A DNA stretch of 64,000 nucleotides from Thermoanaerobaculia bacterium. Its GTDB lineage: Bacteria; Acidobacteriota; Thermoanaerobaculia; Multivoradales; JAIOJS01. Below the pieces are notes generated by a model that saw only the letters and a list, made by a program, of their open reading frames with translations, was not told the DNA's origin and ran no database searches. The stretch is from NCBI GenBank assembly GCA_030429235.1, contig JAUIDB010000012.1:1-64000 (forward strand), in the 5' to 3' direction. The translations under genes and the position numbers were made by a program. Of the stretch, positions 1-64,000 are shown piece by piece; position 1 is the stretch's first letter, and every line of letters starts with the position of its first letter.

Positions 1-1
1 C

Positions 2-70
2 GCCAGTCGAGCCGAGATGGAGGACTTCATTCTCGAGTTCATCAATCTGGCCGAGCGCAACTTCACCTGA
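2..70 (+). CDS. tolQ: TolQ/ExbB-family proton channel, C-terminal end only
   Basis: The window opens inside a gene; the last 23 codons are visible and end at TGA 68-70. The tail contains EMEDFILEFINLAERNF, which matches the cytoplasmic C-terminal end of TolQ/MotA/ExbB proteins. These form the inner-membrane proton-conducting complex with TolR and energise TolA. The next gene, 45 nt downstream, encodes TolR, which fits the standard tolQRAB-pal-cpoB order. The assignment rests on this tail plus context; ExbB is the alternative name for the same family. Confidence 0.72.
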   Translation, partial: ASRAEMEDFILEFINLAERNFT

Positions 71-115
71 TCGGGAGAGCCAGGCTGAAGCGAGCACATC
101 GAAAGGGGGCCCAGC

Positions 116-547
116 ATGTCACTGCACGTCGGTGGTGGTAGCGACCCGGACGAGCCGATCCTGTCGGAGATCAACGTCACGCCGCTGGTCGACGTGATGT
201 TGGTGCTCCTGGTGATCTTCATGATCACGGCCCCGATGCTGCATCAGGGAATCGAGGTCGCCCTTCCTCAGGCCGAGGCTGAGAATCTGCCCTCGCGGGT
301 CGAGGATCCTATCATCCTCTCGGTGACGCGGGAGGGCCTGGTCTACCTGCGAGATACGCCGATCCACAAGAGCCAGTTGGTCGAACGCTTGACGCCCGTG
401 CTAGAGGCTCGGCAGGACAAGTCGCTCTTTCTCAAGGGCGACCGCGATGTCCCCTACGGGGTGGTGGTGGAACTGCTCGACCTGCTCCACAACGGAGGGA
501 TCGAGCAGATCGGCATGATCACCGAGTCCCCCGACCCGAAGGGCTGA
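116..547 (+). CDS. tolR: TolR/ExbD-family biopolymer transport protein
   Basis: This 143-residue protein is the usual length for ExbD/TolR. A single N-terminal membrane helix (about residues 24-42) follows the family motif EINVTPLVDVMLVLLVIF. It carries the conserved membrane aspartate (D26) thought to carry protons from TolQ. The rest is a periplasmic domain of about 100 residues. The ATG at 116 is preceded by AAAGGGGG at good spacing. It acts with TolQ upstream and the TolA-like protein that begins 5 nt after its stop, so the genes are almost certainly cotranscribed. Confidence 0.93.
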   Translation: MSLHVGGGSDPDEPILSEINVTPLVDVMLVLLVIFMITAPMLHQGIEVALPQAEAENLPSRVEDPIILSVTREGLVYLRDTPIHKSQLVERLTPVLEARQDKSLFLKGDRDVPYGVVVELLDLLHNGGIEQIGMITESPDPKG

Positions 548-551
548 GCCG

Positions 552-1304
552 ATGGCGAGCACCGTCGAGGGCCTACTTCGCGAACGGAGGGAACGAGCCA
601 CGGCCGGCCGGATCGCGGGCACCCTGTCGTCCCTCCTCCTCCACGTCGGCATCGTCGCCTTCGCCCTGGCGGCCCCGACCCTCTTCGCCAAGGAGCGAGA
701 GCCGCTGGAGTACGTCCCGGTGCTGCTGGTGCCCCCCCAGATCCTCGGCGTCGAGTCTCCGCCTCCAGAGCCACCGACCACCACTCCCACCCCCGAGCCG
801 ACACCTGAACCGGAACCAGTCGTCGACGAGCCCTCCCCCGACGCCATGACCCTGCCCTCGGAGGAAGAGGCTCCGCCCGAACCCCAACCCGAGCCCCGAC
901 CCGAGCCGAAACCGACAGAACCGGCTCCCGAACCTGTGGCTAGCGACTCACCGCCCGCCAACCAGCGACAAGGGTCCTCGACCGGCAGCCCGGTCGGCAT
1001 CGCCAACACCGATTCGCTGGTCGGAATCGAAGACCCGAACTTCACCTACGGCTACTACGTCAACCGGATGGTCTCCATCATCCGCAGCCAGTGGCAGCGG
1101 CCGCCGCTGGGAAGTGGCGTCCAGGGCATCGTCCACTTCCGCATTCGCCGCGACGGCTCGGTGCAGGATGTCGAGGTCGTCAACTCCTCCGGCTACAATT
1201 CCTTCGACCTCGCCGCGTTGCGGGCAGTTCAGTCCGCGCCGTTGCCCCCGCTTCCCAAGAGCTACAAAGAGAAATCCCTGGGCGTCAACCTGATCTTCCG
1301 TTGA
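552..1304 (+). CDS. TolA/TonB-like energy transducer with TonB C-terminal domain
   Basis: The protein has 250 residues. One membrane helix lies near residues 24-45, followed by a long Pro/Glu-rich spacer (about 75-150, many P-E-P repeats) that would cross the periplasm. A TonB/TolA C-terminal domain (about 165-250) contains VHFRIRRDGSVQDVEVVNSSG and the FDLAALRAV helix. In the Tol system this protein links the TolQR motor to TolB and Pal. The Pro-rich spacer looks like TonB, whereas proteobacterial TolA has a helical spacer. The position between tolR and tolB makes the TolA role more likely. The start is 4 nt after the tolR stop. Confidence 0.85.
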   Translation: MASTVEGLLRERRERATAGRIAGTLSSLLLHVGIVAFALAAPTLFAKEREPLEYVPVLLVPPQILGVESPPPEPPTTTPTPEPTPEPEPVVDEPSPDAMTLPSEEEAPPEPQPEPRPEPKPTEPAPEPVASDSPPANQRQGSSTGSPVGIANTDSLVGIEDPNFTYGYYVNRMVSIIRSQWQRPPLGSGVQGIVHFRIRRDGSVQDVEVVNSSGYNSFDLAALRAVQSAPLPPLPKSYKEKSLGVNLIFR

Positions 1305-1347
1305 CCCCACCCCACCATCGCGGCTCGACCCGCCATCTGAGGCCTGC

Positions 1348-2697
1348 ATGACACCACTACGATCCGCCCTCATCCTCCTTCTCACCGCCGGGCTCGTCGC
1401 CCCGAGCCTCGCTGCCCAGGACCCGGCACCACCCCAGGATCCCGTCACGGACGAGTCCGATATCACGGCGGTGATCGAGAAGGGCGGCGTGGCCCAGCTG
1501 CGGCTGGCCTTCCCGGCCTTGGTGGTGCGTCCCGGCACCTCGAGCGGAGCGGCCACCGCGATCCGCGGTTTCGAGCGGGCCCTCCGCCAGGATCTCGAGA
1601 GTTCGGGAGTGTTCGCCATCCAGGGTCCCGAGGAGCTCTCGGTACTCGACCTCACTGGCGATCGTGGACAGGACTTCGAGCTCTACCGCTCTCTCACCAA
1701 CGAAACGGTACTGTTAGTGGAAGGCTACGAGTCCGACGAGCGCTTCGTGATCGAGGGTCGTCTGTACGATCTCGCCAGCCAGCAGTCGATCCTCGGCAAA
1801 CGGTACCGCGGCACCTTCGACCTGTCGCGCCGCGTGGCCCACACCTTCTCGGACGAGATCCTGCTGTACTTCACGGGCACCCGCGGGATCGCCTTGACCT
1901 CGATCGCCTTCACCTCCGACCGCTCGGGACACAAAGAGATCTATCTCATGGACTACGACGGTGAGAGCGTCCGCCCGCTCACCGACCACGACTCGATCTC
2001 GATGGCCCCGGCCTGGGCTCCCACCGGTGACAACATCGCTTACGTCTCTTTCTTCGCCGGTCCCCCCGCCATCTACCGGGTCGATCTCGCCACCGGCGCC
2101 AAGCAGCCGATCGTCAATGACGGCAACCTCAACAGCTCGCCCGACTTCTCGGCCGACGGCACCCGAATCGCCTTCACCCGCTCCCTCGAGGGGAACACCG
2201 AAATCTTCGTGGCCAACCGCGACGGCAGCAACCTCACTCGCCTCACGCGTTCGGCGGGGATCGACACCAACCCGGCGTTCAGCCCCAACGGTACCAAGAT
2301 CGCCTTCACCTCGAGCCGAGCCGGGAACCCCCACATCTACATCATGGATACCGACGGCACGAACTTGCAGCGGGTCACTTTCGAGGGCACCTACAACGAC
2401 GGCGCCGAATGGAGTCCGGACGGCACCAAGATCGTCTACGCCACCCGCCGCGGTCGCGACTTCGACATCGCGGTCACCGACCTGGCCCTGCTCGATACCC
2501 AGGTTCTGACCAGCGCGGTTCCGGGGAGCCACGAATCGCCCACCTGGTCCCCGGACGGTCGGTTTCTCGCCTTCTCGACCACCCTCGGTGGCAAGACGCA
2601 GATCCGGGTGATGCCCGCCACCGGCGGTCCGGCCCGGACGCTGACCGGAGACGGCAACAACATGGCGCCCGACTGGTCGGCCTACCCCCCCCGCTGA
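1348..2697 (+). CDS. tolB: Tol-Pal system beta-propeller protein TolB
   Basis: This 449-residue periplasmic protein has a signal peptide (about residues 1-23, ending in Ala-Gln). An N-terminal alpha/beta domain (about 40-180) is followed by a propeller (about 185-445) built from PD40/WD40-like repeats with patterns such as AFTSDRSGHKEIYLMDYDG and AFSPNGTKIAFTSSRAGNPH. TolB binds Pal and the TolA C-terminus and helps maintain the outer membrane during constriction. Length, architecture and position between the TolA-like gene and pal all agree. The start is 43 nt after the preceding gene, with a short GAGG-type ribosome binding site. Confidence 0.95.
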   Translation: MTPLRSALILLLTAGLVAPSLAAQDPAPPQDPVTDESDITAVIEKGGVAQLRLAFPALVVRPGTSSGAATAIRGFERALRQDLESSGVFAIQGPEELSVLDLTGDRGQDFELYRSLTNETVLLVEGYESDERFVIEGRLYDLASQQSILGKRYRGTFDLSRRVAHTFSDEILLYFTGTRGIALTSIAFTSDRSGHKEIYLMDYDGESVRPLTDHDSISMAPAWAPTGDNIAYVSFFAGPPAIYRVDLATGAKQPIVNDGNLNSSPDFSADGTRIAFTRSLEGNTEIFVANRDGSNLTRLTRSAGIDTNPAFSPNGTKIAFTSSRAGNPHIYIMDTDGTNLQRVTFEGTYNDGAEWSPDGTKIVYATRRGRDFDIAVTDLALLDTQVLTSAVPGSHESPTWSPDGRFLAFSTTLGGKTQIRVMPATGGPARTLTGDGNNMAPDWSAYPPR

Positions 2698-2747
2698 CGG
2701 ACCCTCGAACCACCCTCCGCGACAACAACGGATAGCCTTCGCGCCGG

Positions 2748-2776
2748 TTGTATCGCCCCGGACCGAATGCTACAGT
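2748..2776 (+). promoter_or_regulatory. Putative sigma-70-type promoter for pal
   Basis: TTGTAT (2748-2753) and TACAGT (2771-2776) are separated by exactly 17 bases and lie about 90 bases before the pal start. The 168-base gap between tolB and pal is the largest in the Tol operon, so a separate promoter for pal-cpoB is plausible. This is a sequence match only. Confidence 0.5.
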
Positions 2777-2865
2777 TCAGAGCCGCCGAACCGCAGGAAA
2801 AACGGCTCTGTCGACAACACGACTTCGAATCCCTTCAACTCGCTGAAACTCAGGAGATGCACACA

Positions 2866-3429
2866 ATGATTCGCAACCGGATGGTCCTTCTCGCCTCGTT
2901 GGTACTGCTGATCGGAGCCGTCGGCTGCGGCAAGAAGCCGCAGACCGCCGAAGCCCCCGTGATCAAGTCCGTCGAGCCCACCCCGACCGACGTTGCACCG
3001 CCCCCCGCTCCCACCGTCACCGAAGATCCCAAGGCCTGGATGAACGAGGAATTGGCCAAGGTCACCGAGATGGCCAACCAGAAGGGACTGCTCGGGGACG
3101 TGTACTTCGACTTCGACCGGTTCGAACTCTCCGCCGATGCCCGGGAGCGGCTGGCCAAGAACGCACGCTTCATGCTGGACGAGCCGCAGTTCGTCCTCAC
3201 CGTCGAGGGCCACTGCGACGAGCGTGGCACCAACGACTACAACCTCGCGCTCGGCGAGAAGCGCGCGAGCGCAGCGCGGGACTACTTGGTGTCGCTGGGA
3301 GTGCCGGCCAACCGTCTGCGGACCATCAGCTACGGCGAGGAGCGTCCCTTCTGCTCCGGTAGCTCGGAGTCCTGTTGGTCGCAGAACCGGCGGGCGCACT
3401 TCATGATCTCGAGCCGCACGGACGGCTGA
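2866..3429 (+). CDS. pal: Peptidoglycan-associated lipoprotein Pal (OmpA family)
   Basis: The ATG at 2866 is chosen over an upstream in-frame ATG at 2767. AGGAG lies 9 bases before it, and the protein then begins with a lipoprotein signal (hydrophobic stretch, lipobox VG/C with Cys21). A Pro-rich linker follows, then an OmpA C-terminal domain (about residues 75-185) with DVYFDFDRFELS and the peptidoglycan-binding stretch GHCDERGTNDYNLALGEKRA. Pal anchors the outer membrane to peptidoglycan and is the partner of TolB. The length of 187 residues is typical for the family. Confidence 0.94.
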   Translation: MIRNRMVLLASLVLLIGAVGCGKKPQTAEAPVIKSVEPTPTDVAPPPAPTVTEDPKAWMNEELAKVTEMANQKGLLGDVYFDFDRFELSADARERLAKNARFMLDEPQFVLTVEGHCDERGTNDYNLALGEKRASAARDYLVSLGVPANRLRTISYGEERPFCSGSSESCWSQNRRAHFMISSRTDG

Positions 3430-3442
3430 CGGCGGTCGTTCC

Positions 3443-4276
3443 GTGTCTCGCCTGTCCGAGTTCCGACTGCGACCGGCCTGGAGCCGGTTGCTCCTCCTCA
3501 CCATCTCGACGTTGGTGGTCGGGGCCTGCTCGTCGAGCAGCCAGCTCGACAGCATTCAGGCTCAGCTCAGAGACCTTCAGCAGCAGTCACTCCAGATCCA
3601 GAAGCAGACGTCGAGCAAGGAGGAGCTCGCGGATCTGCAAGCCGAACAGGCTCAGAGAGCTCAGGATCTCCTGCGCGCCCAGGCCGATATCCAGGTCGAG
3701 ATGCAACAGGTTGCGACGCTGATCCAACAGCTCGAGGCCAAGCTCGAAGACACCAACTACCGGCTGGCGCAGCTGTCGCAACAGATCGCCGCGACGAACC
3801 AAGAACTGAAGACCTCGCGCGTTCCGCCCGGCATCGGTCTGCCGACCGACGGTACGACCGGAGGCTCGATCGGCAGCGCCGTGGGCAACGGTGCCGATCC
3901 GGAAACACAGTACCAAACCGCCTACAACGACTACCTCCGAGGCAGCTACGACCTGGCGATTCTCGGGTTCCGGCAGTACCTCGAGGCCTTCCCCGAGACC
4001 GACCTCGCCGACAATGCGTCGTACTGGATCGGTGAGTGCTACTACCGGCAGCGCAAGTTCCAGGAGGCGATCCGCGAGTTCGACCACGTACTCGATCGCT
4101 ACCCCGGCAGCGACAAGCTCGCCAGCACCCTGCTCCGCAAGGGCTATGCCTACCTGGAACTCGGCAACGAAGCCCAGGGGGTCGTGCAGTTGCAGCACGT
4201 CATCCGGCGGTACCCGCAGAGCGACGAAGCCAACCTGGCTCGTCAGCAACTGACCTCGCTGGGAATCGATAGCTGA
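3443..4276 (+). CDS. cpoB: Cell division coordinator CpoB (YbgF), lipoprotein variant
   Basis: The protein has 277 residues from a GTG start. The N-terminus is a lipoprotein signal (lipobox VGA/C, Cys29). Next comes a Gln-rich coiled coil (about 35-125), as in the YbgF trimerisation region. At least three TPR repeats fill residues 150-275, including YQTAYNDYLRGSYDLAILGF and the ASYWIGECYYRQRKFQEAI block. CpoB works with Tol-Pal to coordinate peptidoglycan synthesis and outer-membrane constriction. The gene starts 13 nt after pal. The lipobox is less usual; many CpoB proteins are soluble periplasmic proteins. Confidence 0.88.
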   Translation: MSRLSEFRLRPAWSRLLLLTISTLVVGACSSSSQLDSIQAQLRDLQQQSLQIQKQTSSKEELADLQAEQAQRAQDLLRAQADIQVEMQQVATLIQQLEAKLEDTNYRLAQLSQQIAATNQELKTSRVPPGIGLPTDGTTGGSIGSAVGNGADPETQYQTAYNDYLRGSYDLAILGFRQYLEAFPETDLADNASYWIGECYYRQRKFQEAIREFDHVLDRYPGSDKLASTLLRKGYAYLELGNEAQGVVQLQHVIRRYPQSDEANLARQQLTSLGIDS

Positions 4277-4304
4277 CCGCTGCCGCGAGTCGACGTCTAA
4301 ACCG

Positions 4305-4333
4305 TTGACTCCTTTGCTCATCGCAGTTACAAT
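4305..4333 (+). promoter_or_regulatory. Sigma-70-type promoter for rpsT
   Basis: TTGACT (4305-4310), a 17-base spacer and TACAAT (4328-4333) form a near-consensus promoter. It lies in the 187-base gap after cpoB and leaves a leader of about 120 bases before rpsT. A strong independent promoter is expected for a ribosomal protein gene. Confidence 0.7.
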
Positions 4334-4463
4334 CGCGCCTCGCCGGGTGAACTGCGTCGACGTAGGACGCTCCTCCCGGCTCGACCACGAACCACTTCCG
4401 TGACCACCGCGTCACCCGATCAAGTACCGAAACCGATCCGTACCGAAACGAGAGTAGACCGAC

Positions 4464-4730
4464 ATGGCCAATTCCAAGTCCGCCCTGAAGCGCATCCGCC
4501 AGAACGAGATCCGTCGCGATCGCAACCGCGCTGCCCGCAGTGAGATGCGCACCTCGATCAAGAACGTGCGTCGGGCCATCGAGCTCGGCGAACTCGAGCA
4601 GGCTGCCGAGCTCCTGCCGCAAGCGGTGAAGACGATCGACGTCACCGCCCGCAAGGGTGTGATCCACCGCAACACGGCCGACCGCACCAAGTCCCGCCTG
4701 GTACGCGCGGTCGCCCGCGCTCAGGCCTAA
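4464..4730 (+). CDS. rpsT: 30S ribosomal protein bS20
   Basis: This is an 88-residue, strongly basic protein of typical bS20 length. It starts MANSKSALKRIRQNEIRRDR and contains SEMRTSIKNVRRAIELGE and the C-terminal KGVIHRNTADRTKSRLVRAV block, all diagnostic of the family. bS20 binds 16S rRNA early in 30S assembly. The gene stands alone, with a promoter upstream and an intrinsic terminator downstream. In many bacteria S20 represses its own translation; nothing here shows that directly. Confidence 0.97.
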   Translation: MANSKSALKRIRQNEIRRDRNRAARSEMRTSIKNVRRAIELGELEQAAELLPQAVKTIDVTARKGVIHRNTADRTKSRLVRAVARAQA

Positions 4731-4782
4731 TCCGCTCAGGCCTCGGTCTTCGTCGCGCCCGTCAGGGCGCGCGCTTTGCCCG

Positions 4783-4828
4783 CCGCTCGTTCCCCCTGCG
4801 AAGGCAGGATTCAGGGACGAGCGGTTTT
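4783..4828 (+). terminator. Intrinsic terminator after rpsT
   Basis: The arms CCGCTCGTTCCC (4783-4794) and GGGACGAGCGG (4814-4824) pair with one bulge and are followed by TTTT (4825-4828). A second GC hairpin without a T tract (GCGCCC-GTCA-GGGCGC, 4755-4770) lies just before it. The terminator separates the + strand rpsT unit from lptE, which converges from the other strand. Confidence 0.8.
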
Positions 4829-4942
4829 GCCGTGTCTGCGCCCCGTTACGAGTCGGGGCTTCAAGACGGTCCATGCCCGACCCGCGCACCCGACGCTCTG
4901 AGGCGACCCCTTCCTCAGGTGGGCGGCTCGAGTCCGGGCTTC

Positions 4943-5467
4943 TTAGAAGCCCTCGAGCAGGTCGATGACCACGGTGCGAGCAAACCGAGCTGCCGCTTCG
5001 CCGATGGCCCCCGTCTCGAGGTCGACGAAGTTGACGTCCGAGGCGTCCGACTCGTAGGTCTCCTTGTACACGTAGCGGTCGTTCTTCCACAAGGTCTGGT
5101 CCTCGACCCGATCCTGGAAGCGCATGCGAACGTTGATGGTCAGCTGGTACTCGGTGCCCCGGCCGTCCTCGTCGAAGAGGATGGGATGGGTGTCGAAGAG
5201 CAGCACCGCTCCATCCAACACCCCGTCCGCGCCTTCGAGCGACGAGACGATCTCGAACTGCTTGCGAGTCACGAACTCCTCGGTGATGGCACGAGTCAGT
5301 AGTTGATCGACCTCGGCCCGTGTCGTCTCGTTGGCCAGCGGCGCAATGTAGACCCGCTGCACGTGCTCGGGGATGTTGTTACCCTTGCCGACGAGGGCGT
5401 AACCACAGCCGACCAGGGTCAGTAGGACGAGACTCGCCGCTGGGATCCGTAGTGCTCTGCTGACCAT
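4943..5467 (-). CDS. lptE: LPS-assembly lipoprotein LptE
   Basis: The ATG at 5467 has GGAGAAGA just upstream; in-frame sequence further 5' is not coding-like. The 174-residue product starts with a lipoprotein signal (LTLVGC) followed at once by GYALVGKGNNIPEHVQRVYI. The latter is the typical LptE N-terminus, leading to the conserved block ETTRAEVDQLLTRAITEEF. LptE plugs the LptD barrel and inserts lipopolysaccharide into the outer leaflet. It is the last gene of the - strand run that begins with ribH/nusB, and its presence supports an LPS-bearing outer membrane. Confidence 0.88.
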   Translation of the reverse strand: MVSRALRIPAASLVLLTLVGCGYALVGKGNNIPEHVQRVYIAPLANETTRAEVDQLLTRAITEEFVTRKQFEIVSSLEGADGVLDGAVLLFDTHPILFDEDGRGTEYQLTINVRMRFQDRVEDQTLWKNDRYVYKETYESDASDVNFVDLETGAIGEAAARFARTVVIDLLEGF

Positions 5468-5549
5468 CGCTCTTCTCCTTGTCGCTCCTGTCCGGCCTCC
5501 GTGGGACAGAAGCCCGAGTTCCACTCTGGGTTGGTTGGCTTCCCGTTCC

Positions 5550-6545
5550 TCAGCCCGAAGACAGAACCACCGCTTCGCGCACGTAGTCGTGGAACACCAG
5601 CTCGCGTTCGAGCGGCTCCTCACCGTCGATCATCACGGTCAAGCGGTACTCCCCCGGTTCCAGACCGACGAACGTGCTCTGCCCAGCCACCAGGGCCTTG
5701 ATGAGACGTTTCCCCTGGCCTTCGAGGACCGCGACCCCACTCTGCCCGCCCTCGACCTGGACCGCGAGGGAACCGGCCAGCTGTCGATCGCTATTGCGTC
5801 GGGTAGACACTCCCGAAGGCGAGAGCGGAGCCAGATCCACCACCTTCCGCTGGTCCAGTCGATCGCGCAAGATCGCGGGATCACGTTCCGGCTGGGGCAG
5901 AAGCTCCTCGCTGGCGAGCCGCACGTAGTGGGCCGGCACATAGTTGTGGAAACTCATCGGGTCGCTGAACACCCAGCCCCGGTCCGAGTACTCGATCTCG
6001 ACCCAGCGGTGGTAGAGCACCGACGGCTCACCCGCCGGGCCCGAGACCACCAGCCCCGCTACTTCGCGCGCCGGGATCTCGGCTCGTTCGAGGAGCGACA
6101 CCACCAACCGGGCGATCCCGGTGCAGTAGCCGCTGCGCCGTACCAGCACCGCCTCGGGATCCTGGGGCTGCTCGCGATCCAGGTCGTACTCGATCTCGCG
6201 GGAGACCCAGGAGAGGACGCGGCTCACCGCTTCGTACCGACTGGAAGCGTCGGCTAGCAGACGGCGAGCCAGCTGCCCCACCGCGTCGTCCCCCATCTCC
6301 CGAGGACGGCGGAAGGGGTCCCGCGAGGCCAGAGGAGCGAGTTCCACCTCGATCTCGGCCACTCCGTTGCGAATCGAGACGCGGTAGCCGCTGTTTTGAT
6401 AGGGCTCGACCAGGGCAGCCGCCGGCAGCTGGATCCGGGCCCAGTCGCGCCCTTCGACGGCAACCCCGACGGCGCCGACCGGCGTCGCCAGCACGACCAC
6501 GAGGAGCGCCGCCCAGAGGGTCGCGACCCGCACCCCTCGCCGCAT
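5550..6545 (-). CDS. Secreted transglutaminase-like (TGc) domain protein
   Basis: The protein has 331 residues from the ATG at 6545, which overlaps the nusB stop as TGATG; a TTG one codon upstream is less likely. An N-terminal signal peptide ends near APVGA/TPVGA. The transglutaminase/papain-like core lies near residues 95-220: Cys in GYCTGIARLVVSLLERA, His in LYHRWVEIEY and Asp in FSDPMSFHNY form the expected Cys-His-Asp triad. The remaining ~90 C-terminal residues look like a beta domain. The role is probably extracytoplasmic peptide cleavage or cross-linking; the substrate is unknown. Confidence 0.75.
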   Translation of the reverse strand: MRRGVRVATLWAALLVVVLATPVGAVGVAVEGRDWARIQLPAAALVEPYQNSGYRVSIRNGVAEIEVELAPLASRDPFRRPREMGDDAVGQLARRLLADASSRYEAVSRVLSWVSREIEYDLDREQPQDPEAVLVRRSGYCTGIARLVVSLLERAEIPAREVAGLVVSGPAGEPSVLYHRWVEIEYSDRGWVFSDPMSFHNYVPAHYVRLASEELLPQPERDPAILRDRLDQRKVVDLAPLSPSGVSTRRNSDRQLAGSLAVQVEGGQSGVAVLEGQGKRLIKALVAGQSTFVGLEPGEYRLTVMIDGEEPLERELVFHDYVREAVVLSSG

Positions 6546-7096
6546 CAACTCATCCGCCCGGCGAAGTGGTGCTTCTTCAAGAGGCCGTCCAGAATGCCGT
6601 TGACGAACCGACCCGACTGGTCGGAACCGAACCGCTTTGCGAGTTCGATCCCCTCGTCGAGCACCACTCGCTTGGGTACGTCGGACTCGAAGGCCAGTTC
6701 GAACACGGCCAGTCGCAGCACGTTGCGGTCCACGGCGGACATCCGCTCGAGGCGCCAGTTGTCAGCCTGCTCGCGGATCATGCCGTCGAGTTCGTCGAGT
6801 CGCGCCATCGTTCCCTCGACCAACCGGCGGGCGTACTCGTGCGCCTCCTTGACCGTGCCGAGGTTGAAGGTCGGCGGCGGCGCCGGAAGCTCGGACGGCG
6901 AATCGGCCTCGCGTTCGGCCAACACCATGTCCGTGGGGTCGAAGTGGTGCAACACCTGCTGCAGCGTCGACTCCCCCATGTCGAGTTGGTAGAGCATCTG
7001 GAGCGCCATCTCACGACCGCGGCGCCGCTTGCCCGCTGCGCGCTCACGCTCAGCCTCGACTGGCTGTACGACCTCGCTCTCGACTTCGCGGCTCAT
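6545..7096 (-). CDS. nusB: Transcription antitermination factor NusB
   Basis: The 183-residue protein starts at the ATG at 7096, overlapping the end of ribH by 4 nt (ATGA). The NusB fold is clear: GREMALQMLYQLDMGE near the N-terminus and the C-terminal helices MSAVDRNVLRLAVFEL, VVLDEGIELAKRFG and RFVNGILDGLL. NusB with NusE binds boxA RNA during rRNA transcription antitermination. The ribH-nusB pair is a widely conserved neighbour relationship. About 40 residues between helices 1 and 2 are longer than in E. coli NusB. Confidence 0.95.
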   Translation of the reverse strand: MSREVESEVVQPVEAERERAAGKRRRGREMALQMLYQLDMGESTLQQVLHHFDPTDMVLAEREADSPSELPAPPPTFNLGTVKEAHEYARRLVEGTMARLDELDGMIREQADNWRLERMSAVDRNVLRLAVFELAFESDVPKRVVLDEGIELAKRFGSDQSGRFVNGILDGLLKKHHFAGRMS

Positions 7097-7587
7097 CGCG
7101 CCTTCTCGATTTGCCGCAGCACATCGACCATCTCGATCGCGGCCAAGGCCGCCTCGGCGCCCTTGTTGCCCAGCGGCCCCCCGGTTCGGGCCTCGGCCTG
7201 GGCGTCGTCGTCGCAGGTCAGCACCCCGAACGCCACCGGGATTCCCGTCTCCAACCCGACGCTCTGGCACCCCGACGTACAGGCCGAGCTGACGTAGTCG
7301 AAGTGGGGAGTGTCCCCCCGAATCACGGCTCCGAGCGCGATCAGGGCGTCGGGAGCGCCACCCGAGCGATCCTTGGCCAGGGCCTGGAGGGCGAACGGAA
7401 TCTCGAAGGCGCCGGGAACCCGCACGACTTCGACGTCCTGCGACTTGGTCCCGTGCTCCTCGAGGCACTGCACCGCCCCTTCCAGGAGGCGGTCGACGAT
7501 CCCCTCGTTGAAGCGAGCCGCGACGATGCCGAAGCGCATTCCGCGGGAGCTGAGAGACGCATCGATCGCGCGAGAGAAGGTCGCCAT
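7093..7587 (-). CDS. ribH: 6,7-dimethyl-8-ribityllumazine synthase
   Basis: The 164-residue protein starts at the ATG at 7587. It has the lumazine synthase landmarks ARFNEGIVDRLLEGA, VPGAFEIPFALQALA, ALGAVIRGDTPHFDYVSS (with the catalytic His) and GVLTCDDDAQAEAR, ending in NKGAEAALAAIEM. It condenses 5-amino-6-ribitylamino-uracil with a butanone phosphate in the penultimate step of riboflavin synthesis. It overlaps nusB by 4 nt and begins the nusB-transglutaminase-lptE run. No other riboflavin genes lie in the window. Confidence 0.96.
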   Translation of the reverse strand: MATFSRAIDASLSSRGMRFGIVAARFNEGIVDRLLEGAVQCLEEHGTKSQDVEVVRVPGAFEIPFALQALAKDRSGGAPDALIALGAVIRGDTPHFDYVSSACTSGCQSVGLETGIPVAFGVLTCDDDAQAEARTGGPLGNKGAEAALAAIEMVDVLRQIEKAR

Positions 7588-7630
7588 AGGGCTCAGCAGT
7601 ATAGCAGGGGAGGAACGGGAGCCGACCGCC

Positions 7631-8362
7631 TCAGCCGCCCGCGAACGAACGCAGGAAGAGACCGTAGGCGGGCGCGAGGAGGACCTTGATGGTGACATCG
7701 GCCACGATGCCCAGCAGCGCGACGATCATCAGTTTCCGCTCGCGACGACCGAAGGGCCAGAGACGGCGAAGCCAGAGGGGCTGACTGAACAGCGCGCCCA
7801 GCAGGACGAAAGCACCGACCCGGACCACCGACCAGGGAACCCAGGCCACGATCGAGCCCACGAACCAATGACCGCTGGCCCCGGCGTAGGACCCGACGAA
7901 GTAGCTCATGTAGGCCACCAGCAACGCTCCCAGCGTCAAGCCGAGATAGCCGCCACTGATCCAGGTCAGGAGCACGAAGGCCGAGAGGTGCAGCGCGTGC
8001 TCCGGCAGGAAGAGGGAGGGCGAGACCTCCTTGCCCTCCCCGCTCCAGATCCATCCGAACATCTCTTCGCGATACGGTTCGCCGTTGAGGATCCCGGCCT
8101 CGGCGATCTCGGGACGCCACAGGGTCAAGAAGATCACCCCGGCACTGAGCAGTCCGGCCCACAGCATCGCCCACCGCCAGGCCCGCGCCCACTCGGAGTT
8201 CCGCACGTCGGCGATGAAACTCGGATAGAGCGGCAGCGGAGCCAACAGTGGCAGGAGCCAGGCCCCACCGGGCAGGGCAGCCAGAAGGGGCAGCAACGGG
8301 GTCAAGGCGAGGCCCCAGCGGGTCGGGGCCAGGTCTCTTCGGCGGGATGGATCTACGGACAT
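7631..8362 (-). CDS. Conserved multi-pass membrane protein, function unknown
   Basis: The ATG at 8362 is used; in-frame sequence further upstream reads through the tRNA-Pro gene and is not coding. The 243-residue product has about six hydrophobic helices, with a charged loop near residues 85-120 and a basic motif (FGRRERK) before the last helix. No catalytic signature or family was recognised. The gene lies between tRNA-Pro and ribH on the same strand, 43 nt before ribH, and may be cotranscribed with it. Confidence 0.7.
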   Translation of the reverse strand: MSVDPSRRRDLAPTRWGLALTPLLPLLAALPGGAWLLPLLAPLPLYPSFIADVRNSEWARAWRWAMLWAGLLSAGVIFLTLWRPEIAEAGILNGEPYREEMFGWIWSGEGKEVSPSLFLPEHALHLSAFVLLTWISGGYLGLTLGALLVAYMSYFVGSYAGASGHWFVGSIVAWVPWSVVRVGAFVLLGALFSQPLWLRRLWPFGRRERKLMIVALLGIVADVTIKVLLAPAYGLFLRSFAGG

Positions 8363-8425
8363 CGTCGAACGGAGGAAAAACGAAGAGAACAGGCCTACTC
8401 GACAGAAAGGCTGGCAAGAGAGAAA

Positions 8426-8502
8426 TGGTCGGGACGGCGAGATTCGAACTCGCGACCCCCTGAACCCCATTCAGGTACGCTACCAGGCTGCGCCACGTCC
8501 CG
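8426..8502 (-). tRNA. tRNA-Pro (anticodon GGG)
   Basis: Read on the minus strand, a 7-bp acceptor stem CGGGACG/CGTCCCG, a D arm, an anticodon stem CCTGA/TCAGG with loop ATGGGGT (anticodon GGG), a T arm with GTTCGAATC and an encoded 3' CCA are all present. The length is 77 nt including CCA. It lies directly downstream of the MerR gene, as in the ihfA-merR-tRNA-Pro arrangement of several Gram-negative genomes. Confidence 0.96.
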
Positions 8503-8559
8503 ACCGAGCTCTTGCGAGCGACGACCGCCGATCTCGGCCTCGCGGCTTCGATCGGTGAT

Positions 8560-8955
8560 CTACTGGGGGCTAGCCCCCAAGAGGACCGCCAGGGAGCGGG
8601 CCTCCTCCGCAGCCTCACGGAGGCCGCGTTCGAGGGTTTCTATCCGTTTTGCCGCCCCGCTGTCAACCTTCGTCGAGGACGGGGGTGGACCTTCTCGGGT
8701 ATCCGCCAGTCCGTCGCCCGACAGTTCGGCCTCGAGCTTCTTCTTCGCGCCGGCAATCGTGTAGCCCTCTTCGTAGAGCAGCTCTTTGATCCGACGGATC
8801 AGGCGAAGTTCCTCCTGGGCGTAGACTCGCTGGCCCGAGCGACTCTTGCGAGGTGCGAGTACCGGGAACTCGGTCTCCCAGTAGCGCAAGACGTAGGGTT
8901 GGATGTCCAGCTTCTTGCAGGCCTCACCGATGCGATAGAACATCTTCTTGCTCAC
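8560..8955 (-). CDS. MerR-family transcriptional regulator
   Basis: The protein has 131 residues from a GTG start at 8955 with an upstream AGGAT; an ATG at 8943 is an alternative. The N-terminal winged-helix domain (about residues 4-75) carries the MerR pattern FYRIGEACKKLDIQPYVLRY, WETEFPVLAPRKSRSGQRVY and ELLYEEGYTIAGAKKKLE. The tail contains a short helical, dimer-forming stretch and no metal-binding cysteines, so a metal sensor is unlikely. The subfamily is the one usually found beside ihfA. The DNA target is unknown. Confidence 0.88.
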   Translation of the reverse strand: MSKKMFYRIGEACKKLDIQPYVLRYWETEFPVLAPRKSRSGQRVYAQEELRLIRRIKELLYEEGYTIAGAKKKLEAELSGDGLADTREGPPPSSTKVDSGAAKRIETLERGLREAAEEARSLAVLLGASPQ

Positions 8956-9005
8956 GAATCGATCCTACCCCAGGGGGCTCCGCGGTGCCGAGACATCAGG
9001 CCGCT

Positions 9006-9344
9006 TCAGTCGGTCTCTTCGTCGCCCGGCGCGCGCCCTCTCGCCTCCTTGATCTCCTCCACCGAGTCCTTCAGGGAGCGGGAAGGACGAAACTGCAGGC
9101 CACGGTGTGGTGGGATGTAGATCGACTCGCCACTCGACGGATCGACTCCCGCCCGGCCCGCTCGTGGGATCACCTCGAAGACGCCGAAGTTCTTGATCTG
9201 GACTTTCTTGCCGTCCGCCAAGGTCGACTTGAGCGTGCTGAAGATCGTATCCACTACCTCGGCCGCCTCCTTCTTGGTCAGGGCTCCATGCCGATTGTGG
9301 ACTCGATTGACGAGAAAAGCCTTCGTACGTCCGCCATCGCGCAT
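9006..9344 (-). CDS. ihfA: Integration host factor / HU-family DNA-binding protein
   Basis: The ATG at 9344 gives 112 residues, close to IHF-alpha length; an in-frame ATG at 9398 would add 18 unconserved residues. The HU/IHF fold is evident: KKEAAEVVDTIFSTLKSTLA, GKKVQIKNFGVFEVIPRAGR (beta-sheet saddle) and the DNA-clasping arm ESIYIPPHRGLQFRPSRSLK with the conserved Pro. The C-terminal acidic tail is short. It bends DNA as a dimer. IHF-alpha is favoured over HU by the following MerR and tRNA-Pro genes, but sequence alone does not settle it. Confidence 0.82.
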   Translation of the reverse strand: MRDGGRTKAFLVNRVHNRHGALTKKEAAEVVDTIFSTLKSTLADGKKVQIKNFGVFEVIPRAGRAGVDPSSGESIYIPPHRGLQFRPSRSLKDSVEEIKEARGRAPGDEETD

Positions 9345-9464
9345 GCGCTTGCCTGCCACTGCAAGAGACCTCCATCGGCTCGCTGAGCCTTGATTCATAC
9401 CTGGGATGTGAAATGTATCACATGAGAGGTATCGCCTTAAAGGCCTTGGCTGAGGGGCTCTCGC

Positions 9465-10766
9465 CTAGTTGGAGCGGCGGCGAATCACCAACCGGATCGG
9501 CACGCCCGGCAGCGCCAACTCCTGTCGAATGCGGTTCTCCAGGTACCTGCGATAGGGGTGATTGCGAGGAATCGTCTGGTTGGCGAACAACATGAACGTT
9601 GGCGGCGCCGTGGATACCTGCGTCACGTAGTAGAGCTTCCAGGGCTTTCCGCCCTTCACCGAGGGAGCCTGGTGGGCGGCGACGGCACGCTCGAAGAGGC
9701 GGTTCAGTTCTCCGGTACCGAGCTTCTCGTCGAGGAGATCGAGCGATTGTGCCACCGCGGGCAGCACCCTCCCTACCCCCCGGCCGGTGGCGGCCGAGAT
9801 GTTCACACGAGGGGGTGCAGCGTACAGCGTCTCGAGACGCTCCCAGGAGAGCTCCAACTCGTCGCGAACTTCGGGGTCGACCAGGTCCCACTTGTTGCAG
9901 ACCACGACCAGACTACGCCCCATCTCCCAGGCGGCGCCTGCGATGCCGAGATCGCCGCTGGTCACCCCCTGGCTGGCGTCGATCACCAGCACCACGATGC
10001 GCGCCCGATCGATCTGCCGCCGGGCCATCATGATCGCCAGGTCCTCGGCGGCTCCCGACGTCTTGGCTCGCCGGCGGATGCCGGCGGTGTCGACCAGGAG
10101 GAACTCGCGGTCTTGCCAGGCGATCAGGGTGTCGATCGGGTCCCGCGTGGTGCCGGCGACCGGGGACACCAGGACCCGCGCTTCCCCCGTGAGCTGATTG
10201 ACCAGAGAAGACTTCCCAACGTTGGGCCGACCGACGATCGCGATCGGCGGCGCCTCGGTCTCGACCAGAGAACCGGCCTCCGGCACGGCCGCGGCGATTG
10301 CGTCGACCAGGTCGTTGATGCCATCTCCGTGCTCGGCCGACACCAGGAGCACCGACGAGATGCCGAGCGAGTAGAACTCTCCGAGATTCTCCTGGGCCGC
10401 CTTGGTGTCCGCCTTGTTGACGGCGAGGAGCACCGGCAGGCCACGGCTCCGGAGCGCCTCCCAGACCTCGCGGTCCGCGGCCAACAGGCCCTCCCGGCCA
10501 TCGACCACCAGCACCAGGACATTGCTCTCGTCGACGGCCAGGAACACCTGCTCGTTGAGACCCAGGGGATCGCCGTCGAAGGCCAGGCCCCCGGTATCGA
10601 TGAGGTAGACCGACTCTCCTTCTCCCAACTCGATCTGGCCCACGACCCGATCGCGAGTCACGCCCGGTTGATCGTGGACGATCGACTGGCGCTTGCCGAC
10701 CAGACGGTTGAACAGGGTGGACTTGCCGACGTTGGGGCGGCCGACGATCGCAACGGTGGCTGACAT
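9465..10766 (-). CDS. der: Ribosome-associated GTPase Der (EngA)
   Basis: This 433-residue protein has two tandem G domains, unique to Der. G domain 1 contains GRPNVGKSTLFNRLVG, DTGG and NKAD; G domain 2 starts near residue 175 with GRPNVGKSSLVNQLTG, then DTAGIRRR and NKWDLVD. A KH-like C-terminal domain follows (YVTQVSTAPPTFMLFANQ...NHPYRRYLENRIR). Der is needed for 50S subunit maturation. Its ATG overlaps the stop of the upstream lipoprotein gene (TGATG). Confidence 0.97.
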   Translation of the reverse strand: MSATVAIVGRPNVGKSTLFNRLVGKRQSIVHDQPGVTRDRVVGQIELGEGESVYLIDTGGLAFDGDPLGLNEQVFLAVDESNVLVLVVDGREGLLAADREVWEALRSRGLPVLLAVNKADTKAAQENLGEFYSLGISSVLLVSAEHGDGINDLVDAIAAAVPEAGSLVETEAPPIAIVGRPNVGKSSLVNQLTGEARVLVSPVAGTTRDPIDTLIAWQDREFLLVDTAGIRRRAKTSGAAEDLAIMMARRQIDRARIVVLVIDASQGVTSGDLGIAGAAWEMGRSLVVVCNKWDLVDPEVRDELELSWERLETLYAAPPRVNISAATGRGVGRVLPAVAQSLDLLDEKLGTGELNRLFERAVAAHQAPSVKGGKPWKLYYVTQVSTAPPTFMLFANQTIPRNHPYRRYLENRIRQELALPGVPIRLVIRRRSN

Positions 10767-11284
10767 CAGGGTGCGTCGAACTCCTGCTTGAGTTCCCGGA
10801 AGAAGATCATCCAGACCCCGTCGCGTTCCTTCATCTGGTACTCGACGCGGTTTCTGGTCCCCAGCCGCTCCTCGATCAAGGAGTGCGAGGTGCCGGTGCT
10901 GTAGTAGCGGAGATCCCAGGTCTCGAGGGTGGTCACCAGCGCGAAGTTGTTGCCGAAGGTCTGAATCTCCTCGATGACCAGGTTCTGCTGTTCGGGTTCG
11001 ACCAGCATGCCGGCCACCGCCAGATCGCTGACTCTCTTCTCGACCTGCGCCAACACGCGCTCCACCGCGAAGTCCCGCAGCACTTCGATGTTGCCGGTCG
11101 CATAGGCCTCGGCCAGCTTCGGGGCGTAGGCTACGAGGCGTGCCTCCAGGGCCGCCTCCTCACTCGCCGTAGCAGGTTCGCCAACTTCCTGAATCGGCTC
11201 CTGGGGGCCACAGGCTCCGACCGACAGCAGCAAGAGCCCGAGGACGATCCCGTCCCAGGCTCGGGGAATGCGCACTTTCTTCAT
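10766..11284 (-). CDS. Small lipoprotein of unknown function
   Basis: The 172-residue product has a lipoprotein signal (hydrophobic GLLLLSVGAC, lipobox before Cys26). Residues about 45-165 look like a mixed alpha/beta domain: a helical part (ARLVAYAPKLAEAYATG) is followed by strands with ETWDLRYYSTGTSHSL and VEYQMKERDGVWMIFF. The strand pattern is reminiscent of IMS/SnoaL-like cone folds, but I cannot assign a family. The gene overlaps rnr upstream by 4 nt (ATGA) and der downstream by 1 nt, so all three are translationally coupled. Confidence 0.78.
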   Translation of the reverse strand: MKKVRIPRAWDGIVLGLLLLSVGACGPQEPIQEVGEPATASEEAALEARLVAYAPKLAEAYATGNIEVLRDFAVERVLAQVEKRVSDLAVAGMLVEPEQQNLVIEEIQTFGNNFALVTTLETWDLRYYSTGTSHSLIEERLGTRNRVEYQMKERDGVWMIFFRELKQEFDAP

Positions 11285-13110
11285 CGTCGTTTTCGTCCTC
11301 TTCGTCCCCGCTTGGGTCGTTGGCTGGCCTGCCGCAGTCGGCGTCCCCGCCGACCTCCCGAAAGCAGTTCCAGGTCCAAGCCGCGATGCCGTTGGTCGAC
11401 CCCGGTCAAGCGGACCTCCACTGGCTGCGCCAGTTGGAAGACCGTGCCGCTGCGCGACCCGACCAGGCGGTGGCCCTCCCCATCGTACTCGTAGTAGTCG
11501 TCTCCGAGCTTGCCGATCGGTACCAGGCCATCGACGAACAGGTCGTCGAGTTGCACGAACAGACCGAACGGCTGCACGCCGGTGATCCTACCCTTGAACC
11601 GTTCGCCTTGGCGCGCGCTGAGGAACCTCACTTTCTTCCATTGCAACAGGTCTCGTTCCGATCCTTCGGCCCGCCGTTCGGTCGAGGAACAGTGATCGCT
11701 CAGTTCGAGCAGGTCCTCGTCCACGGCACGCCGCTCTTCCTTGGACCGCTGCTGCCCCCGAATGAGTTCCTTCAGTTGGCGATGGACCACCAAATCGGGG
11801 TAGCGACGGATCGGCGAGGTGAAGTGCAGGTAGGTCTCGGAAGCCAGTGCGAAGTGTCCGTCGCACTGGTTGTCGTAGACCGCTCGCTGTTGTGACCTCA
11901 GCACCAGGGCCGAGACGAACGGCTCGTCGGGGGTACCGGCCACCTGCCGGAGTACCGACTGCAGATAGGCCGGAGACGCTGCCTCGGAGTTGGACTTCCG
12001 TGCACGCGGCCGAATGCCGAGCGGGCCCAGGATCTCCTCCAGCTCAGAGAGTCGAACCGGGTCGGGGGCGTGGTGGACGCGGAAGATCCCCGGCTGGCGG
12101 CGCGCCACGAGCTCCGCCGCCACCGCTTCGTTGGCGGCGATCATCAGCTCCTCGATGATACGGTGCGCCACGTGACGTTCACCGGGGCGAATCCCCACGG
12201 TGTGACCATCGGTATCCAGGACCACGTCCCCGGTGGGCAGGTCGAAGTCGAGGGACCCCCGAGCCAGCCGTGCCCGATGCAACACCACCATCAACGCCTG
12301 CGCTTCGAGCAGCAGGGGCAGCACCTGCGCGTAGGTCTCCACATCGTCCGGTTCGGGACGCTCGAGGATTCGGCGCACCTCGGTGTAGGTCATCCGTCGG
12401 CGGCTGCGGATCACCGACTCGGCGAACCCTCGCCGCTTCACGGTTCCGAGGGCATCGATGTCCAGGAACACTGACATGGTCAGCCGCTCCACGTCGGGCC
12501 GCAGGGAGCAGAGACCGTTGGAAAGGCGCTCGGGCAGCATGGGGACCGCCCGATCGGGGTAGTAGACGCTGGTGCCCCGGGCGCGGGCTTCCTCGTCGAG
12601 GGCGCTCCCCGGCCGGACGTAGTGGGCGACGTCCGCGATGTGTACTCCCAGGCGGACGAGTCCGTTGGACAGTCGTTCGAGCGAGATCGCGTCGTCGAAG
12701 TCGCGGGCCGTCTCGCCATCGATGGTGACCGTGACGGTGTCTCGCAGGTCGAGCCGGTCGGAGGTGTCCGTCGGCGGCGGATCGAGCGGGAGTCGCTCTG
12801 CCTCCGCCACCGCCTCGGGCGCGATCTCTTCGGGAATCCCGTGGTGGCGCAACATCACCAGCACGTCGACCCCCGGTTGTTCTACCGGCCCCAGGTACTC
12901 GACGACCCGACCGCGGGCACTGCCCCGTCCTCGCGGTGGTCGATCGATCTGGGCCACGACAAAGTCGCCCTCCTCTCCCTCGTCCACGGACCTCAGGTCG
13001 ACGTCGAACGGAACCTTCGGATCGAAGGGTTCTAGCCACCAGCGCCTGCCGTTGGTCTCGAGGGTGCCGACGATCGTCGAGATCGCCTTGTCTTGCGGGC
13101 TTTTCTTCAA
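11281..13110 (-). CDS. rnr: Ribonuclease R / VacB family 3'-5' exoribonuclease
   Basis: An N-terminal OB (cold-shock-like) domain is followed by the RNB catalytic domain with DLRDTVTVTIDGETARDFDD (the Asp cluster binding Mg), HIADVAHYVRPGSALDEEAR, SVYYPDRAVPMLPERLSNGL and HFTSPIRRYPDLVVHR. An S1 domain (GERFKGRITGVQPFGLFV) and an Arg-rich tail complete it. The protein degrades structured RNA. The start is uncertain: TTG at 13110 has GGAG with ideal spacing and gives 609 residues, while in-frame GTGs at 13134 and 13167 would extend it. The first winged-helix part of E. coli RNase R is absent. Confidence 0.92.
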   Translation of the reverse strand: MKKSPQDKAISTIVGTLETNGRRWWLEPFDPKVPFDVDLRSVDEGEEGDFVVAQIDRPPRGRGSARGRVVEYLGPVEQPGVDVLVMLRHHGIPEEIAPEAVAEAERLPLDPPPTDTSDRLDLRDTVTVTIDGETARDFDDAISLERLSNGLVRLGVHIADVAHYVRPGSALDEEARARGTSVYYPDRAVPMLPERLSNGLCSLRPDVERLTMSVFLDIDALGTVKRRGFAESVIRSRRRMTYTEVRRILERPEPDDVETYAQVLPLLLEAQALMVVLHRARLARGSLDFDLPTGDVVLDTDGHTVGIRPGERHVAHRIIEELMIAANEAVAAELVARRQPGIFRVHHAPDPVRLSELEEILGPLGIRPRARKSNSEAASPAYLQSVLRQVAGTPDEPFVSALVLRSQQRAVYDNQCDGHFALASETYLHFTSPIRRYPDLVVHRQLKELIRGQQRSKEERRAVDEDLLELSDHCSSTERRAEGSERDLLQWKKVRFLSARQGERFKGRITGVQPFGLFVQLDDLFVDGLVPIGKLGDDYYEYDGEGHRLVGSRSGTVFQLAQPVEVRLTGVDQRHRGLDLELLSGGRRGRRLRQASQRPKRGRRGRKRR

Positions 13111-13251
13111 AACTTCTCCATGGAGTTGTGGCACTCTAGCACCCGAGTGCGGAGGTTCCCCGGCCACTTGCAGGGGAGATCGTAGGGATCACGGGGAGGG
13201 TCCGATGGGGCTACCCCGACAGAGTTCGGAGCGGCTGGATCAGGGGGAGCA

Positions 13252-13338
<87 letters not shown>

Positions 13339-13392
13339 GTGCTGGCCTGGCTGATCCGCTGCATCGTGACGTACCGCCGCGATCGAGGCAGA

Positions 13393-13421
13393 AGTCTAGT
13401 CCCGTCCCCAGCCCCTGTCAA
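13393..13421 (-). promoter_or_regulatory. Sigma-70-type promoter for tRNA-Leu (and possibly rnr-der)
   Basis: On the minus strand TTGACA (13421-13416), a 17-base spacer and TAGACT (13398-13393) match the consensus closely. The predicted start of transcription lies about 45-50 bases before the tRNA-Leu 5' end, on the same strand. No strong terminator was seen between the tRNA and rnr, so read-through is possible. Confidence 0.7.
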
Positions 13422-13454
13422 CGCCGGGCAGAGATTCGTAGCGGAGTCTGCCAC

Positions 13455-13856
13455 TCATCCGATTCCGCCGACCGCCAGGAGCAGCTGAGCTTCGGCGACC
13501 AGGGTCGTCCCCGAGCTCAGCGAGGCCCGCACCTTGACGAGCGCACCGAACGCGCGTTCCAGTTCGGCTCGTACCTGGAAGCGCTCCTCAGTCCCGATCT
13601 GCCGATGCAGAACCAGATCGGTGACTCCGGCCAGATACCCCGGCTGGCGCAGGGCTTCGGCCTCAGCCGGTGCCCGCGACGCCATCAGCAGCGCGGTGGC
13701 CTGGCCCAGAATCTCCAGTGCGAAAAACTGCGGGAAGGCGCCGCCGCGTGCCCAGGGACCGGCGGGCGTCAGTAGGACCTCGATCCGATCCTCTTCGACC
13801 TCTCCGAAGACGAAGCGGAAGGGATGTCGGTGCGGTAGGTCCGACAGGTGCGGCAC
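13455..13856 (-). CDS. Hotdog-fold 3-hydroxyacyl-ACP dehydratase-like protein
   Basis: The protein has 133 residues from a GTG at 13856. The start HRHPFRFV mirrors the HxxPFxxVD entry of FabZ/FabA/ApeP-type dehydratases, with the catalytic His. The central helix FALEILGQATALLMA holds the acidic residue, and a beta-sheet completes the hotdog. Such enzymes dehydrate 3-hydroxyacyl-ACP. It lies 30 nt after the ACP gene and downstream of a FabG homologue, so it should act on a thioester carried by that ACP. Whether the product is a normal fatty acid is not evident. Confidence 0.7.
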   Translation of the reverse strand: MPHLSDLPHRHPFRFVFGEVEEDRIEVLLTPAGPWARGGAFPQFFALEILGQATALLMASRAPAEAEALRQPGYLAGVTDLVLHRQIGTEERFQVRAELERAFGALVKVRASLSSGTTLVAEAQLLLAVGGIG

Positions 13857-13886
13857 GGCCGGAGGGAGTACCGGGTGGCTGCCGGC

Positions 13887-14195
13887 TCAGCCAGCCTGCT
13901 TGCTGGCCACGAAACGGGCCAACGAATCGACCGAAGCGAGAGCCTCGGCTCCCATCTCTTCATCCTCGATCTTGACCCCGAACTCCTGTTCGACCCCGAG
14001 CACGAGTTCCAGGGCGTCGATCGAGTCGAGTCCCAAGCCCTCCCCGAAGAGCGGTTCCTCGTCGGCGATCGACTCGGGGGTCTCCTCGAGTTTCAAGCGA
14101 TCGACGATCAGGACCTTGATCTGCGACTTCAGGGCCGTCAGATCGGAAGAAGAGGAGGATTCGGAAGGGTTGTCGAGGGTAGTTTGCTCAGTCAT
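13887..14195 (-). CDS. Acyl carrier protein
   Basis: The 102-residue protein has a Ser-rich N-terminal extension of about 20 residues. The four-helix ACP fold follows, with the 4'-phosphopantetheine attachment serine in GLGLDSIDALELVLGVEQ. Helix 3 reads VKIEDEEMGAEALASVDSLA. The DSI (rather than DSL) context is common in dedicated, non-housekeeping ACPs. It sits between fabG-like and dehydratase genes on the same strand. No ketosynthase or phosphopantetheinyl transferase gene is visible in the window. Confidence 0.9.
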   Translation of the reverse strand: MTEQTTLDNPSESSSSSDLTALKSQIKVLIVDRLKLEETPESIADEEPLFGEGLGLDSIDALELVLGVEQEFGVKIEDEEMGAEALASVDSLARFVASKQAG

Positions 14196-14240
14196 GACGG
14201 CGCGGATGGTAGCACAGGGCGGGGGCTGACGGCAGTCCGA

Positions 14241-14972
14241 TCAAGCCGTCATCAGGCCGCCGTCGATGCGCAGGGTCTGACCGGTGATGTAGGCCGCCTG
14301 GGGTGAGGCCAGAAAGCCGACCGCCGCCGCCACTTCTTCCGGTTCACCGAACCGACGCAGTGGGATCTCGAGCCGATACTGCTCCCGTTTGGCGGCCGAG
14401 AGTCCCGACAACATGTCCGTCTCGATGAAGCCCGGGGCGATGGCGTTCGCCGTGACTCCGTAGGTAGCGACCTCCTTGGACAGCGCCTTGGTGAAGGCGA
14501 TGAGTCCTCCCTTGGCCGCGCTGTAGTGGGTCTGGCCCGGCTGTCCGGCGACCCCCGAGAGGCTCGCGATCGAGATCACCCGGCCCCAACGCTCCTTCAG
14601 CATGCCCTTCACCAGGAGCCGGGTCAGCAGAAAGGCGCCCCGTAGGTTCACTTCGTAGATCTCGTCCCAGGCCTCCTCGGACAGCAGCGGCAGCAGTGCA
14701 TCGCGAATGATCCCGGCGTTGTGTACCAGGATGTGGACCGGACCCTGTTCCGCCTCGATCCTGGCCGCGACGTCGCGCGTCGCCGGCCGGTCCCGCAAGT
14801 CCATGCGGTACGCCTCGAGGCCCAGTTCCTGGGCCAGAGCCGCGGCGTTGCCGTCGTCGTGGTGGTAGGTAATGACGACCTTGCAACCCCGGGCTCGGAG
14901 TTCGCGGGCGCAGGCGGCACCGATACCGCGGCTCGCGCCTGTGATCAGGGCGGTCCGCCCTTCGAGACTCAT
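14241..14972 (-). CDS. fabG: 3-oxoacyl-ACP reductase (FabG-like SDR)
   Basis: This 243-residue classical short-chain dehydrogenase has the NADP-binding TGASRGIGAACARELRARG near the N-terminus, NAG at HNAGII, and the catalytic Ser (SIASLSG) and YSAAKGGLIAFTKALSKE (YxxxK). The C-terminal block PGFIETDM...GFLASPQAAYITGQTLRIDGG is FabG-like. It reduces a 3-oxoacyl-ACP to the 3-hydroxyacyl form, matching the ACP and dehydratase immediately downstream. It begins 22 nt after the deacetylase gene. It may be a specialised paralogue rather than the housekeeping FabG. Confidence 0.88.
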   Translation of the reverse strand: MSLEGRTALITGASRGIGAACARELRARGCKVVITYHHDDGNAAALAQELGLEAYRMDLRDRPATRDVAARIEAEQGPVHILVHNAGIIRDALLPLLSEEAWDEIYEVNLRGAFLLTRLLVKGMLKERWGRVISIASLSGVAGQPGQTHYSAAKGGLIAFTKALSKEVATYGVTANAIAPGFIETDMLSGLSAAKREQYRLEIPLRRFGEPEEVAAAVGFLASPQAAYITGQTLRIDGGLMTA

Positions 14973-14994
14973 GTCGTTGTTTCCTCGTTCGTGG

Positions 14995-15882
14995 TCAGGC
15001 CGCGGTATCCGCGGCGTTCAGGAGTTCCTCCAACGGTCGCCAGGGAAGCCGCTCGAGGATCTGCCGGAACTTCCTACGATAGCCCGAACGACCGGCCTCG
15101 TGCACGAACCGCGCGGCGCCACGCAGCGAACCCGGGGTCGACCGGGTCGAGAGCTCCCAGGGATGCACGACGAAGGTGACCGGCCGGCCCGCCTCCAGCG
15201 CGGCCGCCGCGCGTCCCGCGATCCAGCGCCCGCCGAGGAGTCTGCCGGTCCAGCCGGCCGCAGGAATCCGCAACCGACCGCCGTAGGTGAAGGGTGGCAA
15301 CTCGACCAACCGAAGCTCGCTTTCCCAGCGCACCTGGTAGGGATCGCGGCCGTTGGCTGGTGTCCCCGCCAGCAGGTAGGGCGCCAGCGAGCTGTCGTAG
15401 CGATACCCCGCCTCGGCCACCACCGCCAGCTTGGGGTTGTCGAAGCGGCGTAGCGACCACTCCGGCGAGCGATACCCGACCACGGCGCGCCCGATGAGCT
15501 GCTCCAACTCACGGCGCGAGCGAGTGATGTCGGCCCGGAAGGCCTCGACGTCCAGCTCCCCCACTCGGATGTGGTGGTCGCCGTGGCTTCCGATCTCGTG
15601 CCCGGCCGCAACGACCTCGCGGATCCGGTGGGGCACCTGCCGCGCCACCTCACCCAGCACGAAAAAGGTGGCGCGCACGCCACAGTCGGCGAAGAGTTCC
15701 AGCACTTCCGGTAGCAGCCAGTCGAGCTCTCGCGTCAGATCCGGTCGGGACTCGGGGTGGACGTACTCGGGCACCAGGCAGGTGTGGTACCACTCCTCCA
15801 CGTCGACGGTGAGGGAGGGGCGTGCCGGCAGACGCAGCGGAGTCACCTCTACCCGGCTCTGAGCGGTCGAGCCTTCGGTCAT
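14995..15882 (-). CDS. Polysaccharide deacetylase (NodB domain, DUF3473-type C-terminus)
   Basis: The 295-residue protein starts with the NodB motif 1 LTVDVEEWYHTCLVPEY (catalytic DxE variant typical of the DUF3473 subgroup). It continues with RATFFVLGEVARQVPH, the metal-binding GHEIGSHGDHH and YRSPEWSLRRFD. The C-terminal ~100 residues, with FVVHPWELSTR, match the DUF3473 extension found in exopolysaccharide loci. It likely deacetylates an N-acetylated polymer. Its ATG overlaps the GT2 stop by 4 nt, so sugar transfer and deacetylation are probably linked. Confidence 0.85.
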   Translation of the reverse strand: MTEGSTAQSRVEVTPLRLPARPSLTVDVEEWYHTCLVPEYVHPESRPDLTRELDWLLPEVLELFADCGVRATFFVLGEVARQVPHRIREVVAAGHEIGSHGDHHIRVGELDVEAFRADITRSRRELEQLIGRAVVGYRSPEWSLRRFDNPKLAVVAEAGYRYDSSLAPYLLAGTPANGRDPYQVRWESELRLVELPPFTYGGRLRIPAAGWTGRLLGGRWIAGRAAAALEAGRPVTFVVHPWELSTRSTPGSLRGAARFVHEAGRSGYRRKFRQILERLPWRPLEELLNAADTAA

Positions 15883-16580
15883 GCGAAGAGTTTGAAGTAC
15901 ACCGAGGAGGCGAAGATCCGCCAGGTATCGAGGAAGGGGCGGAAGTGGCTCGTGCCGCCCTCTTCGTAGATGGTCCGGACCCGCACCTGGGCCAGGGACG
16001 CCTTCTGCTTGGCGGCCTTGATGAGCATCTCGGACTCGACGGCATAGCCCCTCGAGCGCAGGTCGAGAGCGCGCAGCAAGGAAGCGTCGAGGAGACGATA
16101 GCCGGACTGGCTGTCTTCGAGCCGGTAGCCGGTGACCAGGGAGAGGATCCGCGACCCGATGACGTTGGTCCAGTAGCGCGGCCCGGGGATGGCGGCGCGA
16201 TCGGCCAGACGGGTACCGACCACCAACTGACCGTCACCCCTGTCCCAGGCCGCCAACAGAGCCGGGATGTCCTCCGGAGCGTGCTGACCATCGGCATCGA
16301 GTAGCAACACCGCCTCGGGATCGCCCTCCAGCGCGATATCGATACCTCGCCGAAGCGCCGCACCCTTGCCCTGGTTGCGCTCGAACCTCTCCACCTCGGC
16401 TCCCGCCCGGCTGGCGACGTTCGAGGTCTCGTCCTCGGAACCGTCGTCGACCACCACCACGCGGGCGGTATGCCGGAGGACTCCGGTCACGACCTGGCCG
16501 ATCGAACCCTCGCATCGGAAGGCGGGGATCACGGCCACCACGTCGGAACGTGGTGGTCCCGCTGCCTCCTGGGTTCTCAT
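15879..16580 (-). CDS. Family 2 glycosyltransferase (polyprenyl-phosphate sugar transferase-like)
   Basis: The ATG at 16580 gives 233 residues; the longer in-frame extension runs into the rex promoter and is not coding-like. GT2 features are VVAVIPAFRCEGSIGQVV, VVVVDDGSEDET, NQGKGAALRRGID, the metal-binding VLLLDADGQH and the SQSGYRLLD acceptor block. It resembles DPM1/DPG synthases, which transfer a sugar from NDP to polyprenyl phosphate. No membrane helices follow the catalytic domain. It is coupled to the deacetylase gene by a 4-nt overlap and divergent from rex. Confidence 0.87.
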   Translation of the reverse strand: MRTQEAAGPPRSDVVAVIPAFRCEGSIGQVVTGVLRHTARVVVVDDGSEDETSNVASRAGAEVERFERNQGKGAALRRGIDIALEGDPEAVLLLDADGQHAPEDIPALLAAWDRGDGQLVVGTRLADRAAIPGPRYWTNVIGSRILSLVTGYRLEDSQSGYRLLDASLLRALDLRSRGYAVESEMLIKAAKQKASLAQVRVRTIYEEGGTSHFRPFLDTWRIFASSVYFKLFA

Positions 16581-16655
16581 GGCCCCGAGTTTAAACGCTG
16601 ACGGGTTGGGACGGTAGCGGCGCGGGGTCCACTCGCCAGACCGCGCCAACTCTGC

Positions 16656-16673
16656 TTGTGACAACACGCACAA
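16656..16673 (+). promoter_or_regulatory. Rex operator upstream of rex
   Basis: A perfect inverted repeat TTGTG-N8-CACAA has the arm sequence and spacing known for Rex binding sites (TTGTGAANNNNTTCACAA type). It lies about 100 bases before the rex coding start and overlaps the predicted -35 box and spacer. Rex would be expected to repress its own gene at high NAD+ and release at high NADH. Confidence 0.75.
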
Positions 16674-16684
16674 TAGCCTACACT
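16656..16684 (+). promoter_or_regulatory. Predicted rex promoter overlapping the Rex operator
   Basis: TTGTGA (16656-16661) and TACACT (16679-16684) are spaced by 17 bases. The Rex half-sites occupy the -35 hexamer and most of the spacer, so bound Rex would block RNA polymerase directly. Confidence 0.6.
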
Positions 16685-16778
16685 TCGGCGCCTAGCGCCC
16701 CGTAGGTTCGTTCCCCGGTCCACCGTCGCAAGGGTCACCAGCATCAGCGTCTCTCCCCTCACCCTCAATCGCCTCTCG

Positions 16779-17378
16779 GTGTATCTCCGATGCCTTCGCA
16801 AGCTCCAGACCGAAGGAGTCGAGCGGATCTCCTCGAACGCCATGGCGCAACGTTTCCACCTGTCGTCGTCGCAGATCCGCAAGGACCTCGCGGCCTTCGG
16901 TGAGTTCGGAATCCGAGGCGTCGGCTACGAGGTGGACGCGCTGGCCAACCACCTTCGGGAGTTGATGGGACTCGACCGGACGCACGGCGTCGTGGTCGTC
17001 GGTGTCGGCAACCTCGGCACCGCGCTGAGCCGCTTTCCAGGTCTGCAGCGCGACACCTTCCGGGTCGTCGGCCTCTTCGACACCGACCCCGCCAAGGTAG
17101 GCAGCGAGGTCGCTGGACACGTCGTCCGACCCACCGAAGAGCTGGCCGACGTCGTGGCTGAGACCGGCGCCCGGCTGGGAATCCTCGCCGTGCCCGCCCC
17201 AGCGGCCCAGGCCAGCTACGACCTACTCGCCGATGCCGGGGTCACGGCGGTCCTGAACTTTGCGCCGGCGCAGATCAAGGAACGAGCCGGCACCTCGGTC
17301 CGATCGATCGACATTCGGGTCGTACTCGAAGAGTTGGCCCACCGCTCGATCGCCCTCGACGTACCGCCGACGATCTGA
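16779..17378 (+). CDS. rex: Redox-sensing transcriptional repressor Rex
   Basis: The winged helix includes YLRCLRKLQTEGVERISS and SSSQIRKDLAAFGEFGIRGV. A Rossmann NAD(H)-binding domain follows with VVVVGVGNLGTAL, then the C-terminal swapped helix. Rex represses respiratory and fermentative genes when NADH is low. The GTG at 16779 gives 199 residues but cuts off the first ~12 residues of the usual winged helix. The in-frame DNA from 16743 encodes matching residues (SPLTLNRLS) yet has no ATG, GTG or TTG. The true start may be a rare ATC at 16743, preceded by AAGGG. Rex converges on dnaE with only 7 bp between stops. Confidence 0.93.
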   Translation: MYLRCLRKLQTEGVERISSNAMAQRFHLSSSQIRKDLAAFGEFGIRGVGYEVDALANHLRELMGLDRTHGVVVVGVGNLGTALSRFPGLQRDTFRVVGLFDTDPAKVGSEVAGHVVRPTEELADVVAETGARLGILAVPAPAAQASYDLLADAGVTAVLNFAPAQIKERAGTSVRSIDIRVVLEELAHRSIALDVPPTI

Positions 17379-17385
17379 GTCCTCC

Positions 17386-20300
17386 CTAGCCCGCTTGCGC
17401 GAACTCGGGGTGCTCGACGGCGGTCACGCTGCCCCGTCCGAGGAGTGATTCCAACAGCTTGAGCAGCTCGGGTTCGAGATCCACCTTGAACCGGGCCGCC
17501 GGCCGCACCCGAACCTCCCCGGCTTCGGCGGCGACGCGGAACTGGACCGGAAAACGTCCCCGGTGCTCGGTGAGCACCTCCCGCAGTTCGAGCAGGGTGG
17601 ATTCGTCGATGCCGGACGGGATGCAGACCTCGAGGTGGCTGAGTCGCTCGGGTACGAAGGACTCCATCGGGATCAGCTCCTGGGCGTTGATCTCGAGTTC
17701 GGAGCGCATGCGAGCGCTGCCCCGCACCAGCAGGACCGCGTCCTCGTGCAGGAGGTAACCGTACTTCTCGAGCGCATCCGAGAACACCGACACCAAGACC
17801 GCACCCTCGAGATCCTCGATCATGAAGAGGCCCCGCATCCGTCCCTCGTTGGGGCCACTCTTGATCTTCAGCCGACGGATCCGCGACACCACCCCGGCGA
17901 TCGCGACGCCACCGTCGGGTGACTCGGTCAGATCGCGCAGTTCAGCGGTGGTGTGGGTAGTCCGACCTTCCAGCAGGTCCTCGAACTCGCTGAGCGGGTT
18001 CCCGGTGAGGTAGAAGCCGAGCGACTCCTTCTCGAAGCGCAGGCGATCCCGGTCCGGCCACTCCTCGGTGGTGGGGTCCGGCTTGGGCTCGCCCAGCACT
18101 GCCGGCGCAAAGAGGCTGCCCTGCCCGGACTCTTTGTCGTCCCGTCGACGCTGAGCCCAGGAGAGCGTACCGTCCAGAGACTCCCAGAGCGCCGCGCGGG
18201 GAAAGCCGAAACCGTCGAAGGCCCCCGCCTTGATCAGCGCCTCGAAGACCTTGTGATTGACCGCCTTGAGGTCGATCTCCTCGGCAAAGTGGGCCAGATC
18301 GCGGAACTTGCCGACCCGGCGCCGCGACTCCAGCACGGTCTCCACCGCTCCCTCCCCAACTCCCTTGACCGCCCCCAGCCCAAATCGGATCGTCTTGTCG
18401 GTCACCGTGAACGACCAGTTGCTCTCGTTGACGTCCGGAGGCAGGACCGCGATGCCGGCGGCACGGCACTCCTGCATGTACTTGGCGACGTTGTCCTTGG
18501 AGGACATCTCCGAGGTCAGCATGGCCGCCATGAAGGCGACGGGATGGTGGGCCTTCAGGTACGCGGTCTGGTAGGCGAGCAGGGCGTAGGCGACACTGTG
18601 GCTCTTGTTGAAACCGTAGCCGGCGAAGGGTTCGATGTAGTCCCACAGCTCCTCGGCCTTCTTGCGGCTCTTGCCGAGGCCTTCGGCCCCGTCGAGGAAC
18701 TTGCGCTTCTGCTCGGCCATCACCGAGACCTTCTTCTTGCCCATCGCCTTGCGTAGGACGTCTGCCTCGCCGAGGGAGAAACCCGCCACCACCTGCGCGA
18801 TCAGCATGACCTGCTCCTGGTAGGCGATGACGCCGAAGGTCTCCTCCAGGATCGGTTGCGTCTCGGGCAGGATGTACTTGACCTTCTTCTTGCCCTGCTT
18901 GCGCTTGATGAACTCGTCCACCATGCCGACCGAGAGGGCTCCCGGTCGGTAGAGCGCGTTGAAGGCGGCGAGTTCCTCGAACCGTGAGGGTTGGGCTCGG
19001 ATCAGCATGTCGCGCATGCCACTCGACTCGAACTGGAAGATTCCGCTGGTGTTGCCGTCGCAGAACAGTTTGAAGACCGCCGGGTCGTCTAGAGGGAGCT
19101 CGTCGAGGTCGATTTCGATCCCCTGCTGCGCCACCATCTTCAGCGTGTCGTCGATCACGGTGAGCGTGCGGAGTCCGAGGAAGTCCATCTTCAGCAGGCC
19201 GAGATCTTCGATGACGTCCTTGTCCCACTGGGTGATGATCTCGTCGCGGCTCGTCTTGCAGAGGGGAACCAGCTCGTCGATCGGATCCGGGGTGATCACC
19301 ACGCCGGCGGCGTGCATGCCGGCGTGCCGGGTCAGACCCTCGAGCCGCTTGCCGACCTCGATCACCTGCCGCACCTCTGGGTCGGATCGCATCTCCTGCG
19401 ACAGCGCGTCGACCTCCTTGACCGCGGTGCCCAGCGAACGGGTCATCTCCGGCACCATCTTGGCGATCTTGTCGACCTTGCCGTAGGGCAGGCCCAGGAC
19501 CCGCCCCACGTCGCGGATCACCGCCCGGGCGGCGAGCGTTCCGAAGGTGATGATCTGGGCTACCCGGTCGCGGCCGTACTTGTCCCCCACGTAGGTGATG
19601 ACCTCGCCCCGCCGCCGCATGCAGAAATCGATGTCGATATCGGGCATCGAGATCCGTTCCGGGTTCAGAAACCGCTCGAACAGCAGGTCGTAGCGCAGGG
19701 GATCGATGTCGGTGATGCGCAGCGCGTAGGAGACCAGGGACCCCGCCGCCGATCCCCGCCCCGGGCCGACCGGAATGTCGTGTTCCCGGGCGTAGCGCAT
19801 GAAGTCCCAGACGATGAGGAAGTACCCCGGAAAGCCCATCCGCTGGATGATCTCGAGTTCGGTCGCCAGGCGCTCCCGGTAGACCTCTTCGGCCATCGGT
19901 TCCTCACCACCGTGTCGAGCGAAACGACGCCGGAGCTGCTCGAGGCGCTGGTCGAGACCCTGGTTGGCGACGTGCACCAGATACGAGTCGAGGGTCTCTC
20001 CCTCGGGAACCGGAAAGCGTGGCAGGTGGAACTCACCCGTCGGGAGTTCGAGATTGCACATCTCGGCCACGGCCAGGGTGTTCTCGATGGCCTGGCCGTC
20101 CTGCGGGAAGAGCTTGAACATCTCGTCCGCGGACTTGAGATAGAACTCCTCGCTGGCGTAGCGCAGGCGATCGGGATCCGACACATTGCGCTGGGTACCG
20201 ATGCAGAGCAGGATGTCGTGGGCCTCGGCGTCATCGCGGCCCAGATAGTGGGTATCGTTGGTCACGATGAGCGGCACGCCGATCCGCTTGGCCATCCGCC

Positions 20301-20868
20301 GCAGCACCTCGTTGGAATGCCGCTGCTCCTCGATGCCGTGATCCTGCATCTCGAGGAAGTAGTTGCCCTCGCCAAAGATGTCGAGGTGCTCCTTGATCAG
20401 CGCCTCGGCTTCCTTCTCCTGGTTGCCCAGGATCTTCTCGATCACCTCGCCGTTGAGGCACGCCGACAGACAGACCAGTCCTTCGGAGTGCTGGCGCAGG
20501 ATCTCCTTGTCGATGCGCGGCTTGTAGTAGTAGCCCTCCAGGTAGGAACTGGTGGTCAACTTGATCAGGTTGCGGTAGCCCGTGAGGTTCTTGGCCAGCA
20601 ACACCAGATGGTTGCTGCTCCGCCGCTCGGAGACCTTCTCGAGCCGGCTTCCCTGAGCCATGTAGGCCTCGATGCCGAGGATCGGCTTGACCCCCCGCTT
20701 GCGGGCCTTCTCGTAGAACTCGATCGCACCGAACATGTTGCCGTGATCGGTCAGCGCCATCGCCGGCATACCGGCTTCGGCGGCAGCGTCGAGCACGTCG
20801 TTGGGGCGGTTCGCACCGTCGAGAAGGCTGTACTGGCTGTGCAGATGCAGGTGCGCGAAACGACTCAT
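17386..20868 (-). CDS. dnaE: DNA polymerase III subunit alpha
   Basis: The ATG at 20868 gives 1160 residues, the same size as E. coli DnaE. The PHP domain begins FAHLHLHSQYSLLDGAN and keeps its metal-binding histidines (LTDHGNMFG). The polymerase active site has PDIDIDF near residue 409 and, upstream, GPGRGSAAGSLVSYAL. Later blocks include EEVAYQEQVMLI-type FGVIAYQEQVMLIAQ and PFAGYGFNKSHSVAYALLAY. A tandem HhH region and a C-terminal OB fold (GVVSRIRRLKIKSG) follow. This is the replicative polymerase catalytic subunit. Confidence 0.98.
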   Translation of the reverse strand: MSRFAHLHLHSQYSLLDGANRPNDVLDAAAEAGMPAMALTDHGNMFGAIEFYEKARKRGVKPILGIEAYMAQGSRLEKVSERRSSNHLVLLAKNLTGYRNLIKLTTSSYLEGYYYKPRIDKEILRQHSEGLVCLSACLNGEVIEKILGNQEKEAEALIKEHLDIFGEGNYFLEMQDHGIEEQRHSNEVLRRMAKRIGVPLIVTNDTHYLGRDDAEAHDILLCIGTQRNVSDPDRLRYASEEFYLKSADEMFKLFPQDGQAIENTLAVAEMCNLELPTGEFHLPRFPVPEGETLDSYLVHVANQGLDQRLEQLRRRFARHGGEEPMAEEVYRERLATELEIIQRMGFPGYFLIVWDFMRYAREHDIPVGPGRGSAAGSLVSYALRITDIDPLRYDLLFERFLNPERISMPDIDIDFCMRRRGEVITYVGDKYGRDRVAQIITFGTLAARAVIRDVGRVLGLPYGKVDKIAKMVPEMTRSLGTAVKEVDALSQEMRSDPEVRQVIEVGKRLEGLTRHAGMHAAGVVITPDPIDELVPLCKTSRDEIITQWDKDVIEDLGLLKMDFLGLRTLTVIDDTLKMVAQQGIEIDLDELPLDDPAVFKLFCDGNTSGIFQFESSGMRDMLIRAQPSRFEELAAFNALYRPGALSVGMVDEFIKRKQGKKKVKYILPETQPILEETFGVIAYQEQVMLIAQVVAGFSLGEADVLRKAMGKKKVSVMAEQKRKFLDGAEGLGKSRKKAEELWDYIEPFAGYGFNKSHSVAYALLAYQTAYLKAHHPVAFMAAMLTSEMSSKDNVAKYMQECRAAGIAVLPPDVNESNWSFTVTDKTIRFGLGAVKGVGEGAVETVLESRRRVGKFRDLAHFAEEIDLKAVNHKVFEALIKAGAFDGFGFPRAALWESLDGTLSWAQRRRDDKESGQGSLFAPAVLGEPKPDPTTEEWPDRDRLRFEKESLGFYLTGNPLSEFEDLLEGRTTHTTAELRDLTESPDGGVAIAGVVSRIRRLKIKSGPNEGRMRGLFMIEDLEGAVLVSVFSDALEKYGYLLHEDAVLLVRGSARMRSELEINAQELIPMESFVPERLSHLEVCIPSGIDESTLLELREVLTEHRGRFPVQFRVAAEAGEVRVRPAARFKVDLEPELLKLLESLLGRGSVTAVEHPEFAQAG

Positions 20869-20918
20869 GAGGGCCTGTAACGATACCTCACTCGCGAGCA
20901 CCGGGGAGGCCCCTCTCC

Positions 20919-20948
20919 TTGACCAGACGAGGATCCGTGCCCTATAAA
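20919..20948 (+). promoter_or_regulatory. Sigma-70-type promoter for the M28 peptidase gene
   Basis: TTGACC (20919-20924), an 18-base spacer and TATAAA (20943-20948) form a good promoter in the 151-base divergent gap between dnaE and the peptidase. The leader would be about 65 bases. Confidence 0.65.
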
Positions 20949-21019
20949 CACCTTCCCGATTCCGCAACTGGACGGCATCCCGCCGGTGGCCAGCCCCAGC
21001 CCGCAACCAAGGAGTTTCC

Positions 21020-22687
21020 GTGAACCGACTCGCTACCCCCCTCGGCCGCTCGACTGCTCTTTCCTTCCTCGCCCTGGCCCTGCTCGCGCCGCTCGGTGCC
21101 GTCGAGCCCGAGGTCGGTCAGGACGCACCCATCATCGAAGCCCAGACTCTGCGCGCTCATCTCGAGTTCCTGGCCGACGATCTGCTCCAGGGGCGGGACA
21201 CCGGCACCGACGAGTACCGGATCGCGGCCGCCTACGTTGCGGCCCAGTTCACGAAGTACGGGTTGGAGCCCGCGGGCGACGACGGTACCTTCCTCCAAAC
21301 CGTGACCTACCGCACCACCACGCTGGACGAGGAAAGCGTCGAGTTTGCAGTGCTGCAGGGCAAGAAGAAGCGGAAGCTGACCTACAAGGAAGACTTCCTG
21401 CTGGGCGGTGACCCCGCCCAGGAAGAGACCACGGTGGAAGCGGAGTTGGTCTTCATCGGCTTCGGAATCGATGCCCCCGAGTTCGGCATCGATTCGTTCG
21501 CCGGGATCGACCTCGAGGGGAAGATCGCGATCTCCTTGACCGGTTCCCCCGACGGCATCCCCAGCGAGGAGCGCGCGCACTACAGCGGCCGCACCACCAA
21601 GCGTCTCGCCGCCGCCGACCGCGGCGCCCTCGGACTGCTCTGGATCCCCTCGAAGAGCGACGCCGAGCGCCGGCCCTGGGAGCGCCGGCAGCGCTGGGCG
21701 GGACGTCCCAGCCTGACCTGGATGGGGGAAGACGGGGCCACCGGTGGTCTGCCGTCCGGCCTCAGGGTATCCGCCTACTTGAGCCAGAAGGCCGCCACCC
21801 CGCTGTTCGAGCGTGCCGGCCACCCGCTGGCGGACCTGCTCGAGCTGGCGGAGGAGAATCCGAGCGAACTCCCCTCCTTCGCGCTCGGACAAACCGCCCA
21901 GGTCTCCTTCCGCTCGACCCACGAGGCGGTAACCAGCCCCAACGTAGCGGGCCTGCTGCCGGGCTCCGATCCGGAACTCAGCCACGAAACGGTGGTCTAC
22001 ACCGCCCATCTCGACCACGTCGGCGTCGGCCGTGAGGTCGAGGGCGACACCATCTACAACGGTGCCTACGACAACGCGATGGGCTCCGCCATCACTCTCG
22101 CCGTGGCCGAGGCGATGGCCGACATGGAAACACGCCCCCGTCGTTCGGTGCTCTTCCTGCTCGTCGGCGGCGAGGAGAAGGGCCTCCTCGGCTCCAGCTA
22201 CTTCGCTCAATACCCAACCGTGGCGATCGAGAACATCGTAGCCGACATCAACATCGACATGCCCCTGATGCTCGCGCCCCTCGATCAGATCATCGCCTTC
22301 GGCTCCGAGCATTCCACCCTCGAGGCCGCCGTCGCCGACGCGGCCGCCGTGAACGGCTTCACCCTGATCCCCGATCCGAAACCCGAGCAGCGGCTCTTCG
22401 TTCGCAGTGACCAGTACTCCTTCGTGCGTCGTGGCGTCCCCTCGATCTATCTCGTGCCCGGAGCGAACTCCACTGACCCGGAGATCGACGGAGAGCAGTT
22501 GGTCGAGGACTTCGTCGAGAATCACTACCACCGTCCATCCGACGATCTCTCGCAGCCCGTGGACTGGCCCACGGCGGAACGCTTCAGCCGTACCAACCTC
22601 CTGATCGGCTTGATCGTGGCCAACGAGGACGAGCGTCCGAGTTGGAACGAAGGAAGCTTCTTCGGCGAGGTCTTCGGGCGCCGCTGA
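21020..22687 (+). CDS. Secreted M28-family zinc aminopeptidase with PA domain
   Basis: The protein has 555 residues. The GTG start at 21020 is preceded by AAGGAG at ideal spacing, and a signal peptide follows (to about residue 27). An insert around residues 130-290 resembles a PA (protease-associated) domain. The peptidase core has the di-zinc ligands in YTAHLDHVGVG, GAYDNAMGSAITLAVAEAM (Asp), LVGGEEKGLLGSSYF (Glu-Glu) and DINIDMPL. It ends with a catalytic-core His in DDLSQPVDW. It would trim N-terminal residues from peptides in the periplasm or outside the cell. Confidence 0.9.
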   Translation: MNRLATPLGRSTALSFLALALLAPLGAVEPEVGQDAPIIEAQTLRAHLEFLADDLLQGRDTGTDEYRIAAAYVAAQFTKYGLEPAGDDGTFLQTVTYRTTTLDEESVEFAVLQGKKKRKLTYKEDFLLGGDPAQEETTVEAELVFIGFGIDAPEFGIDSFAGIDLEGKIAISLTGSPDGIPSEERAHYSGRTTKRLAAADRGALGLLWIPSKSDAERRPWERRQRWAGRPSLTWMGEDGATGGLPSGLRVSAYLSQKAATPLFERAGHPLADLLELAEENPSELPSFALGQTAQVSFRSTHEAVTSPNVAGLLPGSDPELSHETVVYTAHLDHVGVGREVEGDTIYNGAYDNAMGSAITLAVAEAMADMETRPRRSVLFLLVGGEEKGLLGSSYFAQYPTVAIENIVADINIDMPLMLAPLDQIIAFGSEHSTLEAAVADAAAVNGFTLIPDPKPEQRLFVRSDQYSFVRRGVPSIYLVPGANSTDPEIDGEQLVEDFVENHYHRPSDDLSQPVDWPTAERFSRTNLLIGLIVANEDERPSWNEGSFFGEVFGRR

Positions 22688-22784
22688 TTCCCCGGAAGCG
22701 ACGAGCGATCCGTCTCCTGGACCCGAAGCTTGCCCTCAGCGACGGCCCCGGGCGGCCGACCGGCGGCGACCGCGGGGCTGGCCG

Positions 22785-24548
22785 GTGATCGTTCTCGGAA
22801 TCTCCGCCTTCTACCACGATGCGGCCTGCTGCCTGCTGCGCGACGGTGAACTCGTTGCCGCCGCCCAGGAGGAGCGTTTCACCCGTCGGAAGGGGGAGGC
22901 CAGGCTACCGGTCGCCGCCTTTCGCTACTGCCTGAACGAAGCAGGTTGCGGGGTCCAGGACCTCGACCTGGTCGCGTTCTACGAGTCCCCGGACCTGAAG
23001 CTAGAGCGCCAGCGATGGATGCTCCGGGCCTACCCGCCTCCCTCCTCTCCGCCTCGTCTCGCCGCCCCCGATGCCGTCGAGCGGGAGATCCGTCAGCGAC
23101 TGGGGATCGAGGCTCCCCTTCGTACCTACCGGCACCATCGATCCCACGCCGCATCGGCGTACTACTTCTCCGGGTTCGACGACGCCGCCATCCTCACCGT
23201 AGACGGCGTCGGAGAGTGGGCGACCACCGCCCTGTGGCGCGGCCGCGGTGCGGCCCTCGAACCGCTGCTCGAGGTCGCCTTTCCCCACTCGCTGGGACTC
23301 CTCTACTCCGCCGTCACGGCCTTCCTCGGGTTTGCCGCGAACGGAGGCGAGTCCAAGGTCATGGGACTGGCGAGCTACGGCCAACCGATCTACGCCCGGG
23401 AACTCGCGGAGCGAATCCAGTGGGTCGACGACGGCAGGTTCGAGCTCGACCAGACTCTCTTCCGAGGTTTCCAGGGCCTCGGCGACCTCGTCCCGGGGCT
23501 CAGCGCCCTGTTCCACGGGCCGCCTCGCGCCCCCGGCGACTCCCTCACCCGGCGCCACCGCGACATCGCGGCGAGTCTGCAGATGGTGCTCGAGGAGTCC
23601 CTCCTCCGGCTGGCCGCCGAGGCGCGACGCCGGGTCGACTCCTCCAACCTCTGCTTCGCCGGCGGCGTCGCCCTCAACGGCGTGGGCAACGGCAGGTTGC
23701 GGCGATCGGGCCTCTTCGACCAGCTGTTCGTACCGCCCGCCCCGGGAGATTCGGGAGCCTGTCTCGGCGCCGCGGTCCTGGCCACGCTCGGCGAACGGTC
23801 CACTCCGACCCAAGCCTTGACCCATTCCTCGTTCGGGCCCTCGTTCTCGGCCGGCGAGGTCGCGACCTTTCTGGAACGGGCGGCGATTCCCAGCACCGAC
23901 TACCGCGAGGACCCTGCCGCGCTCTACGCCACGCTGGCCGAACGACTGGCCCGAGGACAAGTTGTCGGCTGGTTCCAAGGGCGCATGGAGATGGGTCCCC
24001 GCGCCCTGGGCTCTCGCAGCCTGTTGGCCAGCCCTCTCGATCCCGCGGTGCGCGACCGTCTCAACCGCCAGATCAAGGGGCGCGAGGACTGGCGTCCCTT
24101 CGGGCCCTGCATCCTCGCCTCCCGCGTCTCCGACTACCTCGAACTCGAGGCCCCCTCCCCCTTTATGATGGAGACCTGCCGCGTGCGAGACGAGACCGAG
24201 TGGCCAGCGGTCACCCACGTCGACGGCTCCACCCGACCCCAGACTGTGGACCCGACGGTCCATCCCCGACTCGCCGCCCTCCTGCGCGCCTTCGAGGCTC
24301 GGACGAACTGCCCGGCGCTCCTGAACACCTCCTTCAACCGCGCCGGGGAGCCGATCGTCTGCTCTCCGCTCGACGCGCTCCGGACCTTCGCGCTGGCAGG
24401 CTTCGACACCCTGGTGCTCGGCGACCACCTCGTCGACGCTTCCGATCTCCCGCCGCACCTGATCTCCAGGTTGCGGGCCCGAGATCCGCTCGCTCTTCCC
24501 CGAGCAGACGAACCACCTCTGAACCGACAGCTCTACCGTCTCGTCTAG
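22785..24548 (+). CDS. Carbamoyltransferase, NodU/CmcH family
   Basis: The protein has 587 residues from a GTG start. The N-terminal Kae1-like domain begins VLGISAFYHDAACCLLRDG and has the metal/adenylate site residues HHRSHAASAYYFSGF (near residue 116), TVDGVGEW, ANGGESKVMGLASYG and CFAGGVALNGVGNGRL. The C-terminal domain has GRMEMGPRALGSRSLLASP and LLNTSFNRAGEPIVCSP. These enzymes make carbamoyl-adenylate from carbamoyl phosphate and ATP, then carbamoylate a hydroxyl on an antibiotic, Nod factor or sugar. The next genes are an SGNH-like protein and an MbtH-like protein, which suggests a dedicated product. Confidence 0.92.
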   Translation: MIVLGISAFYHDAACCLLRDGELVAAAQEERFTRRKGEARLPVAAFRYCLNEAGCGVQDLDLVAFYESPDLKLERQRWMLRAYPPPSSPPRLAAPDAVEREIRQRLGIEAPLRTYRHHRSHAASAYYFSGFDDAAILTVDGVGEWATTALWRGRGAALEPLLEVAFPHSLGLLYSAVTAFLGFAANGGESKVMGLASYGQPIYARELAERIQWVDDGRFELDQTLFRGFQGLGDLVPGLSALFHGPPRAPGDSLTRRHRDIAASLQMVLEESLLRLAAEARRRVDSSNLCFAGGVALNGVGNGRLRRSGLFDQLFVPPAPGDSGACLGAAVLATLGERSTPTQALTHSSFGPSFSAGEVATFLERAAIPSTDYREDPAALYATLAERLARGQVVGWFQGRMEMGPRALGSRSLLASPLDPAVRDRLNRQIKGREDWRPFGPCILASRVSDYLELEAPSPFMMETCRVRDETEWPAVTHVDGSTRPQTVDPTVHPRLAALLRAFEARTNCPALLNTSFNRAGEPIVCSPLDALRTFALAGFDTLVLGDHLVDASDLPPHLISRLRARDPLALPRADEPPLNRQLYRLV

Positions 24549-24573
24549 CCGGAGACCCTCCCGACTTCGCCCC

Positions 24574-26571
24574 ATGCCGGACACGCCATCAACCCCCACC
24601 AAGCCCCTGGAACCGATCAGCATCTGGGCCCCGGTGGTCGATTCCGGCGGAGTGCGGTTCGAGCGCCCGGCCCCGGGGATCTTCGCCGACCACTACGCTC
24701 CACGCCGTAGCCTGGCGCTTCGGGCGCAGCCCGACCAACGACGGATCGTCTTCCTCGGCGAGTCGGCCGCCGCGGGTTACCTGTACGCTCCCTACCTGAC
24801 CCCTGCCCTTCGATTGCAGGAACTGCTCTCCGCGACCCCCGTGCTGGGACCGGTCGACGTGATCGATCTCGCCCGCACCAACGAAACGCTGTCGGGACTC
24901 GTCACCACCGCTCGCTCCTCGAGACAACTTCGCCCCGACCTCTTCGTCGTCTTCACCGGCAACAACTGGGGGCTCCTCGAGACCCAGGACTTCTCGGCCT
25001 ACGGTCCGCCGGCGGGGCGCCAGGCGGTGGGTGAGTCCCTCGCCGCCGGTGGCTGGAGCCAGCTGGCCAGGAACGGTGCCCAGCACACGCTGCGGCACGC
25101 CGCCGAAGCGCTCGATCGGCTGGCTCGAGATGCCGCCGGAACCCCATTGATCCTGGTCATTCCTGAGGTCGACCGGCAGCACTGGGAGGTGCGGCAACCC
25201 GTTCCCTGGCTGCCCGGACACGGCGTAGCCGAGTGGTATCGGGCGCTCGCTCGTGGCGAGCGGGCCCTGGGCGACGGGGACGGCCGTAGCGCGTTGGCGG
25301 CGGCCCACCAGATGTTGACCCTCGACGAAGGAGTGGTGGCGACGACCTACCGACTTCTCGGCCGTGCCTGGTGCCTGCTGGATCGCCTCGATCGAGCCGA
25401 GGACGCCTGCCAGGCCGCGCTCGAGGCCTCGCCACTGGCTACCACCGGTTTCCTCGGATCCCCCCGCATCACTCCCGCCGAACAGGAACTGCTCCGGCGG
25501 GCTGGAGCCGAGCATGGCTGGGAGGTCGTGGACCTCCCGGCCCTCTTCGCCCACCACCAGCCCACCACTCCCGAGGCGCCGAGGCTCTTTCTCGACTACT
25601 GCCACCTCTCCGCCGAGGGTGTCGATCTGGCGATGAGTAGCGTCGCCGCGCGGATCATGGCGCGCTGGGAGGCTCCGCAAACGAGCGGTACCCAGCGAGC
25701 CACTGCTTTGGACGTGGATCCCGTCGTCGAGGCCAGAGCCTGCATCGGTGCCGCCGTCCACGCCGCGCACCGAGCGCTTCCCCTGGCTCGAACCGACGCG
25801 CACCGCGAGATCGCAGCCTGGTGCCAGGCCGCGATCGCGGCCGATCCCAGTGCGCTCGCCACCCTCAGAACGCTGGCCCAGCTCCGGCTGGAGTCGGTGC
25901 CTCCGGCTACGGTCACCAGCGAGTCGCGACCGCAGGACCACTCCCTCCTCGATCCCCGGATCCTCGCTCTCCTGGAGGGAGCCCACTCCCTCACGCCCCA
26001 ACACGGACTGCTCTGGGAGGGTCTCGACGGCCAGCTGATCGAGGTCGTGGAGCATCTGCTCGTCACACGGGGCGAGCCGGGGTTGGACTACTCTCCCCTC
26101 TGGGAGCCGCGGCCGGGCAACCGCGTGGAGAACCGGTGGTGGCTCGAGTCCCCCCTCGAGCAGCTCTACCCTGACGCCCTGGATCGCGACGGGCAACGGC
26201 GCCACGCCCACTTCCGAGCTGCCTGGCCCCGCACCACCTTCTGGCTCGGCCCTTCCGAGTGCGACCTCCTCCTGCGAGCGACGGTGCGCACTCCGGGCCG
26301 GTACCCAGCCACGTCGCCTTCGATCGGCGTCGCCGTCAACGGAGTCGAGCAGGATCCGATCCGTTCCTCTCCCACTTGGCGAGAGCGCACGACCAGACTC
26401 CGGGCCACCGACTTCGGACCAGGCCTCAATCGCCTCACGCTGACCTGGCCTTTTCCCCAGGCGGAAGAATCCCCCATCGACGAGCTGATCCAGTCGCTGC
26501 GACAAGGCGAAGAAGTCGATCTCTTCCCGATCTTCGGCGAACTCCACGCCCTGTCGGTCCACCGTGGGTAG
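24574..26571 (+). CDS. Large SGNH-hydrolase-like multidomain protein
   Basis: The protein has 665 residues and no signal peptide. Block I RIVFLGESAAAGY (Ser near residue 63), block III FTGNNW (near 127) and a late LDYCHLSAEG (Asp/His near 340) match SGNH/GDSL esterases. A TPR-like insert (about 225-290: WYRALARGERALGDGD, LLGRAWCLLDRLDRAEDAC) interrupts the domain. The C-terminal third (about 530-660) looks like a beta-sandwich (TTFWLGPSECDLLLRATV), perhaps carbohydrate binding. It lies 25 nt after the carbamoyltransferase and 48 nt before the MbtH-like gene. It could be an acyl transferase or esterase acting on the same molecule; its substrate is unknown. Confidence 0.7.
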   Translation: MPDTPSTPTKPLEPISIWAPVVDSGGVRFERPAPGIFADHYAPRRSLALRAQPDQRRIVFLGESAAAGYLYAPYLTPALRLQELLSATPVLGPVDVIDLARTNETLSGLVTTARSSRQLRPDLFVVFTGNNWGLLETQDFSAYGPPAGRQAVGESLAAGGWSQLARNGAQHTLRHAAEALDRLARDAAGTPLILVIPEVDRQHWEVRQPVPWLPGHGVAEWYRALARGERALGDGDGRSALAAAHQMLTLDEGVVATTYRLLGRAWCLLDRLDRAEDACQAALEASPLATTGFLGSPRITPAEQELLRRAGAEHGWEVVDLPALFAHHQPTTPEAPRLFLDYCHLSAEGVDLAMSSVAARIMARWEAPQTSGTQRATALDVDPVVEARACIGAAVHAAHRALPLARTDAHREIAAWCQAAIAADPSALATLRTLAQLRLESVPPATVTSESRPQDHSLLDPRILALLEGAHSLTPQHGLLWEGLDGQLIEVVEHLLVTRGEPGLDYSPLWEPRPGNRVENRWWLESPLEQLYPDALDRDGQRRHAHFRAAWPRTTFWLGPSECDLLLRATVRTPGRYPATSPSIGVAVNGVEQDPIRSSPTWRERTTRLRATDFGPGLNRLTLTWPFPQAEESPIDELIQSLRQGEEVDLFPIFGELHALSVHRG

Positions 26572-26619
26572 AATTCCGGCACTGCCCCAGACCCGCCACC
26601 CCTCGCCGAAGGAGAGTCC

Positions 26620-26847
26620 ATGTCCGATCGCTACCGAGTCGTCATCAACCACGAAGAACAGTACTCGATCTGGCCCGCCGACCAGACGATCCCCCGCGGC
26701 TGGACGGATGCCGGGACCACCGGCGACCGCGCCCGATGCACCGCGCACATCGAGAGGGTCTGGGGGGAGATCCGCGTGCTGGACCCCAACGATCGCCGCC
26801 GGCGCCTGCGCGAGATGGAGGAGCTGATCCGCCGCGACGCCGGATAG
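26620..26847 (+). CDS. MbtH-like protein
   Basis: The 75-residue protein has GAAGGAGAG before its ATG. The MbtH signature is nearly complete: YRVVINHEEQYSIWPADQTI (NxExQxSxWP), PRGWTDAGTTGDRARC and the following HIERVWGEIRVL, which replaces the usual CLxxIxxxWTDxRP. MbtH proteins bind and activate adenylation domains of non-ribosomal peptide synthetases. No NRPS or adenylation domain is encoded in the window. It ends the carbamoyltransferase/SGNH cassette, so it either serves a distant NRPS or has another partner here. The C-terminal ~20 residues are an extra charged helix. Confidence 0.85.
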   Translation: MSDRYRVVINHEEQYSIWPADQTIPRGWTDAGTTGDRARCTAHIERVWGEIRVLDPNDRRRRLREMEELIRRDAG

Positions 26848-26905
26848 CGGCTCGACCCGATCGGAGGGCCGAGCCCGCTCGTCCCGGTCCCTGCTCCCAA
26901 CGCCT

Positions 26906-27772
26906 TCACTCTCGGATCGAGTCGGAAGCGTCCTCGACCGAGAAGAGACGCCGGGCACCCGCGATGCCGCAGCCCTGGTAGGCATCGTAGGCGCGAGCGG
27001 CGGCCTCGTGAATCTCCGCCGCATCGCCACCCTCGAGCAGCCTGGTCAAGGCTGCGTCGAGGGTGTAGGCCTCAGGTGCCAACAGCCCCGTCGTGAGCAG
27101 AAGGGGAGTCGAGCCGGCCCGCTTCAGCGCTTCCAGAAAGTAGGGTCTGCTCGCGCAGGCCAGAACGATCGAGCCGCGAGACAGGCCATCGGGAGCGACC
27201 TTCGGCGCCGCTGCGAGTTCGAAGTCCATCAGCCCGTTGTGCCCGACGAAGACCTGGACTGCCGCCGCACCGCCCGCTCCGATCGACTCCCCTTCTTCGA
27301 GAGCGACGACCTCGGGGCGTCCGCCTGCCGCCAAGGCCATGAAGTGCTCGATCGCGTCCGCGATCTGGCTCCCATCCCAGGCGTCTGCCACCACCAGCAG
27401 TTCGATCGGTTCTTCGTCGCGAACCACCGACTTTCGCAGCACGAGCCGTTCGAGAACTCCGTCGGGCGGGGCCGAGGAAGCACGGGCCGCCCGATATCCC
27501 GAACGAAGCAGATGGGTCTTGACCCCGTATCGGGCGCCCCAGTAGAGATTGGATCGAGGATCCTGCCCGTTGCCGAGCGTTGCCGGGACCGGCACGATCC
27601 CTTGATTCTCGTTGTCGCAGAGGGCCACGACGACGTGCACGACCACCGGCGCTCCGGATTCCTGCAGTCCCTCGAGCCGCGACTGAATCCGGTCGACCTG
27701 GGCCGCGAGCCCTGGTTCCAGCCACGATGACAGCAAGAGGGCGAAGCAGCAGCACCGGCCGAAGGGCTTCAT
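26906..27772 (-). CDS. Secreted conserved protein with caspase-like signature, function unknown
   Basis: The protein has 288 residues with a signal peptide (to about residue 24). The conserved N-terminal block reads VHVVVALCDNENQGIVPVPA, followed by LGNGQDPRSNLYWGARYGVK. A later hydrophobic strand ends in VFVGHNGLMDF (His178), and another ends in SIVLACASRPYF (Cys206). His-x-Gly followed by Ala-Cys after hydrophobic strands is the pattern of clan CD cysteine peptidases (caspase/gingipain fold). I recognise the family as a recurrent uncharacterised protein, but the peptidase idea is inference. It converges on the MbtH gene with 58 bases between. Confidence 0.7.
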   Translation of the reverse strand: MKPFGRCCCFALLLSSWLEPGLAAQVDRIQSRLEGLQESGAPVVVHVVVALCDNENQGIVPVPATLGNGQDPRSNLYWGARYGVKTHLLRSGYRAARASSAPPDGVLERLVLRKSVVRDEEPIELLVVADAWDGSQIADAIEHFMALAAGGRPEVVALEEGESIGAGGAAAVQVFVGHNGLMDFELAAAPKVAPDGLSRGSIVLACASRPYFLEALKRAGSTPLLLTTGLLAPEAYTLDAALTRLLEGGDAAEIHEAAARAYDAYQGCGIAGARRLFSVEDASDSIRE

Positions 27773-27854
27773 GCTCTCTCAGACCGCCCGCTGGGCTGAT
27801 CGGTTCCCTCATCCGGCCAAGAGGGAGACTCCCGAGCGGCCCGCCCCCTGGCGC

Positions 27855-28667
27855 CTACGGAGGCGGTCCGGTCCTGGGACAGTGTTCGAAGAAGGTCGAA
27901 GTGTCGAGAATCGGGGCGAACGGCTGCCCTGGATTCGACTGATACGTGGTCGACCGCCTTCCGACGTTGTCTCGGACTCTTAGTACGACTTCGAGGTTGG
28001 TCATCCCCGACACGAAGACCCAGTGGGAGTAGGCGGAGGGCGGAGGACAAACGTCGAGAATCTTCACGATCAACTCCGGATTCTCCTTCGAGAAGAACCA
28101 GAAATGGCCCCAACGATCGGAGCTGCGACCAGCGTGGCCGAACCGAAGGTCGGACGTGGGGTCCGGCGACCACTCAGCCTCGATGGTAAAGATCCGTCGA
28201 AGCAGATTGAGGCGGCGGCGCTCCAGCAGGGCAACCGGCTCGAGCACCAGGTCTTCGAACAGGAAACCGTACCGATCGCAACAGCCCTCACCGTAGTGGC
28301 CGTTCAGTACCGCCGGACCGCCGGCGCTCGACTCGATCGTCAGCTCGACCGACTGATACGTGGTGACGGTCGAGAAGCGGAGTGCACCGTCTCCGACCAA
28401 CTGTCCAGGCAGCTCCGACAGATCGATGAGCCCGGGAGCTGGCCAGACCGCGCCGGTGGTCGAGTAGACGATGTCCGAATAGAGGATCCTCGGGGCCGAG
28501 GGGTCAGCATCGACCTCGAGCTCTCCTTCGAGTACCGCCGTGAAGCAGGAGTTCCCACTGAACCCGCCACAGGCGGTCACCGGCTGTGGGTTGATCCGAT
28601 AGAACTGCGCCGCGGCAAAGGCCGGCCACGACAGAGCGAGCCAGAACAAGACACTCTTTGTGGTCAT
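27855..28667 (-). CDS. Secreted protein with a C-terminal domain shared with the 30667-31731 product
   Basis: The ATG at 28667 gives 270 residues and a signal peptide ending AFAAAQ; the in-frame 5' extension is Arg/Pro-rich and not coding-like. The middle part is a predicted beta-rich domain with paired cysteines (EGCCDRYGFLFEDLVL). The C-terminal ~100 residues (FTIEAEW, WGHFWFFSKENPELIVKILD, VCPPPSAYSHWVFVSGMTN, ending FFEHC) align with the tail of the secreted protein encoded at 30667-31731. No enzymatic motif was seen. It is probably an extracellular or surface protein. Confidence 0.72.
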   Translation of the reverse strand: MTTKSVLFWLALSWPAFAAAQFYRINPQPVTACGGFSGNSCFTAVLEGELEVDADPSAPRILYSDIVYSTTGAVWPAPGLIDLSELPGQLVGDGALRFSTVTTYQSVELTIESSAGGPAVLNGHYGEGCCDRYGFLFEDLVLEPVALLERRRLNLLRRIFTIEAEWSPDPTSDLRFGHAGRSSDRWGHFWFFSKENPELIVKILDVCPPPSAYSHWVFVSGMTNLEVVLRVRDNVGRRSTTYQSNPGQPFAPILDTSTFFEHCPRTGPPP

Positions 28668-28853
28668 CGACCTGGTATACGGGGTTCGGGCCTCCGGTGT
28701 CCAGGCACATCCGCCAGAACGGCGAGGGCCGGGCTCGGCACCTCGCCCTGGCGTCCGATCACCGACGACCCCCCCTGGGCGGCGACGGAGTGGCTTGTGG
28801 GCGGTCGGTACAGGCAAGGCCACCGCTCGTCGTGGACCAGGCCGGACCGGGGT

Positions 28854-29324
28854 CTACTGGCGGCTCGGATCGTCTGCCGCATCGACGTAGTCGATGTCGT
28901 AGGGTCCGATGCCGTGGAACTGCAGGATCGTCTCGCCCTGCATTCGATTGAAATGAGGAACCCCCTGCGGAAGCCTCACATAGGAGCCCGCGGTAAGCTC
29001 GACGGTTTCTTCCTCGTCGCGCCGCTCTCCGAATCCGAGTGTCATCACCCCCTGCAGCACCGTCACGTGCTCGTCCATCGGATGCGTATGAGGGGGGACT
29101 GCGTAGCCATCCGGTAGCCTCGCTCGAAAGACGTACAGTTCACCGGGCGCGGACGGGTCGCCGACGATGACGGCCATCTCCGCCCCCGCCGGAAGCTTCG
29201 GTGAAGCGGGACCCCACTCGATCTGATCGGGTAGGACGACGAGGTTGTCGGTCTCCTCGGCGAAGCTCGTGGCCACGGAAACGACTGCGGCCAGAAGCGC
29301 GAGTAGCAAGAGATTGCGCCACAT
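28854..29324 (-). CDS. Secreted cupin-domain protein
   Basis: The 156-residue protein has a signal peptide (to about residue 22). The cupin core has the first motif in YAVPPHTHPMDEHVTVLQG (two His and one Glu/His metal ligands, near residues 78-90). The second motif is weaker: LPQGVPHFNRMQGETILQFH. The metal site therefore looks intact. Small exported cupins of this kind are common and their substrates are mostly unknown. It is 186 bases downstream of the preceding same-strand region and apparently a single-gene unit. Confidence 0.82.
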   Translation of the reverse strand: MWRNLLLLALLAAVVSVATSFAEETDNLVVLPDQIEWGPASPKLPAGAEMAVIVGDPSAPGELYVFRARLPDGYAVPPHTHPMDEHVTVLQGVMTLGFGERRDEEETVELTAGSYVRLPQGVPHFNRMQGETILQFHGIGPYDIDYVDAADDPSRQ

Positions 29325-29403
29325 CTGGACCCCCTTTCTGTCAGCCTCTCCATCCTAGCCTAGACGCGCCAGGGGGGTAGCGCGACGAGCAAGTCATCGG
29401 GTG

Positions 29404-30267
29404 TCAAGCAGACTCGCCCTCCTCGAAGGTCCCACTCGAGGTCCCACCTTGCTCCCCAACGATCATGGCGCCGTTCCGATAGAGCTTGCGATGGAGCGAC
29501 CAGAGGACGATCGCCGGCAGCAAGAGGGGCAGGACCAGGTTGGTCGTCAGAGCTTGCGCGGTCGAGACCACCACGGCCTCCGGCGCGGAGGCGATCAAGA
29601 GCTGGGGACCGACCGGACCGTCGGAGAACAGCAGAATCACGACCAGGTTCCAGCCCATGTGCAGGCCGATGGGCAAGGCCAAGGAGCCCGATTTCGTAAA
29701 CGCCGCCGCCAGCATGAGGCCGAACGCTCCGGTGAGAAGAAACACGAAGACCATCGGTACGATGCTCCCGAGAACTCCATACGAAAACCAGTGGTACACG
29801 CCAAAGACCGCGGCCGAGAGGTAGCAAGCCCGGCGCGCCCCGAGAAAGCGAATCGCCTGGTAGAGCAAATACCCTCGGAACACCAGTTCCTCGTAGAGCA
29901 CGGAGTTCGTCACCCACCGGAGCCCCTCGAACAGGGCCGAGAGCGAGAACGTTGGGTTGAGTTCCCAGTAGGCACCACTCCAGTAGCCCTGGATCAGGTA
30001 TTTGAAGGTGGCGAATAGGCCCGCACAACCGACGCCGGCCAGGAACTCGACGGCCCGCCGTAGCGGAAGGTCGAACCCTAATACCACGAGGGACTTGCCC
30101 TCGAAACGGAGCAGCAGCCAGGAAAGGAAAACCAGGATCGGCCCGATCACGCTGGAACTCCCGGCCTCGCGCAGCTCGACTCCTCCCTCAGAAGGCTCTC
30201 CAGGGAGTCGGATGATGGACTCGTCATGTAGTTGGTACTCGGCACTCTGTTCTCTATTCCCACCCAT
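29404..30267 (-). CDS. CPBP-family intramembrane metalloprotease
   Basis: The 287-residue protein has about seven membrane helices after a soluble N-terminus of 45 residues. The Abi/CPBP (CAAX-protease-like) motifs are present: SVLYEELVFRGYLLYQA (EExxxR with the catalytic glutamates), FGVYHWFSYG (His), and GLHMGWNLVVILLF (His...Asn) in a later helix. Members include Rce1-type prenyl-protein proteases and bacteriocin self-immunity proteins. No bacteriocin gene is seen nearby. It follows the truncated hydrolase on the same strand by 40 bases. Confidence 0.85.
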   Translation of the reverse strand: MGGNREQSAEYQLHDESIIRLPGEPSEGGVELREAGSSSVIGPILVFLSWLLLRFEGKSLVVLGFDLPLRRAVEFLAGVGCAGLFATFKYLIQGYWSGAYWELNPTFSLSALFEGLRWVTNSVLYEELVFRGYLLYQAIRFLGARRACYLSAAVFGVYHWFSYGVLGSIVPMVFVFLLTGAFGLMLAAAFTKSGSLALPIGLHMGWNLVVILLFSDGPVGPQLLIASAPEAVVVSTAQALTTNLVLPLLLPAIVLWSLHRKLYRNGAMIVGEQGGTSSGTFEEGESA

Positions 30268-30306
30268 AGCCCCCCGGAGACCGCTGCCGATCGGGCGTCG
30301 CCGGGG

Positions 30307-30600
30307 TCACGCTGGGGCCGACCTCCGCCGGAGGAACTCTCGGATGGCCGCCCGGGCCGCTGCGGGCTGCGATTGGAGCAACGAGTGCGGAGCGTCGAAG
30401 GTCACGACCACGGCGTCCGATCGTAGCTCCTGGATGTGACAGGACGAACTCGGTAATAGCAAACGATCACGCCGGCCTCGGAGGTAGAGCACCGGCACCC
30501 GGGCTCGCGCCAGATCCTCGGCGCGTTCGCCGTTCGTCGCACGTTCCTCGGCAGCACGATGAACCGCGAGGCCGGCCTCTACCGCGTAGCGGGAAAGACG
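30307..30600 (-). pseudogene. 3' remnant of an alpha/beta hydrolase gene
   Basis: The last ~95 codons of this reading frame (ARVPVLYLRGRRDRLLLPSS, FDAPHSLLQSQPAAARAAI) match the C-terminal third of the intact hydrolase at 36134-36844. The match includes the catalytic Asp and His, and the DNA is also clearly similar. Upstream of about 30600 the frame turns into Arg/Ser-rich non-coding sequence and runs into the oppositely oriented gene starting at 30667. The nucleophile-bearing N-terminal part is missing. This looks like a duplicate truncated by rearrangement. Confidence 0.6.
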
Positions 30601-30666
30601 TCCGCGAACGGACGCGTGCCGCCGAGACCTACGAAGCTCGCTCCAACTGCCCACGGGAGACCCCTT

Positions 30667-31731
30667 ATGCATCGACCTCGAGTTCTTCAGCGCTTCCTCG
30701 CCGCGACCCTGATCGGGCTGGGCCTCTGGTCGCCGGCGGCACGAGCCGACGACGTCGCCTACTTCGTTCTCGGCCCGGAACTCCAGAAGCGATCTCTCGA
30801 GAGCGGACAGGTGACCAAGGTGGGCACCCTCGACGACAACCTCTGGCGTCTCGCTTTCGCTCCTGACGGCACGCTCTACGCCATTGACCACGGTGCCACG
30901 TCAACCACCATCTTCAGTGTCGACCCGGCGACCGCCGGGACCACATCTGTGGCTCGACTCGATGGCGTTGCCAATGCCCGCGGTCTGGCTGTCGCCGATG
31001 ATGGCGTTCTCTGGATCAGCGCCGCCGGTGTGTTGCACGGGTGGGATCCCGCCAGCGGTGACGTCCAGACCCTGGTCCCGGCCGTCGCCGTGGAGGAACT
31101 CGGCTGGCACGGTGACCTCTACGGCCTGGCGAGCGGACACAGCGGTGGCACGCTACAGCGGATCGACCTGTCGACCGGAGCCACGGAGCCGCTCTTCTCG
31201 GTCCTACCGTTCATCTTCGCCGAGTACGGAGCTGCCTTCGATACCGAAGGCCGACTCTGGGTAGCGACGATCGGAGCCGTCGACCCACCCTTCGGCGACG
31301 GAGCGCTGGTCGCCTCGGACCTCGTGACCGAGGAGGTCGTAACGAGTTTCCCCTACTTCGAAGGAGCCCGCGGCGTCGCGATCCGGGAGGAATGTCCAGG
31401 GCTTTGCCTCCGCGACGGGCGGTTTCTGGTGGAGGTCGAGTGGCGCGACTTCCGCGGGAACGTGGGTGTGGGAAGGGCCGTGCCTACCGACCAGGACGCG
31501 ACCGGCCTGTTCTGGTTCTTCGAGGAGGACAACTGGGAGATGCTGGTGAAGGTCATCGACGGGTGCTCCAACGACGGACACTTCTGGTTCCTTGCCGCGT
31601 CGGCGACCAACGTCGAGTACCACCTTCGGGTCACGGATCTCGAAGCCGGTGTAACGAAGGAGTATGACAACCCCCTGGGCCGCGAGGCGCCAGCGATCGC
31701 CGACAATCGAGCGTTCGACACCTGTCCCTGA
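30667..31731 (+). CDS. Secreted propeller-like protein with the shared C-terminal domain
   Basis: The ATG at 30667 (GGGAGA upstream) gives 354 residues with a signal peptide (to about residue 26). Residues about 30-240 contain propeller-like repeats with phrases such as FAPDGTLYAIDHGA, VADDGVLWISAAG and DTEGRLWVATIGA. The C-terminal ~100 residues (FLVEVEWRDFRGNVGVGRAV, TGLFWFFEEDNWEMLVKVID, GCSNDGHFWFLAASATNVEY, ending AFDTCP) form a domain also seen at the end of the 27855-28667 product. This tail recurs in extracellular proteins of related bacteria to my recollection. Function unknown; probably binding rather than catalytic. Confidence 0.75.
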   Translation: MHRPRVLQRFLAATLIGLGLWSPAARADDVAYFVLGPELQKRSLESGQVTKVGTLDDNLWRLAFAPDGTLYAIDHGATSTTIFSVDPATAGTTSVARLDGVANARGLAVADDGVLWISAAGVLHGWDPASGDVQTLVPAVAVEELGWHGDLYGLASGHSGGTLQRIDLSTGATEPLFSVLPFIFAEYGAAFDTEGRLWVATIGAVDPPFGDGALVASDLVTEEVVTSFPYFEGARGVAIREECPGLCLRDGRFLVEVEWRDFRGNVGVGRAVPTDQDATGLFWFFEEDNWEMLVKVIDGCSNDGHFWFLAASATNVEYHLRVTDLEAGVTKEYDNPLGREAPAIADNRAFDTCP

Positions 31732-31767
31732 GCCCCGAGATCCTCCGGTTGGCCGGCATCCAGCGGC

Positions 31768-32757
31768 CTACCAACCCTCTACGAGCCGAGGCTCGGTCGT
31801 CGCAACCCAGGAATCGACGATCCGGGCCACCTCTCGGGCACAGCCCCAAGCTACGGTGAATCCACCACCCCCGTGACCGTAGTTGTGCACCACCGGTCGC
31901 GCCGGGTCGGAGGTGTCGAGTTCGAGTCGGACCTCGGGTCGGCCGGGTCGGAGTCCGACACTCGTACCCAGAAGCTCGGCCCCGACGACCTCGGGCACGA
32001 GGCGTCCGCATCGCTCGAGGATCGCTCTCGTTTCGTCAGGGTTCGGAGTTCGATCCCAGTTTCCCTCCTCCGCGGTCCCACCGAGGACCACGTCGTCGCG
32101 ACGTGGAAGGACGAGCGTGATCGCGTCGGTTCGCCGGTAGAGGCGCGTCGAGCTGGTGAGCCCCTCGGGGCGGCGGACACGTACCGTCTGCCCACGGATC
32201 GGAACGACGGAGGGGTCCTCGGCGAAGTAGCGGGCTTGCACCCCGGTGCAGTTGACCACCAGGGAGAAGTCCGGAAAGAGCTCCCGGGGAGACGACAGCT
32301 CCCGACGAACCACTCGGGCACCGCGGTCTCGGAGATCGGTGGCGAGCCACGGTAGATAGACCGGCACGTCGACCACCGGAAGGATCAGGCGGAAGGCCTG
32401 GACACACTCGACACCGATCTCGGTGGCGTCGAACTCTTCCCACTCGTCGACGAGATGACGAACGTAGGCGCTGTCGTCGGGGTCCACGCAGAAGCGGTCG
32501 TGCCGTTCGAAATGGACCCCGGTGGCCGGGTCTCGGGAGGCTCGCCGGTACTCTTCGTAGGTATCCCGAGCCCAGATCGCAACCCGAGCCTCGGGGAAGA
32601 TCTTGTGGGGCCACCAGTAGGCACCCGCCGCCATCGACGTCGTGTCCCCGACCTCTTCCCGGGTGAAGATCTCGACCGAATGCCCGCGGGCCAGGAGTTC
32701 CGCGGCACTGGTCAAGCCGATGATCCCACTGCCGACCACGGCGATGCGCAGAGTCAT
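31768..32757 (-). CDS. D-amino-acid oxidase (FAD-dependent)
   Basis: The ATG at 32757 gives 329 residues and starts directly at the FAD Rossmann motif RIAVVGSGIIGLTSAAELLA. The signature VHNYGHGGGGFTVAWGCA near residue 300 matches the DAAO pattern. Active-site context such as AGAYWWPH (flavin contact) and VGLRPGRPEVRLE (substrate Arg) is also present. It oxidises D-amino acids to imino acids with H2O2 release. No signal peptide was found. The nearest same-strand gene is a kinase about 290 bases upstream; no amino-acid racemase or transporter is nearby. Confidence 0.9.
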   Translation of the reverse strand: MTLRIAVVGSGIIGLTSAAELLARGHSVEIFTREEVGDTTSMAAGAYWWPHKIFPEARVAIWARDTYEEYRRASRDPATGVHFERHDRFCVDPDDSAYVRHLVDEWEEFDATEIGVECVQAFRLILPVVDVPVYLPWLATDLRDRGARVVRRELSSPRELFPDFSLVVNCTGVQARYFAEDPSVVPIRGQTVRVRRPEGLTSSTRLYRRTDAITLVLPRRDDVVLGGTAEEGNWDRTPNPDETRAILERCGRLVPEVVGAELLGTSVGLRPGRPEVRLELDTSDPARPVVHNYGHGGGGFTVAWGCAREVARIVDSWVATTEPRLVEGW

Positions 32758-33046
32758 GGGCTGGAGCCACCTCGGTGCTGGGGCCGGTTGGACATGGAGC
32801 GGGAGCGTAGCAGTTCGCGACTCGGCGGCCCAGGGGGAGGCGGCAATCAAGATCCCCGAAAAGGGTCAGTCCCCAAAAGGTGTCTGGTACCTCTCGCCGC
32901 AGGCACCCGGCATCAGGCCGCCTCTGGGGTACCAAGACTGCGGAATCGTGAACTCGTCGTCCGTTCCGTGGCCCCACTTAGCGGTTGCCGGAGTTCCGGC
33001 CACCGCGAGAAGGGTCCGAGAAGCGTCGCAAACAGACTTCTCCCTC

Positions 33047-35089
33047 CTACTGCGGTCGCCGCGCCCCACCGGGTTCCGGACCCAGACGGGGGCGGGGACG
33101 TTCGCCCGGCGGAGGCTGGGCCCGGCGGAGGCAGAGAACCCTGATTGCGCTCCCCTCGACCCCCTTGGGGGGTCGAACGCGGCGTTGGCGACGGGCAAAA
33201 TCGTAGGTCCACTGCTCACCGAACCCCTGGCGGGAAGTGCTCCAAACCTCGATCGCGGCCAGCGCAACCTCTGCCTGCCCCTCGTTCGCGGCCAGCGAGG
33301 CGGCGCGCGCTAGCTCCTCCAGCTCCTCGATCGTCGGCAGGATCCAATCGTCTTGGCGGGCGAGTTCGAGCTTGCGGCAGTACGCCTTGGCCTCCTTCAG
33401 CGTCGCCGGGTCGGGTCCCGGTCGCTTGGTCCAGGCGATCCCCGAACGGTCGTCGACGATCGACCCGTCGCCTCGGTCGCGGAAGCGGGAGAAGTTGGGC
33501 GGCGTATTCGACCGTGCCGACGGCTCGCTTCCCGAGTGTTGGACCACGCCGCCACCCTCGATCTCGATCGTGCGCACCGTCAGGTTGTCGGCCAGGTCGC
33601 GAGCCACCAGTCGCAGCGTCTGTCGCCCCTCGACGATCGGTACCGCAACCGAGAACGAACCGTCCTCCGCCACCGCCACCGGCGAGCCGTCCAGCGTCAA
33701 CTCCACCGACCCCCGATCGTCGATCGAGCGCCCCCGCACTCGGGCCAGGCGGCTCTCGAATTCGAGGAGCGGGGCGTCGACCGCCAGGACCGGCGCAACC
33801 GTGTCGGGAGCCTCGATCGTGGCCGTTGCCGAATCCGTGACCTTGTCCACGTCGCCCGGTTCCGGGGCCTCGCGGAGGACCCTCGCCGGATCTGCTTCCG
33901 CTTCCGCCGCCCCGTCCGCAGAGGGAAGTGCTCCCTCCGAAACCTCAACCGGGATCGAACTCTCTTCTGGAGTCGACTCCGGCCCTACGGTAGAGAGCGG
34001 CTCCGTGGCCGGCGGTGGCGCCGCGGTCGCGTCGACCCGATCTGCGGGCCGGAGGCCAGGGTCGATCGCGGCTCGTTCCGGTCCCGAAGCCGGGGCTAGC
34101 TCCTCCTCCCCCCGCTGGCTCAGCCACCACCCGACCGAGACCACCAGGAGCGCCACCAGGACCCACCGGACGAGCCTGGTGCGCCCTGGCGCTCTCCCTC
34201 GGACCTCGGGATGGAGATGGGGGACCAGGGCGGTCTCTTCGGCCTCCTTCTCCTGGGCCAGCTTCTCCAGACGGCGGGCCTCCTGCGCCAGGCGCCGCGC
34301 CGAACCGATCCGCTCTTCCGGCAACTTCGCCAGACAGGACGACAGCAGCCCCAGGGTCTGCCGGTCGAGTTCCCCGGTCGGACGGAGCGCGGCGAGAGGG
34401 TCCTCGTGCACGACCTGGTAGAGAACCGACGAGATCTCCGTGCCTTCGAACGGCAGGTGCCCCTGCTTTAGCTCGAACAGGATCACACCCAGCGAGAACA
34501 GGTCCGACCGCGCATCCCAGCCCTGGTTGCGAGCGCGTTCCGGCGACACGTAGTGGGGGCTTCCCACCACCATGCCGGGTTCGGTGATGGTCTGCCCCAC
34601 CTCGTCGAGGCTTCGTGCCAGACCGAAGTCGGTAACCACCACGCGGCCATCGCGAGCGATCAGGATGTTCCGTGGCGTCACGTCTCGGTGGACGATCCCT
34701 AGACCGTGGGCCGCGTCGAGGGCGTCGGCCACCGTGGCCACGAGCGCAAACGCCTCTGACTGGCTGTAGCGATGAGACTCCATCCGCTGGGCCAACGACT
34801 CTCCGTCGACCAATTCCATCACCAGAAACAAGTAGTCGCCGTCCCGACCGTAGTCGTAGACCGTAACCACTCCGGGATGGCTGATGCTGGCCGCGGCCCG
34901 CGCTTCGCGTCGAAAACGGTCCTCCAACTCCGAACGCTCCGCATCGGTGACCCGGGTCGGAAAGAGGATCACCTTGCACGCCACCTCGCGATCGAGCTCC
35001 GGATCCCAGGCTCGATAGACCACCCCCATGCCGCCGCGACCGATCTCCCCCCGGAGGCGGTAGCGGCCGATACTGGTGGGAGTTTCCAT
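33047..35089 (-). CDS. Membrane Ser/Thr kinase with extracytoplasmic Lcl/DUF1566-like domain
   Basis: The ATG at 35089 gives 680 residues. The PknB-type kinase domain (about 8-270) has the P-loop GRGGMGVVYRA, Lys39, HRDVTPRN (134-141) and DFG (154-156). The catalytic-loop Lys is replaced by Thr, as in some bacterial kinases. One membrane helix (about 307-323) is followed by a Pro/Glu/Ala-rich stretch and a Bacterial-Ig-like part (VELTLDGSPVAVAEDG). A C-terminal DUF1566/Lcl-type domain follows (DRSGIAWTKRPG, AKAYCRKLELARQDDWILPT). The layout suggests an envelope-sensing receptor kinase. It is a single-gene unit. Confidence 0.87.
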   Translation of the reverse strand: METPTSIGRYRLRGEIGRGGMGVVYRAWDPELDREVACKVILFPTRVTDAERSELEDRFRREARAAASISHPGVVTVYDYGRDGDYLFLVMELVDGESLAQRMESHRYSQSEAFALVATVADALDAAHGLGIVHRDVTPRNILIARDGRVVVTDFGLARSLDEVGQTITEPGMVVGSPHYVSPERARNQGWDARSDLFSLGVILFELKQGHLPFEGTEISSVLYQVVHEDPLAALRPTGELDRQTLGLLSSCLAKLPEERIGSARRLAQEARRLEKLAQEKEAEETALVPHLHPEVRGRAPGRTRLVRWVLVALLVVSVGWWLSQRGEEELAPASGPERAAIDPGLRPADRVDATAAPPPATEPLSTVGPESTPEESSIPVEVSEGALPSADGAAEAEADPARVLREAPEPGDVDKVTDSATATIEAPDTVAPVLAVDAPLLEFESRLARVRGRSIDDRGSVELTLDGSPVAVAEDGSFSVAVPIVEGRQTLRLVARDLADNLTVRTIEIEGGGVVQHSGSEPSARSNTPPNFSRFRDRGDGSIVDDRSGIAWTKRPGPDPATLKEAKAYCRKLELARQDDWILPTIEELEELARAASLAANEGQAEVALAAIEVWSTSRQGFGEQWTYDFARRQRRVRPPKGVEGSAIRVLCLRRAQPPPGERPRPRLGPEPGGARRPQ

Positions 35090-35318
35090 GGCGAGGTGGG
35101 GAGGGCGCGGAAGAACTATACCAACCCACTGGCAACTCGAGGCCCACGAGACGGAACCTGGACTCTGGCGACACTGGGGAGCCCACATCGTAGAGAAAAC
35201 GAACCCTCACGAAGTCTCTCATCCACTGTGGAGCCTGGGCATGGTGATGCTCCCGTCGCTAGCCACGGATCCAGTCGACGCCTGTGGTGCCGGTGACGTT
35301 CCGAGTCGGCTGTGGTGA

Positions 35319-36072
35319 TCAGGAGCCCTCTCGACTCCCATCGGACGACGAGTTCACGAGGTGGAGGCAGTCGGCCGCTTCGGGTGGCAGGGAAGCCAGG
35401 CTGTGCTCGGCCCCAATGATCCGAACCCCGGCGAGTAGCGTCTGCGGCGCCGTTCGCGCCAGAGCCAGCAACTGCGCCGTGGACATCTCGAGGTTCAGGC
35501 CGCTGCGTATCGCGGCCAGAGTCGAGAGGACCGCCGGCTGTCGTACCAGTACGATGTCAACCCGCCGCTTCCGGTCCTCGGCTGACGGATCTGCGGGGTA
35601 GAGCATCTCCGAGATGGCCGTGGTTCCGGTACAGAACTCGAGGAGGTTGGAACCGAGAGCCGCGGACTCAGCGAAGTCGAGAACCCCCGATCTTACCGCG
35701 AGCACGGGATACTCGGCCGCGGGGCGGCAACGACCACTCCCGAGGATGGGGTAGGTCGATCCTGGGCTTCTCGGACTCTGACCACGGACTCGCACGGCGG
35801 TTGGCGATCTCGTCGACCTCGGCCCGAGACAGCGGCCTCGTCAGGTCGTCCTGGAGCTTCGAGAGGTCGTCTGCCGACGCCGGCGGTTCGAGTTCCGTGT
35901 CTTCGAAGACAGTGTCCCAGTCGGTCAATGTGGTGGTGACTCCCAGGCGAGTTCGGGTTCCAGGGCTTTCGGCCGGTGAACCAGGCGATTCGGTCGAGCT
36001 TGGCGAGTGTTCGGCACCCACTCTACCCTGCCAGTCATGCAGACTACGCCTCCCTCCCGAGTCGACCGGCAT
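35319..36072 (-). pseudogene. Hypothetical gene split by a frameshift
   Basis: Two overlapping minus-strand frames look protein-like only in complementary halves. The frame from ATG 36072 gives TDWDTVFEDTELEPPASADD and LSRAEVDEIANRRA and then degenerates into Arg-rich sequence after about 35750. The frame that ends at 35319 becomes coding-like from about 35745 (YPVLAVRSGVLDFAESAALG, LLALARTAPQTLLAGVRIIG). A single frameshift near a CCCC run at about 35740-35760 would join them into one protein of about 250 residues. No family was recognised and no ribosome binding site is evident, so confidence is low. Confidence 0.3.
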
Positions 36073-36133
36073 CGTTTCGGCAGAGCTCTGGCACAGTTCG
36101 CAGATGCCGTCGAGGGTTCGGGACAGGGTCCGG

Positions 36134-36844
36134 TCAAGAGCCTCGCGGCTCCCGCTCGATGAAGTCCTGGATGGCAGCCCAAGCCGCTTCGGGCTGCGAC
36201 TGGAGCAGCAAATGCGGAGCGTCGAAGGTCACGACCTCCAGATCAGGCCGTAGCGACCGGATGTGATGCACCGAACTCGGCAGCACCAGTCGGTCCCGCC
36301 GACCCCGGAGGTAGAGCAGCGGCAGACCGCTCCGCGCCAGGTCCGCCGAAGCGTCGACGCTGGCCATGGCCTGAAGGCGGGCCGCGAAGACTCCCTGGTC
36401 TACCGACTTCCGGACTCGCCGGAGCAGAGGGACGAACGAGTCGTCGCCCCCGGCAAAGGCGTACCTCAGGACCGGCCCGGGCGTGGGTAGACGTGAGAAC
36501 CAGGGCCAAGGGAGGACCCGCAGCCAGAACGGTCGGGGCGTCCGCACGAACGAAGCGGCGAACACTACACCGAGTAGATAGGGCGTCCCCCCCGCACCGA
36601 GCCGAGCGGCCAGGGGTCCGGAGAAGGACTCCGCCAGCAGCCAGAAGGGCCGATTCGGCAGCTCTCCGCGAAGCCTCTCTTCGAGAGCCTCATAGCCCAG
36701 GAACGTGGTTCGCGGGTACCTCTTGACCTCGACCGTGGCCTCCACCGGGGTGTGCGCGAGGAACGGTTCGAACAGATCCCCGGTGCCATCGAGTCCAGGC
36801 AGGAGGACCAGGTGGAACTGGCTAGGTTGCGTCGACGCTGGCAC
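36134..36844 (-). CDS. Alpha/beta hydrolase
   Basis: This 236-residue protein has a complete alpha/beta-hydrolase layout. HLVLLPGLDGTGDLFEPFLA carries the oxyanion region, the nucleophile serine lies in LLAESFSGPLAARLG (a G/A-x-S-x-G variant), the acid in LYLRGRRDRLVLP and the His in VTFDAPHLLLQSQP. No signal peptide is present. A truncated relative of its C-terminal third lies at 30307-30600. The substrate is unknown; the lid region around residues 100-150 (RPFWLRVLPWPWFSRL) is hydrophobic, hinting at a lipid or aromatic ester. Confidence 0.85.
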   Translation of the reverse strand: MPASTQPSQFHLVLLPGLDGTGDLFEPFLAHTPVEATVEVKRYPRTTFLGYEALEERLRGELPNRPFWLLAESFSGPLAARLGAGGTPYLLGVVFAASFVRTPRPFWLRVLPWPWFSRLPTPGPVLRYAFAGGDDSFVPLLRRVRKSVDQGVFAARLQAMASVDASADLARSGLPLLYLRGRRDRLVLPSSVHHIRSLRPDLEVVTFDAPHLLLQSQPEAAWAAIQDFIEREPRGS

Positions 36845-36964
36845 TACGGCAACGCTATCAGGTCCTCTCCTCCGCTAGCCTTTCCGAAACTGCCTGCCGA
36901 ATAAGACTACCGTCACTTCAAATCGACCACCCCACGAGCGGTCGGTCACGGAGGCCTGAATCCT

Positions 36965-37016
36965 ACACAAGGTCGAAGAGGCCACCGAGCGGGAGTTGGC
37001 TCTCGAGTTGAGCCAG
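36965..37016 (-). pseudogene. Remnant of a second methyltransferase 3' end
   Basis: Read on the minus strand, this stretch encodes WLNSRANSRSVASSTL. It matches WLNSRANAHVVASSTF in the C-terminal part of the methyltransferase frame at 38389-38958, and the DNA is similar too. No larger gene surrounds it. It lies just downstream of the GT-C-like gene, while the full frame lies upstream of it, consistent with a duplication followed by loss. Confidence 0.45.
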
Positions 37017-37042
37017 CCCCTAACCAAGGAGTTCGTCGCTTT

Positions 37043-38347
37043 CTAGGGCGGTTCGTTGACCTTGATCCGCCAACCGGGTGGATTGATCGGAATCCAGAGG
37101 TGCTCCCGCGCCTCCAACCTGCCTTCGTAGGACGCCCATCCGAGGTCTTTGAAAGGCGGTGTTCGAAACACCGTAGTGGTACTACTGTGCAGAATCACGA
37201 TGAGCAGTAGAGCCGGCGGAACTCTCAACCAACGCCGCTCCTCTATCACCAGTGTCACCAACGCCCAGCACGTGACGACCCATGGCAGGTAGAAATAGCG
37301 AATCGCCGCAGAGGCTGGGACCAAGAGGTCAGCGGCGACTCGGAACTTGTAGAACGCTGCCGCCATCGCCAGCAGACCAAAGGCCAGTCCCGGTAGCGCG
37401 ACCCGCGTCCCGGTCGGCGGGGACTTCATCAGCCGCCAAACGAGCCATGTTCCAAGCACTGCAGCAGCTGCAACAAGGACCAGCGGAGAGAGTTTGTAGG
37501 GGACCTGACGGCCGAGAAAGAAGGTCCCGAAGGCTTTGTGTCCGAGAAGCTCAACCCAAACCGATTGTTCATGACCAGCGCTCGGCGCCAGAGAAACGGG
37601 GTTGCTTCGAAACGCCTGGACCTGCAGGCAGGCCACTAGCAATGAGATCGCAGCCACGGCAACCAGCCACCCGCTTCGCAGCCACAGCGCACGAACGACC
37701 CAAACAGGACAGACCAATACGACCAGAGGAGTCGACAAACCCACCAGGGTAATGACGAGGATGTCGCAGAACCAATCGAGTCGGCGCTTAGGAGGGTCTT
37801 GCAGAGCAGTCAGGAACAGAAGCAACGCCAGCGGCCACTGCACGTTGGTGAGATTCATGAACACCTCACCTGTGAAGTGCGGTACCAGGACAAGCACCAA
37901 CGAGTACGCCAGCGGATACGGCAGCCTCAGTCGTGGAGAGTGTAGCTTTGCGACCACCGCCCACATCCCACCGAGAGCTGCGAAGTTGTAGATGGCCGGC
38001 GCAAGGGGATAGGGACAGAGCTGTGCCACTAGAGCCACCAGTCGAGGCAGGAGGTGGTAGTACCCGGAGTACGTGAAGGTGAGCGAACTCAGTCCGTCCG
38101 AATAGGCCTGCGCAAAGAACACGGTTCCGTCCTCTGCCCAAAACTGCGGGTTCAGAAAGGCGTCTGGCTTCCGGGCAAACAGGACTGCTGTGATCGCTGT
38201 CACACTAACGGCAAGCCAGAAGTTGGTCGGTACCTTCTGCGGCCATCCGGAGGCGTCAGTGAAGTCGGCACGATGCGCCTCGTGTGCAGTCGAGACACGA
38301 GAAGCGCGGACACCCTCTTTGCCTGCCCTCAGCGGAGTTCCAGACAC
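37043..38347 (-). CDS. GT-C-like multi-pass membrane protein (putative glycosyltransferase)
   Basis: The protein has 434 residues from a GTG at 38347 with GGGAG upstream. About ten membrane helices are predicted. The first extracytoplasmic loop carries NPQFWAEDGTVFFAQAYSDG; an acidic residue pair in that loop is typical of GT-C-fold polyprenyl-sugar transferases. Other conserved-looking blocks are YYHLLPRLVALVAQ and FTGEVFMNLTNVQWPLALLL. It lies just downstream of a (frameshifted) methyltransferase gene, which suits a surface glycan locus. No catalytic assignment beyond the fold can be made. Confidence 0.68.
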   Translation of the reverse strand: MSGTPLRAGKEGVRASRVSTAHEAHRADFTDASGWPQKVPTNFWLAVSVTAITAVLFARKPDAFLNPQFWAEDGTVFFAQAYSDGLSSLTFTYSGYYHLLPRLVALVAQLCPYPLAPAIYNFAALGGMWAVVAKLHSPRLRLPYPLAYSLVLVLVPHFTGEVFMNLTNVQWPLALLLFLTALQDPPKRRLDWFCDILVITLVGLSTPLVVLVCPVWVVRALWLRSGWLVAVAAISLLVACLQVQAFRSNPVSLAPSAGHEQSVWVELLGHKAFGTFFLGRQVPYKLSPLVLVAAAAVLGTWLVWRLMKSPPTGTRVALPGLAFGLLAMAAAFYKFRVAADLLVPASAAIRYFYLPWVVTCWALVTLVIEERRWLRVPPALLLIVILHSSTTTVFRTPPFKDLGWASYEGRLEAREHLWIPINPPGWRIKVNEPP

Positions 38348-38388
38348 CTACACTGCTCCCCACGAAGCTGCTTGGCAGCCCGGCTGGG

Positions 38389-39082
38389 CTAAGAGTGTCG
38401 ATCGTCGAGTGGACACGTCAGACAGTCAGAGAGTTTCACAGCGTGCACAAAGGTCGAAGAGGCCACCACATGGGCATTGGCCCGCGAGTTGAGCCAGCGA
38501 TCTAGCGGAGCCAGGACAAAAGCGCAGAGCCGGAGGAGGTAGAAGGCGCCCCGACTCAAGACTCGCGTCGGAACGTACTCGCGGCAGTAGTTTGCCATCA
38601 CGTCCAATAGGGCGAAGGTAGGCCCCATGCAAACACCGGAGTCCTCGATCTCGAAACCTGCGCGTTCAAACAACTTGCCGTGGCCCGTCAGCGTGAAGTT
38701 CTGATAGTGGTCCGGGTAGGAGTGATAGACCTGCAGAAAGGGAGTTGCGGCAAAGACCTGTCCCCCGGGGCCCAGCACACGCATCATCTCGCGCACCGCA
38801 GCTTCGGGTCTCCAGGTGCTCCAGAACGGCCTCGCAATAGACGGCATCGATCGACCCGTCCCCGAATGGCAGCTGGTAGGCGGTCCCCACGACGTGCACG
38901 TTGTCGAAGGCCTGCAGGTTGAGATTGATGAGTCGATCGTCCACGACGGTTGGGCCACCTCCGATCGACAGACACCGTGCCTCTGGCGGCTGAGACGAGA
39001 TGGCTCGATGGAACGCCCGCCCAGATTCGGGAGTGCGCTCTCTCGAGGCCGCGGTAGAAACGCGGCGCAGTAGCCGCCTCAT
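38389..39082 (-). pseudogene. Class I SAM-dependent methyltransferase, frameshifted
   Basis: From the ATG at 39082, one frame encodes the SAM-binding part: ARCLSIGGGPTVVDDRLINL and AYQLPFGDGSIDAVYCEAVL, then EHLE. From about 38800 the match jumps to a second frame: PEAAVREMMRVLGPGGQVFA, followed by HYQNFTLTGHGKLFERAGFE and the C-terminus. Each frame loses coding character beyond the switch. The break lies at GAGACCCGAA, where a loss of two bases or gain of one would explain it. It could be a true lesion or an assembly error. If repaired, the product would be a Methyltransf_11-type enzyme of about 230 residues. Confidence 0.7.
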
Positions 39083-39239
39083 CGTGGCACTCTCTCGGCC
39101 TGCTCTACCGCCGTCACGAGGAGAAGCCCACCCAGCAACCGATCCCATACCATCACGATCCCCCAAGCTCGGTGATCCGAAAGGCTGAAAGTCGATAGAT
39201 CACTGACCATCTAGTCTAGCCTCGAAAAACGAAGACCCT
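39083..39239. other. Non-coding start of the 39083-40088 gap
   Basis: Nothing gene-like was recognised. The whole gap between the methyltransferase and the membrane protein at 40089 is about 1 kb; from about 39240 on it is occupied by the repeat described in the next entry. Confidence 0.5.
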
Positions 39240-39494
39240 CACCGGATCGGCAGTAGAGCTCGCAAGGCGGGACGACCTAGCGTCGCAGAACACAGGTGCG
39301 ACCTTCCTCACGGTGGATAAAACTGCCGGCGTCGGCAGGAGGACCTACTGGATTCGCAGGCTCGAGTGCGGCGACTTCGTCGCTACCTCCTCGAGATCTG
39401 CCTGGCGAATCTCAGCCCATATGCCCAGAGACCAAGAAAGCAACGAGGGCGGCATCTACCCGGGGCGCTCCATAGCGTCTGTGCCGCCCACTGT

Positions 39495-39512
39495 GCCCAC
39501 TGGGCAGTTGGC
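39495..39512. repeat. Inverted repeat inside module A (copy 1)
   Basis: GCCCACTG-GG-CAGTTGGC, arms of 8 bases with one mismatch. The same element occurs at 39937-39954 (perfect) and 42704-42721. Confidence 0.7.
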
Positions 39513-39936
39513 GTTCCAAACGATGGAGGGCCCTCCCCCCATCTCAAGCGCTGTACGACCGAGGAATAGCGCGGGAACGATCGGAACGACCTCAACTGTC
39601 TTCGCCTTATCCTCTCAACTTCTCGTGGAAGGTAGCGGAGGACCCGAAGGAGCCGGCGGGTCCACGGAGGCTCTCCGCGAGCGGCGGCAAGCACCGGCAT
39701 CGGGAAGGGCGGCCCCGTAGCGTCGCGGAGCGCAGGCGGCGGCCTCCCTCGCGGTGGGCAACCAGCCAACGCCGGCCCCGAGGACCGGCCGGGTCCGTAG
39801 GTCTGGAGCGGCGGGTCTTCCACGACCTCCCCCAGATCCGGTCAGGCTAGTCCAAGCCCGTCTGGTCTCGAGATCGTGAGTGCAACGGACACGGTATCTA
39901 CCCGGGGCGTTCGGCAGCGTCTGCGCCGACCACTGT

Positions 39937-39954
39937 GCCAACTGGGCAGTTGGC
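39937..39954. repeat. Perfect inverted repeat inside module A (copy 2)
   Basis: GCCAACTG-GG-CAGTTGGC, a perfect 8-bp palindrome with a GG centre. It is retained at the same place in all three module A copies. Confidence 0.75.
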
Positions 39955-40088
39955 GCTCCAAACGATGGAGGGGGGTCTCCCCCAAACCTACGGTCGAACG
40001 TGTCAGACACGCCGGCGGAGCTGGTAGGGAGTGACGGAACCTCCCTGGAAACGACCCACGGGAGGTTAGGAGAAAGTAGAACCCGAGG

Positions 40089-40547
40089 CTATGAGCTCGA
40101 GCCGCTATGACTCGATCGCTGCCACCACCAGATCGCAGCCGACGAGACTCCAGCCAATCCCAACGTAGCGAGTACGTCATGGCCTAGGAAGTACAGAAAG
40201 CTGGTGTGAAGGTCCGCGAGACCAAAGTCACCCGAGACCCGCACCGCCTGATCCCCAGCCAGAGCCTTGGTCACGACGCAGAAGAACCCAGCCACCAGGA
40301 GCGCGGTGCCAATCGCCAGGCTCAACATGGGGCTGAGGAAGAGGCAGTTCTCTCGAACCGCCACCACGACCAACACGAGAAGAAGCGGTCCGGTGACGAG
40401 TGCCAAAGCCGCCAAAACGCTCAACGACTCGGCGAGCATCGAGAGCTTGTAGGGCTTGCAGTTGTAGAGCTCGTGCCGAACTAGCAGTGCCCAGAGAATC
40501 ACCACAGGCAGTGAACCCATCAGGGCTTGAAGCCTTGGCTTCGTCAT
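40089..40547 (-). CDS. Small multi-pass membrane protein, function unknown
   Basis: This 152-residue protein has about four hydrophobic helices (near residues 10-25, 38-62, 70-92 and 120-145). A polar stretch with DQAVRVSGDFGLADLH lies before the last helix. No family was recognised. Its ATG overlaps the stop of the upstream SNase-like gene by 4 nt, so the two are translationally coupled and likely act together. Confidence 0.65.
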   Translation of the reverse strand: MTKPRLQALMGSLPVVILWALLVRHELYNCKPYKLSMLAESLSVLAALALVTGPLLLVLVVVAVRENCLFLSPMLSLAIGTALLVAGFFCVVTKALAGDQAVRVSGDFGLADLHTSFLYFLGHDVLATLGLAGVSSAAIWWWQRSSHSGSSS

Positions 40548-41182
40548 CGAGTCAGGCCGTTGGCCAGGCCAAGGGACTCAGTGGCCACTAGATTGACTGA
40601 ATAGGCCAGCTGATCCCCGTCGAGAGGAGGAGGCAGCGTTGCGGCAGGAGGCTCCGGATCGGCCCAGATTCCTCGCCTGGACTCTCGCGCTCGTCTCTCC
40701 TCGTGCCGATAGACGCACTTTGTGTACTCGGACAAGAAGTATGGTGGTGGCTCCTCAAACCCTCCCAAGCCCTTCCGGATGAGCTCGAGCCCCACATCGC
40801 CTGACTCCGCGGACAGGGTCCCCACCACGTTCGGCTGGTACGAGAGACCACTGGAAGGCTGCAGCCCCAGCAAAACCCGCGCTCCCACGAGTTTCCCGAG
40901 CTCGGCCCTCGCCGCGCGAGCGGCGTCGTGCGTCGGAGGCGGAGCCTTGACCCCGACGATCCGAACCCCAATCAGTTTGCCGTGTTCCTCACCCCGCAGG
41001 ACAACCTGGTTCGGGGTCGGAGCCGACTCGACTCTCGCCTCGACCGCCAGGAAGTACGAACTCTCCCTAGCAGCGTCTCTGCAGACCCCCTCGTAGGGCT
41101 CTTGCGCCTCCTTGTTCTGACCCGTGCGAGCAGGTAGGTCTGCACCCTTCGCCAGGAGCACAAGGACGATCAGGGCAACCAT
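40544..41182 (-). CDS. Secreted SNase-like (thermonuclease-fold) protein, probably catalytically inactive
   Basis: The ATG at 41182 gives 212 residues and a signal-like helix (MVALIVLVLLAKGADL). Residues about 55-180 follow the staphylococcal nuclease fold: GKLIGVRIVGVKAPPPT, LGKLVGARVLLGLQPSSG, VGTLSAESGDVGLELIRKGLG and YRHEERRARESRRGIWADP. The positions of the catalytic Asp40/Thr41/Glu43 motif (normally VDTPE) read VKAPP, and the second catalytic Arg is also missing. This suggests a binding rather than cleaving role. It is coupled to the membrane protein gene downstream by a 4-nt overlap. Confidence 0.68.
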   Translation of the reverse strand: MVALIVLVLLAKGADLPARTGQNKEAQEPYEGVCRDAARESSYFLAVEARVESAPTPNQVVLRGEEHGKLIGVRIVGVKAPPPTHDAARAARAELGKLVGARVLLGLQPSSGLSYQPNVVGTLSAESGDVGLELIRKGLGGFEEPPPYFLSEYTKCVYRHEERRARESRRGIWADPEPPAATLPPPLDGDQLAYSVNLVATESLGLANGLTR

Positions 41183-41292
41183 TCTGGATTCTCTACTACC
41201 TACCCCACGAAGTCTTGGCCGAAGGCTCAACAGTCGGTCGAAAGAACTCCTCAAGACCACTTCACGCACCCTACCCCGGCCACCGAAAACTC

Positions 41293-42342
41293 TCACCGGC
41301 CGCGCCCTACCCGGAGGGTACCGAGAGCGATCAAGACGAGGCCCAACGAGACAGCACCGATCCAGGACAAGGTCGGTACTTCGACCACGGCCGGCGCTGG
41401 CCCCATGAACTCGCCGAGGGCGAGCGGACGGGACCCTACAGGGATGGTGTCGACCAGGGATCCATGGGTCGTGTCCAGAACCGTGACCGCAGCGAGACCG
41501 GATAGGGCCACGTAGAGGAATCGACCATCTGGAGTGAGATCGACCCCGACCGGGAACGAGCCCGCACCGGTACTCCAGGTAGCGACCACGATTTCATTGT
41601 CGAGGTCCACGACGGTTACGGCGTGATGGTGAAAACCGGAAACGAACAGAGACTGCCCGTCGGCCACCAAACCGGTCGGCCCACCCGGCACGGGCACGGT
41701 CGCCAGCACGCTGTCCGTTCCCGTGTCGATGATCGATACCAGGTTCTCGACCATGTGCGTGGCAAACACTCGGTCCCCTATAGGGCTGATCGTCAACGAG
41801 AACGGCATCAGACCTCCGAGATCGACCGTAGCAATCACCGACCGTGACGACGTATCGACGACCGATAGGGATCCCCCGCCGTAGTTGGCCACGTAGACCC
41901 GTGCTCCGTCCGGACTCACCACGACGCTCGCCGGCATGACTCCGACCGGAATCGTGGCTGTCTGCAGCAGAGCCTCGGCGTCCACGACGGAAAGCGTGTT
42001 GCTATTCAGGTTCGACACGTAGACCTCGGAGTTGTCCGGCGAGACGGTGACCCCTTGCGGCGCCAAGCCGGTCCCCAGTGTCGCAATCACCGATCTCGTG
42101 GCAGCATCCAGGATCGAGACGTTGCCATCGTCTAGATTGGGCACATAGATCCGGTTGCCATCCGGGGAGACTGCCACCGCGCTAGGCTGCTGCCCCACCG
42201 GGACGGTAGCGACCACGGTTCGGCTCCCGGTGTCGATTACCGAAACCGTGCCCGAGAACGCGTTCGGCACCCAGGCCTCCTGGGCCGACAACGCCAGAAC
42301 GTCCAGAAGCCCGAAAAGAAACAACAACAGGGTTCGAGCCAT
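41293..42342 (-). CDS. Secreted YVTN beta-propeller protein with IPTL-like C-terminal sorting tail
   Basis: The 349-residue protein has a signal peptide (to about residue 21) and seven YVTN/NHL-type repeats of ~42 residues. Examples are GNRIYVPNLDDGNVSILDAA and GARVYVANYGGGSLSVVD. The last ~30 residues are VPTLSW, a hydrophobic helix and an Arg-rich end (RVGRGR). This is the tripartite layout of the IPTL-CTERM sorting signal. Such tails are thought to be processed by an exosortase/rhombosortase-like system; none is visible here. Probably a surface or cell-wall adhesive protein. Confidence 0.85.
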   Translation of the reverse strand: MARTLLLFLFGLLDVLALSAQEAWVPNAFSGTVSVIDTGSRTVVATVPVGQQPSAVAVSPDGNRIYVPNLDDGNVSILDAATRSVIATLGTGLAPQGVTVSPDNSEVYVSNLNSNTLSVVDAEALLQTATIPVGVMPASVVVSPDGARVYVANYGGGSLSVVDTSSRSVIATVDLGGLMPFSLTISPIGDRVFATHMVENLVSIIDTGTDSVLATVPVPGGPTGLVADGQSLFVSGFHHHAVTVVDLDNEIVVATWSTGAGSFPVGVDLTPDGRFLYVALSGLAAVTVLDTTHGSLVDTIPVGSRPLALGEFMGPAPAVVEVPTLSWIGAVSLGLVLIALGTLRVGRGR

Positions 42343-42488
42343 CTCACCGACTCCCGACTTGTAGTGTCGGACCTCCCGAGGCGGGTCGCTGGAGGCGCCA
42401 GAGACCTTCTCGGCAAGACCCTTGGTCGCGCCTGCCTCGAATCATGATCCGCTAGAGAGCCCGAGTGTATGCCAGGAGGGAATCGTCG
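42343..42488. other. Non-coding start of the 42343-43220 gap
   Basis: Upstream region of the YVTN gene (which reads away on the minus strand). No gene was recognised. The rest of this 878-base gap holds repeat locus 2 (42489-43038) and the leader of the kinase gene at 43221. Confidence 0.5.
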
Positions 42489-43038
42489 CCGTCGCGGAGC
42501 GCAGGCGGCGGCCTCCCCGCGGTGGGCAACCAGCCGACGCCGGCCCCGAGGACCTGCCGGGTCCGTAGGTCGGGAGCGGCGGATCTTCCACGACTTCCCC
42601 CAAGAACGGTCAGGCTAGTCCGAGCCCGCTGGCCTCGAGATCGTGGGTGCAACGGGGACGGTATCTACCCGGGGCGTTCGGCAGCGTCTGCGCCGCCCAC
42701 TGTGCCCACTGGGCAGTTGGCGCTCCACACGATGGAGGGCCTTCTCCCCATCTCAGGCGCTGTACGGCCGATCGAGGAATAGCGCTGGAACGATCGGACG
42801 ATCTCAACTGTCCTTCGCCTTTCCTCTCAACTACTCGTAGACGGTAGCGGAGGACCCGAAGGAACCGGCGGGTCCACGGGGGCTCTCCGCGAGCGGCGGC
42901 AAGCACTGGCATCGGGAAGGGCGGCCCCATAGCGTCGCGGAGCGCAGGCGGCGGCCTCCCTTGCGGTGGGCAACCAGCCGACGCCGGCCCCGAGGACCTG
43001 CCGGGTCCGTAGGGTCTGGAGCGGCGGATCCTCCACGA
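42489..43038. repeat. 443-bp intergenic repeat, locus 2 (about 1.25 tandem units)
   Basis: Module order here is B-A-C-B. Module B begins GTCGCGGAGCGCAGG at 42491 and again at 42934, a period of 443 bases. Module A begins ATCTACCCGGGGCG near 42663, and module C starts near 42844. The sequence is strongly similar to locus 1 (39240-40010), with most changes being single substitutions. It ends just before the leader of the kinase gene. Confidence 0.87.
42704..42721. repeat. Inverted repeat inside module A (copy 3)
   Basis: GCCCACTG-GG-CAGTTGGC, identical to the copy at 39495-39512 and one base different from the perfect copy at 39937-39954. Confidence 0.7.
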
Positions 43039-43220
43039 GCGGTTGAAGTTCCAAACGCCTCCATCCAGTCCGCAAACCCACAAGGTATCGGGAACACGCC
43101 TTCGCTTCGATCGTAGTCCTAGCCAAAGCCACCGAACGTCGGCATCGGCGACACCCGGACCCGTCCGCCCGATCGAGCCGTCCACTACAATCCCCGCTGA
43201 AACGACCCACGAGGAACTCC

Positions 43221-45881
43221 ATGACCCTACAGCGCGGCTCCCGTCTGGGACCTTACGAGATCATCCGCCCACTCGGAGCCGGCGGGATGGGCGAAGTCTT
43301 CGAAGCCAAGGACACCCGGCTCGACCGTCGGGTGGCGGTGAAGGTGTTGCCGCCCCACCTGTCGAGTGATCCGCACCTGCGGCAGCGGTTGGAGCGCGAG
43401 GCGAAGGCGATCTCGGCCCTGAGCCATCCCCATATTTGCACGCTGTTCGACATCGGACGGGAGGAGAAGACCGATTTCCTGGTGTTGGAGTACCTGGAGG
43501 GCGAGTCGCTGGCCGAGCGGTTGCGCAAGGGAGCACTGCCGCTCGACGAGTTGCTGACGGTGGCGGTGCAGATCACCGATGCCCTGGACAAGGCGCACCG
43601 GGCAGGGATCGTGCACCGGGACCTCAAGCCGGGGAACGTGATGTTGACCAAGTCGGGCGCCAAGTTGCTCGACTTCGGGCTGGCCAAGGCGGACACTCCG
43701 GCCACCGAGGCGACGAACGATCTGACCTCCTCCCCCACCATGAGTCAGCCGCTGACCGCGGTGGGAACGATCATGGGTACCTTCCAGTACATGGCGCCGG
43801 AGCAGTTGGAGGGGTCGGAGGCGGACGTCCGTAGCGACCTCTTCGCCCTCGGCGCTACCCTGCACGAGATGGCCACCGGCCAGGCCGCGTTCTCGGGTGC
43901 CACCCAGGCCAGTCTGATCGGTTCGATCCTGCACGAGCGTCCGCCCATGGTTTCGTCGGTGGTGGTCGACGTCCCTCCCGCCCTGGATCGGGTCATCGAG
44001 GTTTGTCTGGCCAAGGATCCGGACCAGCGCTGGCAGACGGCGCACGACGTACTGTTGCAGCTGCGTTGGATCGCCGAGGGAGGCTCGGTGGTGGGAGCCG
44101 CTCCGGTGGCCGCTCCCAAGCGGCACGGCCGCGAGAAACTGGCCTGGATCACCTGTGGTCTTCTGGCCCTGGCACTCGCCGGTCTAGGTCTGTCGGGCCT
44201 CGGGACGACCGAGGCTCCACCCCAGACCCTGCGCTTCGAGATCCAGGCTCCGAAGGAGTTGCGTACCATGGGCTCGCCGCGGCTGTCGCCGGACGGTACG
44301 ACGCTGATCTTCGCGGGGACCGGACGGGACGGCGTGCCGCAGATCTGGAAGCGCCCCCTCGACGCGCTGGAAGCGGTTCCGATCGCCGGGACCGAGCGCG
44401 CCGGCCGCCCCTTCTGGTCCCCCGACAGCCAGAGCATCGCGTTCTTCGCCGAGGGTAAGCTGCGTCGCATTCCGGCGGCGGGCGGCCAGGTGCGCACCGT
44501 GTGCGACGCTCCCAGCGGCTCGGACGGTACCTGGGGTACCTCTGGCCAGATCGTGTTCGACGGCGCGGCCGACGATCCTCTCCTCAGCGTGGCGGCCAGC
44601 GGTGGCGTCGCTCGGCCGGTGATCGAGGATCCGGGAGAGGGTGCGCCCTTCGTGGGTTGGCCCGAGTTCCTGCCCGACGGCGAACACTTCCTCTTCCTCC
44701 GCAAGGGACCCGAGGAGTCCGAGGCCAGTTGGCTGATGGTGAGCGACCTCGAGGGAAACACCACTCCGGTGGTCGAAGCATCTACCCGGGTCCAGTACGC
44801 CGCGCCGGGGTACCTGATCTACGTCCACGACGACACCCTGGTAGCACACCGTTTCGACCTGAAGTCGCACCAGGTGGAAGGGGATCCCGTGCCCCTGGTA
44901 GAAGACGTCGGAGCCACCGGCGTCGGTCTGGCCCACTTCTCCGCCTCGAGCCACGGCACCTTGGTCCTGCGAGGTCGGCTCGCCAACCAGCCCAAGCTGG
45001 TGCAGTTGGACAACAGTGGGCGCGAGATCGCTCACCTCGGGGAGTCGAAGCGCTACATCTCGCCCCAGCTCTCGCCGCAGGGGGACCATCTGGCCGCCTC
45101 CGTGGTCGAGGTCGGGGTGTCGACCAGCTCCGACCTCTGGACGCTAAACCTGGCCCGCGGGATCTGGTCGCGGTTGACCTTCGAGGACGGCAACGTGGGT
45201 TCCCCGGTCTGGTCGAGCGATAGCAGGACCATCTACTACACCAGCCAGCTGGAAGGGCAAGCCACCCTCTTCCGGCGGCCAGCCACAGGAACCGGCGAAG
45301 CCGAGACCCTGCTGACGTTGCAGGGGACACGGGCCGCACCACACTCCCTGTCGCCGGACGGACGCTCGCTGGCGCTGAGCTTCAATCGCGAGGGCGAAGG
45401 ATGGGGCCTATGGATCCTGCCCTTTGACGAATCTGGAGCCCCGGGCGAGCCCTACCCCTTCCTCGACCTGCCGGAGACCGAGATCCGTCCCTCCTTCTCG
45501 CCCGACGGGCGCTACATCGCCTACGAGACGATCACCGACGACGGGACGTCGCAGATCATGGTGGCCGAGTTCCCCGGGCCCGGAGGCCGCTGGCAAGCCA
45601 CGACCCAGGGAGGTGCGGAACCGATGTGGTCGAAGCAGGGTCGAGAGCTGCTCTACCTCGATGGGCAGACCACTCTGCAACGGATGGCGGTGGAGTTCCG
45701 CGACGGGCAGCCGATCTTCTCGGCCCCCGAATCGTTCGGAGGTCCGGTCCTGCACCCGGACCAGGACCGGAACCGGTTCACGGTCACTCCGGACGGAGAC
45801 AAGGTGGTGCTGCTGGCCGGGGAAGCGACCCCGGCCCCGACCACGGTGGTCGTGGGCTGGTCGCACGGACTCTCCGAGTAG
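43221..45881 (+). CDS. Membrane Ser/Thr kinase with Tricorn/WD40-like sensor
   Basis: The protein has 886 residues, with GAGGA before the ATG. The PknB-type kinase domain (about 11-275) has GAGGMGEVFEAKD, Lys41, HRDLKPGNVML (132-142) and DFG (151-153), so it should be active. A membrane helix (about 298-318) leads to an extracytoplasmic domain of ~560 residues with PD40/TolB-like propeller repeats. Examples are SPRLSPDGTTLIFAGTGRDG and SFSPDGRYIAYETITDDG. This architecture is abundant in Acidobacteriota. The ligand is unknown. It starts about 180 bases after repeat locus 2. Confidence 0.93.
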   Translation: MTLQRGSRLGPYEIIRPLGAGGMGEVFEAKDTRLDRRVAVKVLPPHLSSDPHLRQRLEREAKAISALSHPHICTLFDIGREEKTDFLVLEYLEGESLAERLRKGALPLDELLTVAVQITDALDKAHRAGIVHRDLKPGNVMLTKSGAKLLDFGLAKADTPATEATNDLTSSPTMSQPLTAVGTIMGTFQYMAPEQLEGSEADVRSDLFALGATLHEMATGQAAFSGATQASLIGSILHERPPMVSSVVVDVPPALDRVIEVCLAKDPDQRWQTAHDVLLQLRWIAEGGSVVGAAPVAAPKRHGREKLAWITCGLLALALAGLGLSGLGTTEAPPQTLRFEIQAPKELRTMGSPRLSPDGTTLIFAGTGRDGVPQIWKRPLDALEAVPIAGTERAGRPFWSPDSQSIAFFAEGKLRRIPAAGGQVRTVCDAPSGSDGTWGTSGQIVFDGAADDPLLSVAASGGVARPVIEDPGEGAPFVGWPEFLPDGEHFLFLRKGPEESEASWLMVSDLEGNTTPVVEASTRVQYAAPGYLIYVHDDTLVAHRFDLKSHQVEGDPVPLVEDVGATGVGLAHFSASSHGTLVLRGRLANQPKLVQLDNSGREIAHLGESKRYISPQLSPQGDHLAASVVEVGVSTSSDLWTLNLARGIWSRLTFEDGNVGSPVWSSDSRTIYYTSQLEGQATLFRRPATGTGEAETLLTLQGTRAAPHSLSPDGRSLALSFNREGEGWGLWILPFDESGAPGEPYPFLDLPETEIRPSFSPDGRYIAYETITDDGTSQIMVAEFPGPGGRWQATTQGGAEPMWSKQGRELLYLDGQTTLQRMAVEFRDGQPIFSAPESFGGPVLHPDQDRNRFTVTPDGDKVVLLAGEATPAPTTVVVGWSHGLSE

Positions 45882-45927
45882 CGCAGACCGTAGCCCGCCG
45901 CTCCCTAGCTACCATCGCTCCCGCGGC

Positions 45928-46776
45928 TCAGTACTCGTAGAACCCGCGGCCGCTCTTGCGCCCCAGCCGTCCCGCCTGCACCATCTGCTTGAGGAGCGGC
46001 GGGGGCGCGAAGCGCTTCTCGCGGTACTCCTCGAACATGATGTCGGCGATGAAGACGGTGGTGTCGAGCCCCACCATATCGAGCAGGGTGAAGGGACCCA
46101 TCGGATAACCGGTTCCTAGTCGCATGGCGAGATCGATGTCCTCGACCGAACCGATCCCCTCTTCGAGCCCCCGCACGGCGTCCAGCAGGTACGGAACCAG
46201 GAGCCGGTTCACGATGAATCCGGAGTTGTCCTTGCACGCTACCGGCTGCTTGCCGAGCCGTCGGCAGACGTCGAAAGCGGCAGCGAAGGCCTCATCGGAA
46301 GTCAGCAGGGTCCGCACCACCTCGACCAGCTTCATCGCCGGCACCGGATTGAAGAAGTGGAGGCCGACGAAGCGGTCGGGCCGGGTGGTCGCTACCGCCA
46401 GCTGGGTGATGGTCAACGACGACGTATTGCTGGCGAAGAGCGCCTTCTCCTGCACCTCCTGATCGAGCGCCACGAAGGTCTTGCGCTTCTCGTCCGGATT
46501 CTCGACGATGGCTTCGATCACCAGGTCGCAGTCGTGCAACGCTGCCAGGTCGACGGTACCGGTCAGTCGGGCCAGGGTTCCCTCGCGCTGCGTCTCGTCG
46601 AGTTTGCCCTTCTCCACCGCCCGCTCGAGGGAACGATTGATCCGCTCCAACCCTCGGTCCAGCAGATCGTCCGAGACCTCACGGATCACGGTTTCGAACC
46701 CGGCCGCGGCGGCGACCTGGGCGATGCCCGACCCCATGAGGCCGCAACCGAGGACGCCGATCTTCTCTATCTTCAT
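45928..46776 (-). CDS. 3-hydroxyacyl-CoA (3-hydroxybutyryl-CoA) dehydrogenase
   Basis: The ATG at 46776 gives 282 residues, the usual size. The N-terminal NAD domain has IGVLGCGLMGSGIAQVAAAA. The conserved FASNTSSLTITQLA and RFVGLHFFNPVPAMKLVEVV (catalytic His) blocks follow, and then the C-terminal dimer domain with NRLLVPYLLDAVRGLEEG. It oxidises (S)-3-hydroxyacyl-CoA or works in reverse in butyrate/PHB-type metabolism. It is downstream of tsaE by 47 nt on the same strand; no other beta-oxidation gene is nearby. Confidence 0.93.
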   Translation of the reverse strand: MKIEKIGVLGCGLMGSGIAQVAAAAGFETVIREVSDDLLDRGLERINRSLERAVEKGKLDETQREGTLARLTGTVDLAALHDCDLVIEAIVENPDEKRKTFVALDQEVQEKALFASNTSSLTITQLAVATTRPDRFVGLHFFNPVPAMKLVEVVRTLLTSDEAFAAAFDVCRRLGKQPVACKDNSGFIVNRLLVPYLLDAVRGLEEGIGSVEDIDLAMRLGTGYPMGPFTLLDMVGLDTTVFIADIMFEEYREKRFAPPPLLKQMVQAGRLGRKSGRGFYEY

Positions 46777-46822
46777 CGGTCTTGCTCCCTTTCTCGGAGC
46801 AGAAGGCTCCGACGCCGGAAAC

Positions 46823-47263
46823 CTACTCGGCCGGGTCGGCGGCGTCAATGGGAGGCCACCACACGATCTGCCGCTCTCCGGAGGGCAGAATCGAAATCTC
46901 GGCCCGGTAGGCGTCGGGAAGATCGAAGGGAAGTCGATCCGGCCACTCCACCACCTTGACGGCGGGTTGCTCGAGGAGTTCCTCCAGTCCCAACCCGAGC
47001 GCTTCCTCCGGCGAGAGACGGTAGAGGTCGATATGAATCAGCGCTCCCTGGGCTCCCTGGTGCTGGTGAATCAAGGTATAGCTGGGCGACTGCACGTCGT
47101 GCGCGGGAATCCCCAGCGCCCCGGCCAGGCCGCGGGTGAGGACCGTCTTCCCCGCCGCCAGTTCTCCGGTCAGCAGCAAAACCCCCGACGGCGCCAGCAG
47201 CTCCGCCAGCAACCGACCGACCTCCTCGGTGTCCTCGGGGGTGTCGCTATGGTGCGCTCTCAC
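46823..47263 (-). CDS. tsaE: tRNA threonylcarbamoyladenosine biosynthesis ATPase TsaE
   Basis: The 146-residue protein starts at GTG 47263. The P-loop TGELAAGKTVLTRGLAGALG, followed by VQSPSYTLIHQH and HIDLYRL, is the classic YjeE/TsaE layout. EWPDRLPFDLP (normally EWxDR) follows near the C-terminus. TsaE hydrolyses ATP to recycle the TsaBD complex that makes t6A37 in tRNAs decoding ANN codons. It follows nnrDE by 19 nt, the same pairing as yjeF-yjeE (nnr-tsaE) in E. coli. Confidence 0.94.
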   Translation of the reverse strand: MRAHHSDTPEDTEEVGRLLAELLAPSGVLLLTGELAAGKTVLTRGLAGALGIPAHDVQSPSYTLIHQHQGAQGALIHIDLYRLSPEEALGLGLEELLEQPAVKVVEWPDRLPFDLPDAYRAEISILPSGERQIVWWPPIDAADPAE

Positions 47264-47282
47264 CTGCTCTTACCGCGTCGGA

Positions 47283-48851
47283 TCATGGGCTCGCAGCCTC
47301 CCGCACCACACGGTAGGCGGCGGACAGCCAGTCCACCAGTCCACCGGCTGACAGCGACTCGGGGGCCGCCTGCTCGACGAAGAGGTCGGCCGCCTGGCCG
47401 TGCAGGAAGACGCCGGCACAGGCGGCGTCCCAGGGATCGAGGCCCGCGGCGAGGAAAGCACCCACGATCCCGGTGAGCACGTCGCCCGAGCCACCGCTAG
47501 CGAGCCCGTGGTTGCCGGTCGAGCTGATGGCCACTCGCCCCTCGGGCTCGGCCACCAACGTGCGGTACCCCTTGAGGACCACGACGCACCCGGTGCGGCG
47601 CGCGGCCTCGCGCACCGCCTCGAGTCGTTCCGTCGAACGGATGGGAACGTTGCTGCCCAGGAAGAGCCGCGCGAGTTCTTTGGGATGTGGCGTCAGAACC
47701 GTCGCCGCGGGGCGTTCCTGTAGCGCTTCGGCGCGGCCGGCGAACGCGAAAAGGGCGTCGGCATCGAGTACCAGGGGTCTCTCGAGTCCGACCGCCAGGC
47801 GCCGTACGCACTCCCCGACCTCGCTCCCCCGCCCCAGTCCGGGGCCCACGGCCAGGGCCGAGGCCGACGCCTGGGCCAGCAGACGCGGCACGGCTTCCAG
47901 GGCGAGGTGGCCCGAGGCCGAACTCGGAAGAGCCAGCGTCATCGACTCGATCGATCCCAGCTCCACCAGATCGGCGCAGGGCTGTGGCGTGGCCACGGTG
48001 ACCAGACCGGCGCCGGCGTGCACCGCCGCCCGTGCCGCCAGGATCGCCGCCCCGCTGTGCCCCGGAGAGCCAGCGACCACCCACAGGTGGCCGAAGGTCC
48101 CCTTGTGCCCTTCGCGATCGCGGCGAGGCAGTCTCAGACCGATGTCGGCCGCGGTCATCCACTCGACCGAGCGATCGGTTTCGGGGCGACCGAGCCGGGG
48201 CAATCCGAGGCTCCCGACGGCGAGGTCTCCCACCAGTCGATCCGCCGGCGGCAGGAGGTGGGAGAGTTTGGGAGTCTCGAAGGTGACCGTCCAGCGGGCC
48301 GGCAGGCAAGGGCCGATCGGCTCGGGCTGGTCGGCGTCCAGGCCGCTGGGCAGATCCACCGCCAGCACCGGACGGTCGAGTTCCTCGGCGCGCTGCACCA
48401 CCAGTGCGGCGGTACCAGCCAGCGGGCGCGAGAGCCCGGTACCGAACAGGGCATCGACCACCAGGTCGACCGGGGCCAAGGCCTCGAACCAGACATCGAC
48501 GGCGGCCTCGGTGGGCCAGAAGTCTAGGTCCACTGCGCTGGAACCGGCGACCGCCCGGAACATCCGCAGTTGGGCTGCCCCGTCCGGACTGAGCCCCTCT
48601 TCGGTACCCAGGATTCCGACCGCGAGCTCGAAACCCCGCGCGGCCAGATGACGGGCCACGGCCAGGCCATCGCCGCCGTTGTTGCCCGGTCCACAGAGAA
48701 TGGCGATCCGCTCGGCCGCCGGCGCCCGCTCGAGCAGCAACTCGACGACCGCGAGCGCCGCGTTCTCCATCAGCACCAGGGAGGGAATCCCCAGTTCTTC
48801 GATCGCCCAGCGATCGAGGGCGCGGGACTGTGCTGCCGTGAGAACCTGCAT
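47283..48851 (-). CDS. nnr: Bifunctional NAD(P)HX epimerase / ADP-dependent dehydratase
   Basis: This 522-residue protein joins two repair enzymes. The N-terminal YjeF_N epimerase (about 1-215) has ALDRWAIEELGIPSLVLMEN and CGPGNNGGDGLAVARHL. The C-terminal ribokinase-like dehydratase (about 235-515) has KGTFGHLWVVAGSPGHSGAA, VLTPHPKELARLF and the TGNHGLASGGSGDVLTGIVG active-site loop. Together they repair hydrated NADH/NADPH. The gene leads the nnr-tsaE-hydroxyacyl-CoA dehydrogenase run. Confidence 0.95.
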   Translation of the reverse strand: MQVLTAAQSRALDRWAIEELGIPSLVLMENAALAVVELLLERAPAAERIAILCGPGNNGGDGLAVARHLAARGFELAVGILGTEEGLSPDGAAQLRMFRAVAGSSAVDLDFWPTEAAVDVWFEALAPVDLVVDALFGTGLSRPLAGTAALVVQRAEELDRPVLAVDLPSGLDADQPEPIGPCLPARWTVTFETPKLSHLLPPADRLVGDLAVGSLGLPRLGRPETDRSVEWMTAADIGLRLPRRDREGHKGTFGHLWVVAGSPGHSGAAILAARAAVHAGAGLVTVATPQPCADLVELGSIESMTLALPSSASGHLALEAVPRLLAQASASALAVGPGLGRGSEVGECVRRLAVGLERPLVLDADALFAFAGRAEALQERPAATVLTPHPKELARLFLGSNVPIRSTERLEAVREAARRTGCVVVLKGYRTLVAEPEGRVAISSTGNHGLASGGSGDVLTGIVGAFLAAGLDPWDAACAGVFLHGQAADLFVEQAAPESLSAGGLVDWLSAAYRVVREAASP

Positions 48852-48917
48852 CGCTCGCTAGCCTAGCAGTCCGAGGCGCGCGTCAGTTTCCGGAACTCAC
48901 TCACGTAGGATCGGGCG

Positions 48918-49649
48918 ATGTCGCCGCTCGCTCGCCCCTGCCTGACCCTGTTCACCAAACCCGCGGTGCCCGGCCGGGTGAAGACCCGGTTGATCGGTGC
49001 CGCTCCGTCCGGCACCACCCGCCCGGGTCTGACTCCCGCCGAAACGGCGCGGTTGCACCAGGCGTTTCTGGAGGATCTTTCGGCTTCTCTCGGTGCCGCG
49101 CAGTTGCAACTGCAGGTCGCGTGGGCGCTGCCTCCGGACCCGGTGGCCGACCCAGCGGGTCTGGACCTCGAGACCTTGACCCGAACCCTGGTCCGAGTTC
49201 CCGGAGCCGTGGGGTTCGCTCAGGAGGGCGACTCCCTGGGGGACCGCCTCTTCCATGGCCTGTCGCGGGCGGCGCAGTACGCCGACCGGGTCGGCGCCGT
49301 GGGCAGCGACCACCCCGACCTCGACGCGGCACGGTTGGAGGAGGGTTTCGATCGGCTGCAGCAAGCCGATCTCGTGCTCGGTCCCGCTGACGATGGTGGC
49401 TACTACTTCCTGGCGGTCGACCGAGACCGACTCGACCGACGGCTCTTCGAGGGGATCCCCTGGAGCACCGCCGGCGTCCTGGAAGCGACCCTCGCTCGGG
49501 CCCACGAACTCGATCTGCGCGTCGAGCTGCTTCCCGTGGGACACGACGTCGACACCGGTGAGGACCTGGCTGCGCTTTGCGAGCGGCTCCGCAACAGCGT
49601 GCGCTGTCCCCACACGCACGCACTGCTCACCGAACTCGCCTGGCTCTGA
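48918..49649 (+). CDS. DUF2064 / TIGR04282-type glycosyltransferase
   Basis: The 243-residue protein begins CLTLFTKPAVPGRVKTRLIG, the nucleotide-binding start of this GT-A-like family. VGAVGSDHPDLDAARLEEGF and LVLGPADDGGYYFLAVDRDR (metal-binding DDGG) follow. It ends FEGIPWSTAGVLEATLARA, then the helix with LPVGHDVDTGEDLAALCERL. Some members are linked to arsenosugar synthesis, but many have other, unknown roles. No arsenic gene is near. It is divergent from nnr with a 66-base gap. Confidence 0.87.
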   Translation: MSPLARPCLTLFTKPAVPGRVKTRLIGAAPSGTTRPGLTPAETARLHQAFLEDLSASLGAAQLQLQVAWALPPDPVADPAGLDLETLTRTLVRVPGAVGFAQEGDSLGDRLFHGLSRAAQYADRVGAVGSDHPDLDAARLEEGFDRLQQADLVLGPADDGGYYFLAVDRDRLDRRLFEGIPWSTAGVLEATLARAHELDLRVELLPVGHDVDTGEDLAALCERLRNSVRCPHTHALLTELAWL

Positions 49650-49785
49650 CCCTCCGGCCAGCCGCTCCGTCGCCCCTGCAACCTGGCCAGAGCGAGCGGC
49701 TGCTACACTACGTTCCACGATCCTGAGACACCCTGCCCGGCTCCGGCCGCGCCGGAACCGGCCCAACCTCGGAAGGGAGCGGCGC

Positions 49786-49980
49786 ATGGACGACATCGAT
49801 CGGTGGGAGTACAAGATCATCAACATCCGCAGCGAGAACTACCGTCTCGATCCCAACGCGGCCACGCAGATGAACGTACTCGGGCAGGAGGGCTGGGAGC
49901 TGGTGTCGATCACCTCGGTCAACTTCAAGACCGGCGCGACCGACAACATCGCGATGGTCTTCAAGCGGCTGACCAACTGA
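49786..49980 (+). CDS. Small DUF4177-like protein
   Basis: This is a 64-residue protein with GGAAGGGAG before its ATG. The sequence RWEYKIINIRSENYRLDPNA, then LGQEGWELVSITSVNF and AMVFKRLTN, follows the DUF4177 pattern of a Tyr-Lys strand, a central GxEGWELV turn and a final strand ending in a basic FKR. The function of the family is unknown. It is 136 bases downstream of the DUF2064 gene and just upstream of a 20-bp tandem repeat. Confidence 0.82.
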   Translation: MDDIDRWEYKIINIRSENYRLDPNAATQMNVLGQEGWELVSITSVNFKTGATDNIAMVFKRLTN

Positions 49981-50019
49981 CCGGTTCCGCCAGGCCTTCC
50001 TAGGACTGGCGTCGCGCTC

Positions 50020-50099
50020 AGTCCCGACGTCGGTGAACTAGTCCCGACGTCGCTCAGTTAGTCCCGGCGTCGCTGAGTTAGTCCCGGCGTCGCTTGGCG
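50020..50099. repeat. 20-bp tandem repeat, four units
   Basis: Units start at 50020, 50040, 50060 and 50080. Consensus AGTCCCGRCGTCGSTSARTT; a degenerate fifth unit may precede them at 50002. Units 3 and 4 (50060-50099) overlap the last codons and stop of the small membrane protein gene on the minus strand, so the array looks like a repeated 3' gene end rather than an independent element. Confidence 0.85.
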
Positions 50100-50254
50100 A
50101 ACCGGTGAGCCAGCAGCAACCCGACCGACAGCGCGGCCAGCGGCAGCGTCCAGCGGGCCGAGATCGGCACCCGGCCGAGATCGCGGTCGGTGGCACGACG
50201 GATCTCCGCTAGCCGCAGTTCCACCTGGCGGCGGCTCTCTTCGACTCGGTTCAC
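50078..50254 (-). CDS. Small single-helix membrane protein (58 aa)
   Basis: The GTG at 50254 has a perfect AAAGGAGG six bases upstream and overlaps the stop of the preceding gene (GTGA). The product starts with a charged helix (VEESRRQVELRLAEIRRATD). One membrane helix follows (WTLPLAALSVGLLLAH), then a basic end (RFAKRRRD). The pairing with the holin-III/YqjE-like gene resembles the yqjE-yqjK arrangement of E. coli, but homology is not certain. Its 3' end lies within the 20-bp tandem repeat. Confidence 0.75.
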   Translation of the reverse strand: MNRVEESRRQVELRLAEIRRATDRDLGRVPISARWTLPLAALSVGLLLAHRFAKRRRD

Positions 50255-50739
50255 GATGCTCCTCCTTTTCCCTGGTCCCTAGAGGGAGCTGGATCAGCGT
50301 CGGCACCCAGGGCGGAAACCTGGGGTTCGCCGATGGCATCCGGCCGGTCGCCGAGCGCACCCTGCACCGTCTGCCACCAGTCCCTATGCTCCTCCCAGCG
50401 CTGCTTCACCAGTCGGGTGGGAGCCTCCAGCGAGCGCAGCCGGCGCAACGCCATCCAGCCCAGGATCAACCCCACCAGACTGGCGAGGCCGAGCACGACC
50501 AAGGCCGCCGCCCAGGGTTGCAGCCAGATCGCGAGCACCAGCACGCCGGTGGCCAGTAGCAGACCGATCGTCCAGAACGTCACGAAGAGCAGGGCACCGA
50601 CGAATCCCAGCGCCACGCCCAGACCGCGGCCGTTGCGCGACAGATCGTCGCCCAGCGCCTCGAACTCCGCGGCCGCGAGATCGACCAGGGCCTCGCCCAG
50701 CCCCCGAAACAGTCCGCCCCACTCCTTGGGTCGAATCAT
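50251..50739 (-). CDS. Phage holin III / YqjE-like (DUF1469-type) membrane protein
   Basis: The 162-residue protein has an amphipathic N-terminus (LFRGLGEALVDLAAAEFEAL). Two long membrane helices follow (about residues 40-65 and 70-97), then a charged C-terminal half. This is the layout of the YqjE/holin-superfamily III proteins, which are chromosomal and not usually phage encoded. It overlaps the upstream VWFA gene by 4 nt and the downstream small membrane gene by 4 nt. Confidence 0.72.
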   Translation of the reverse strand: MIRPKEWGGLFRGLGEALVDLAAAEFEALGDDLSRNGRGLGVALGFVGALLFVTFWTIGLLLATGVLVLAIWLQPWAAALVVLGLASLVGLILGWMALRRLRSLEAPTRLVKQRWEEHRDWWQTVQGALGDRPDAIGEPQVSALGADADPAPSRDQGKGGAS

Positions 50740-52427
50740 CGCACCGCTACCTCCACGTCACCGATCACGTAGGACTCGCCTCCCCCGAGATTATCGTAGA
50801 GCCCGATGGCCACGCGATGGGAGCCGCCCCGCATCGTCAGGTTGAATTCGTAGCCGAACCGTTTGCCCGCCGCTTCCTCCATCCGCGCGCTTTCGATCTG
50901 CAGCGGCACCCGAGCTTGCTGCACCGGTGACATGCCGCCCTCGGCATCGAGGGCGCTGAAGAAGACCTCGAGGCTCGCCTCCTGCAGCGGACCACGTTCG
51001 AGGAAAACGACGTCGTCGATCGGAACCCGCAGGGTGATCGGTACCAGGTACTGGTCGTCCGAGCGGCGGATCTCGCCGACGGTGACTTCGAGCTGCATCG
51101 GGTTCTGGTACTCCCGAAACAGCAGGGCCGCCATGGTCGCATCGCTCATTCGCTGCTCGAGGGAACGACCCCGATAGCCGCGGCGATGCCGGACCCGCGT
51201 GCCCTTGCGCTGGACCTTGACTTCGATGCGGTGGTAGCGACCGTCCCCGGCGTGCGACGGCTGGTAGGCCAGAGAGTAGAAGCTGTCGAAGTCGCGTCGG
51301 GCCTCCAGCAGTTGGTCGGTGGGGTCGTTGGTGTTGATGATCGACCGGCCGCCCGTATCGCGGGCCAGTTGGATCAACGGTGCCTGCAGGTTGTGGATGT
51401 GGTGAGAATCGAGCTGGGCCGCCGAGCTGATGACGTTGCGCGAGGCCGAGGCGGCAGAGGGTGCCCGCAGGCCGGCCGCGTCGAGGGTGTAAAAGGTCAC
51501 ACCGTTGGTATTGGCCAGGTGTCCGAGTTCCTGAAAACGGCGTCCGGCATCGAACTCCCGCGCCTCCATCAGAGTGGACGAGTCCTTGAACTTGTCCTGG
51601 ATAGCGTAGAAGAGCTCCTCCCCCGGGACCTCCGGAACTCCCCCACTCACGTAGAGCAGCGCCTTGCGCCCCGGCAGGCCGGCCAGCGAGTCCACGGTCT
51701 CGCGAAGGGCGTCGATCGTGAACATCGTGTCGTTGTGGTAGGACCCCGCGTAGAGCCGCGCCTGGGAGATGGCGAAGGAGGCACTGTCCGCTTCCTCGAT
51801 CTGGCGCAGGGTATCGTTGCGCTCGGCCTCGCGAGTGTTGCCGAGGGCGGTTTCGCGCTCCAACTCGAGCAGCCCGCGGCTGATCACCGAGGGATCATTG
51901 GTAAAGGGTACCCGTTCCTTCAGCGAGCGGGTGTAGCTGACCAGTGCGATCTTGCGGTTCGGCTGCACTTCGCGGCCCAGGAAGCTGCGCAGGCTACGGA
52001 ACACCCGGTTGCGCTCGAAGGGCTTGATGTTGAGGTTGTCGATGTACACCACCAGATAGTGGGGATCATTGGCGGCGGCCCGCTCGGCGGCCTCCTCGAG
52101 CGCGGCCTCTTCCTCGGAACCGGGGATCGTCAACCTAGGCTTGGGCTGGGCCTGGGCCGGCGCCGGCGGAGCCTGGGGTGGCCGGAAGTGGCTGAGGGCG
52201 ACCGGACGGCCATCTTCGTAGACCTCGAAGTCGGAGGCTTTCAGATCCTCGATCGGGTTCCCCTTCTTGTCGGTCACGAAGACCTCGAGCTCCACCACCG
52301 CCACCCGTACGTGATCGACAAAGGGAGCCGCCGCCGGTGTCCCCTCGGACTGAGCCCATAGAGGCCACGACCAGATCAGAGCCAGGAGAACGAGGAAGGG
52401 CCGGGTCGGGATCGATCGGTTGCGCAT
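50736..52427 (-). CDS. Secreted VWFA-domain protein, copy 1
   Basis: The 563-residue protein has a signal peptide (to about residue 25). Residues about 38-80 match the N-terminal strand block of acidobacterial VWFA-related proteins (VAVVELEVFVTDKKGNPI, LKASDFEVYEDGRPV). The VWFA core (about 120-400) starts HYLVVYIDNLNIKPFERNRV and includes LLYVSGGVPEVPGE and TLDAAGLR. The first MIDAS motif reads DNLN rather than DxSxS, so metal binding may be altered. A C-terminal beta domain follows. It is a paralogue of the next gene and overlaps the holin-like gene. Confidence 0.86.
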   Translation of the reverse strand: MRNRSIPTRPFLVLLALIWSWPLWAQSEGTPAAAPFVDHVRVAVVELEVFVTDKKGNPIEDLKASDFEVYEDGRPVALSHFRPPQAPPAPAQAQPKPRLTIPGSEEEAALEEAAERAAANDPHYLVVYIDNLNIKPFERNRVFRSLRSFLGREVQPNRKIALVSYTRSLKERVPFTNDPSVISRGLLELERETALGNTREAERNDTLRQIEEADSASFAISQARLYAGSYHNDTMFTIDALRETVDSLAGLPGRKALLYVSGGVPEVPGEELFYAIQDKFKDSSTLMEAREFDAGRRFQELGHLANTNGVTFYTLDAAGLRAPSAASASRNVISSAAQLDSHHIHNLQAPLIQLARDTGGRSIINTNDPTDQLLEARRDFDSFYSLAYQPSHAGDGRYHRIEVKVQRKGTRVRHRRGYRGRSLEQRMSDATMAALLFREYQNPMQLEVTVGEIRRSDDQYLVPITLRVPIDDVVFLERGPLQEASLEVFFSALDAEGGMSPVQQARVPLQIESARMEEAAGKRFGYEFNLTMRGGSHRVAIGLYDNLGGGESYVIGDVEVAVR

Positions 52428-52493
52428 CGGACGGTGATTATAGAAGAGGGCGGCGCGCAGGTCAGGGACCCTACGGCTCCTCCGTTCCGAGGC

Positions 52494-54149
52494 TCAGGGT
52501 TCGTAGCGTCCGGTGGCCATCAGGGTGCGCCCCGACGGCGGATCGTGCACCGAAAAGACCAGATCGTGGGCCCCTTTGCGCAGCTTCATCGTGGTCTCGA
52601 AGCGGTCGGTCGACCCGGGCGGTGGCGGCTCCTCGAGATCGAGTCGGAGGCGGATCACCGGGATCGGAGCCATCTGACCACTCTCGTCCTGCACCGCGAC
52701 CCGAAGCTCCACTTCACCTACCATCCGGTCGCCGTAGGGAACGATGGTCACGTGGTCGAGCGGGATGGTGACCGCGATCGGTACCTGGACCTTGCCGATG
52801 CCGGCCCGCTTGCCGGTCCCGATCTGCACCGACAGGGGTCCCTCACTGACCTGGTGGCCAAAGAGTAGGGCGCTCTCGACTTCCATGGTGACTTCGGTCG
52901 AGCGCGAGTAGTCCTGATAGCCCTTGCGGTGGCGTACCGTGAGCCCCGGTGCGTCGACCACCACCCGGATCTCGCGGTCGGCGTCCGCTCCCTTGCGCTC
53001 CGGCGTGAAGCCCAACCAGTAGTAGGCCGCGAGGTCGCGGTGGACCTCCTCCATCACGTCGAGGCGACGAGCGTTGATGAAGGGCTGACCGCCGGTCTGC
53101 TCGGCCAGATACTCGAGGGTGTGGTGCATGTCGTTCTCGCGCAGCGAGAGGCCGCCGTTGGGAGCCGGACCGCGGCGCGAAGCGTCGACTGCGTCGAGTC
53201 CACCCTGGAAGCCAGGCAGGTCGACCGGAAAGAGCGTGTAGCCCAGCAGATTTGCCGTTTCGGTCAGGGGTCGGAAGATCCCCTCGCCCCGGCGCACCTG
53301 GGTGTCGAGTATGGCCCGGTGGTAGTCGTTGACTACGAACTCGGCAGGGTGGTTGGGCCACCCACCGGAGAGCAGCAGCATCACCTTGCGGCCGGGTGGG
53401 CCACCGAAACCACGCAGAGTGCTGGCGGCCGCGGCCACCGAACGATCGAGCTGCTCCTCGATCCGCTCGGCGTAGTAGAGCTCCTCGAGGTCGAGGTAGT
53501 AGCTGTCGTTGCTCACCCGCGACCGTCGGCCGCGGTCCTCGTCGAGGTCCAGCTGACGGAGCTCGGCGGTGCGCAAACGGCCGTAGGCCGGGCGCTGTTG
53601 GGCATCGCGCAAGACATCCTGCAGGTCGGAGTGCGACTGCGACCAGCTGGTCAACATGGTGAGTTTGCGCCCGTCGAAGGCCACGATCGCCATCCGATCA
53701 TTCGGCCCCAGGTACGCGACCTGACGACGGAGATCCTCCAGCACCTGGTCCCGGTCGCGCTCGATCGAGAAGAAGTCGTCGACGAACACCAGGTAGCTGG
53801 TCCCGACCGCTCGACCGGGCTGGACTTCGGCGATCTGGATATCCCGCAGATCCGAATCCGGCGCCGGCGGGCGGGCGACACCGCCGCGCACCTCGGTAAA
53901 GAACTCGATCTCCTGCTCCTCGCCGTCGACCAGGAGACGGAACAGATCGGGACGGAGGCCGAGCACCCGCACGCCGTCTCGGTCGGTGACCACCACTTCG
54001 ACGTTGACCACGCGCACGTCGAGAACATCACCGAAGACGCTCGACGGCTGAGGTTCCTGCGCCGGCAAGACGCTCGCCACCAGGGACGAGAGCAGCAACA
54101 CCAGACTGCTGCGGATGGCTAGAGATCGGAAAACGTGCAATCGATTCAT
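52494..54149 (-). CDS. Secreted VWFA-domain protein, copy 2
   Basis: This 551-residue paralogue of copy 1 has the same order. A signal peptide (to about residue 30) leads to the strand block VVNVEVVVTDRDGVRVLGLR. The VWFA core starts TSYLVFVDDFFSIERDRDQV (MIDAS-like DDFFS) and includes VMLLLSGGWPNHPAEF, FPVDLPGF and the C-terminal beta domain. It is upstream of copy 1 on the same strand by 66 bases. Two adjacent secreted VWFA proteins next to a small membrane pair suggest one envelope-associated complex. The function is unknown. Confidence 0.86.
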   Translation of the reverse strand: MNRLHVFRSLAIRSSLVLLLSSLVASVLPAQEPQPSSVFGDVLDVRVVNVEVVVTDRDGVRVLGLRPDLFRLLVDGEEQEIEFFTEVRGGVARPPAPDSDLRDIQIAEVQPGRAVGTSYLVFVDDFFSIERDRDQVLEDLRRQVAYLGPNDRMAIVAFDGRKLTMLTSWSQSHSDLQDVLRDAQQRPAYGRLRTAELRQLDLDEDRGRRSRVSNDSYYLDLEELYYAERIEEQLDRSVAAAASTLRGFGGPPGRKVMLLLSGGWPNHPAEFVVNDYHRAILDTQVRRGEGIFRPLTETANLLGYTLFPVDLPGFQGGLDAVDASRRGPAPNGGLSLRENDMHHTLEYLAEQTGGQPFINARRLDVMEEVHRDLAAYYWLGFTPERKGADADREIRVVVDAPGLTVRHRKGYQDYSRSTEVTMEVESALLFGHQVSEGPLSVQIGTGKRAGIGKVQVPIAVTIPLDHVTIVPYGDRMVGEVELRVAVQDESGQMAPIPVIRLRLDLEEPPPPGSTDRFETTMKLRKGAHDLVFSVHDPPSGRTLMATGRYEP

Positions 54150-54304
54150 ATCGCTGAGGGGTTCCTTTCGGTGCTTCTGGGGTGGCTACCGTTATCTTCT
54201 ATACGGTGGAACCCGTCGAGTGTCCCGATTCATTTCCACTCTGCGTCGGCAGGGACCAGTCAGGCCCAAGTCCAGCGCCCGCCGACACTCGTATCGAAAG
54301 GTCG

Positions 54305-55306
54305 TCAGCGCGTCAGGTGTCGGACGATGCGGTGTCCGTGGTCCCGCGAGTTCTCGATGAAGATCTTGCCGGTATCCCGCCCGGCCTGGAGGGTACCCGC
54401 CACGTAGAACCCGGGGATGTTCGACTCGCAGCTCTCGACGTCGACCTGCGGCACCAGGGTTTCGGGGTCGATCGCGACGCCGACCGCGGCGGCCAGATCC
54501 AGCTCGGGTCGGTAGCCGATCAACACGTAGCAAGTCGAACAGGGCAGAACCCACCGGCCCTCGGGACCACCACCGTGGACTCCCTCGGCATCGAAGCGTT
54601 CGACGGTACTCTGGTACCGAGCCGCTATAGCCCCTTCGGCCACGCGGTTCTCGAAGTCGGGGCCCAGCCAGTACTTGACGCTCGCCTTGGCCCTCTCGCC
54701 CCGGTGCACCAGGGTCACCTCGGCCCCCCAGCGGTACAGCTCGAGCGCGGCTTCGAGGGCCGAGTTGCCGCCTCCGACCACCACGACTCGATCGCCGTAG
54801 TGTCCGTACGGCTCGACGAAGCGAGACCGCACCCAGGGGAGGTCCTCGCCAGGGACCCCCAGCCGCTGGGGTTGGCCGAAGTAGCCGCTCGCCAGCACCA
54901 CCGCGCGGGCCCGCCGCTCCCGCGCCCCTTCACGGGTCTCACTGCGAACCAGGAAACCACCCTCGGCTGCCGATCGGGCTTCGACCGCGGTGACCGTCTC
55001 GCCGGTCGCCAGGGGCATCTGGTACTGCCGCGCGACCTCGCGGTAGTACGCCAGGGCCTGGGCCCGCGTCGGCTTGGCGTCGGGAATGGCCAGCGGCACG
55101 CCGGCGATCTCCAGGAGATCGCGGGTGGTGAAGAACCGCATATCGGTGGGATAGTGCCGGATGGCGTCGCACAGGCTGCCCCGGTCGAGCAGCAGTACTG
55201 ACAGACCGGCGTCGAGGGCGGCCGCGCCGACCGCCAGACCGGTGGGCCCTGCCCCGATGACCAGAAGGTCGAGAAGGGATTGATCGGCGGAAGGGGACTC
55301 AGACAT
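54305..55306 (-). CDS. ypdA: YpdA-family FAD/NADPH oxidoreductase (bacillithiol disulfide reductase-like)
   Basis: The ATG at 55306 gives 333 residues and overlaps the end of thiD by 8 nt. [20 protein letters not shown] binds FAD and [20 protein letters not shown] binds NADPH. The thioredoxin-reductase CxxC pair is absent. Family-typical blocks include [20 protein letters not shown] and [11 protein letters not shown] at the end. YpdA reduces oxidised bacillithiol in Firmicutes, so this gene hints at a bacillithiol-type thiol pool. No bsh biosynthesis gene is in the window. The assignment is by family resemblance. Confidence 0.85.
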
Positions 55307-56114
55307 CGGCAACTCCGCGGGGAAAGTGGGCCACCGGACCATGACCCCGGCCCAGCCCCGGAGCGAGCCGAATGGCTTGTTGTAGATAGTCGATGGCGCC
55401 GCGTACCGCCGGTACCAGGGGGTCTCCCCGGCCCAACCGCGCGGCGATGGCAGACGACAGCGTGCATCCCGTCCCGTGGGTCGACCGGGAGTCGATCCGG
55501 GGGTGTTCGAACCTGGTCACCCCCTCCACGGTGACCAGGGTGTCGAATACCCGATCTCCCGAACCGTGTCCCCCCTTGACCAGGGCCGCCGCACCACCGC
55601 GCGCGAGGTCGCGGCCGGCCCGTTCCGCCGCGTCGAACTCGTCCACGGCGTAGCCAACCAGCTGTGCTGCCTCGGGCAGGTTGGGGGTCACCACCGTAGC
55701 GAGGGGCAGGAGTTCGGTGATCAGCGCCTCGACCGCCTCCGCGGCCAGCAGCGCATCGCCACTCTTGGCCACCATCACCGGGTCGAGGACGACCGGCTGC
55801 CCACCCAGGTGCTGGCGGAGGTGGCGGGCCACGGTGCGCACGGTCGCCGAATCTCCCAACATGCCGATCTTGACCGCATCGACGCCCAGATCCTCGAACA
55901 CGGCGTCGATCTGGGCGCCGACGACCTCCACCGGCACCGGATGGATCGCCGTGACACGCTCGGTGTTCTGGGCGGTCACGGCCGTGATCACGGACATCCC
56001 GTAGGCCCCGTGGGCGGCGAAGGTCTTGAGGTCGGCCTGGATCCCCGCTCCCCCCCCGGAGTCGGAACCAGCGATGGTCAGCAGGCGGGGCTCAGCTCGA
56101 GGCATCGACCGCAT
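55299..56114 (-). CDS. thiD: Hydroxymethylpyrimidine/phosphomethylpyrimidine kinase
   Basis: The 271-residue ribokinase-fold enzyme has [20 protein letters not shown] at the N-terminus, [16 protein letters not shown], then [16 protein letters not shown] and [12 protein letters not shown]. The catalytic [19 protein letters not shown] follows near residue 220. It phosphorylates HMP and HMP-P for thiamine synthesis. It may start at 56114 or at a second ATG at 56105. Either way it overlaps the 3' end of lgt, and its stop overlaps ypdA. No other thiamine gene is in view. Confidence 0.94.
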
Positions 56115-56919
56115 GGGATTGTCGGACCCGTCGCCAGGCCAGGAAGAGCACCGTGATCAGGATCAACAGGCTGATGCCCTGGGCCAGGGTGAGCTGGCCG
56201 AGGAGCCGGTCGTCCTTGGCGCGCAGGAACTCGATGCCAAAACGCTCGACCGCCAGCAGCGCGAACAGGACCAGCGCCACGCCACCAGGCCGGTATCCCG
56301 AACCCTCTCCTCGACTCTTCAACATCCAGAAACCGATCCCCCAAATGACCAGGGCGATCGCGGTCTCGTAGAGCTGGGTGGGATGGACGGCCATCAACTG
56401 AGCCCCCGGAATGTCATCCGGAATGGGAATCCCGAATTCGCTCTGCAGGTAGGCGGCCCGGGTCGGGGGCAGCCCCACCGGGAACTCCACCCCCCAGGGA
56501 AGATCGGTCGGGACTCCATAGTCGTCGCCGACCAGGAAACAGCCCACTCGGCCCACGCCGTACCCCAGAGCGAGGGCGGGCGTCGCCGCGTCGAGGGTCG
56601 ACCAGAACGGCAAACGACGGCGCGACATCACGAACAGCACGGCAGCGGTGCCGAGGAGAAAACCGCCGTACCAGACCAGCCCGGAGCGACTGAGAAGAAG
56701 GCCCCAGTCGCGGTACAGCAAGGCGTAGTAGATCTTGCCCCCGGCGATGCCACCGAGCCCGGCCCACAACATCATGGAACTGGCGTCGTCGGCCGTACCG
56801 ATCCCGAGCCACCGCAGGTTCCGCGAAAGTTGGGCGTACCCCACCAGGAAGGCGAGCATCAACATCACGCCGAACGGCGAGATCGAAAGGGGACCGAGGT
56901 GGAACAGCTCTTGGATCAT
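56092..56919 (-). CDS. lgt: Prolipoprotein diacylglyceryl transferase
   Basis: The ATG at 56919 has AGGAG upstream and gives 275 residues with about seven membrane helices. Diagnostic blocks are [17 protein letters not shown], the essential Lgt signature region [17 protein letters not shown], and the periplasmic [17 protein letters not shown] with the catalytic His. The C-terminus has [16 protein letters not shown]. Lgt transfers diacylglycerol to the lipobox cysteine, the first step in maturing the lipoproteins seen elsewhere in the window (Pal, CpoB, LptE and the 10766-11284 product). The usual Asn of the signature is Cys here, as in many Lgt variants. Confidence 0.93.
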
Positions 56920-57012
56920 CGAAAAACTCCTGCTCGCTCCGGGCGGAAGCGCCGCGCGAAGGGTGCGAAGGTTATCAGGAGTTTGGCCCCCTCTCCGGAT
57001 AAGATCCGGCCG

Positions 57013-58440
57013 ATGTCTCGTCCGGTCGCCAGCCTCACCTCGGAGCAGTCGTTGCAACGCCTCCGCCAGGCCCTGGGAGAGGACTGTCTTTCCCAGTCGG
57101 AGAGCGATCTCGAGGCCTACGGCCGTGACGAGACCGAGGACCTCGAATACCGTCCCGACCTCGTGGCTCGGCCGCGCTCCACCGACCAGATCGTCGACCT
57201 GCTCCGCGTGGCGCACCGAGAGGGAATCCCGATCACCCCCCGGGGGGCGGGCACCGGTCTGTCGGGCGGGGCCCTGGCCGTACGGGGTGGCATCTGCCTC
57301 TCTCTCGAGCGGCTGAATCGAATCGTCGCCATCGACCGTGGCGACATGGTGGCCGAAGTGCAAGCGGGCGTGGTTACCGGCGATCTGATGCGCTCCGCGG
57401 CCGAAGAGGGCCTGCTCTACGGCCCCAACCCCTCCAGCTTCGACCAGTGCACCCTCGGAGGCAACATCGCCGAGAACGCGGCCGGGCCGTTGTCGCTGCG
57501 CTACGGCACCACGCGGGCCCAGGTCCTCGGCCTCGAGGTCGTGACGGCCGAGGGCGAGCTCCTGCGGACCGGCGGTCGCAACCGCAAGGACGTCGCGGGC
57601 TACGATCTCACGTCCCTCTTCGTGGGCTCGGAGGGAACCCTGGGAGTGGTCACCGCCGCCACCCTCCGCCTGCACCCCGCACCCCGGGCTCGCACCACCC
57701 TACTCGCCGCCTTCCCCACGCTCGAGGCGGCGGCCCGGGCCGTCGAGGTCCTCTGCCGCGAGGTGCCGAGTCTGGCCGCCTGCGAGATCATGGATGGTCC
57801 CGCCATCGCCGCAGTGGCCGCCATACAGACCGTGCCCGACAGTCTGCGCCAGGCCGGAGCCGCGCTGCTGCTGGAACTGCACCACGATCGTCCCCGGGCG
57901 CCGGAAACCCTGGCCGAAGAGGTCTTCGAGCGGCTCGAGCCGCTCGGCCTGGAAGATCTGCAGGTGGCGCTCGACGCCGCTGACGCGCGGATGTTGTGGC
58001 AGATCCGGCGCCAGGTCGCCCACGGCGTCAAGGCGCAGTCGGTCTACAAGGAGGTCGATACCGTGGTGCCGCGCTCGCGCCTGGCCGAGCTGGTGCGTGC
58101 GGCGCGCGAGGTCGCGACCGCAGAGGGCCTCGAGGCGATCTGCTACGGCCACGCCGGCGACGGCAATCTTCACATCAATCTACTACGCGGCGCGCTCGAC
58201 GACCCGCACTGGGCACGGGCCCGAGATCGGGCCGAAACCGCCCTCTTCGGCCGGGCCGTGGCCCTGGGCGGTTCGATTACCGGGGAGCATGGGGTCGGCT
58301 GGACCCAGCGCCACCATCTCGACCGCCTGGCGGACCCGGTGGGTCTCGAGCGCATGCGGCGACTGAAGGCCGTCCTCGACCCTCGGGGGATTCTGAACCC
58401 GGGCAAGATCTTCCTTTCCGGGCCGGAGGAGGCTTCGTGA
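57013..58440 (+). CDS. glcD: FAD-linked oxidase, GlcD/D-lactate dehydrogenase type
   Basis: The ATG at 57013 gives 475 residues; in-frame sequence further upstream lies over lgt and is not coding. The PCMH FAD-binding domain (about 45-220) has the PP-loop ITPRGAGTGLSGGALAVRGG and TLGGNIAENAAGPLSLRYGT. The C-terminal cap ends GHAGDGNLHINL and TGEHGVGWTQRHH (metal-ligand His residues), as in GlcD. Substrates in this group are 2-hydroxy acids such as glycolate or D-lactate. It is divergent from lgt and heads the run of overlapping + strand genes. Confidence 0.9.
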   Translation: MSRPVASLTSEQSLQRLRQALGEDCLSQSESDLEAYGRDETEDLEYRPDLVARPRSTDQIVDLLRVAHREGIPITPRGAGTGLSGGALAVRGGICLSLERLNRIVAIDRGDMVAEVQAGVVTGDLMRSAAEEGLLYGPNPSSFDQCTLGGNIAENAAGPLSLRYGTTRAQVLGLEVVTAEGELLRTGGRNRKDVAGYDLTSLFVGSEGTLGVVTAATLRLHPAPRARTTLLAAFPTLEAAARAVEVLCREVPSLAACEIMDGPAIAAVAAIQTVPDSLRQAGAALLLELHHDRPRAPETLAEEVFERLEPLGLEDLQVALDAADARMLWQIRRQVAHGVKAQSVYKEVDTVVPRSRLAELVRAAREVATAEGLEAICYGHAGDGNLHINLLRGALDDPHWARARDRAETALFGRAVALGGSITGEHGVGWTQRHHLDRLADPVGLERMRRLKAVLDPRGILNPGKIFLSGPEEAS

Positions 58441-59492
58441 GCCGGGTCTGGAAGAAGCGGTTCGAGGAGTTGGAGGCGTTCGTACGACCCGATCGGGTCC
58501 GAGGCCGTTGGCTGGTGCTGACGCACGACAACCCCGACCCCGATGCCCTGGCCGCGGCGGCGTTGATGGCCCGCCTCCTGCGCAAGGCGTTCGGCGCACG
58601 GGTCACGATCGCCTACGGGGGTCTCATCGGCCGCGCGGAGAACCAGGAGATGGTTCGAACCCTCGGGCTCAAGATCAGCCACGTGAAACACCTCAGCTTC
58701 CGGAACTACCGCCACTTCCTCCTGGTCGACACGCAACCGCGGACGGGCAACAACCAACTACCGGCGGACATCGTGCCGGACATCGTGCTCGATCACCATC
58801 CGCCGCGAGGAGCCAGTCGTTCCGTTCCCTTCGCCGACATCCGACCCGAGGTGGGGGCGACGGCAACCCTGGCCGCCGAGTACTACCTCGGCAGCGGTCT
58901 CGAAGTGAGCGCGCGGGGGGCGACGGCTCTGGTGTACGCCATCCGTACCGAGACCCGCGACTTCAGCCGGGAAGCGGCGGGTCCCGACCGTCGGGTCTAC
59001 GACCAGGTGTTCCCCTCGGTCAACAAGCGGGCGCTGGCCAAGATCCAGTACCCCCGGCTCCCCCTCTCCTACTACCGGATGGTGCGAGAGGCATTGGAGC
59101 GCGTGCAAGGGATCGGCACGCTGGTGCTCTCGCACCTGGGCGAGGTCGAACAACCGGACATCGTGCCCGAGATCGCCGATTTCCTTCTTCGTATGGAGGG
59201 CCGCACCTGGTCGTTGTGTACGGGTCGTTTCGAAGACCGCATCTTCCTCTCTCTGCGCACCACCAACCCGCGCGCAGATGCCGGCCAGCTGATGCGTCGC
59301 CTGGTCGGCCGAAAGGGACGGGGAGGGGGGCACGGCATGCTCGCCGGCGGCTGGATCCCGACCAATCAGGACGTCGAGCGTCAACAGGAGCGCCTGGGGC
59401 GACGGCTGGCCAAAGCCCTCAGAAAGGACCCCGAACGGATCGCGGCTCTCGATCTGTCCCAGAAGACCCTCGCCCCGAAGGAAACCCCTTGA
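58437..59492 (+). CDS. DHH/DHHA1-family phosphoesterase (NrnA-like)
   Basis: The GTG at 58437 overlaps the glcD-like stop (GTGA) and gives 351 residues. Metal-binding motifs are LVLTHDNPDPDALAAAALMA, FLLVDTQP and IVLDHHPPRG (DHH). The C-terminal DHHA1 domain carries GRKGRGGGHGMLAGG. NrnA-type enzymes degrade nanoRNA, pAp or cyclic dinucleotide products; the specific substrate cannot be told from sequence. Its position in front of two glycogen enzymes is unusual. It is coupled to the next gene by an overlapping TTGA. Confidence 0.88.
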   Translation: MSRVWKKRFEELEAFVRPDRVRGRWLVLTHDNPDPDALAAAALMARLLRKAFGARVTIAYGGLIGRAENQEMVRTLGLKISHVKHLSFRNYRHFLLVDTQPRTGNNQLPADIVPDIVLDHHPPRGASRSVPFADIRPEVGATATLAAEYYLGSGLEVSARGATALVYAIRTETRDFSREAAGPDRRVYDQVFPSVNKRALAKIQYPRLPLSYYRMVREALERVQGIGTLVLSHLGEVEQPDIVPEIADFLLRMEGRTWSLCTGRFEDRIFLSLRTTNPRADAGQLMRRLVGRKGRGGGHGMLAGGWIPTNQDVERQQERLGRRLAKALRKDPERIAALDLSQKTLAPKETP

Positions 59493-61693
59493 GCCCGAAG
59501 TCCGACCTGCGGACCGAGTTGGCCGCGGCCGAGCCTGGACGCCGCCAGGCGGCCCGCGACCGCATTCGACGCGCGGTCGACCAGGCCGGAGGAGACCAGG
59601 AGCGAGCGGCCCAGGACCTCGGACTCGAGACCTGGGAGGTCGCCCACTGGTTGGCGGTAGCCGAGTTGCCCGGCAGCCACACTCCGGCCCGCCCCGAGAG
59701 CGGAGCGAAGGACACCTCCATCGTCCCCACTGAGCCTCCGCCCCAAGCGCGCCAGCGGCCGTCGTCGCGGAGCCTTCCTTCGAGCGCCGAACTCGCGCGG
59801 GCCTCGGGGTATCCATTCGACCGCTCCGGGCCGGCTCGCGCCGGCTCCCCCTTCGACGACTTCGGCCCCGAGTACCGACAACCGCTGACGGCACCGGTTC
59901 CCGGGCCACCAGCCATCGACGAGAAGCCGCCGGCTCCCCGGGGGCTGCCGCTGGCCCGCTCACCGCGTCCCGCCGAGCCGCGTCTGACCCTCCCGGGCGT
60001 GGCTGCCGCCGGCACGCCACGTCCCCACGCCCCGCGGGCCACCCAACTCCCGCTGCCGGACCTACGAGATCCTCAATCGGCCGCGCCCCGACGACTCGCT
60101 CTGATTTTGCACGCCCACCTCCCCTGGGTGCTGGGACACGGCACCTGGCCCCACGGCGAGGACTGGCTGATGGAGGCGGTGGTGCACTGCTACGTGCCTC
60201 TGGTCGCCATGTTGCAACGACGCCAAGCCGAGGGCCAACGACGCCTCCTGACCTTTTCGATCACCCCGGTCCTCGCCGCCCAACTCGCGGATCCCAGGTG
60301 CCGCGAGGCCGTCGACCGCTACTACGGCGAACGCCTTGGGGCTGCCGAGGCTCTGCAAGAGGTCCACCCCCTCGGCCACTGGTGGAATCTGGAACTCACG
60401 GCGTCGCGAGCCGCGTGGGACGCGATCGACGGGAATCTGATCGCCGCTCTCCGCTCGCTCGAAACGGCGGGAGTGATCGAACTCTCCACCTGCGCCGCCA
60501 CCCATGCCTACCTGCCCTTGACCCACCACCAGGAGATGATCCGTCTGCAGGTCGTGGCGGCCTGTACCCAGCACGAGAGGCTCTTCGGGCGTCGGCCTCG
60601 CGGCATCTGGATGCCGGAGTGTGCCTACCGGCCGACGGGGGCCTGGCGCCATCCCGTCACCGATGCCCGCGAAACTCTACGTTGGGGCAACGAAGCGTTC
60701 CTGCAGGAGCAGGGGCTGCAATGGACCGTGGTCGACGCCCATCTGCTGCTCGGCGGTGAACCGTTCCTCGGCTACGGCTTCCCCTGGGTCGACGATCCCC
60801 ACGCGGTGACGGCTCCCCTGCCGGAGGCAGCCGAGGGTGAGCCGACCCTCTCCGAGCGGCTGCAACCGACCCGAATCGGGGCCAGCGACGTGATCGCGTT
60901 CATCCGGGAGCCGCACACCGCCCGCCAGGTCTGGGCTCGCCACCTCGGCTACCCCGGCGACCCGCGCTTTCTCGACTTCCACAAACGGCACGAGTCCTCC
61001 GGGCTTCGACTCTGGAGCGTCACCGACGCCGACGCCGACCTCGCCGACAAACTCCCCTACTGGCCGCACGCCGCGGCTGACGCCGTCGCCGACCAGGCGC
61101 GGCACTTCCTGCAGATGCTCGGCCGCATCCCCGGCCTGGGCGGAGGTCTGGCCGCCTGTCCCTTCGATGCCGAACTGTTCGGCCACTGGTGGTACGAGGG
61201 TCCTCGTTGGCTCGAAGCCGTGTTCGAGAACGTTTCGCACCAACTCATGGTAGAAACCACAACCCCGGAGCACGAAGTGGGGCGGGTGCCGCAGGAGCGG
61301 CGCCACGATCTGATGGAGGGCTCCTGGGGCGAAGAAGGAGACCACAGAGTCTGGGTCAACCCCGGCACCGAGTGGATGTGGCACGATCTGCAGCGAGCCG
61401 AAGCCGCCGTCGACCAGCTGGTCGCCGACCCGGCGGTCGGAGAGCCGCGCCGCCGCGCCGCACTGGCTCAGTTGATGCTGATGGCCTCCTCCGACTGGCC
61501 CTTTCTGATTACCATGGGAGCCGCCGCCGACTACGCGACGACTCGTTTCGAAACCCACCGCGACCGCCTACAGCAGTTGCTGACTCACGACTCCTCGGCC
61601 GAGCTGCCCCCCTGGGTGGCGGAAGACCTGGCGGGGATGGATCTGCACAGCGACTGGTGGGCGCGGACCCCTCAAGCTCCGGAGCCCCGATGA
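59489..61693 (+). CDS. GH57 1,4-alpha-glucan branching-type enzyme with N-terminal HTH-like extension
   Basis: TTG at 59489 overlapping the preceding TGA is the only start that keeps the whole reading frame; the product has 734 residues. The catalytic GH57 part begins near residue 205 with LILHAHLPWVLGHG. The nucleophile Glu lies in GIWMPECAYRPTGAW (near 372) and the acid Asp in CPFDAELFGHWWYEG (near 557). The DUF1957 C-terminus (NPGTEWMWHDLQRAE, SSDWPFLITMGAA) points to branching. The first ~60 residues (RIRRAVDQAGGDQERAAQDL) resemble a Fis-type helix-turn-helix, joined by a ~130-residue Pro-rich linker. Confidence 0.87.
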   Translation: MSPKSDLRTELAAAEPGRRQAARDRIRRAVDQAGGDQERAAQDLGLETWEVAHWLAVAELPGSHTPARPESGAKDTSIVPTEPPPQARQRPSSRSLPSSAELARASGYPFDRSGPARAGSPFDDFGPEYRQPLTAPVPGPPAIDEKPPAPRGLPLARSPRPAEPRLTLPGVAAAGTPRPHAPRATQLPLPDLRDPQSAAPRRLALILHAHLPWVLGHGTWPHGEDWLMEAVVHCYVPLVAMLQRRQAEGQRRLLTFSITPVLAAQLADPRCREAVDRYYGERLGAAEALQEVHPLGHWWNLELTASRAAWDAIDGNLIAALRSLETAGVIELSTCAATHAYLPLTHHQEMIRLQVVAACTQHERLFGRRPRGIWMPECAYRPTGAWRHPVTDARETLRWGNEAFLQEQGLQWTVVDAHLLLGGEPFLGYGFPWVDDPHAVTAPLPEAAEGEPTLSERLQPTRIGASDVIAFIREPHTARQVWARHLGYPGDPRFLDFHKRHESSGLRLWSVTDADADLADKLPYWPHAAADAVADQARHFLQMLGRIPGLGGGLAACPFDAELFGHWWYEGPRWLEAVFENVSHQLMVETTTPEHEVGRVPQERRHDLMEGSWGEEGDHRVWVNPGTEWMWHDLQRAEAAVDQLVADPAVGEPRRRAALAQLMLMASSDWPFLITMGAAADYATTRFETHRDRLQQLLTHDSSAELPPWVAEDLAGMDLHSDWWARTPQAPEPR

Positions 61694-63870
61694 CCCTCGT
61701 CCAAGCCAACCGATTCTCACGGACCCTCCCGACCCGGGAGACCGCCGATATCGAACTACCCCCAGAACTGGAGGGTCTGCACGACCTGGCCTACAACCTG
61801 TGGTGGACCTGGTCGTCCGAAGCCCAGCGCCTCTTTGCCTCGATCGACCCTCTGGCCTGGAGTCGCTACCACAATCCGATCGAATTGCTGATCAACGTCG
61901 CACCACCGGAATGGGAACCCCTGCTGGCGGAGGAGGGATTCCGCGCCTCGTACGCACGAGTGATGGACCGTCTCGGCAGCTATCTGGCCGAGCCGGACAC
62001 CTGGTGGTCCCGGGAGTTCGCCGAGCACACCGATCCCGACGACCTGCCCGTCGCCTACTTCTCGATGGAGTACGGCCTGCACCAGTGCCTGGCCATCTAC
62101 TCCGGTGGGCTGGGTGTCCTCAGCGGCGACCATCTCAAGAGCGCCAGCGACCTCGGCTTGCCGCTCGTCGGTGTGGGCCTCCTCTACCGCTCCGGTTACT
62201 TCCATCAGACGGTGGACGCCGACGGCCACCAACAGCACATCTATCCGAAGTACGACTTCACCCGGCTCCCCTTGCGGCCGGTCGTGGCCCCCACGGGCGA
62301 CGAGTTGGTGGTGACGGTCCCTGTCGCCCACCGCCAGGTCCGGGCCAAGGTCTGGCTGGCGCAGGTCGGTCGGATCCCGTTGCTGCTTCTCGACAGCGAC
62401 ATCGAAGAGAACGACCCCGTCGACCGACCGATCACCGGACAGCTGTACGTGCGGGGTCGCGCCATGCGTTTGCTGCAGGAGATCGTGCTCGGCATCGGCG
62501 GCGTCCGCGCCCTGGAGGCGCTCGACATCGATCCCGGAACGTTCCACATCAACGAAGGGCACAGCGCCCTCTTGCAGCTTCAGCGTCTCGAGTCCGCCGG
62601 GGGCACCGGCGGAATCCAACTCGAGGAGGCCTTCGAAACGATCCGTCAGCGCACCGTATTCACCACCCACACCCCGGTTCCCGCCGGCAACGAGCGATTC
62701 GATCGCGACCTCGCCAAGCGCTACCTCGGCGACTGGGCCGCGCGGCTCGGCACCAGCAAGAACGAGATCCTTCGCCTGGGCAGCGCCGACCTCGGAGACG
62801 GCGACGACTCGCTCAACCTGACGGCGTTTGCGCTGCGCACCAGCCGCTACCGCAACGGCGTCAGCGCCCTGCACGGCGAGGTGAGCCGAAGTATGTGGAG
62901 GCCGCTCTTTCCGCAGGCGGAATCCGACGCCGAGGTGCCGATCCACCACATTACCAACGGGGTGCATCTCCCGACCTGGATGGGAAGCAACCTGCGTCGC
63001 ATTCTCGATCAGCACTGCGGCGAGGGCTGGTCCACCCGCACTCCGGAGGAGCTGATGGCCAGCGTCGATTCGCTGGCCGACCAGGCCCTGTGGGATGCCC
63101 ACAGCGCCCAGAAGGAAGCCCTCGGTCGGTTCGTACGGCGGCGCCTGCGCGACCAATTGGCTCGGCACGGCCGCTCGCCGGAAGATCTTCGTGCCGTGGA
63201 GCGCTACTTCGACCCGAATGCCCTGACGATCGGTTTCGCGCGCCGGTTCGCCACCTACAAGCGGGCCAAGCTGATCTTCAGCGACCCCCACGAACTCCGT
63301 CGTCTGATCTCGGACCCCGAACGTCCGATGCAGATCGTCTTCGCAGGCAAGGCCCATCCCGCCGACCGACCGGGCCAGGAGCTGATCCAGCATATCTTCC
63401 AGTTGAGCCAGTCCGAGCCCTTCCGAGGTCGGGTCTTCTTCCTCGAGGACTACGACATCCGCGTCGGGCAAATGCTGGTCCAAGGGGTCGATGTGTGGCT
63501 CAACACCCCCCGCAGACCGAAGGAAGCGAGCGGCACCAGCGGGCAGAAGGCAGCGATGAACGGCGCTCTCAACTTCAGCATCCTCGATGGCTGGTGGCCC
63601 GAAGCGTGGGACGAGCAGAACGGCTGGGCCATCCGGGCGGACCACGCCGACGATGCGGACCAGCAGCAGCGTGACCTCGCCGACGCTCAGGCCCTCTACC
63701 GGACCCTCAGCGACGAGATACTGCCGCTCTACTACGACCGCGGTGAAGACCAACTTCCCGCCGGATGGTTGCAGCGTATGAAGCGGGCCATCGCCACCGT
63801 GTCGCCGATCTTCTCCTCCGACCGCATGGTGCAGGACTACGCCCGCCAGGCGTACTGGCCCCAGGACTGA
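61690..63870 (+). CDS. glgP: Alpha-glucan phosphorylase (GT35, GlgP2-type)
   Basis: The ATG at 61690 overlaps the GH57 stop (ATGA) and gives 726 residues. The N-terminus has LHDLAYNLWWTWSSEAQRLF (DUF3417-type). The active site shows VAYFSMEYGLHQCLAIYSGG, HINEGHSALLQLQ, FTTHTPVPAGNERF, GFARRFATYKRAKLI, and the pyridoxal-phosphate Lys in GTSGQKAAMNGALNF (near residue 616). It releases glucose-1-phosphate from alpha-1,4-glucan. With the branching enzyme beside it, it forms a glycogen remodelling/degradation pair; no synthase is in view. Confidence 0.95.
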   Translation: MTLVQANRFSRTLPTRETADIELPPELEGLHDLAYNLWWTWSSEAQRLFASIDPLAWSRYHNPIELLINVAPPEWEPLLAEEGFRASYARVMDRLGSYLAEPDTWWSREFAEHTDPDDLPVAYFSMEYGLHQCLAIYSGGLGVLSGDHLKSASDLGLPLVGVGLLYRSGYFHQTVDADGHQQHIYPKYDFTRLPLRPVVAPTGDELVVTVPVAHRQVRAKVWLAQVGRIPLLLLDSDIEENDPVDRPITGQLYVRGRAMRLLQEIVLGIGGVRALEALDIDPGTFHINEGHSALLQLQRLESAGGTGGIQLEEAFETIRQRTVFTTHTPVPAGNERFDRDLAKRYLGDWAARLGTSKNEILRLGSADLGDGDDSLNLTAFALRTSRYRNGVSALHGEVSRSMWRPLFPQAESDAEVPIHHITNGVHLPTWMGSNLRRILDQHCGEGWSTRTPEELMASVDSLADQALWDAHSAQKEALGRFVRRRLRDQLARHGRSPEDLRAVERYFDPNALTIGFARRFATYKRAKLIFSDPHELRRLISDPERPMQIVFAGKAHPADRPGQELIQHIFQLSQSEPFRGRVFFLEDYDIRVGQMLVQGVDVWLNTPRRPKEASGTSGQKAAMNGALNFSILDGWWPEAWDEQNGWAIRADHADDADQQQRDLADAQALYRTLSDEILPLYYDRGEDQLPAGWLQRMKRAIATVSPIFSSDRMVQDYARQAYWPQD

Positions 63871-63892
63871 GCGTGCTAGCCTAGTTCCCGCG

Positions 63893-64000
63893 ATGAGTGA
63901 ATCGTCCGTCTACCGCGTCAGCTTCGTCAACCAGGGCAAGGTCTACGAGATCTACGCTCGCCAGATCGCCACGGGTACGCTCTTCGGTTTCGTCGAAGTC
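63893..64000 (+). CDS. DUF1820-family protein, N-terminal part (cut by window end)
   Basis: The first 36 codons of a gene starting 22 nt after glgP are visible. The start VYRVSFVNQGKVYEIYARQI, then GTLFGFVEV, matches the beginning of DUF1820 proteins (about 110 residues, often found in Gammaproteobacteria and Acidobacteriota). The function of the family is unknown. The sequence runs off the end of the window, so length and C-terminus cannot be assessed. Confidence 0.82.
   Translation, partial: MSESSVYRVSFVNQGKVYEIYARQIATGTLFGFVEV

Follow-up and report, generated by a model that had tools for sequence, protein, structure and literature searches.

The orphan MbtH protein MXAN_3118 of Myxococcus xanthus can serve several NRPSs (Esquilin-Lebron 2018, as cited in PMC7593251). 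In the saxitoxin cluster, the GDSL protein SxtL lies beside the carbamoyltransferase SxtI and was proposed to remove a carbamoyl or acyl group (PMC2885083), and for the carbamoyltransferase GdmN the Fe ligands H133, H137, D156 and D333 and the general base H27 have been described (PMC9633730). Here, we analyzed the window (the whole stretch of 64,000 nucleotides from a Thermoanaerobaculia bacterium), in which a carbamoyltransferase (CT), an SGNH/GDSL protein and an MbtH-like protein are encoded one behind the other. We consider it fairly likely that these are NRPS accessory genes located away from their NRPS, with the CT-SGNH pair tailoring the product and MbtH serving in trans an NRPS locus on another contig of the same genome, called C14.

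The tandem arrangement of the three genes at 22785-26847, as described in the earlier note, was confirmed in coordinates and strand. The CT gene (22785..24548, + strand, GTG start, 587 aa) is separated by 25 bases from the SGNH/GDSL gene (24574..26571, + strand, 665 aa), whose product is of the hydrolase or acyltransferase type. After a gap of 48 bases follows the MbtH-like gene (26620..26847, + strand, 75 aa), which is preceded by the Shine-Dalgarno sequence AGGAG (26610..26614, + strand), a good match read directly from the DNA. As neither a sigma-70-like promoter nor a terminator-like site on the + strand was found in the region scanned from 20950 to 27900, the three genes possibly share one transcript. 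The window was said to lack an adenylation domain, and indeed no adenylation or condensation match was obtained anywhere on its contig (C37). The genes around the three-gene row have a housekeeping appearance. A carrier protein encoded at 13908-14123 (- strand) was considered as an NRPS PCP and rejected, since its GLDSIDALEL motif is type II fatty-acid ACP-like and its gene adjoins a FabG-like gene. At 13908-14123 and 14244-16673 (both - strand), the type II ACP thus lies beside a FabG-like reductase, a polysaccharide deacetylase with DUF3473 and a glycosyltransferase, possibly a small lipid or polysaccharide locus.

The CT is a class III O-carbamoyltransferase of the NodU/CmcH/TobZ/GdmN kind. 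It was matched in Pfam by Carbam_trans_N (6.6e-66) and Carbam_trans_C (2.4e-63) and in phmmer searches by GdmN (8e-96) and TobZ (5e-93), the nearest solved structures being GdmN, the novobiocin carbamoyltransferase and TobZ. Kae1-like and YrdC-like domains, the H/H/D/D metal ligands and the general-base His are all present, and the active-site residues are intact: H133, H137, D156, D333 and H27 of GdmN align with H117, H121, D140, D322 and H11 of the window CT, which are invariant among the 14 CTs aligned. A carbamoylation step is suggested by this family membership. The enzyme would convert ATP and carbamoyl phosphate to carbamoyl-AMP and would then move the carbamoyl group to a hydroxyl, possibly on a sugar, of a molecule that derives from an NRPS and is either still on its carrier or already released. 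The genome encodes a second CT on contig C76 (L238:7198-9802; G000:C76:46051-47793), which belongs to a different subfamily and is followed by two small proteins; these presumably resemble SxtJ and DUF5989. Yet another CT family (33% identity) is found at L234:8400-12629 in another genome (G026:C191), 1.3 kb upstream of an MbtH gene and a small unknown protein on a contig with NRPS genes.

In the SGNH protein, Lipase_GDSL_2 was detected below threshold (6e-6; 27.3 bits versus a gathering score of 32.9 bits). A TPR-like helical stretch (residues ~225-287) is inserted between SGNH blocks III and V and splits the GDSL domain; an additional C-terminal region lies beyond. The same domain was detected in 11 out of 12 SGNH homologues (best value 2.1e-9). 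The motifs GES62-64, GNN129-131 and DxxH341-344 provide the catalytic Ser of block I (S64), the Asn of block III (N130/N131) and the Asp-x-x-His of block V (D341/H344), and E63, S64, N130, N131, D341 and H344 are invariant in the 12 aligned sequences. No signal peptide was apparent when the N terminus was inspected by eye, and a single-sequence AlphaFold2 model yielded no usable fold (mean pLDDT 34). The SGNH protein would be a cytosolic enzyme working on the same substrate as the CT, either as an ester hydrolase or as an acyl transferase. A variant of our preferred reading, which differs in the SGNH step alone and leaves MbtH serving the NRPS in trans, holds that the SGNH protein is an esterase stripping the carbamoyl (or another acyl) group, i.e. 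a decarbamoylase or a means of self-protection. Intact catalytic residues and the constant pairing with a CT are consistent with this variant, as is the precedent of SxtI and SxtL, itself a proposal (PMC2885083). However, a constant companion of the CT would reverse the work of the CT unless timing or substrate differ, and removal is only a putative direction for the SGNH step; we regard the variant as unlikely, though a realistic possibility.

The pairing itself is well preserved. Strong homologues of the SGNH protein were found in 13 genomes of the class, counting that of the window, plus three further Acidobacteriota, and at all 18 homologous loci besides that of the window a CT (50-56% identity) is encoded upstream of the SGNH gene on the same strand. 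It is the immediate neighbor except in G021, where ~2.6 kb with an AraC-type regulator lie between the two. CT and SGNH thus constitute a conserved unit. In relatives, this unit is repeatedly seen next to NRPS parts: in G024:C86, the CT gene starts before a preceding NRPS gene (C-A-PCP-C-A-PCP-TE) has ended; in G243:C8, an NRPS with TE is followed directly by CT-SGNH, with MbtH 2.4 kb off on the other strand; in G055:C148, 2.5 kb separate the pair from the end of an upstream NRPS with TE, and the same TE is found at the sister locus G054:C82; and the CT is immediately preceded by a free PCP gene in G055:C38 and G054:C34. An NRPS core gene in the same locus is hence found at G024:C86 and G243:C8 and is absent from C37. 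NRPS genes beside the row in relatives had been named beforehand as a finding that would speak against a cassette without an NRPS, and they do occur, adjoining the CT-SGNH pair. Condensation domains are present in all 13 class genomes carrying the pair, the excess being weaker when counted by genus (0.014), and MbtH is present in 15 of the 16 genomes carrying it. Two observations count against our preferred reading: 12 of the 18 homologous loci showed no NRPS or PCP gene within the fetched sequence (a few kb to ~50 kb), and many NRPS-rich genomes are devoid of the pair, so that CT-SGNH is optional. For the 12 loci, a link to NRPSs would rest on family resemblance. As the pair is found with NRPS parts often enough, tailoring of NRPS-made molecules is its most likely job. 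In a limited literature search, CT-SGNH pairs accompanying an NRPS were not found described.

The MbtH-like protein was matched by PF03621 with 2.2e-20 and 72 bits, the curated cut-off being 27. The signature NxExQxSxWP-x5-PxGW with the two clasping Trp is complete (N10, E12, Q14, S16, W18, P19, P25, G27 and W28), and a column comparison with 114 homologues showed that the half facing the adenylation domain (NHEEQYSIWP...P.GW) is intact. In the same comparison, the C-terminal motif L..WTDMRPLSL reads T..WGEIRVLDPNDR in the window protein, with a 3-residue insertion. The signature L-x6-WTDxRPxSL is therefore broken: T41 replaces L, and W48-G-E-I-R52 is followed by the inserted VLD. Divergence at T41, G49 and E50, together with the insertion in WTDxRP, counts against our preferred reading, since the corresponding residues and the WTDxRP motif matter for TxtH; E. 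coli YbdZ is likewise off at two places of L-x6-WTDxRPxSL (PMC7593251). Judged by these motifs, the window protein is not a textbook MbtH. A DQT triplet is carried by the MbtH proteins of the window and of G290 and is absent from ~110 others. A tree of MbtH proteins, built for placement, was uninformative due to the shortness of the protein (75 aa) and a long branch.

The host genome (G000; 4.85 Mb, 92 contigs, completeness 100) was scanned in full for NRPS adenylation domains, as the earlier note had proposed, and a single NRPS locus was found, on C14. All condensation-domain matches of the genome and three of its adenylation domains are located there, the latter at C14:157545-158627, 164402-165418 and 167570-168667. 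The locus encodes C-A-PCP-TE (1413 aa), C-A-PCP (1449 aa), a free A and a free PCP as well as a PPTase homologue, a methyltransferase and glycosyltransferases. MbtH is not among its genes, and according to the whole-genome search the genome has no copy other than that of the window. The second NRPS (L163:14654-19000, - strand, G000:C14) is an unusual module, with a gap in its condensation domain and a weak QueC-like match (2.7e-4, below the Pfam cut-off) between A domain and PCP. We infer that the orphan MbtH would bind the C14 adenylation domains and support them in trans. The suggestion that the cassette tailors the product of a distant NRPS has thus gained ground, both from the one NRPS locus of the genome and from the relatives in which CT-SGNH lies directly behind NRPS genes.

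Of the 149 class genomes, 62 have a condensation domain, and 30 of these encode MbtH; of the 87 without a condensation domain, none does (Fisher 2e-14; 2e-5 by genus, which roughly allows for relatedness). G058, the sole congener of the host among the genomes searched, has neither MbtH nor a condensation domain. For 20 MbtH loci of the class, iterated profiles detected no A or C domain in the 9-19 kb fetched at any of them; a tblastn search with the A and C domains of the host genome lacked sensitivity. Condensation candidates number in the tens to hundreds in many of the genomes concerned. An MbtH gene with no adjoining NRPS is therefore normal in the class, and orphan MbtH proteins are common. 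In G089 and G091, MbtH adjoins a type II thioesterase and a PPTase, elsewhere a small unknown protein. A family of small acidic proteins (~90-117 aa, no Pfam match) is encoded right next to MbtH in some dozen Acidobacteriota genomes (e.g. L172:10122-10427, + strand; L166:5971-6243, - strand; L175:10082-10408, + strand) and also occurs near MbtH in Chloroflexi (L029, L041, L091) and Actinobacteria (L048, L049, L084, L087, L090); it is possibly an undescribed MbtH-associated protein. Tandem double MbtH domains in a single open frame of ~167-169 residues were seen at G037:C73:4082-4444 and G038:C53:4120-4461.

The expectation that the three-gene order would be kept in relatives did not hold for most of them. 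Of the other class genomes carrying CT-SGNH, 12 in number, 11 have MbtH on a separate contig and G022 lacks it; in G025, for instance, the pair is located on a contig of 207 kb, and MbtH lies far from the ends of a second contig, which measures 236 kb. MbtH is linked to the pair only in the window, in G290 and inside the NRPS cluster of G243. The genome of G290 is a single contig of 5.1 Mb and shows a tight row in the order MbtH-CT-SGNH, its sole condensation domain belonging to a PKS-NRPS at a distance of 1.25 Mb. When the chance of finding two more linked cases among 15 genomes was roughly estimated with a binomial, 1.5e-4 was obtained, and together with the DQT triplet and the row in G290 this indicates that the linkage is probably not due to chance; it fits genes used for the same product. 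A common NRPS partner of G290 and G000 was considered and rejected, because the PKS-NRPS hybrid of G290 matches C14 merely as a generic NRPS; the NRPSs of the two genomes are not orthologous clusters. These data bear on the reading of the row as an accidental junction, in which an orphan mbtH landed behind an unrelated operon and CT-SGNH modifies a non-NRPS product. Such a reading would accommodate the housekeeping-like surroundings in the window and the 12 other class genomes in which the pair is not linked to MbtH. We nonetheless consider it quite unlikely given that the linkage is seen again in G290 and G243, that a different CT family lies close to MbtH on the NRPS contig of G026, and that NRPS or PCP genes occur at six other CT-SGNH loci.

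The same linkage could also point to a new partner of MbtH inside the cassette, where it would act as a chaperone of the CT or the SGNH protein independently of NRPSs. That MbtH stays with CT-SGNH and away from the NRPS in both G290 and G000 is expected for an in-cassette partner and counts against our preferred reading. The exclusive DQT triplet, the drifted C-terminal binding motif and the binomial estimate point the same way, and the CT also forms an acyl-AMP-like intermediate. On the other hand, MbtH of the class never occurs without a condensation domain, the pair does not require a linked MbtH, which is unlinked or missing in the 12 other class genomes, and the conserved half of the window MbtH is the face that contacts adenylation domains; known CTs, moreover, have Kae1/YrdC folds, which are unrelated to adenylation domains. 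Chaperoning within the cassette is thus very unlikely in our view, and we find it highly improbable that MbtH was recruited as a stabilizer or activator of a protein other than an NRPS, with the carbamoyl-AMP-forming CT as the likeliest candidate, and that the three genes form one complex devoid of an adenylation domain. The new role for MbtH that the earlier note had raised found no direct support, as MbtH tracks the presence of NRPSs exactly in the class, and a non-NRPS role is not needed to account for the gene data.

With the three genes read as accessory genes of a remote NRPS, the puzzle of an MbtH without an NRPS turns into a testable assignment, namely a CT-SGNH tailoring pair and an orphan MbtH for remote NRPSs. 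In Acidobacteriota, CT-SGNH pairs occur both inside NRPS clusters and standing alone. Genome mining restricted to clusters would overlook tailoring genes placed this far off and so predict the wrong product.

Compared to the described systems, the window CT shares the two-domain build and the Fe-ligand and general-base residues with TobZ, GdmN, NovN, CmcH and NodU, and differs from them in being constantly paired with an SGNH protein. It also lacks the small SxtJ/DUF5989-like partners found beside the CT on C76. SxtI and SxtL likewise combine a carbamoyltransferase with a GDSL/SGNH protein within one pathway (PMC2885083), a likeness drawn from their description and not from their sequences; unlike SxtL, the window SGNH protein carries both a TPR-like insertion and a long C-terminal region, and its gene directly follows that of the CT. 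To the extent that MXAN_3118 is described in PMC7593251, both it and the window protein are lone stand-alone MbtH proteins in an NRPS-containing genome, encoded outside the NRPS cluster. In contrast to MXAN_3118 as described there, the window MbtH sits behind a CT-SGNH pair, its WTDxRP motif has diverged, and its binding to an NRPS is predicted.
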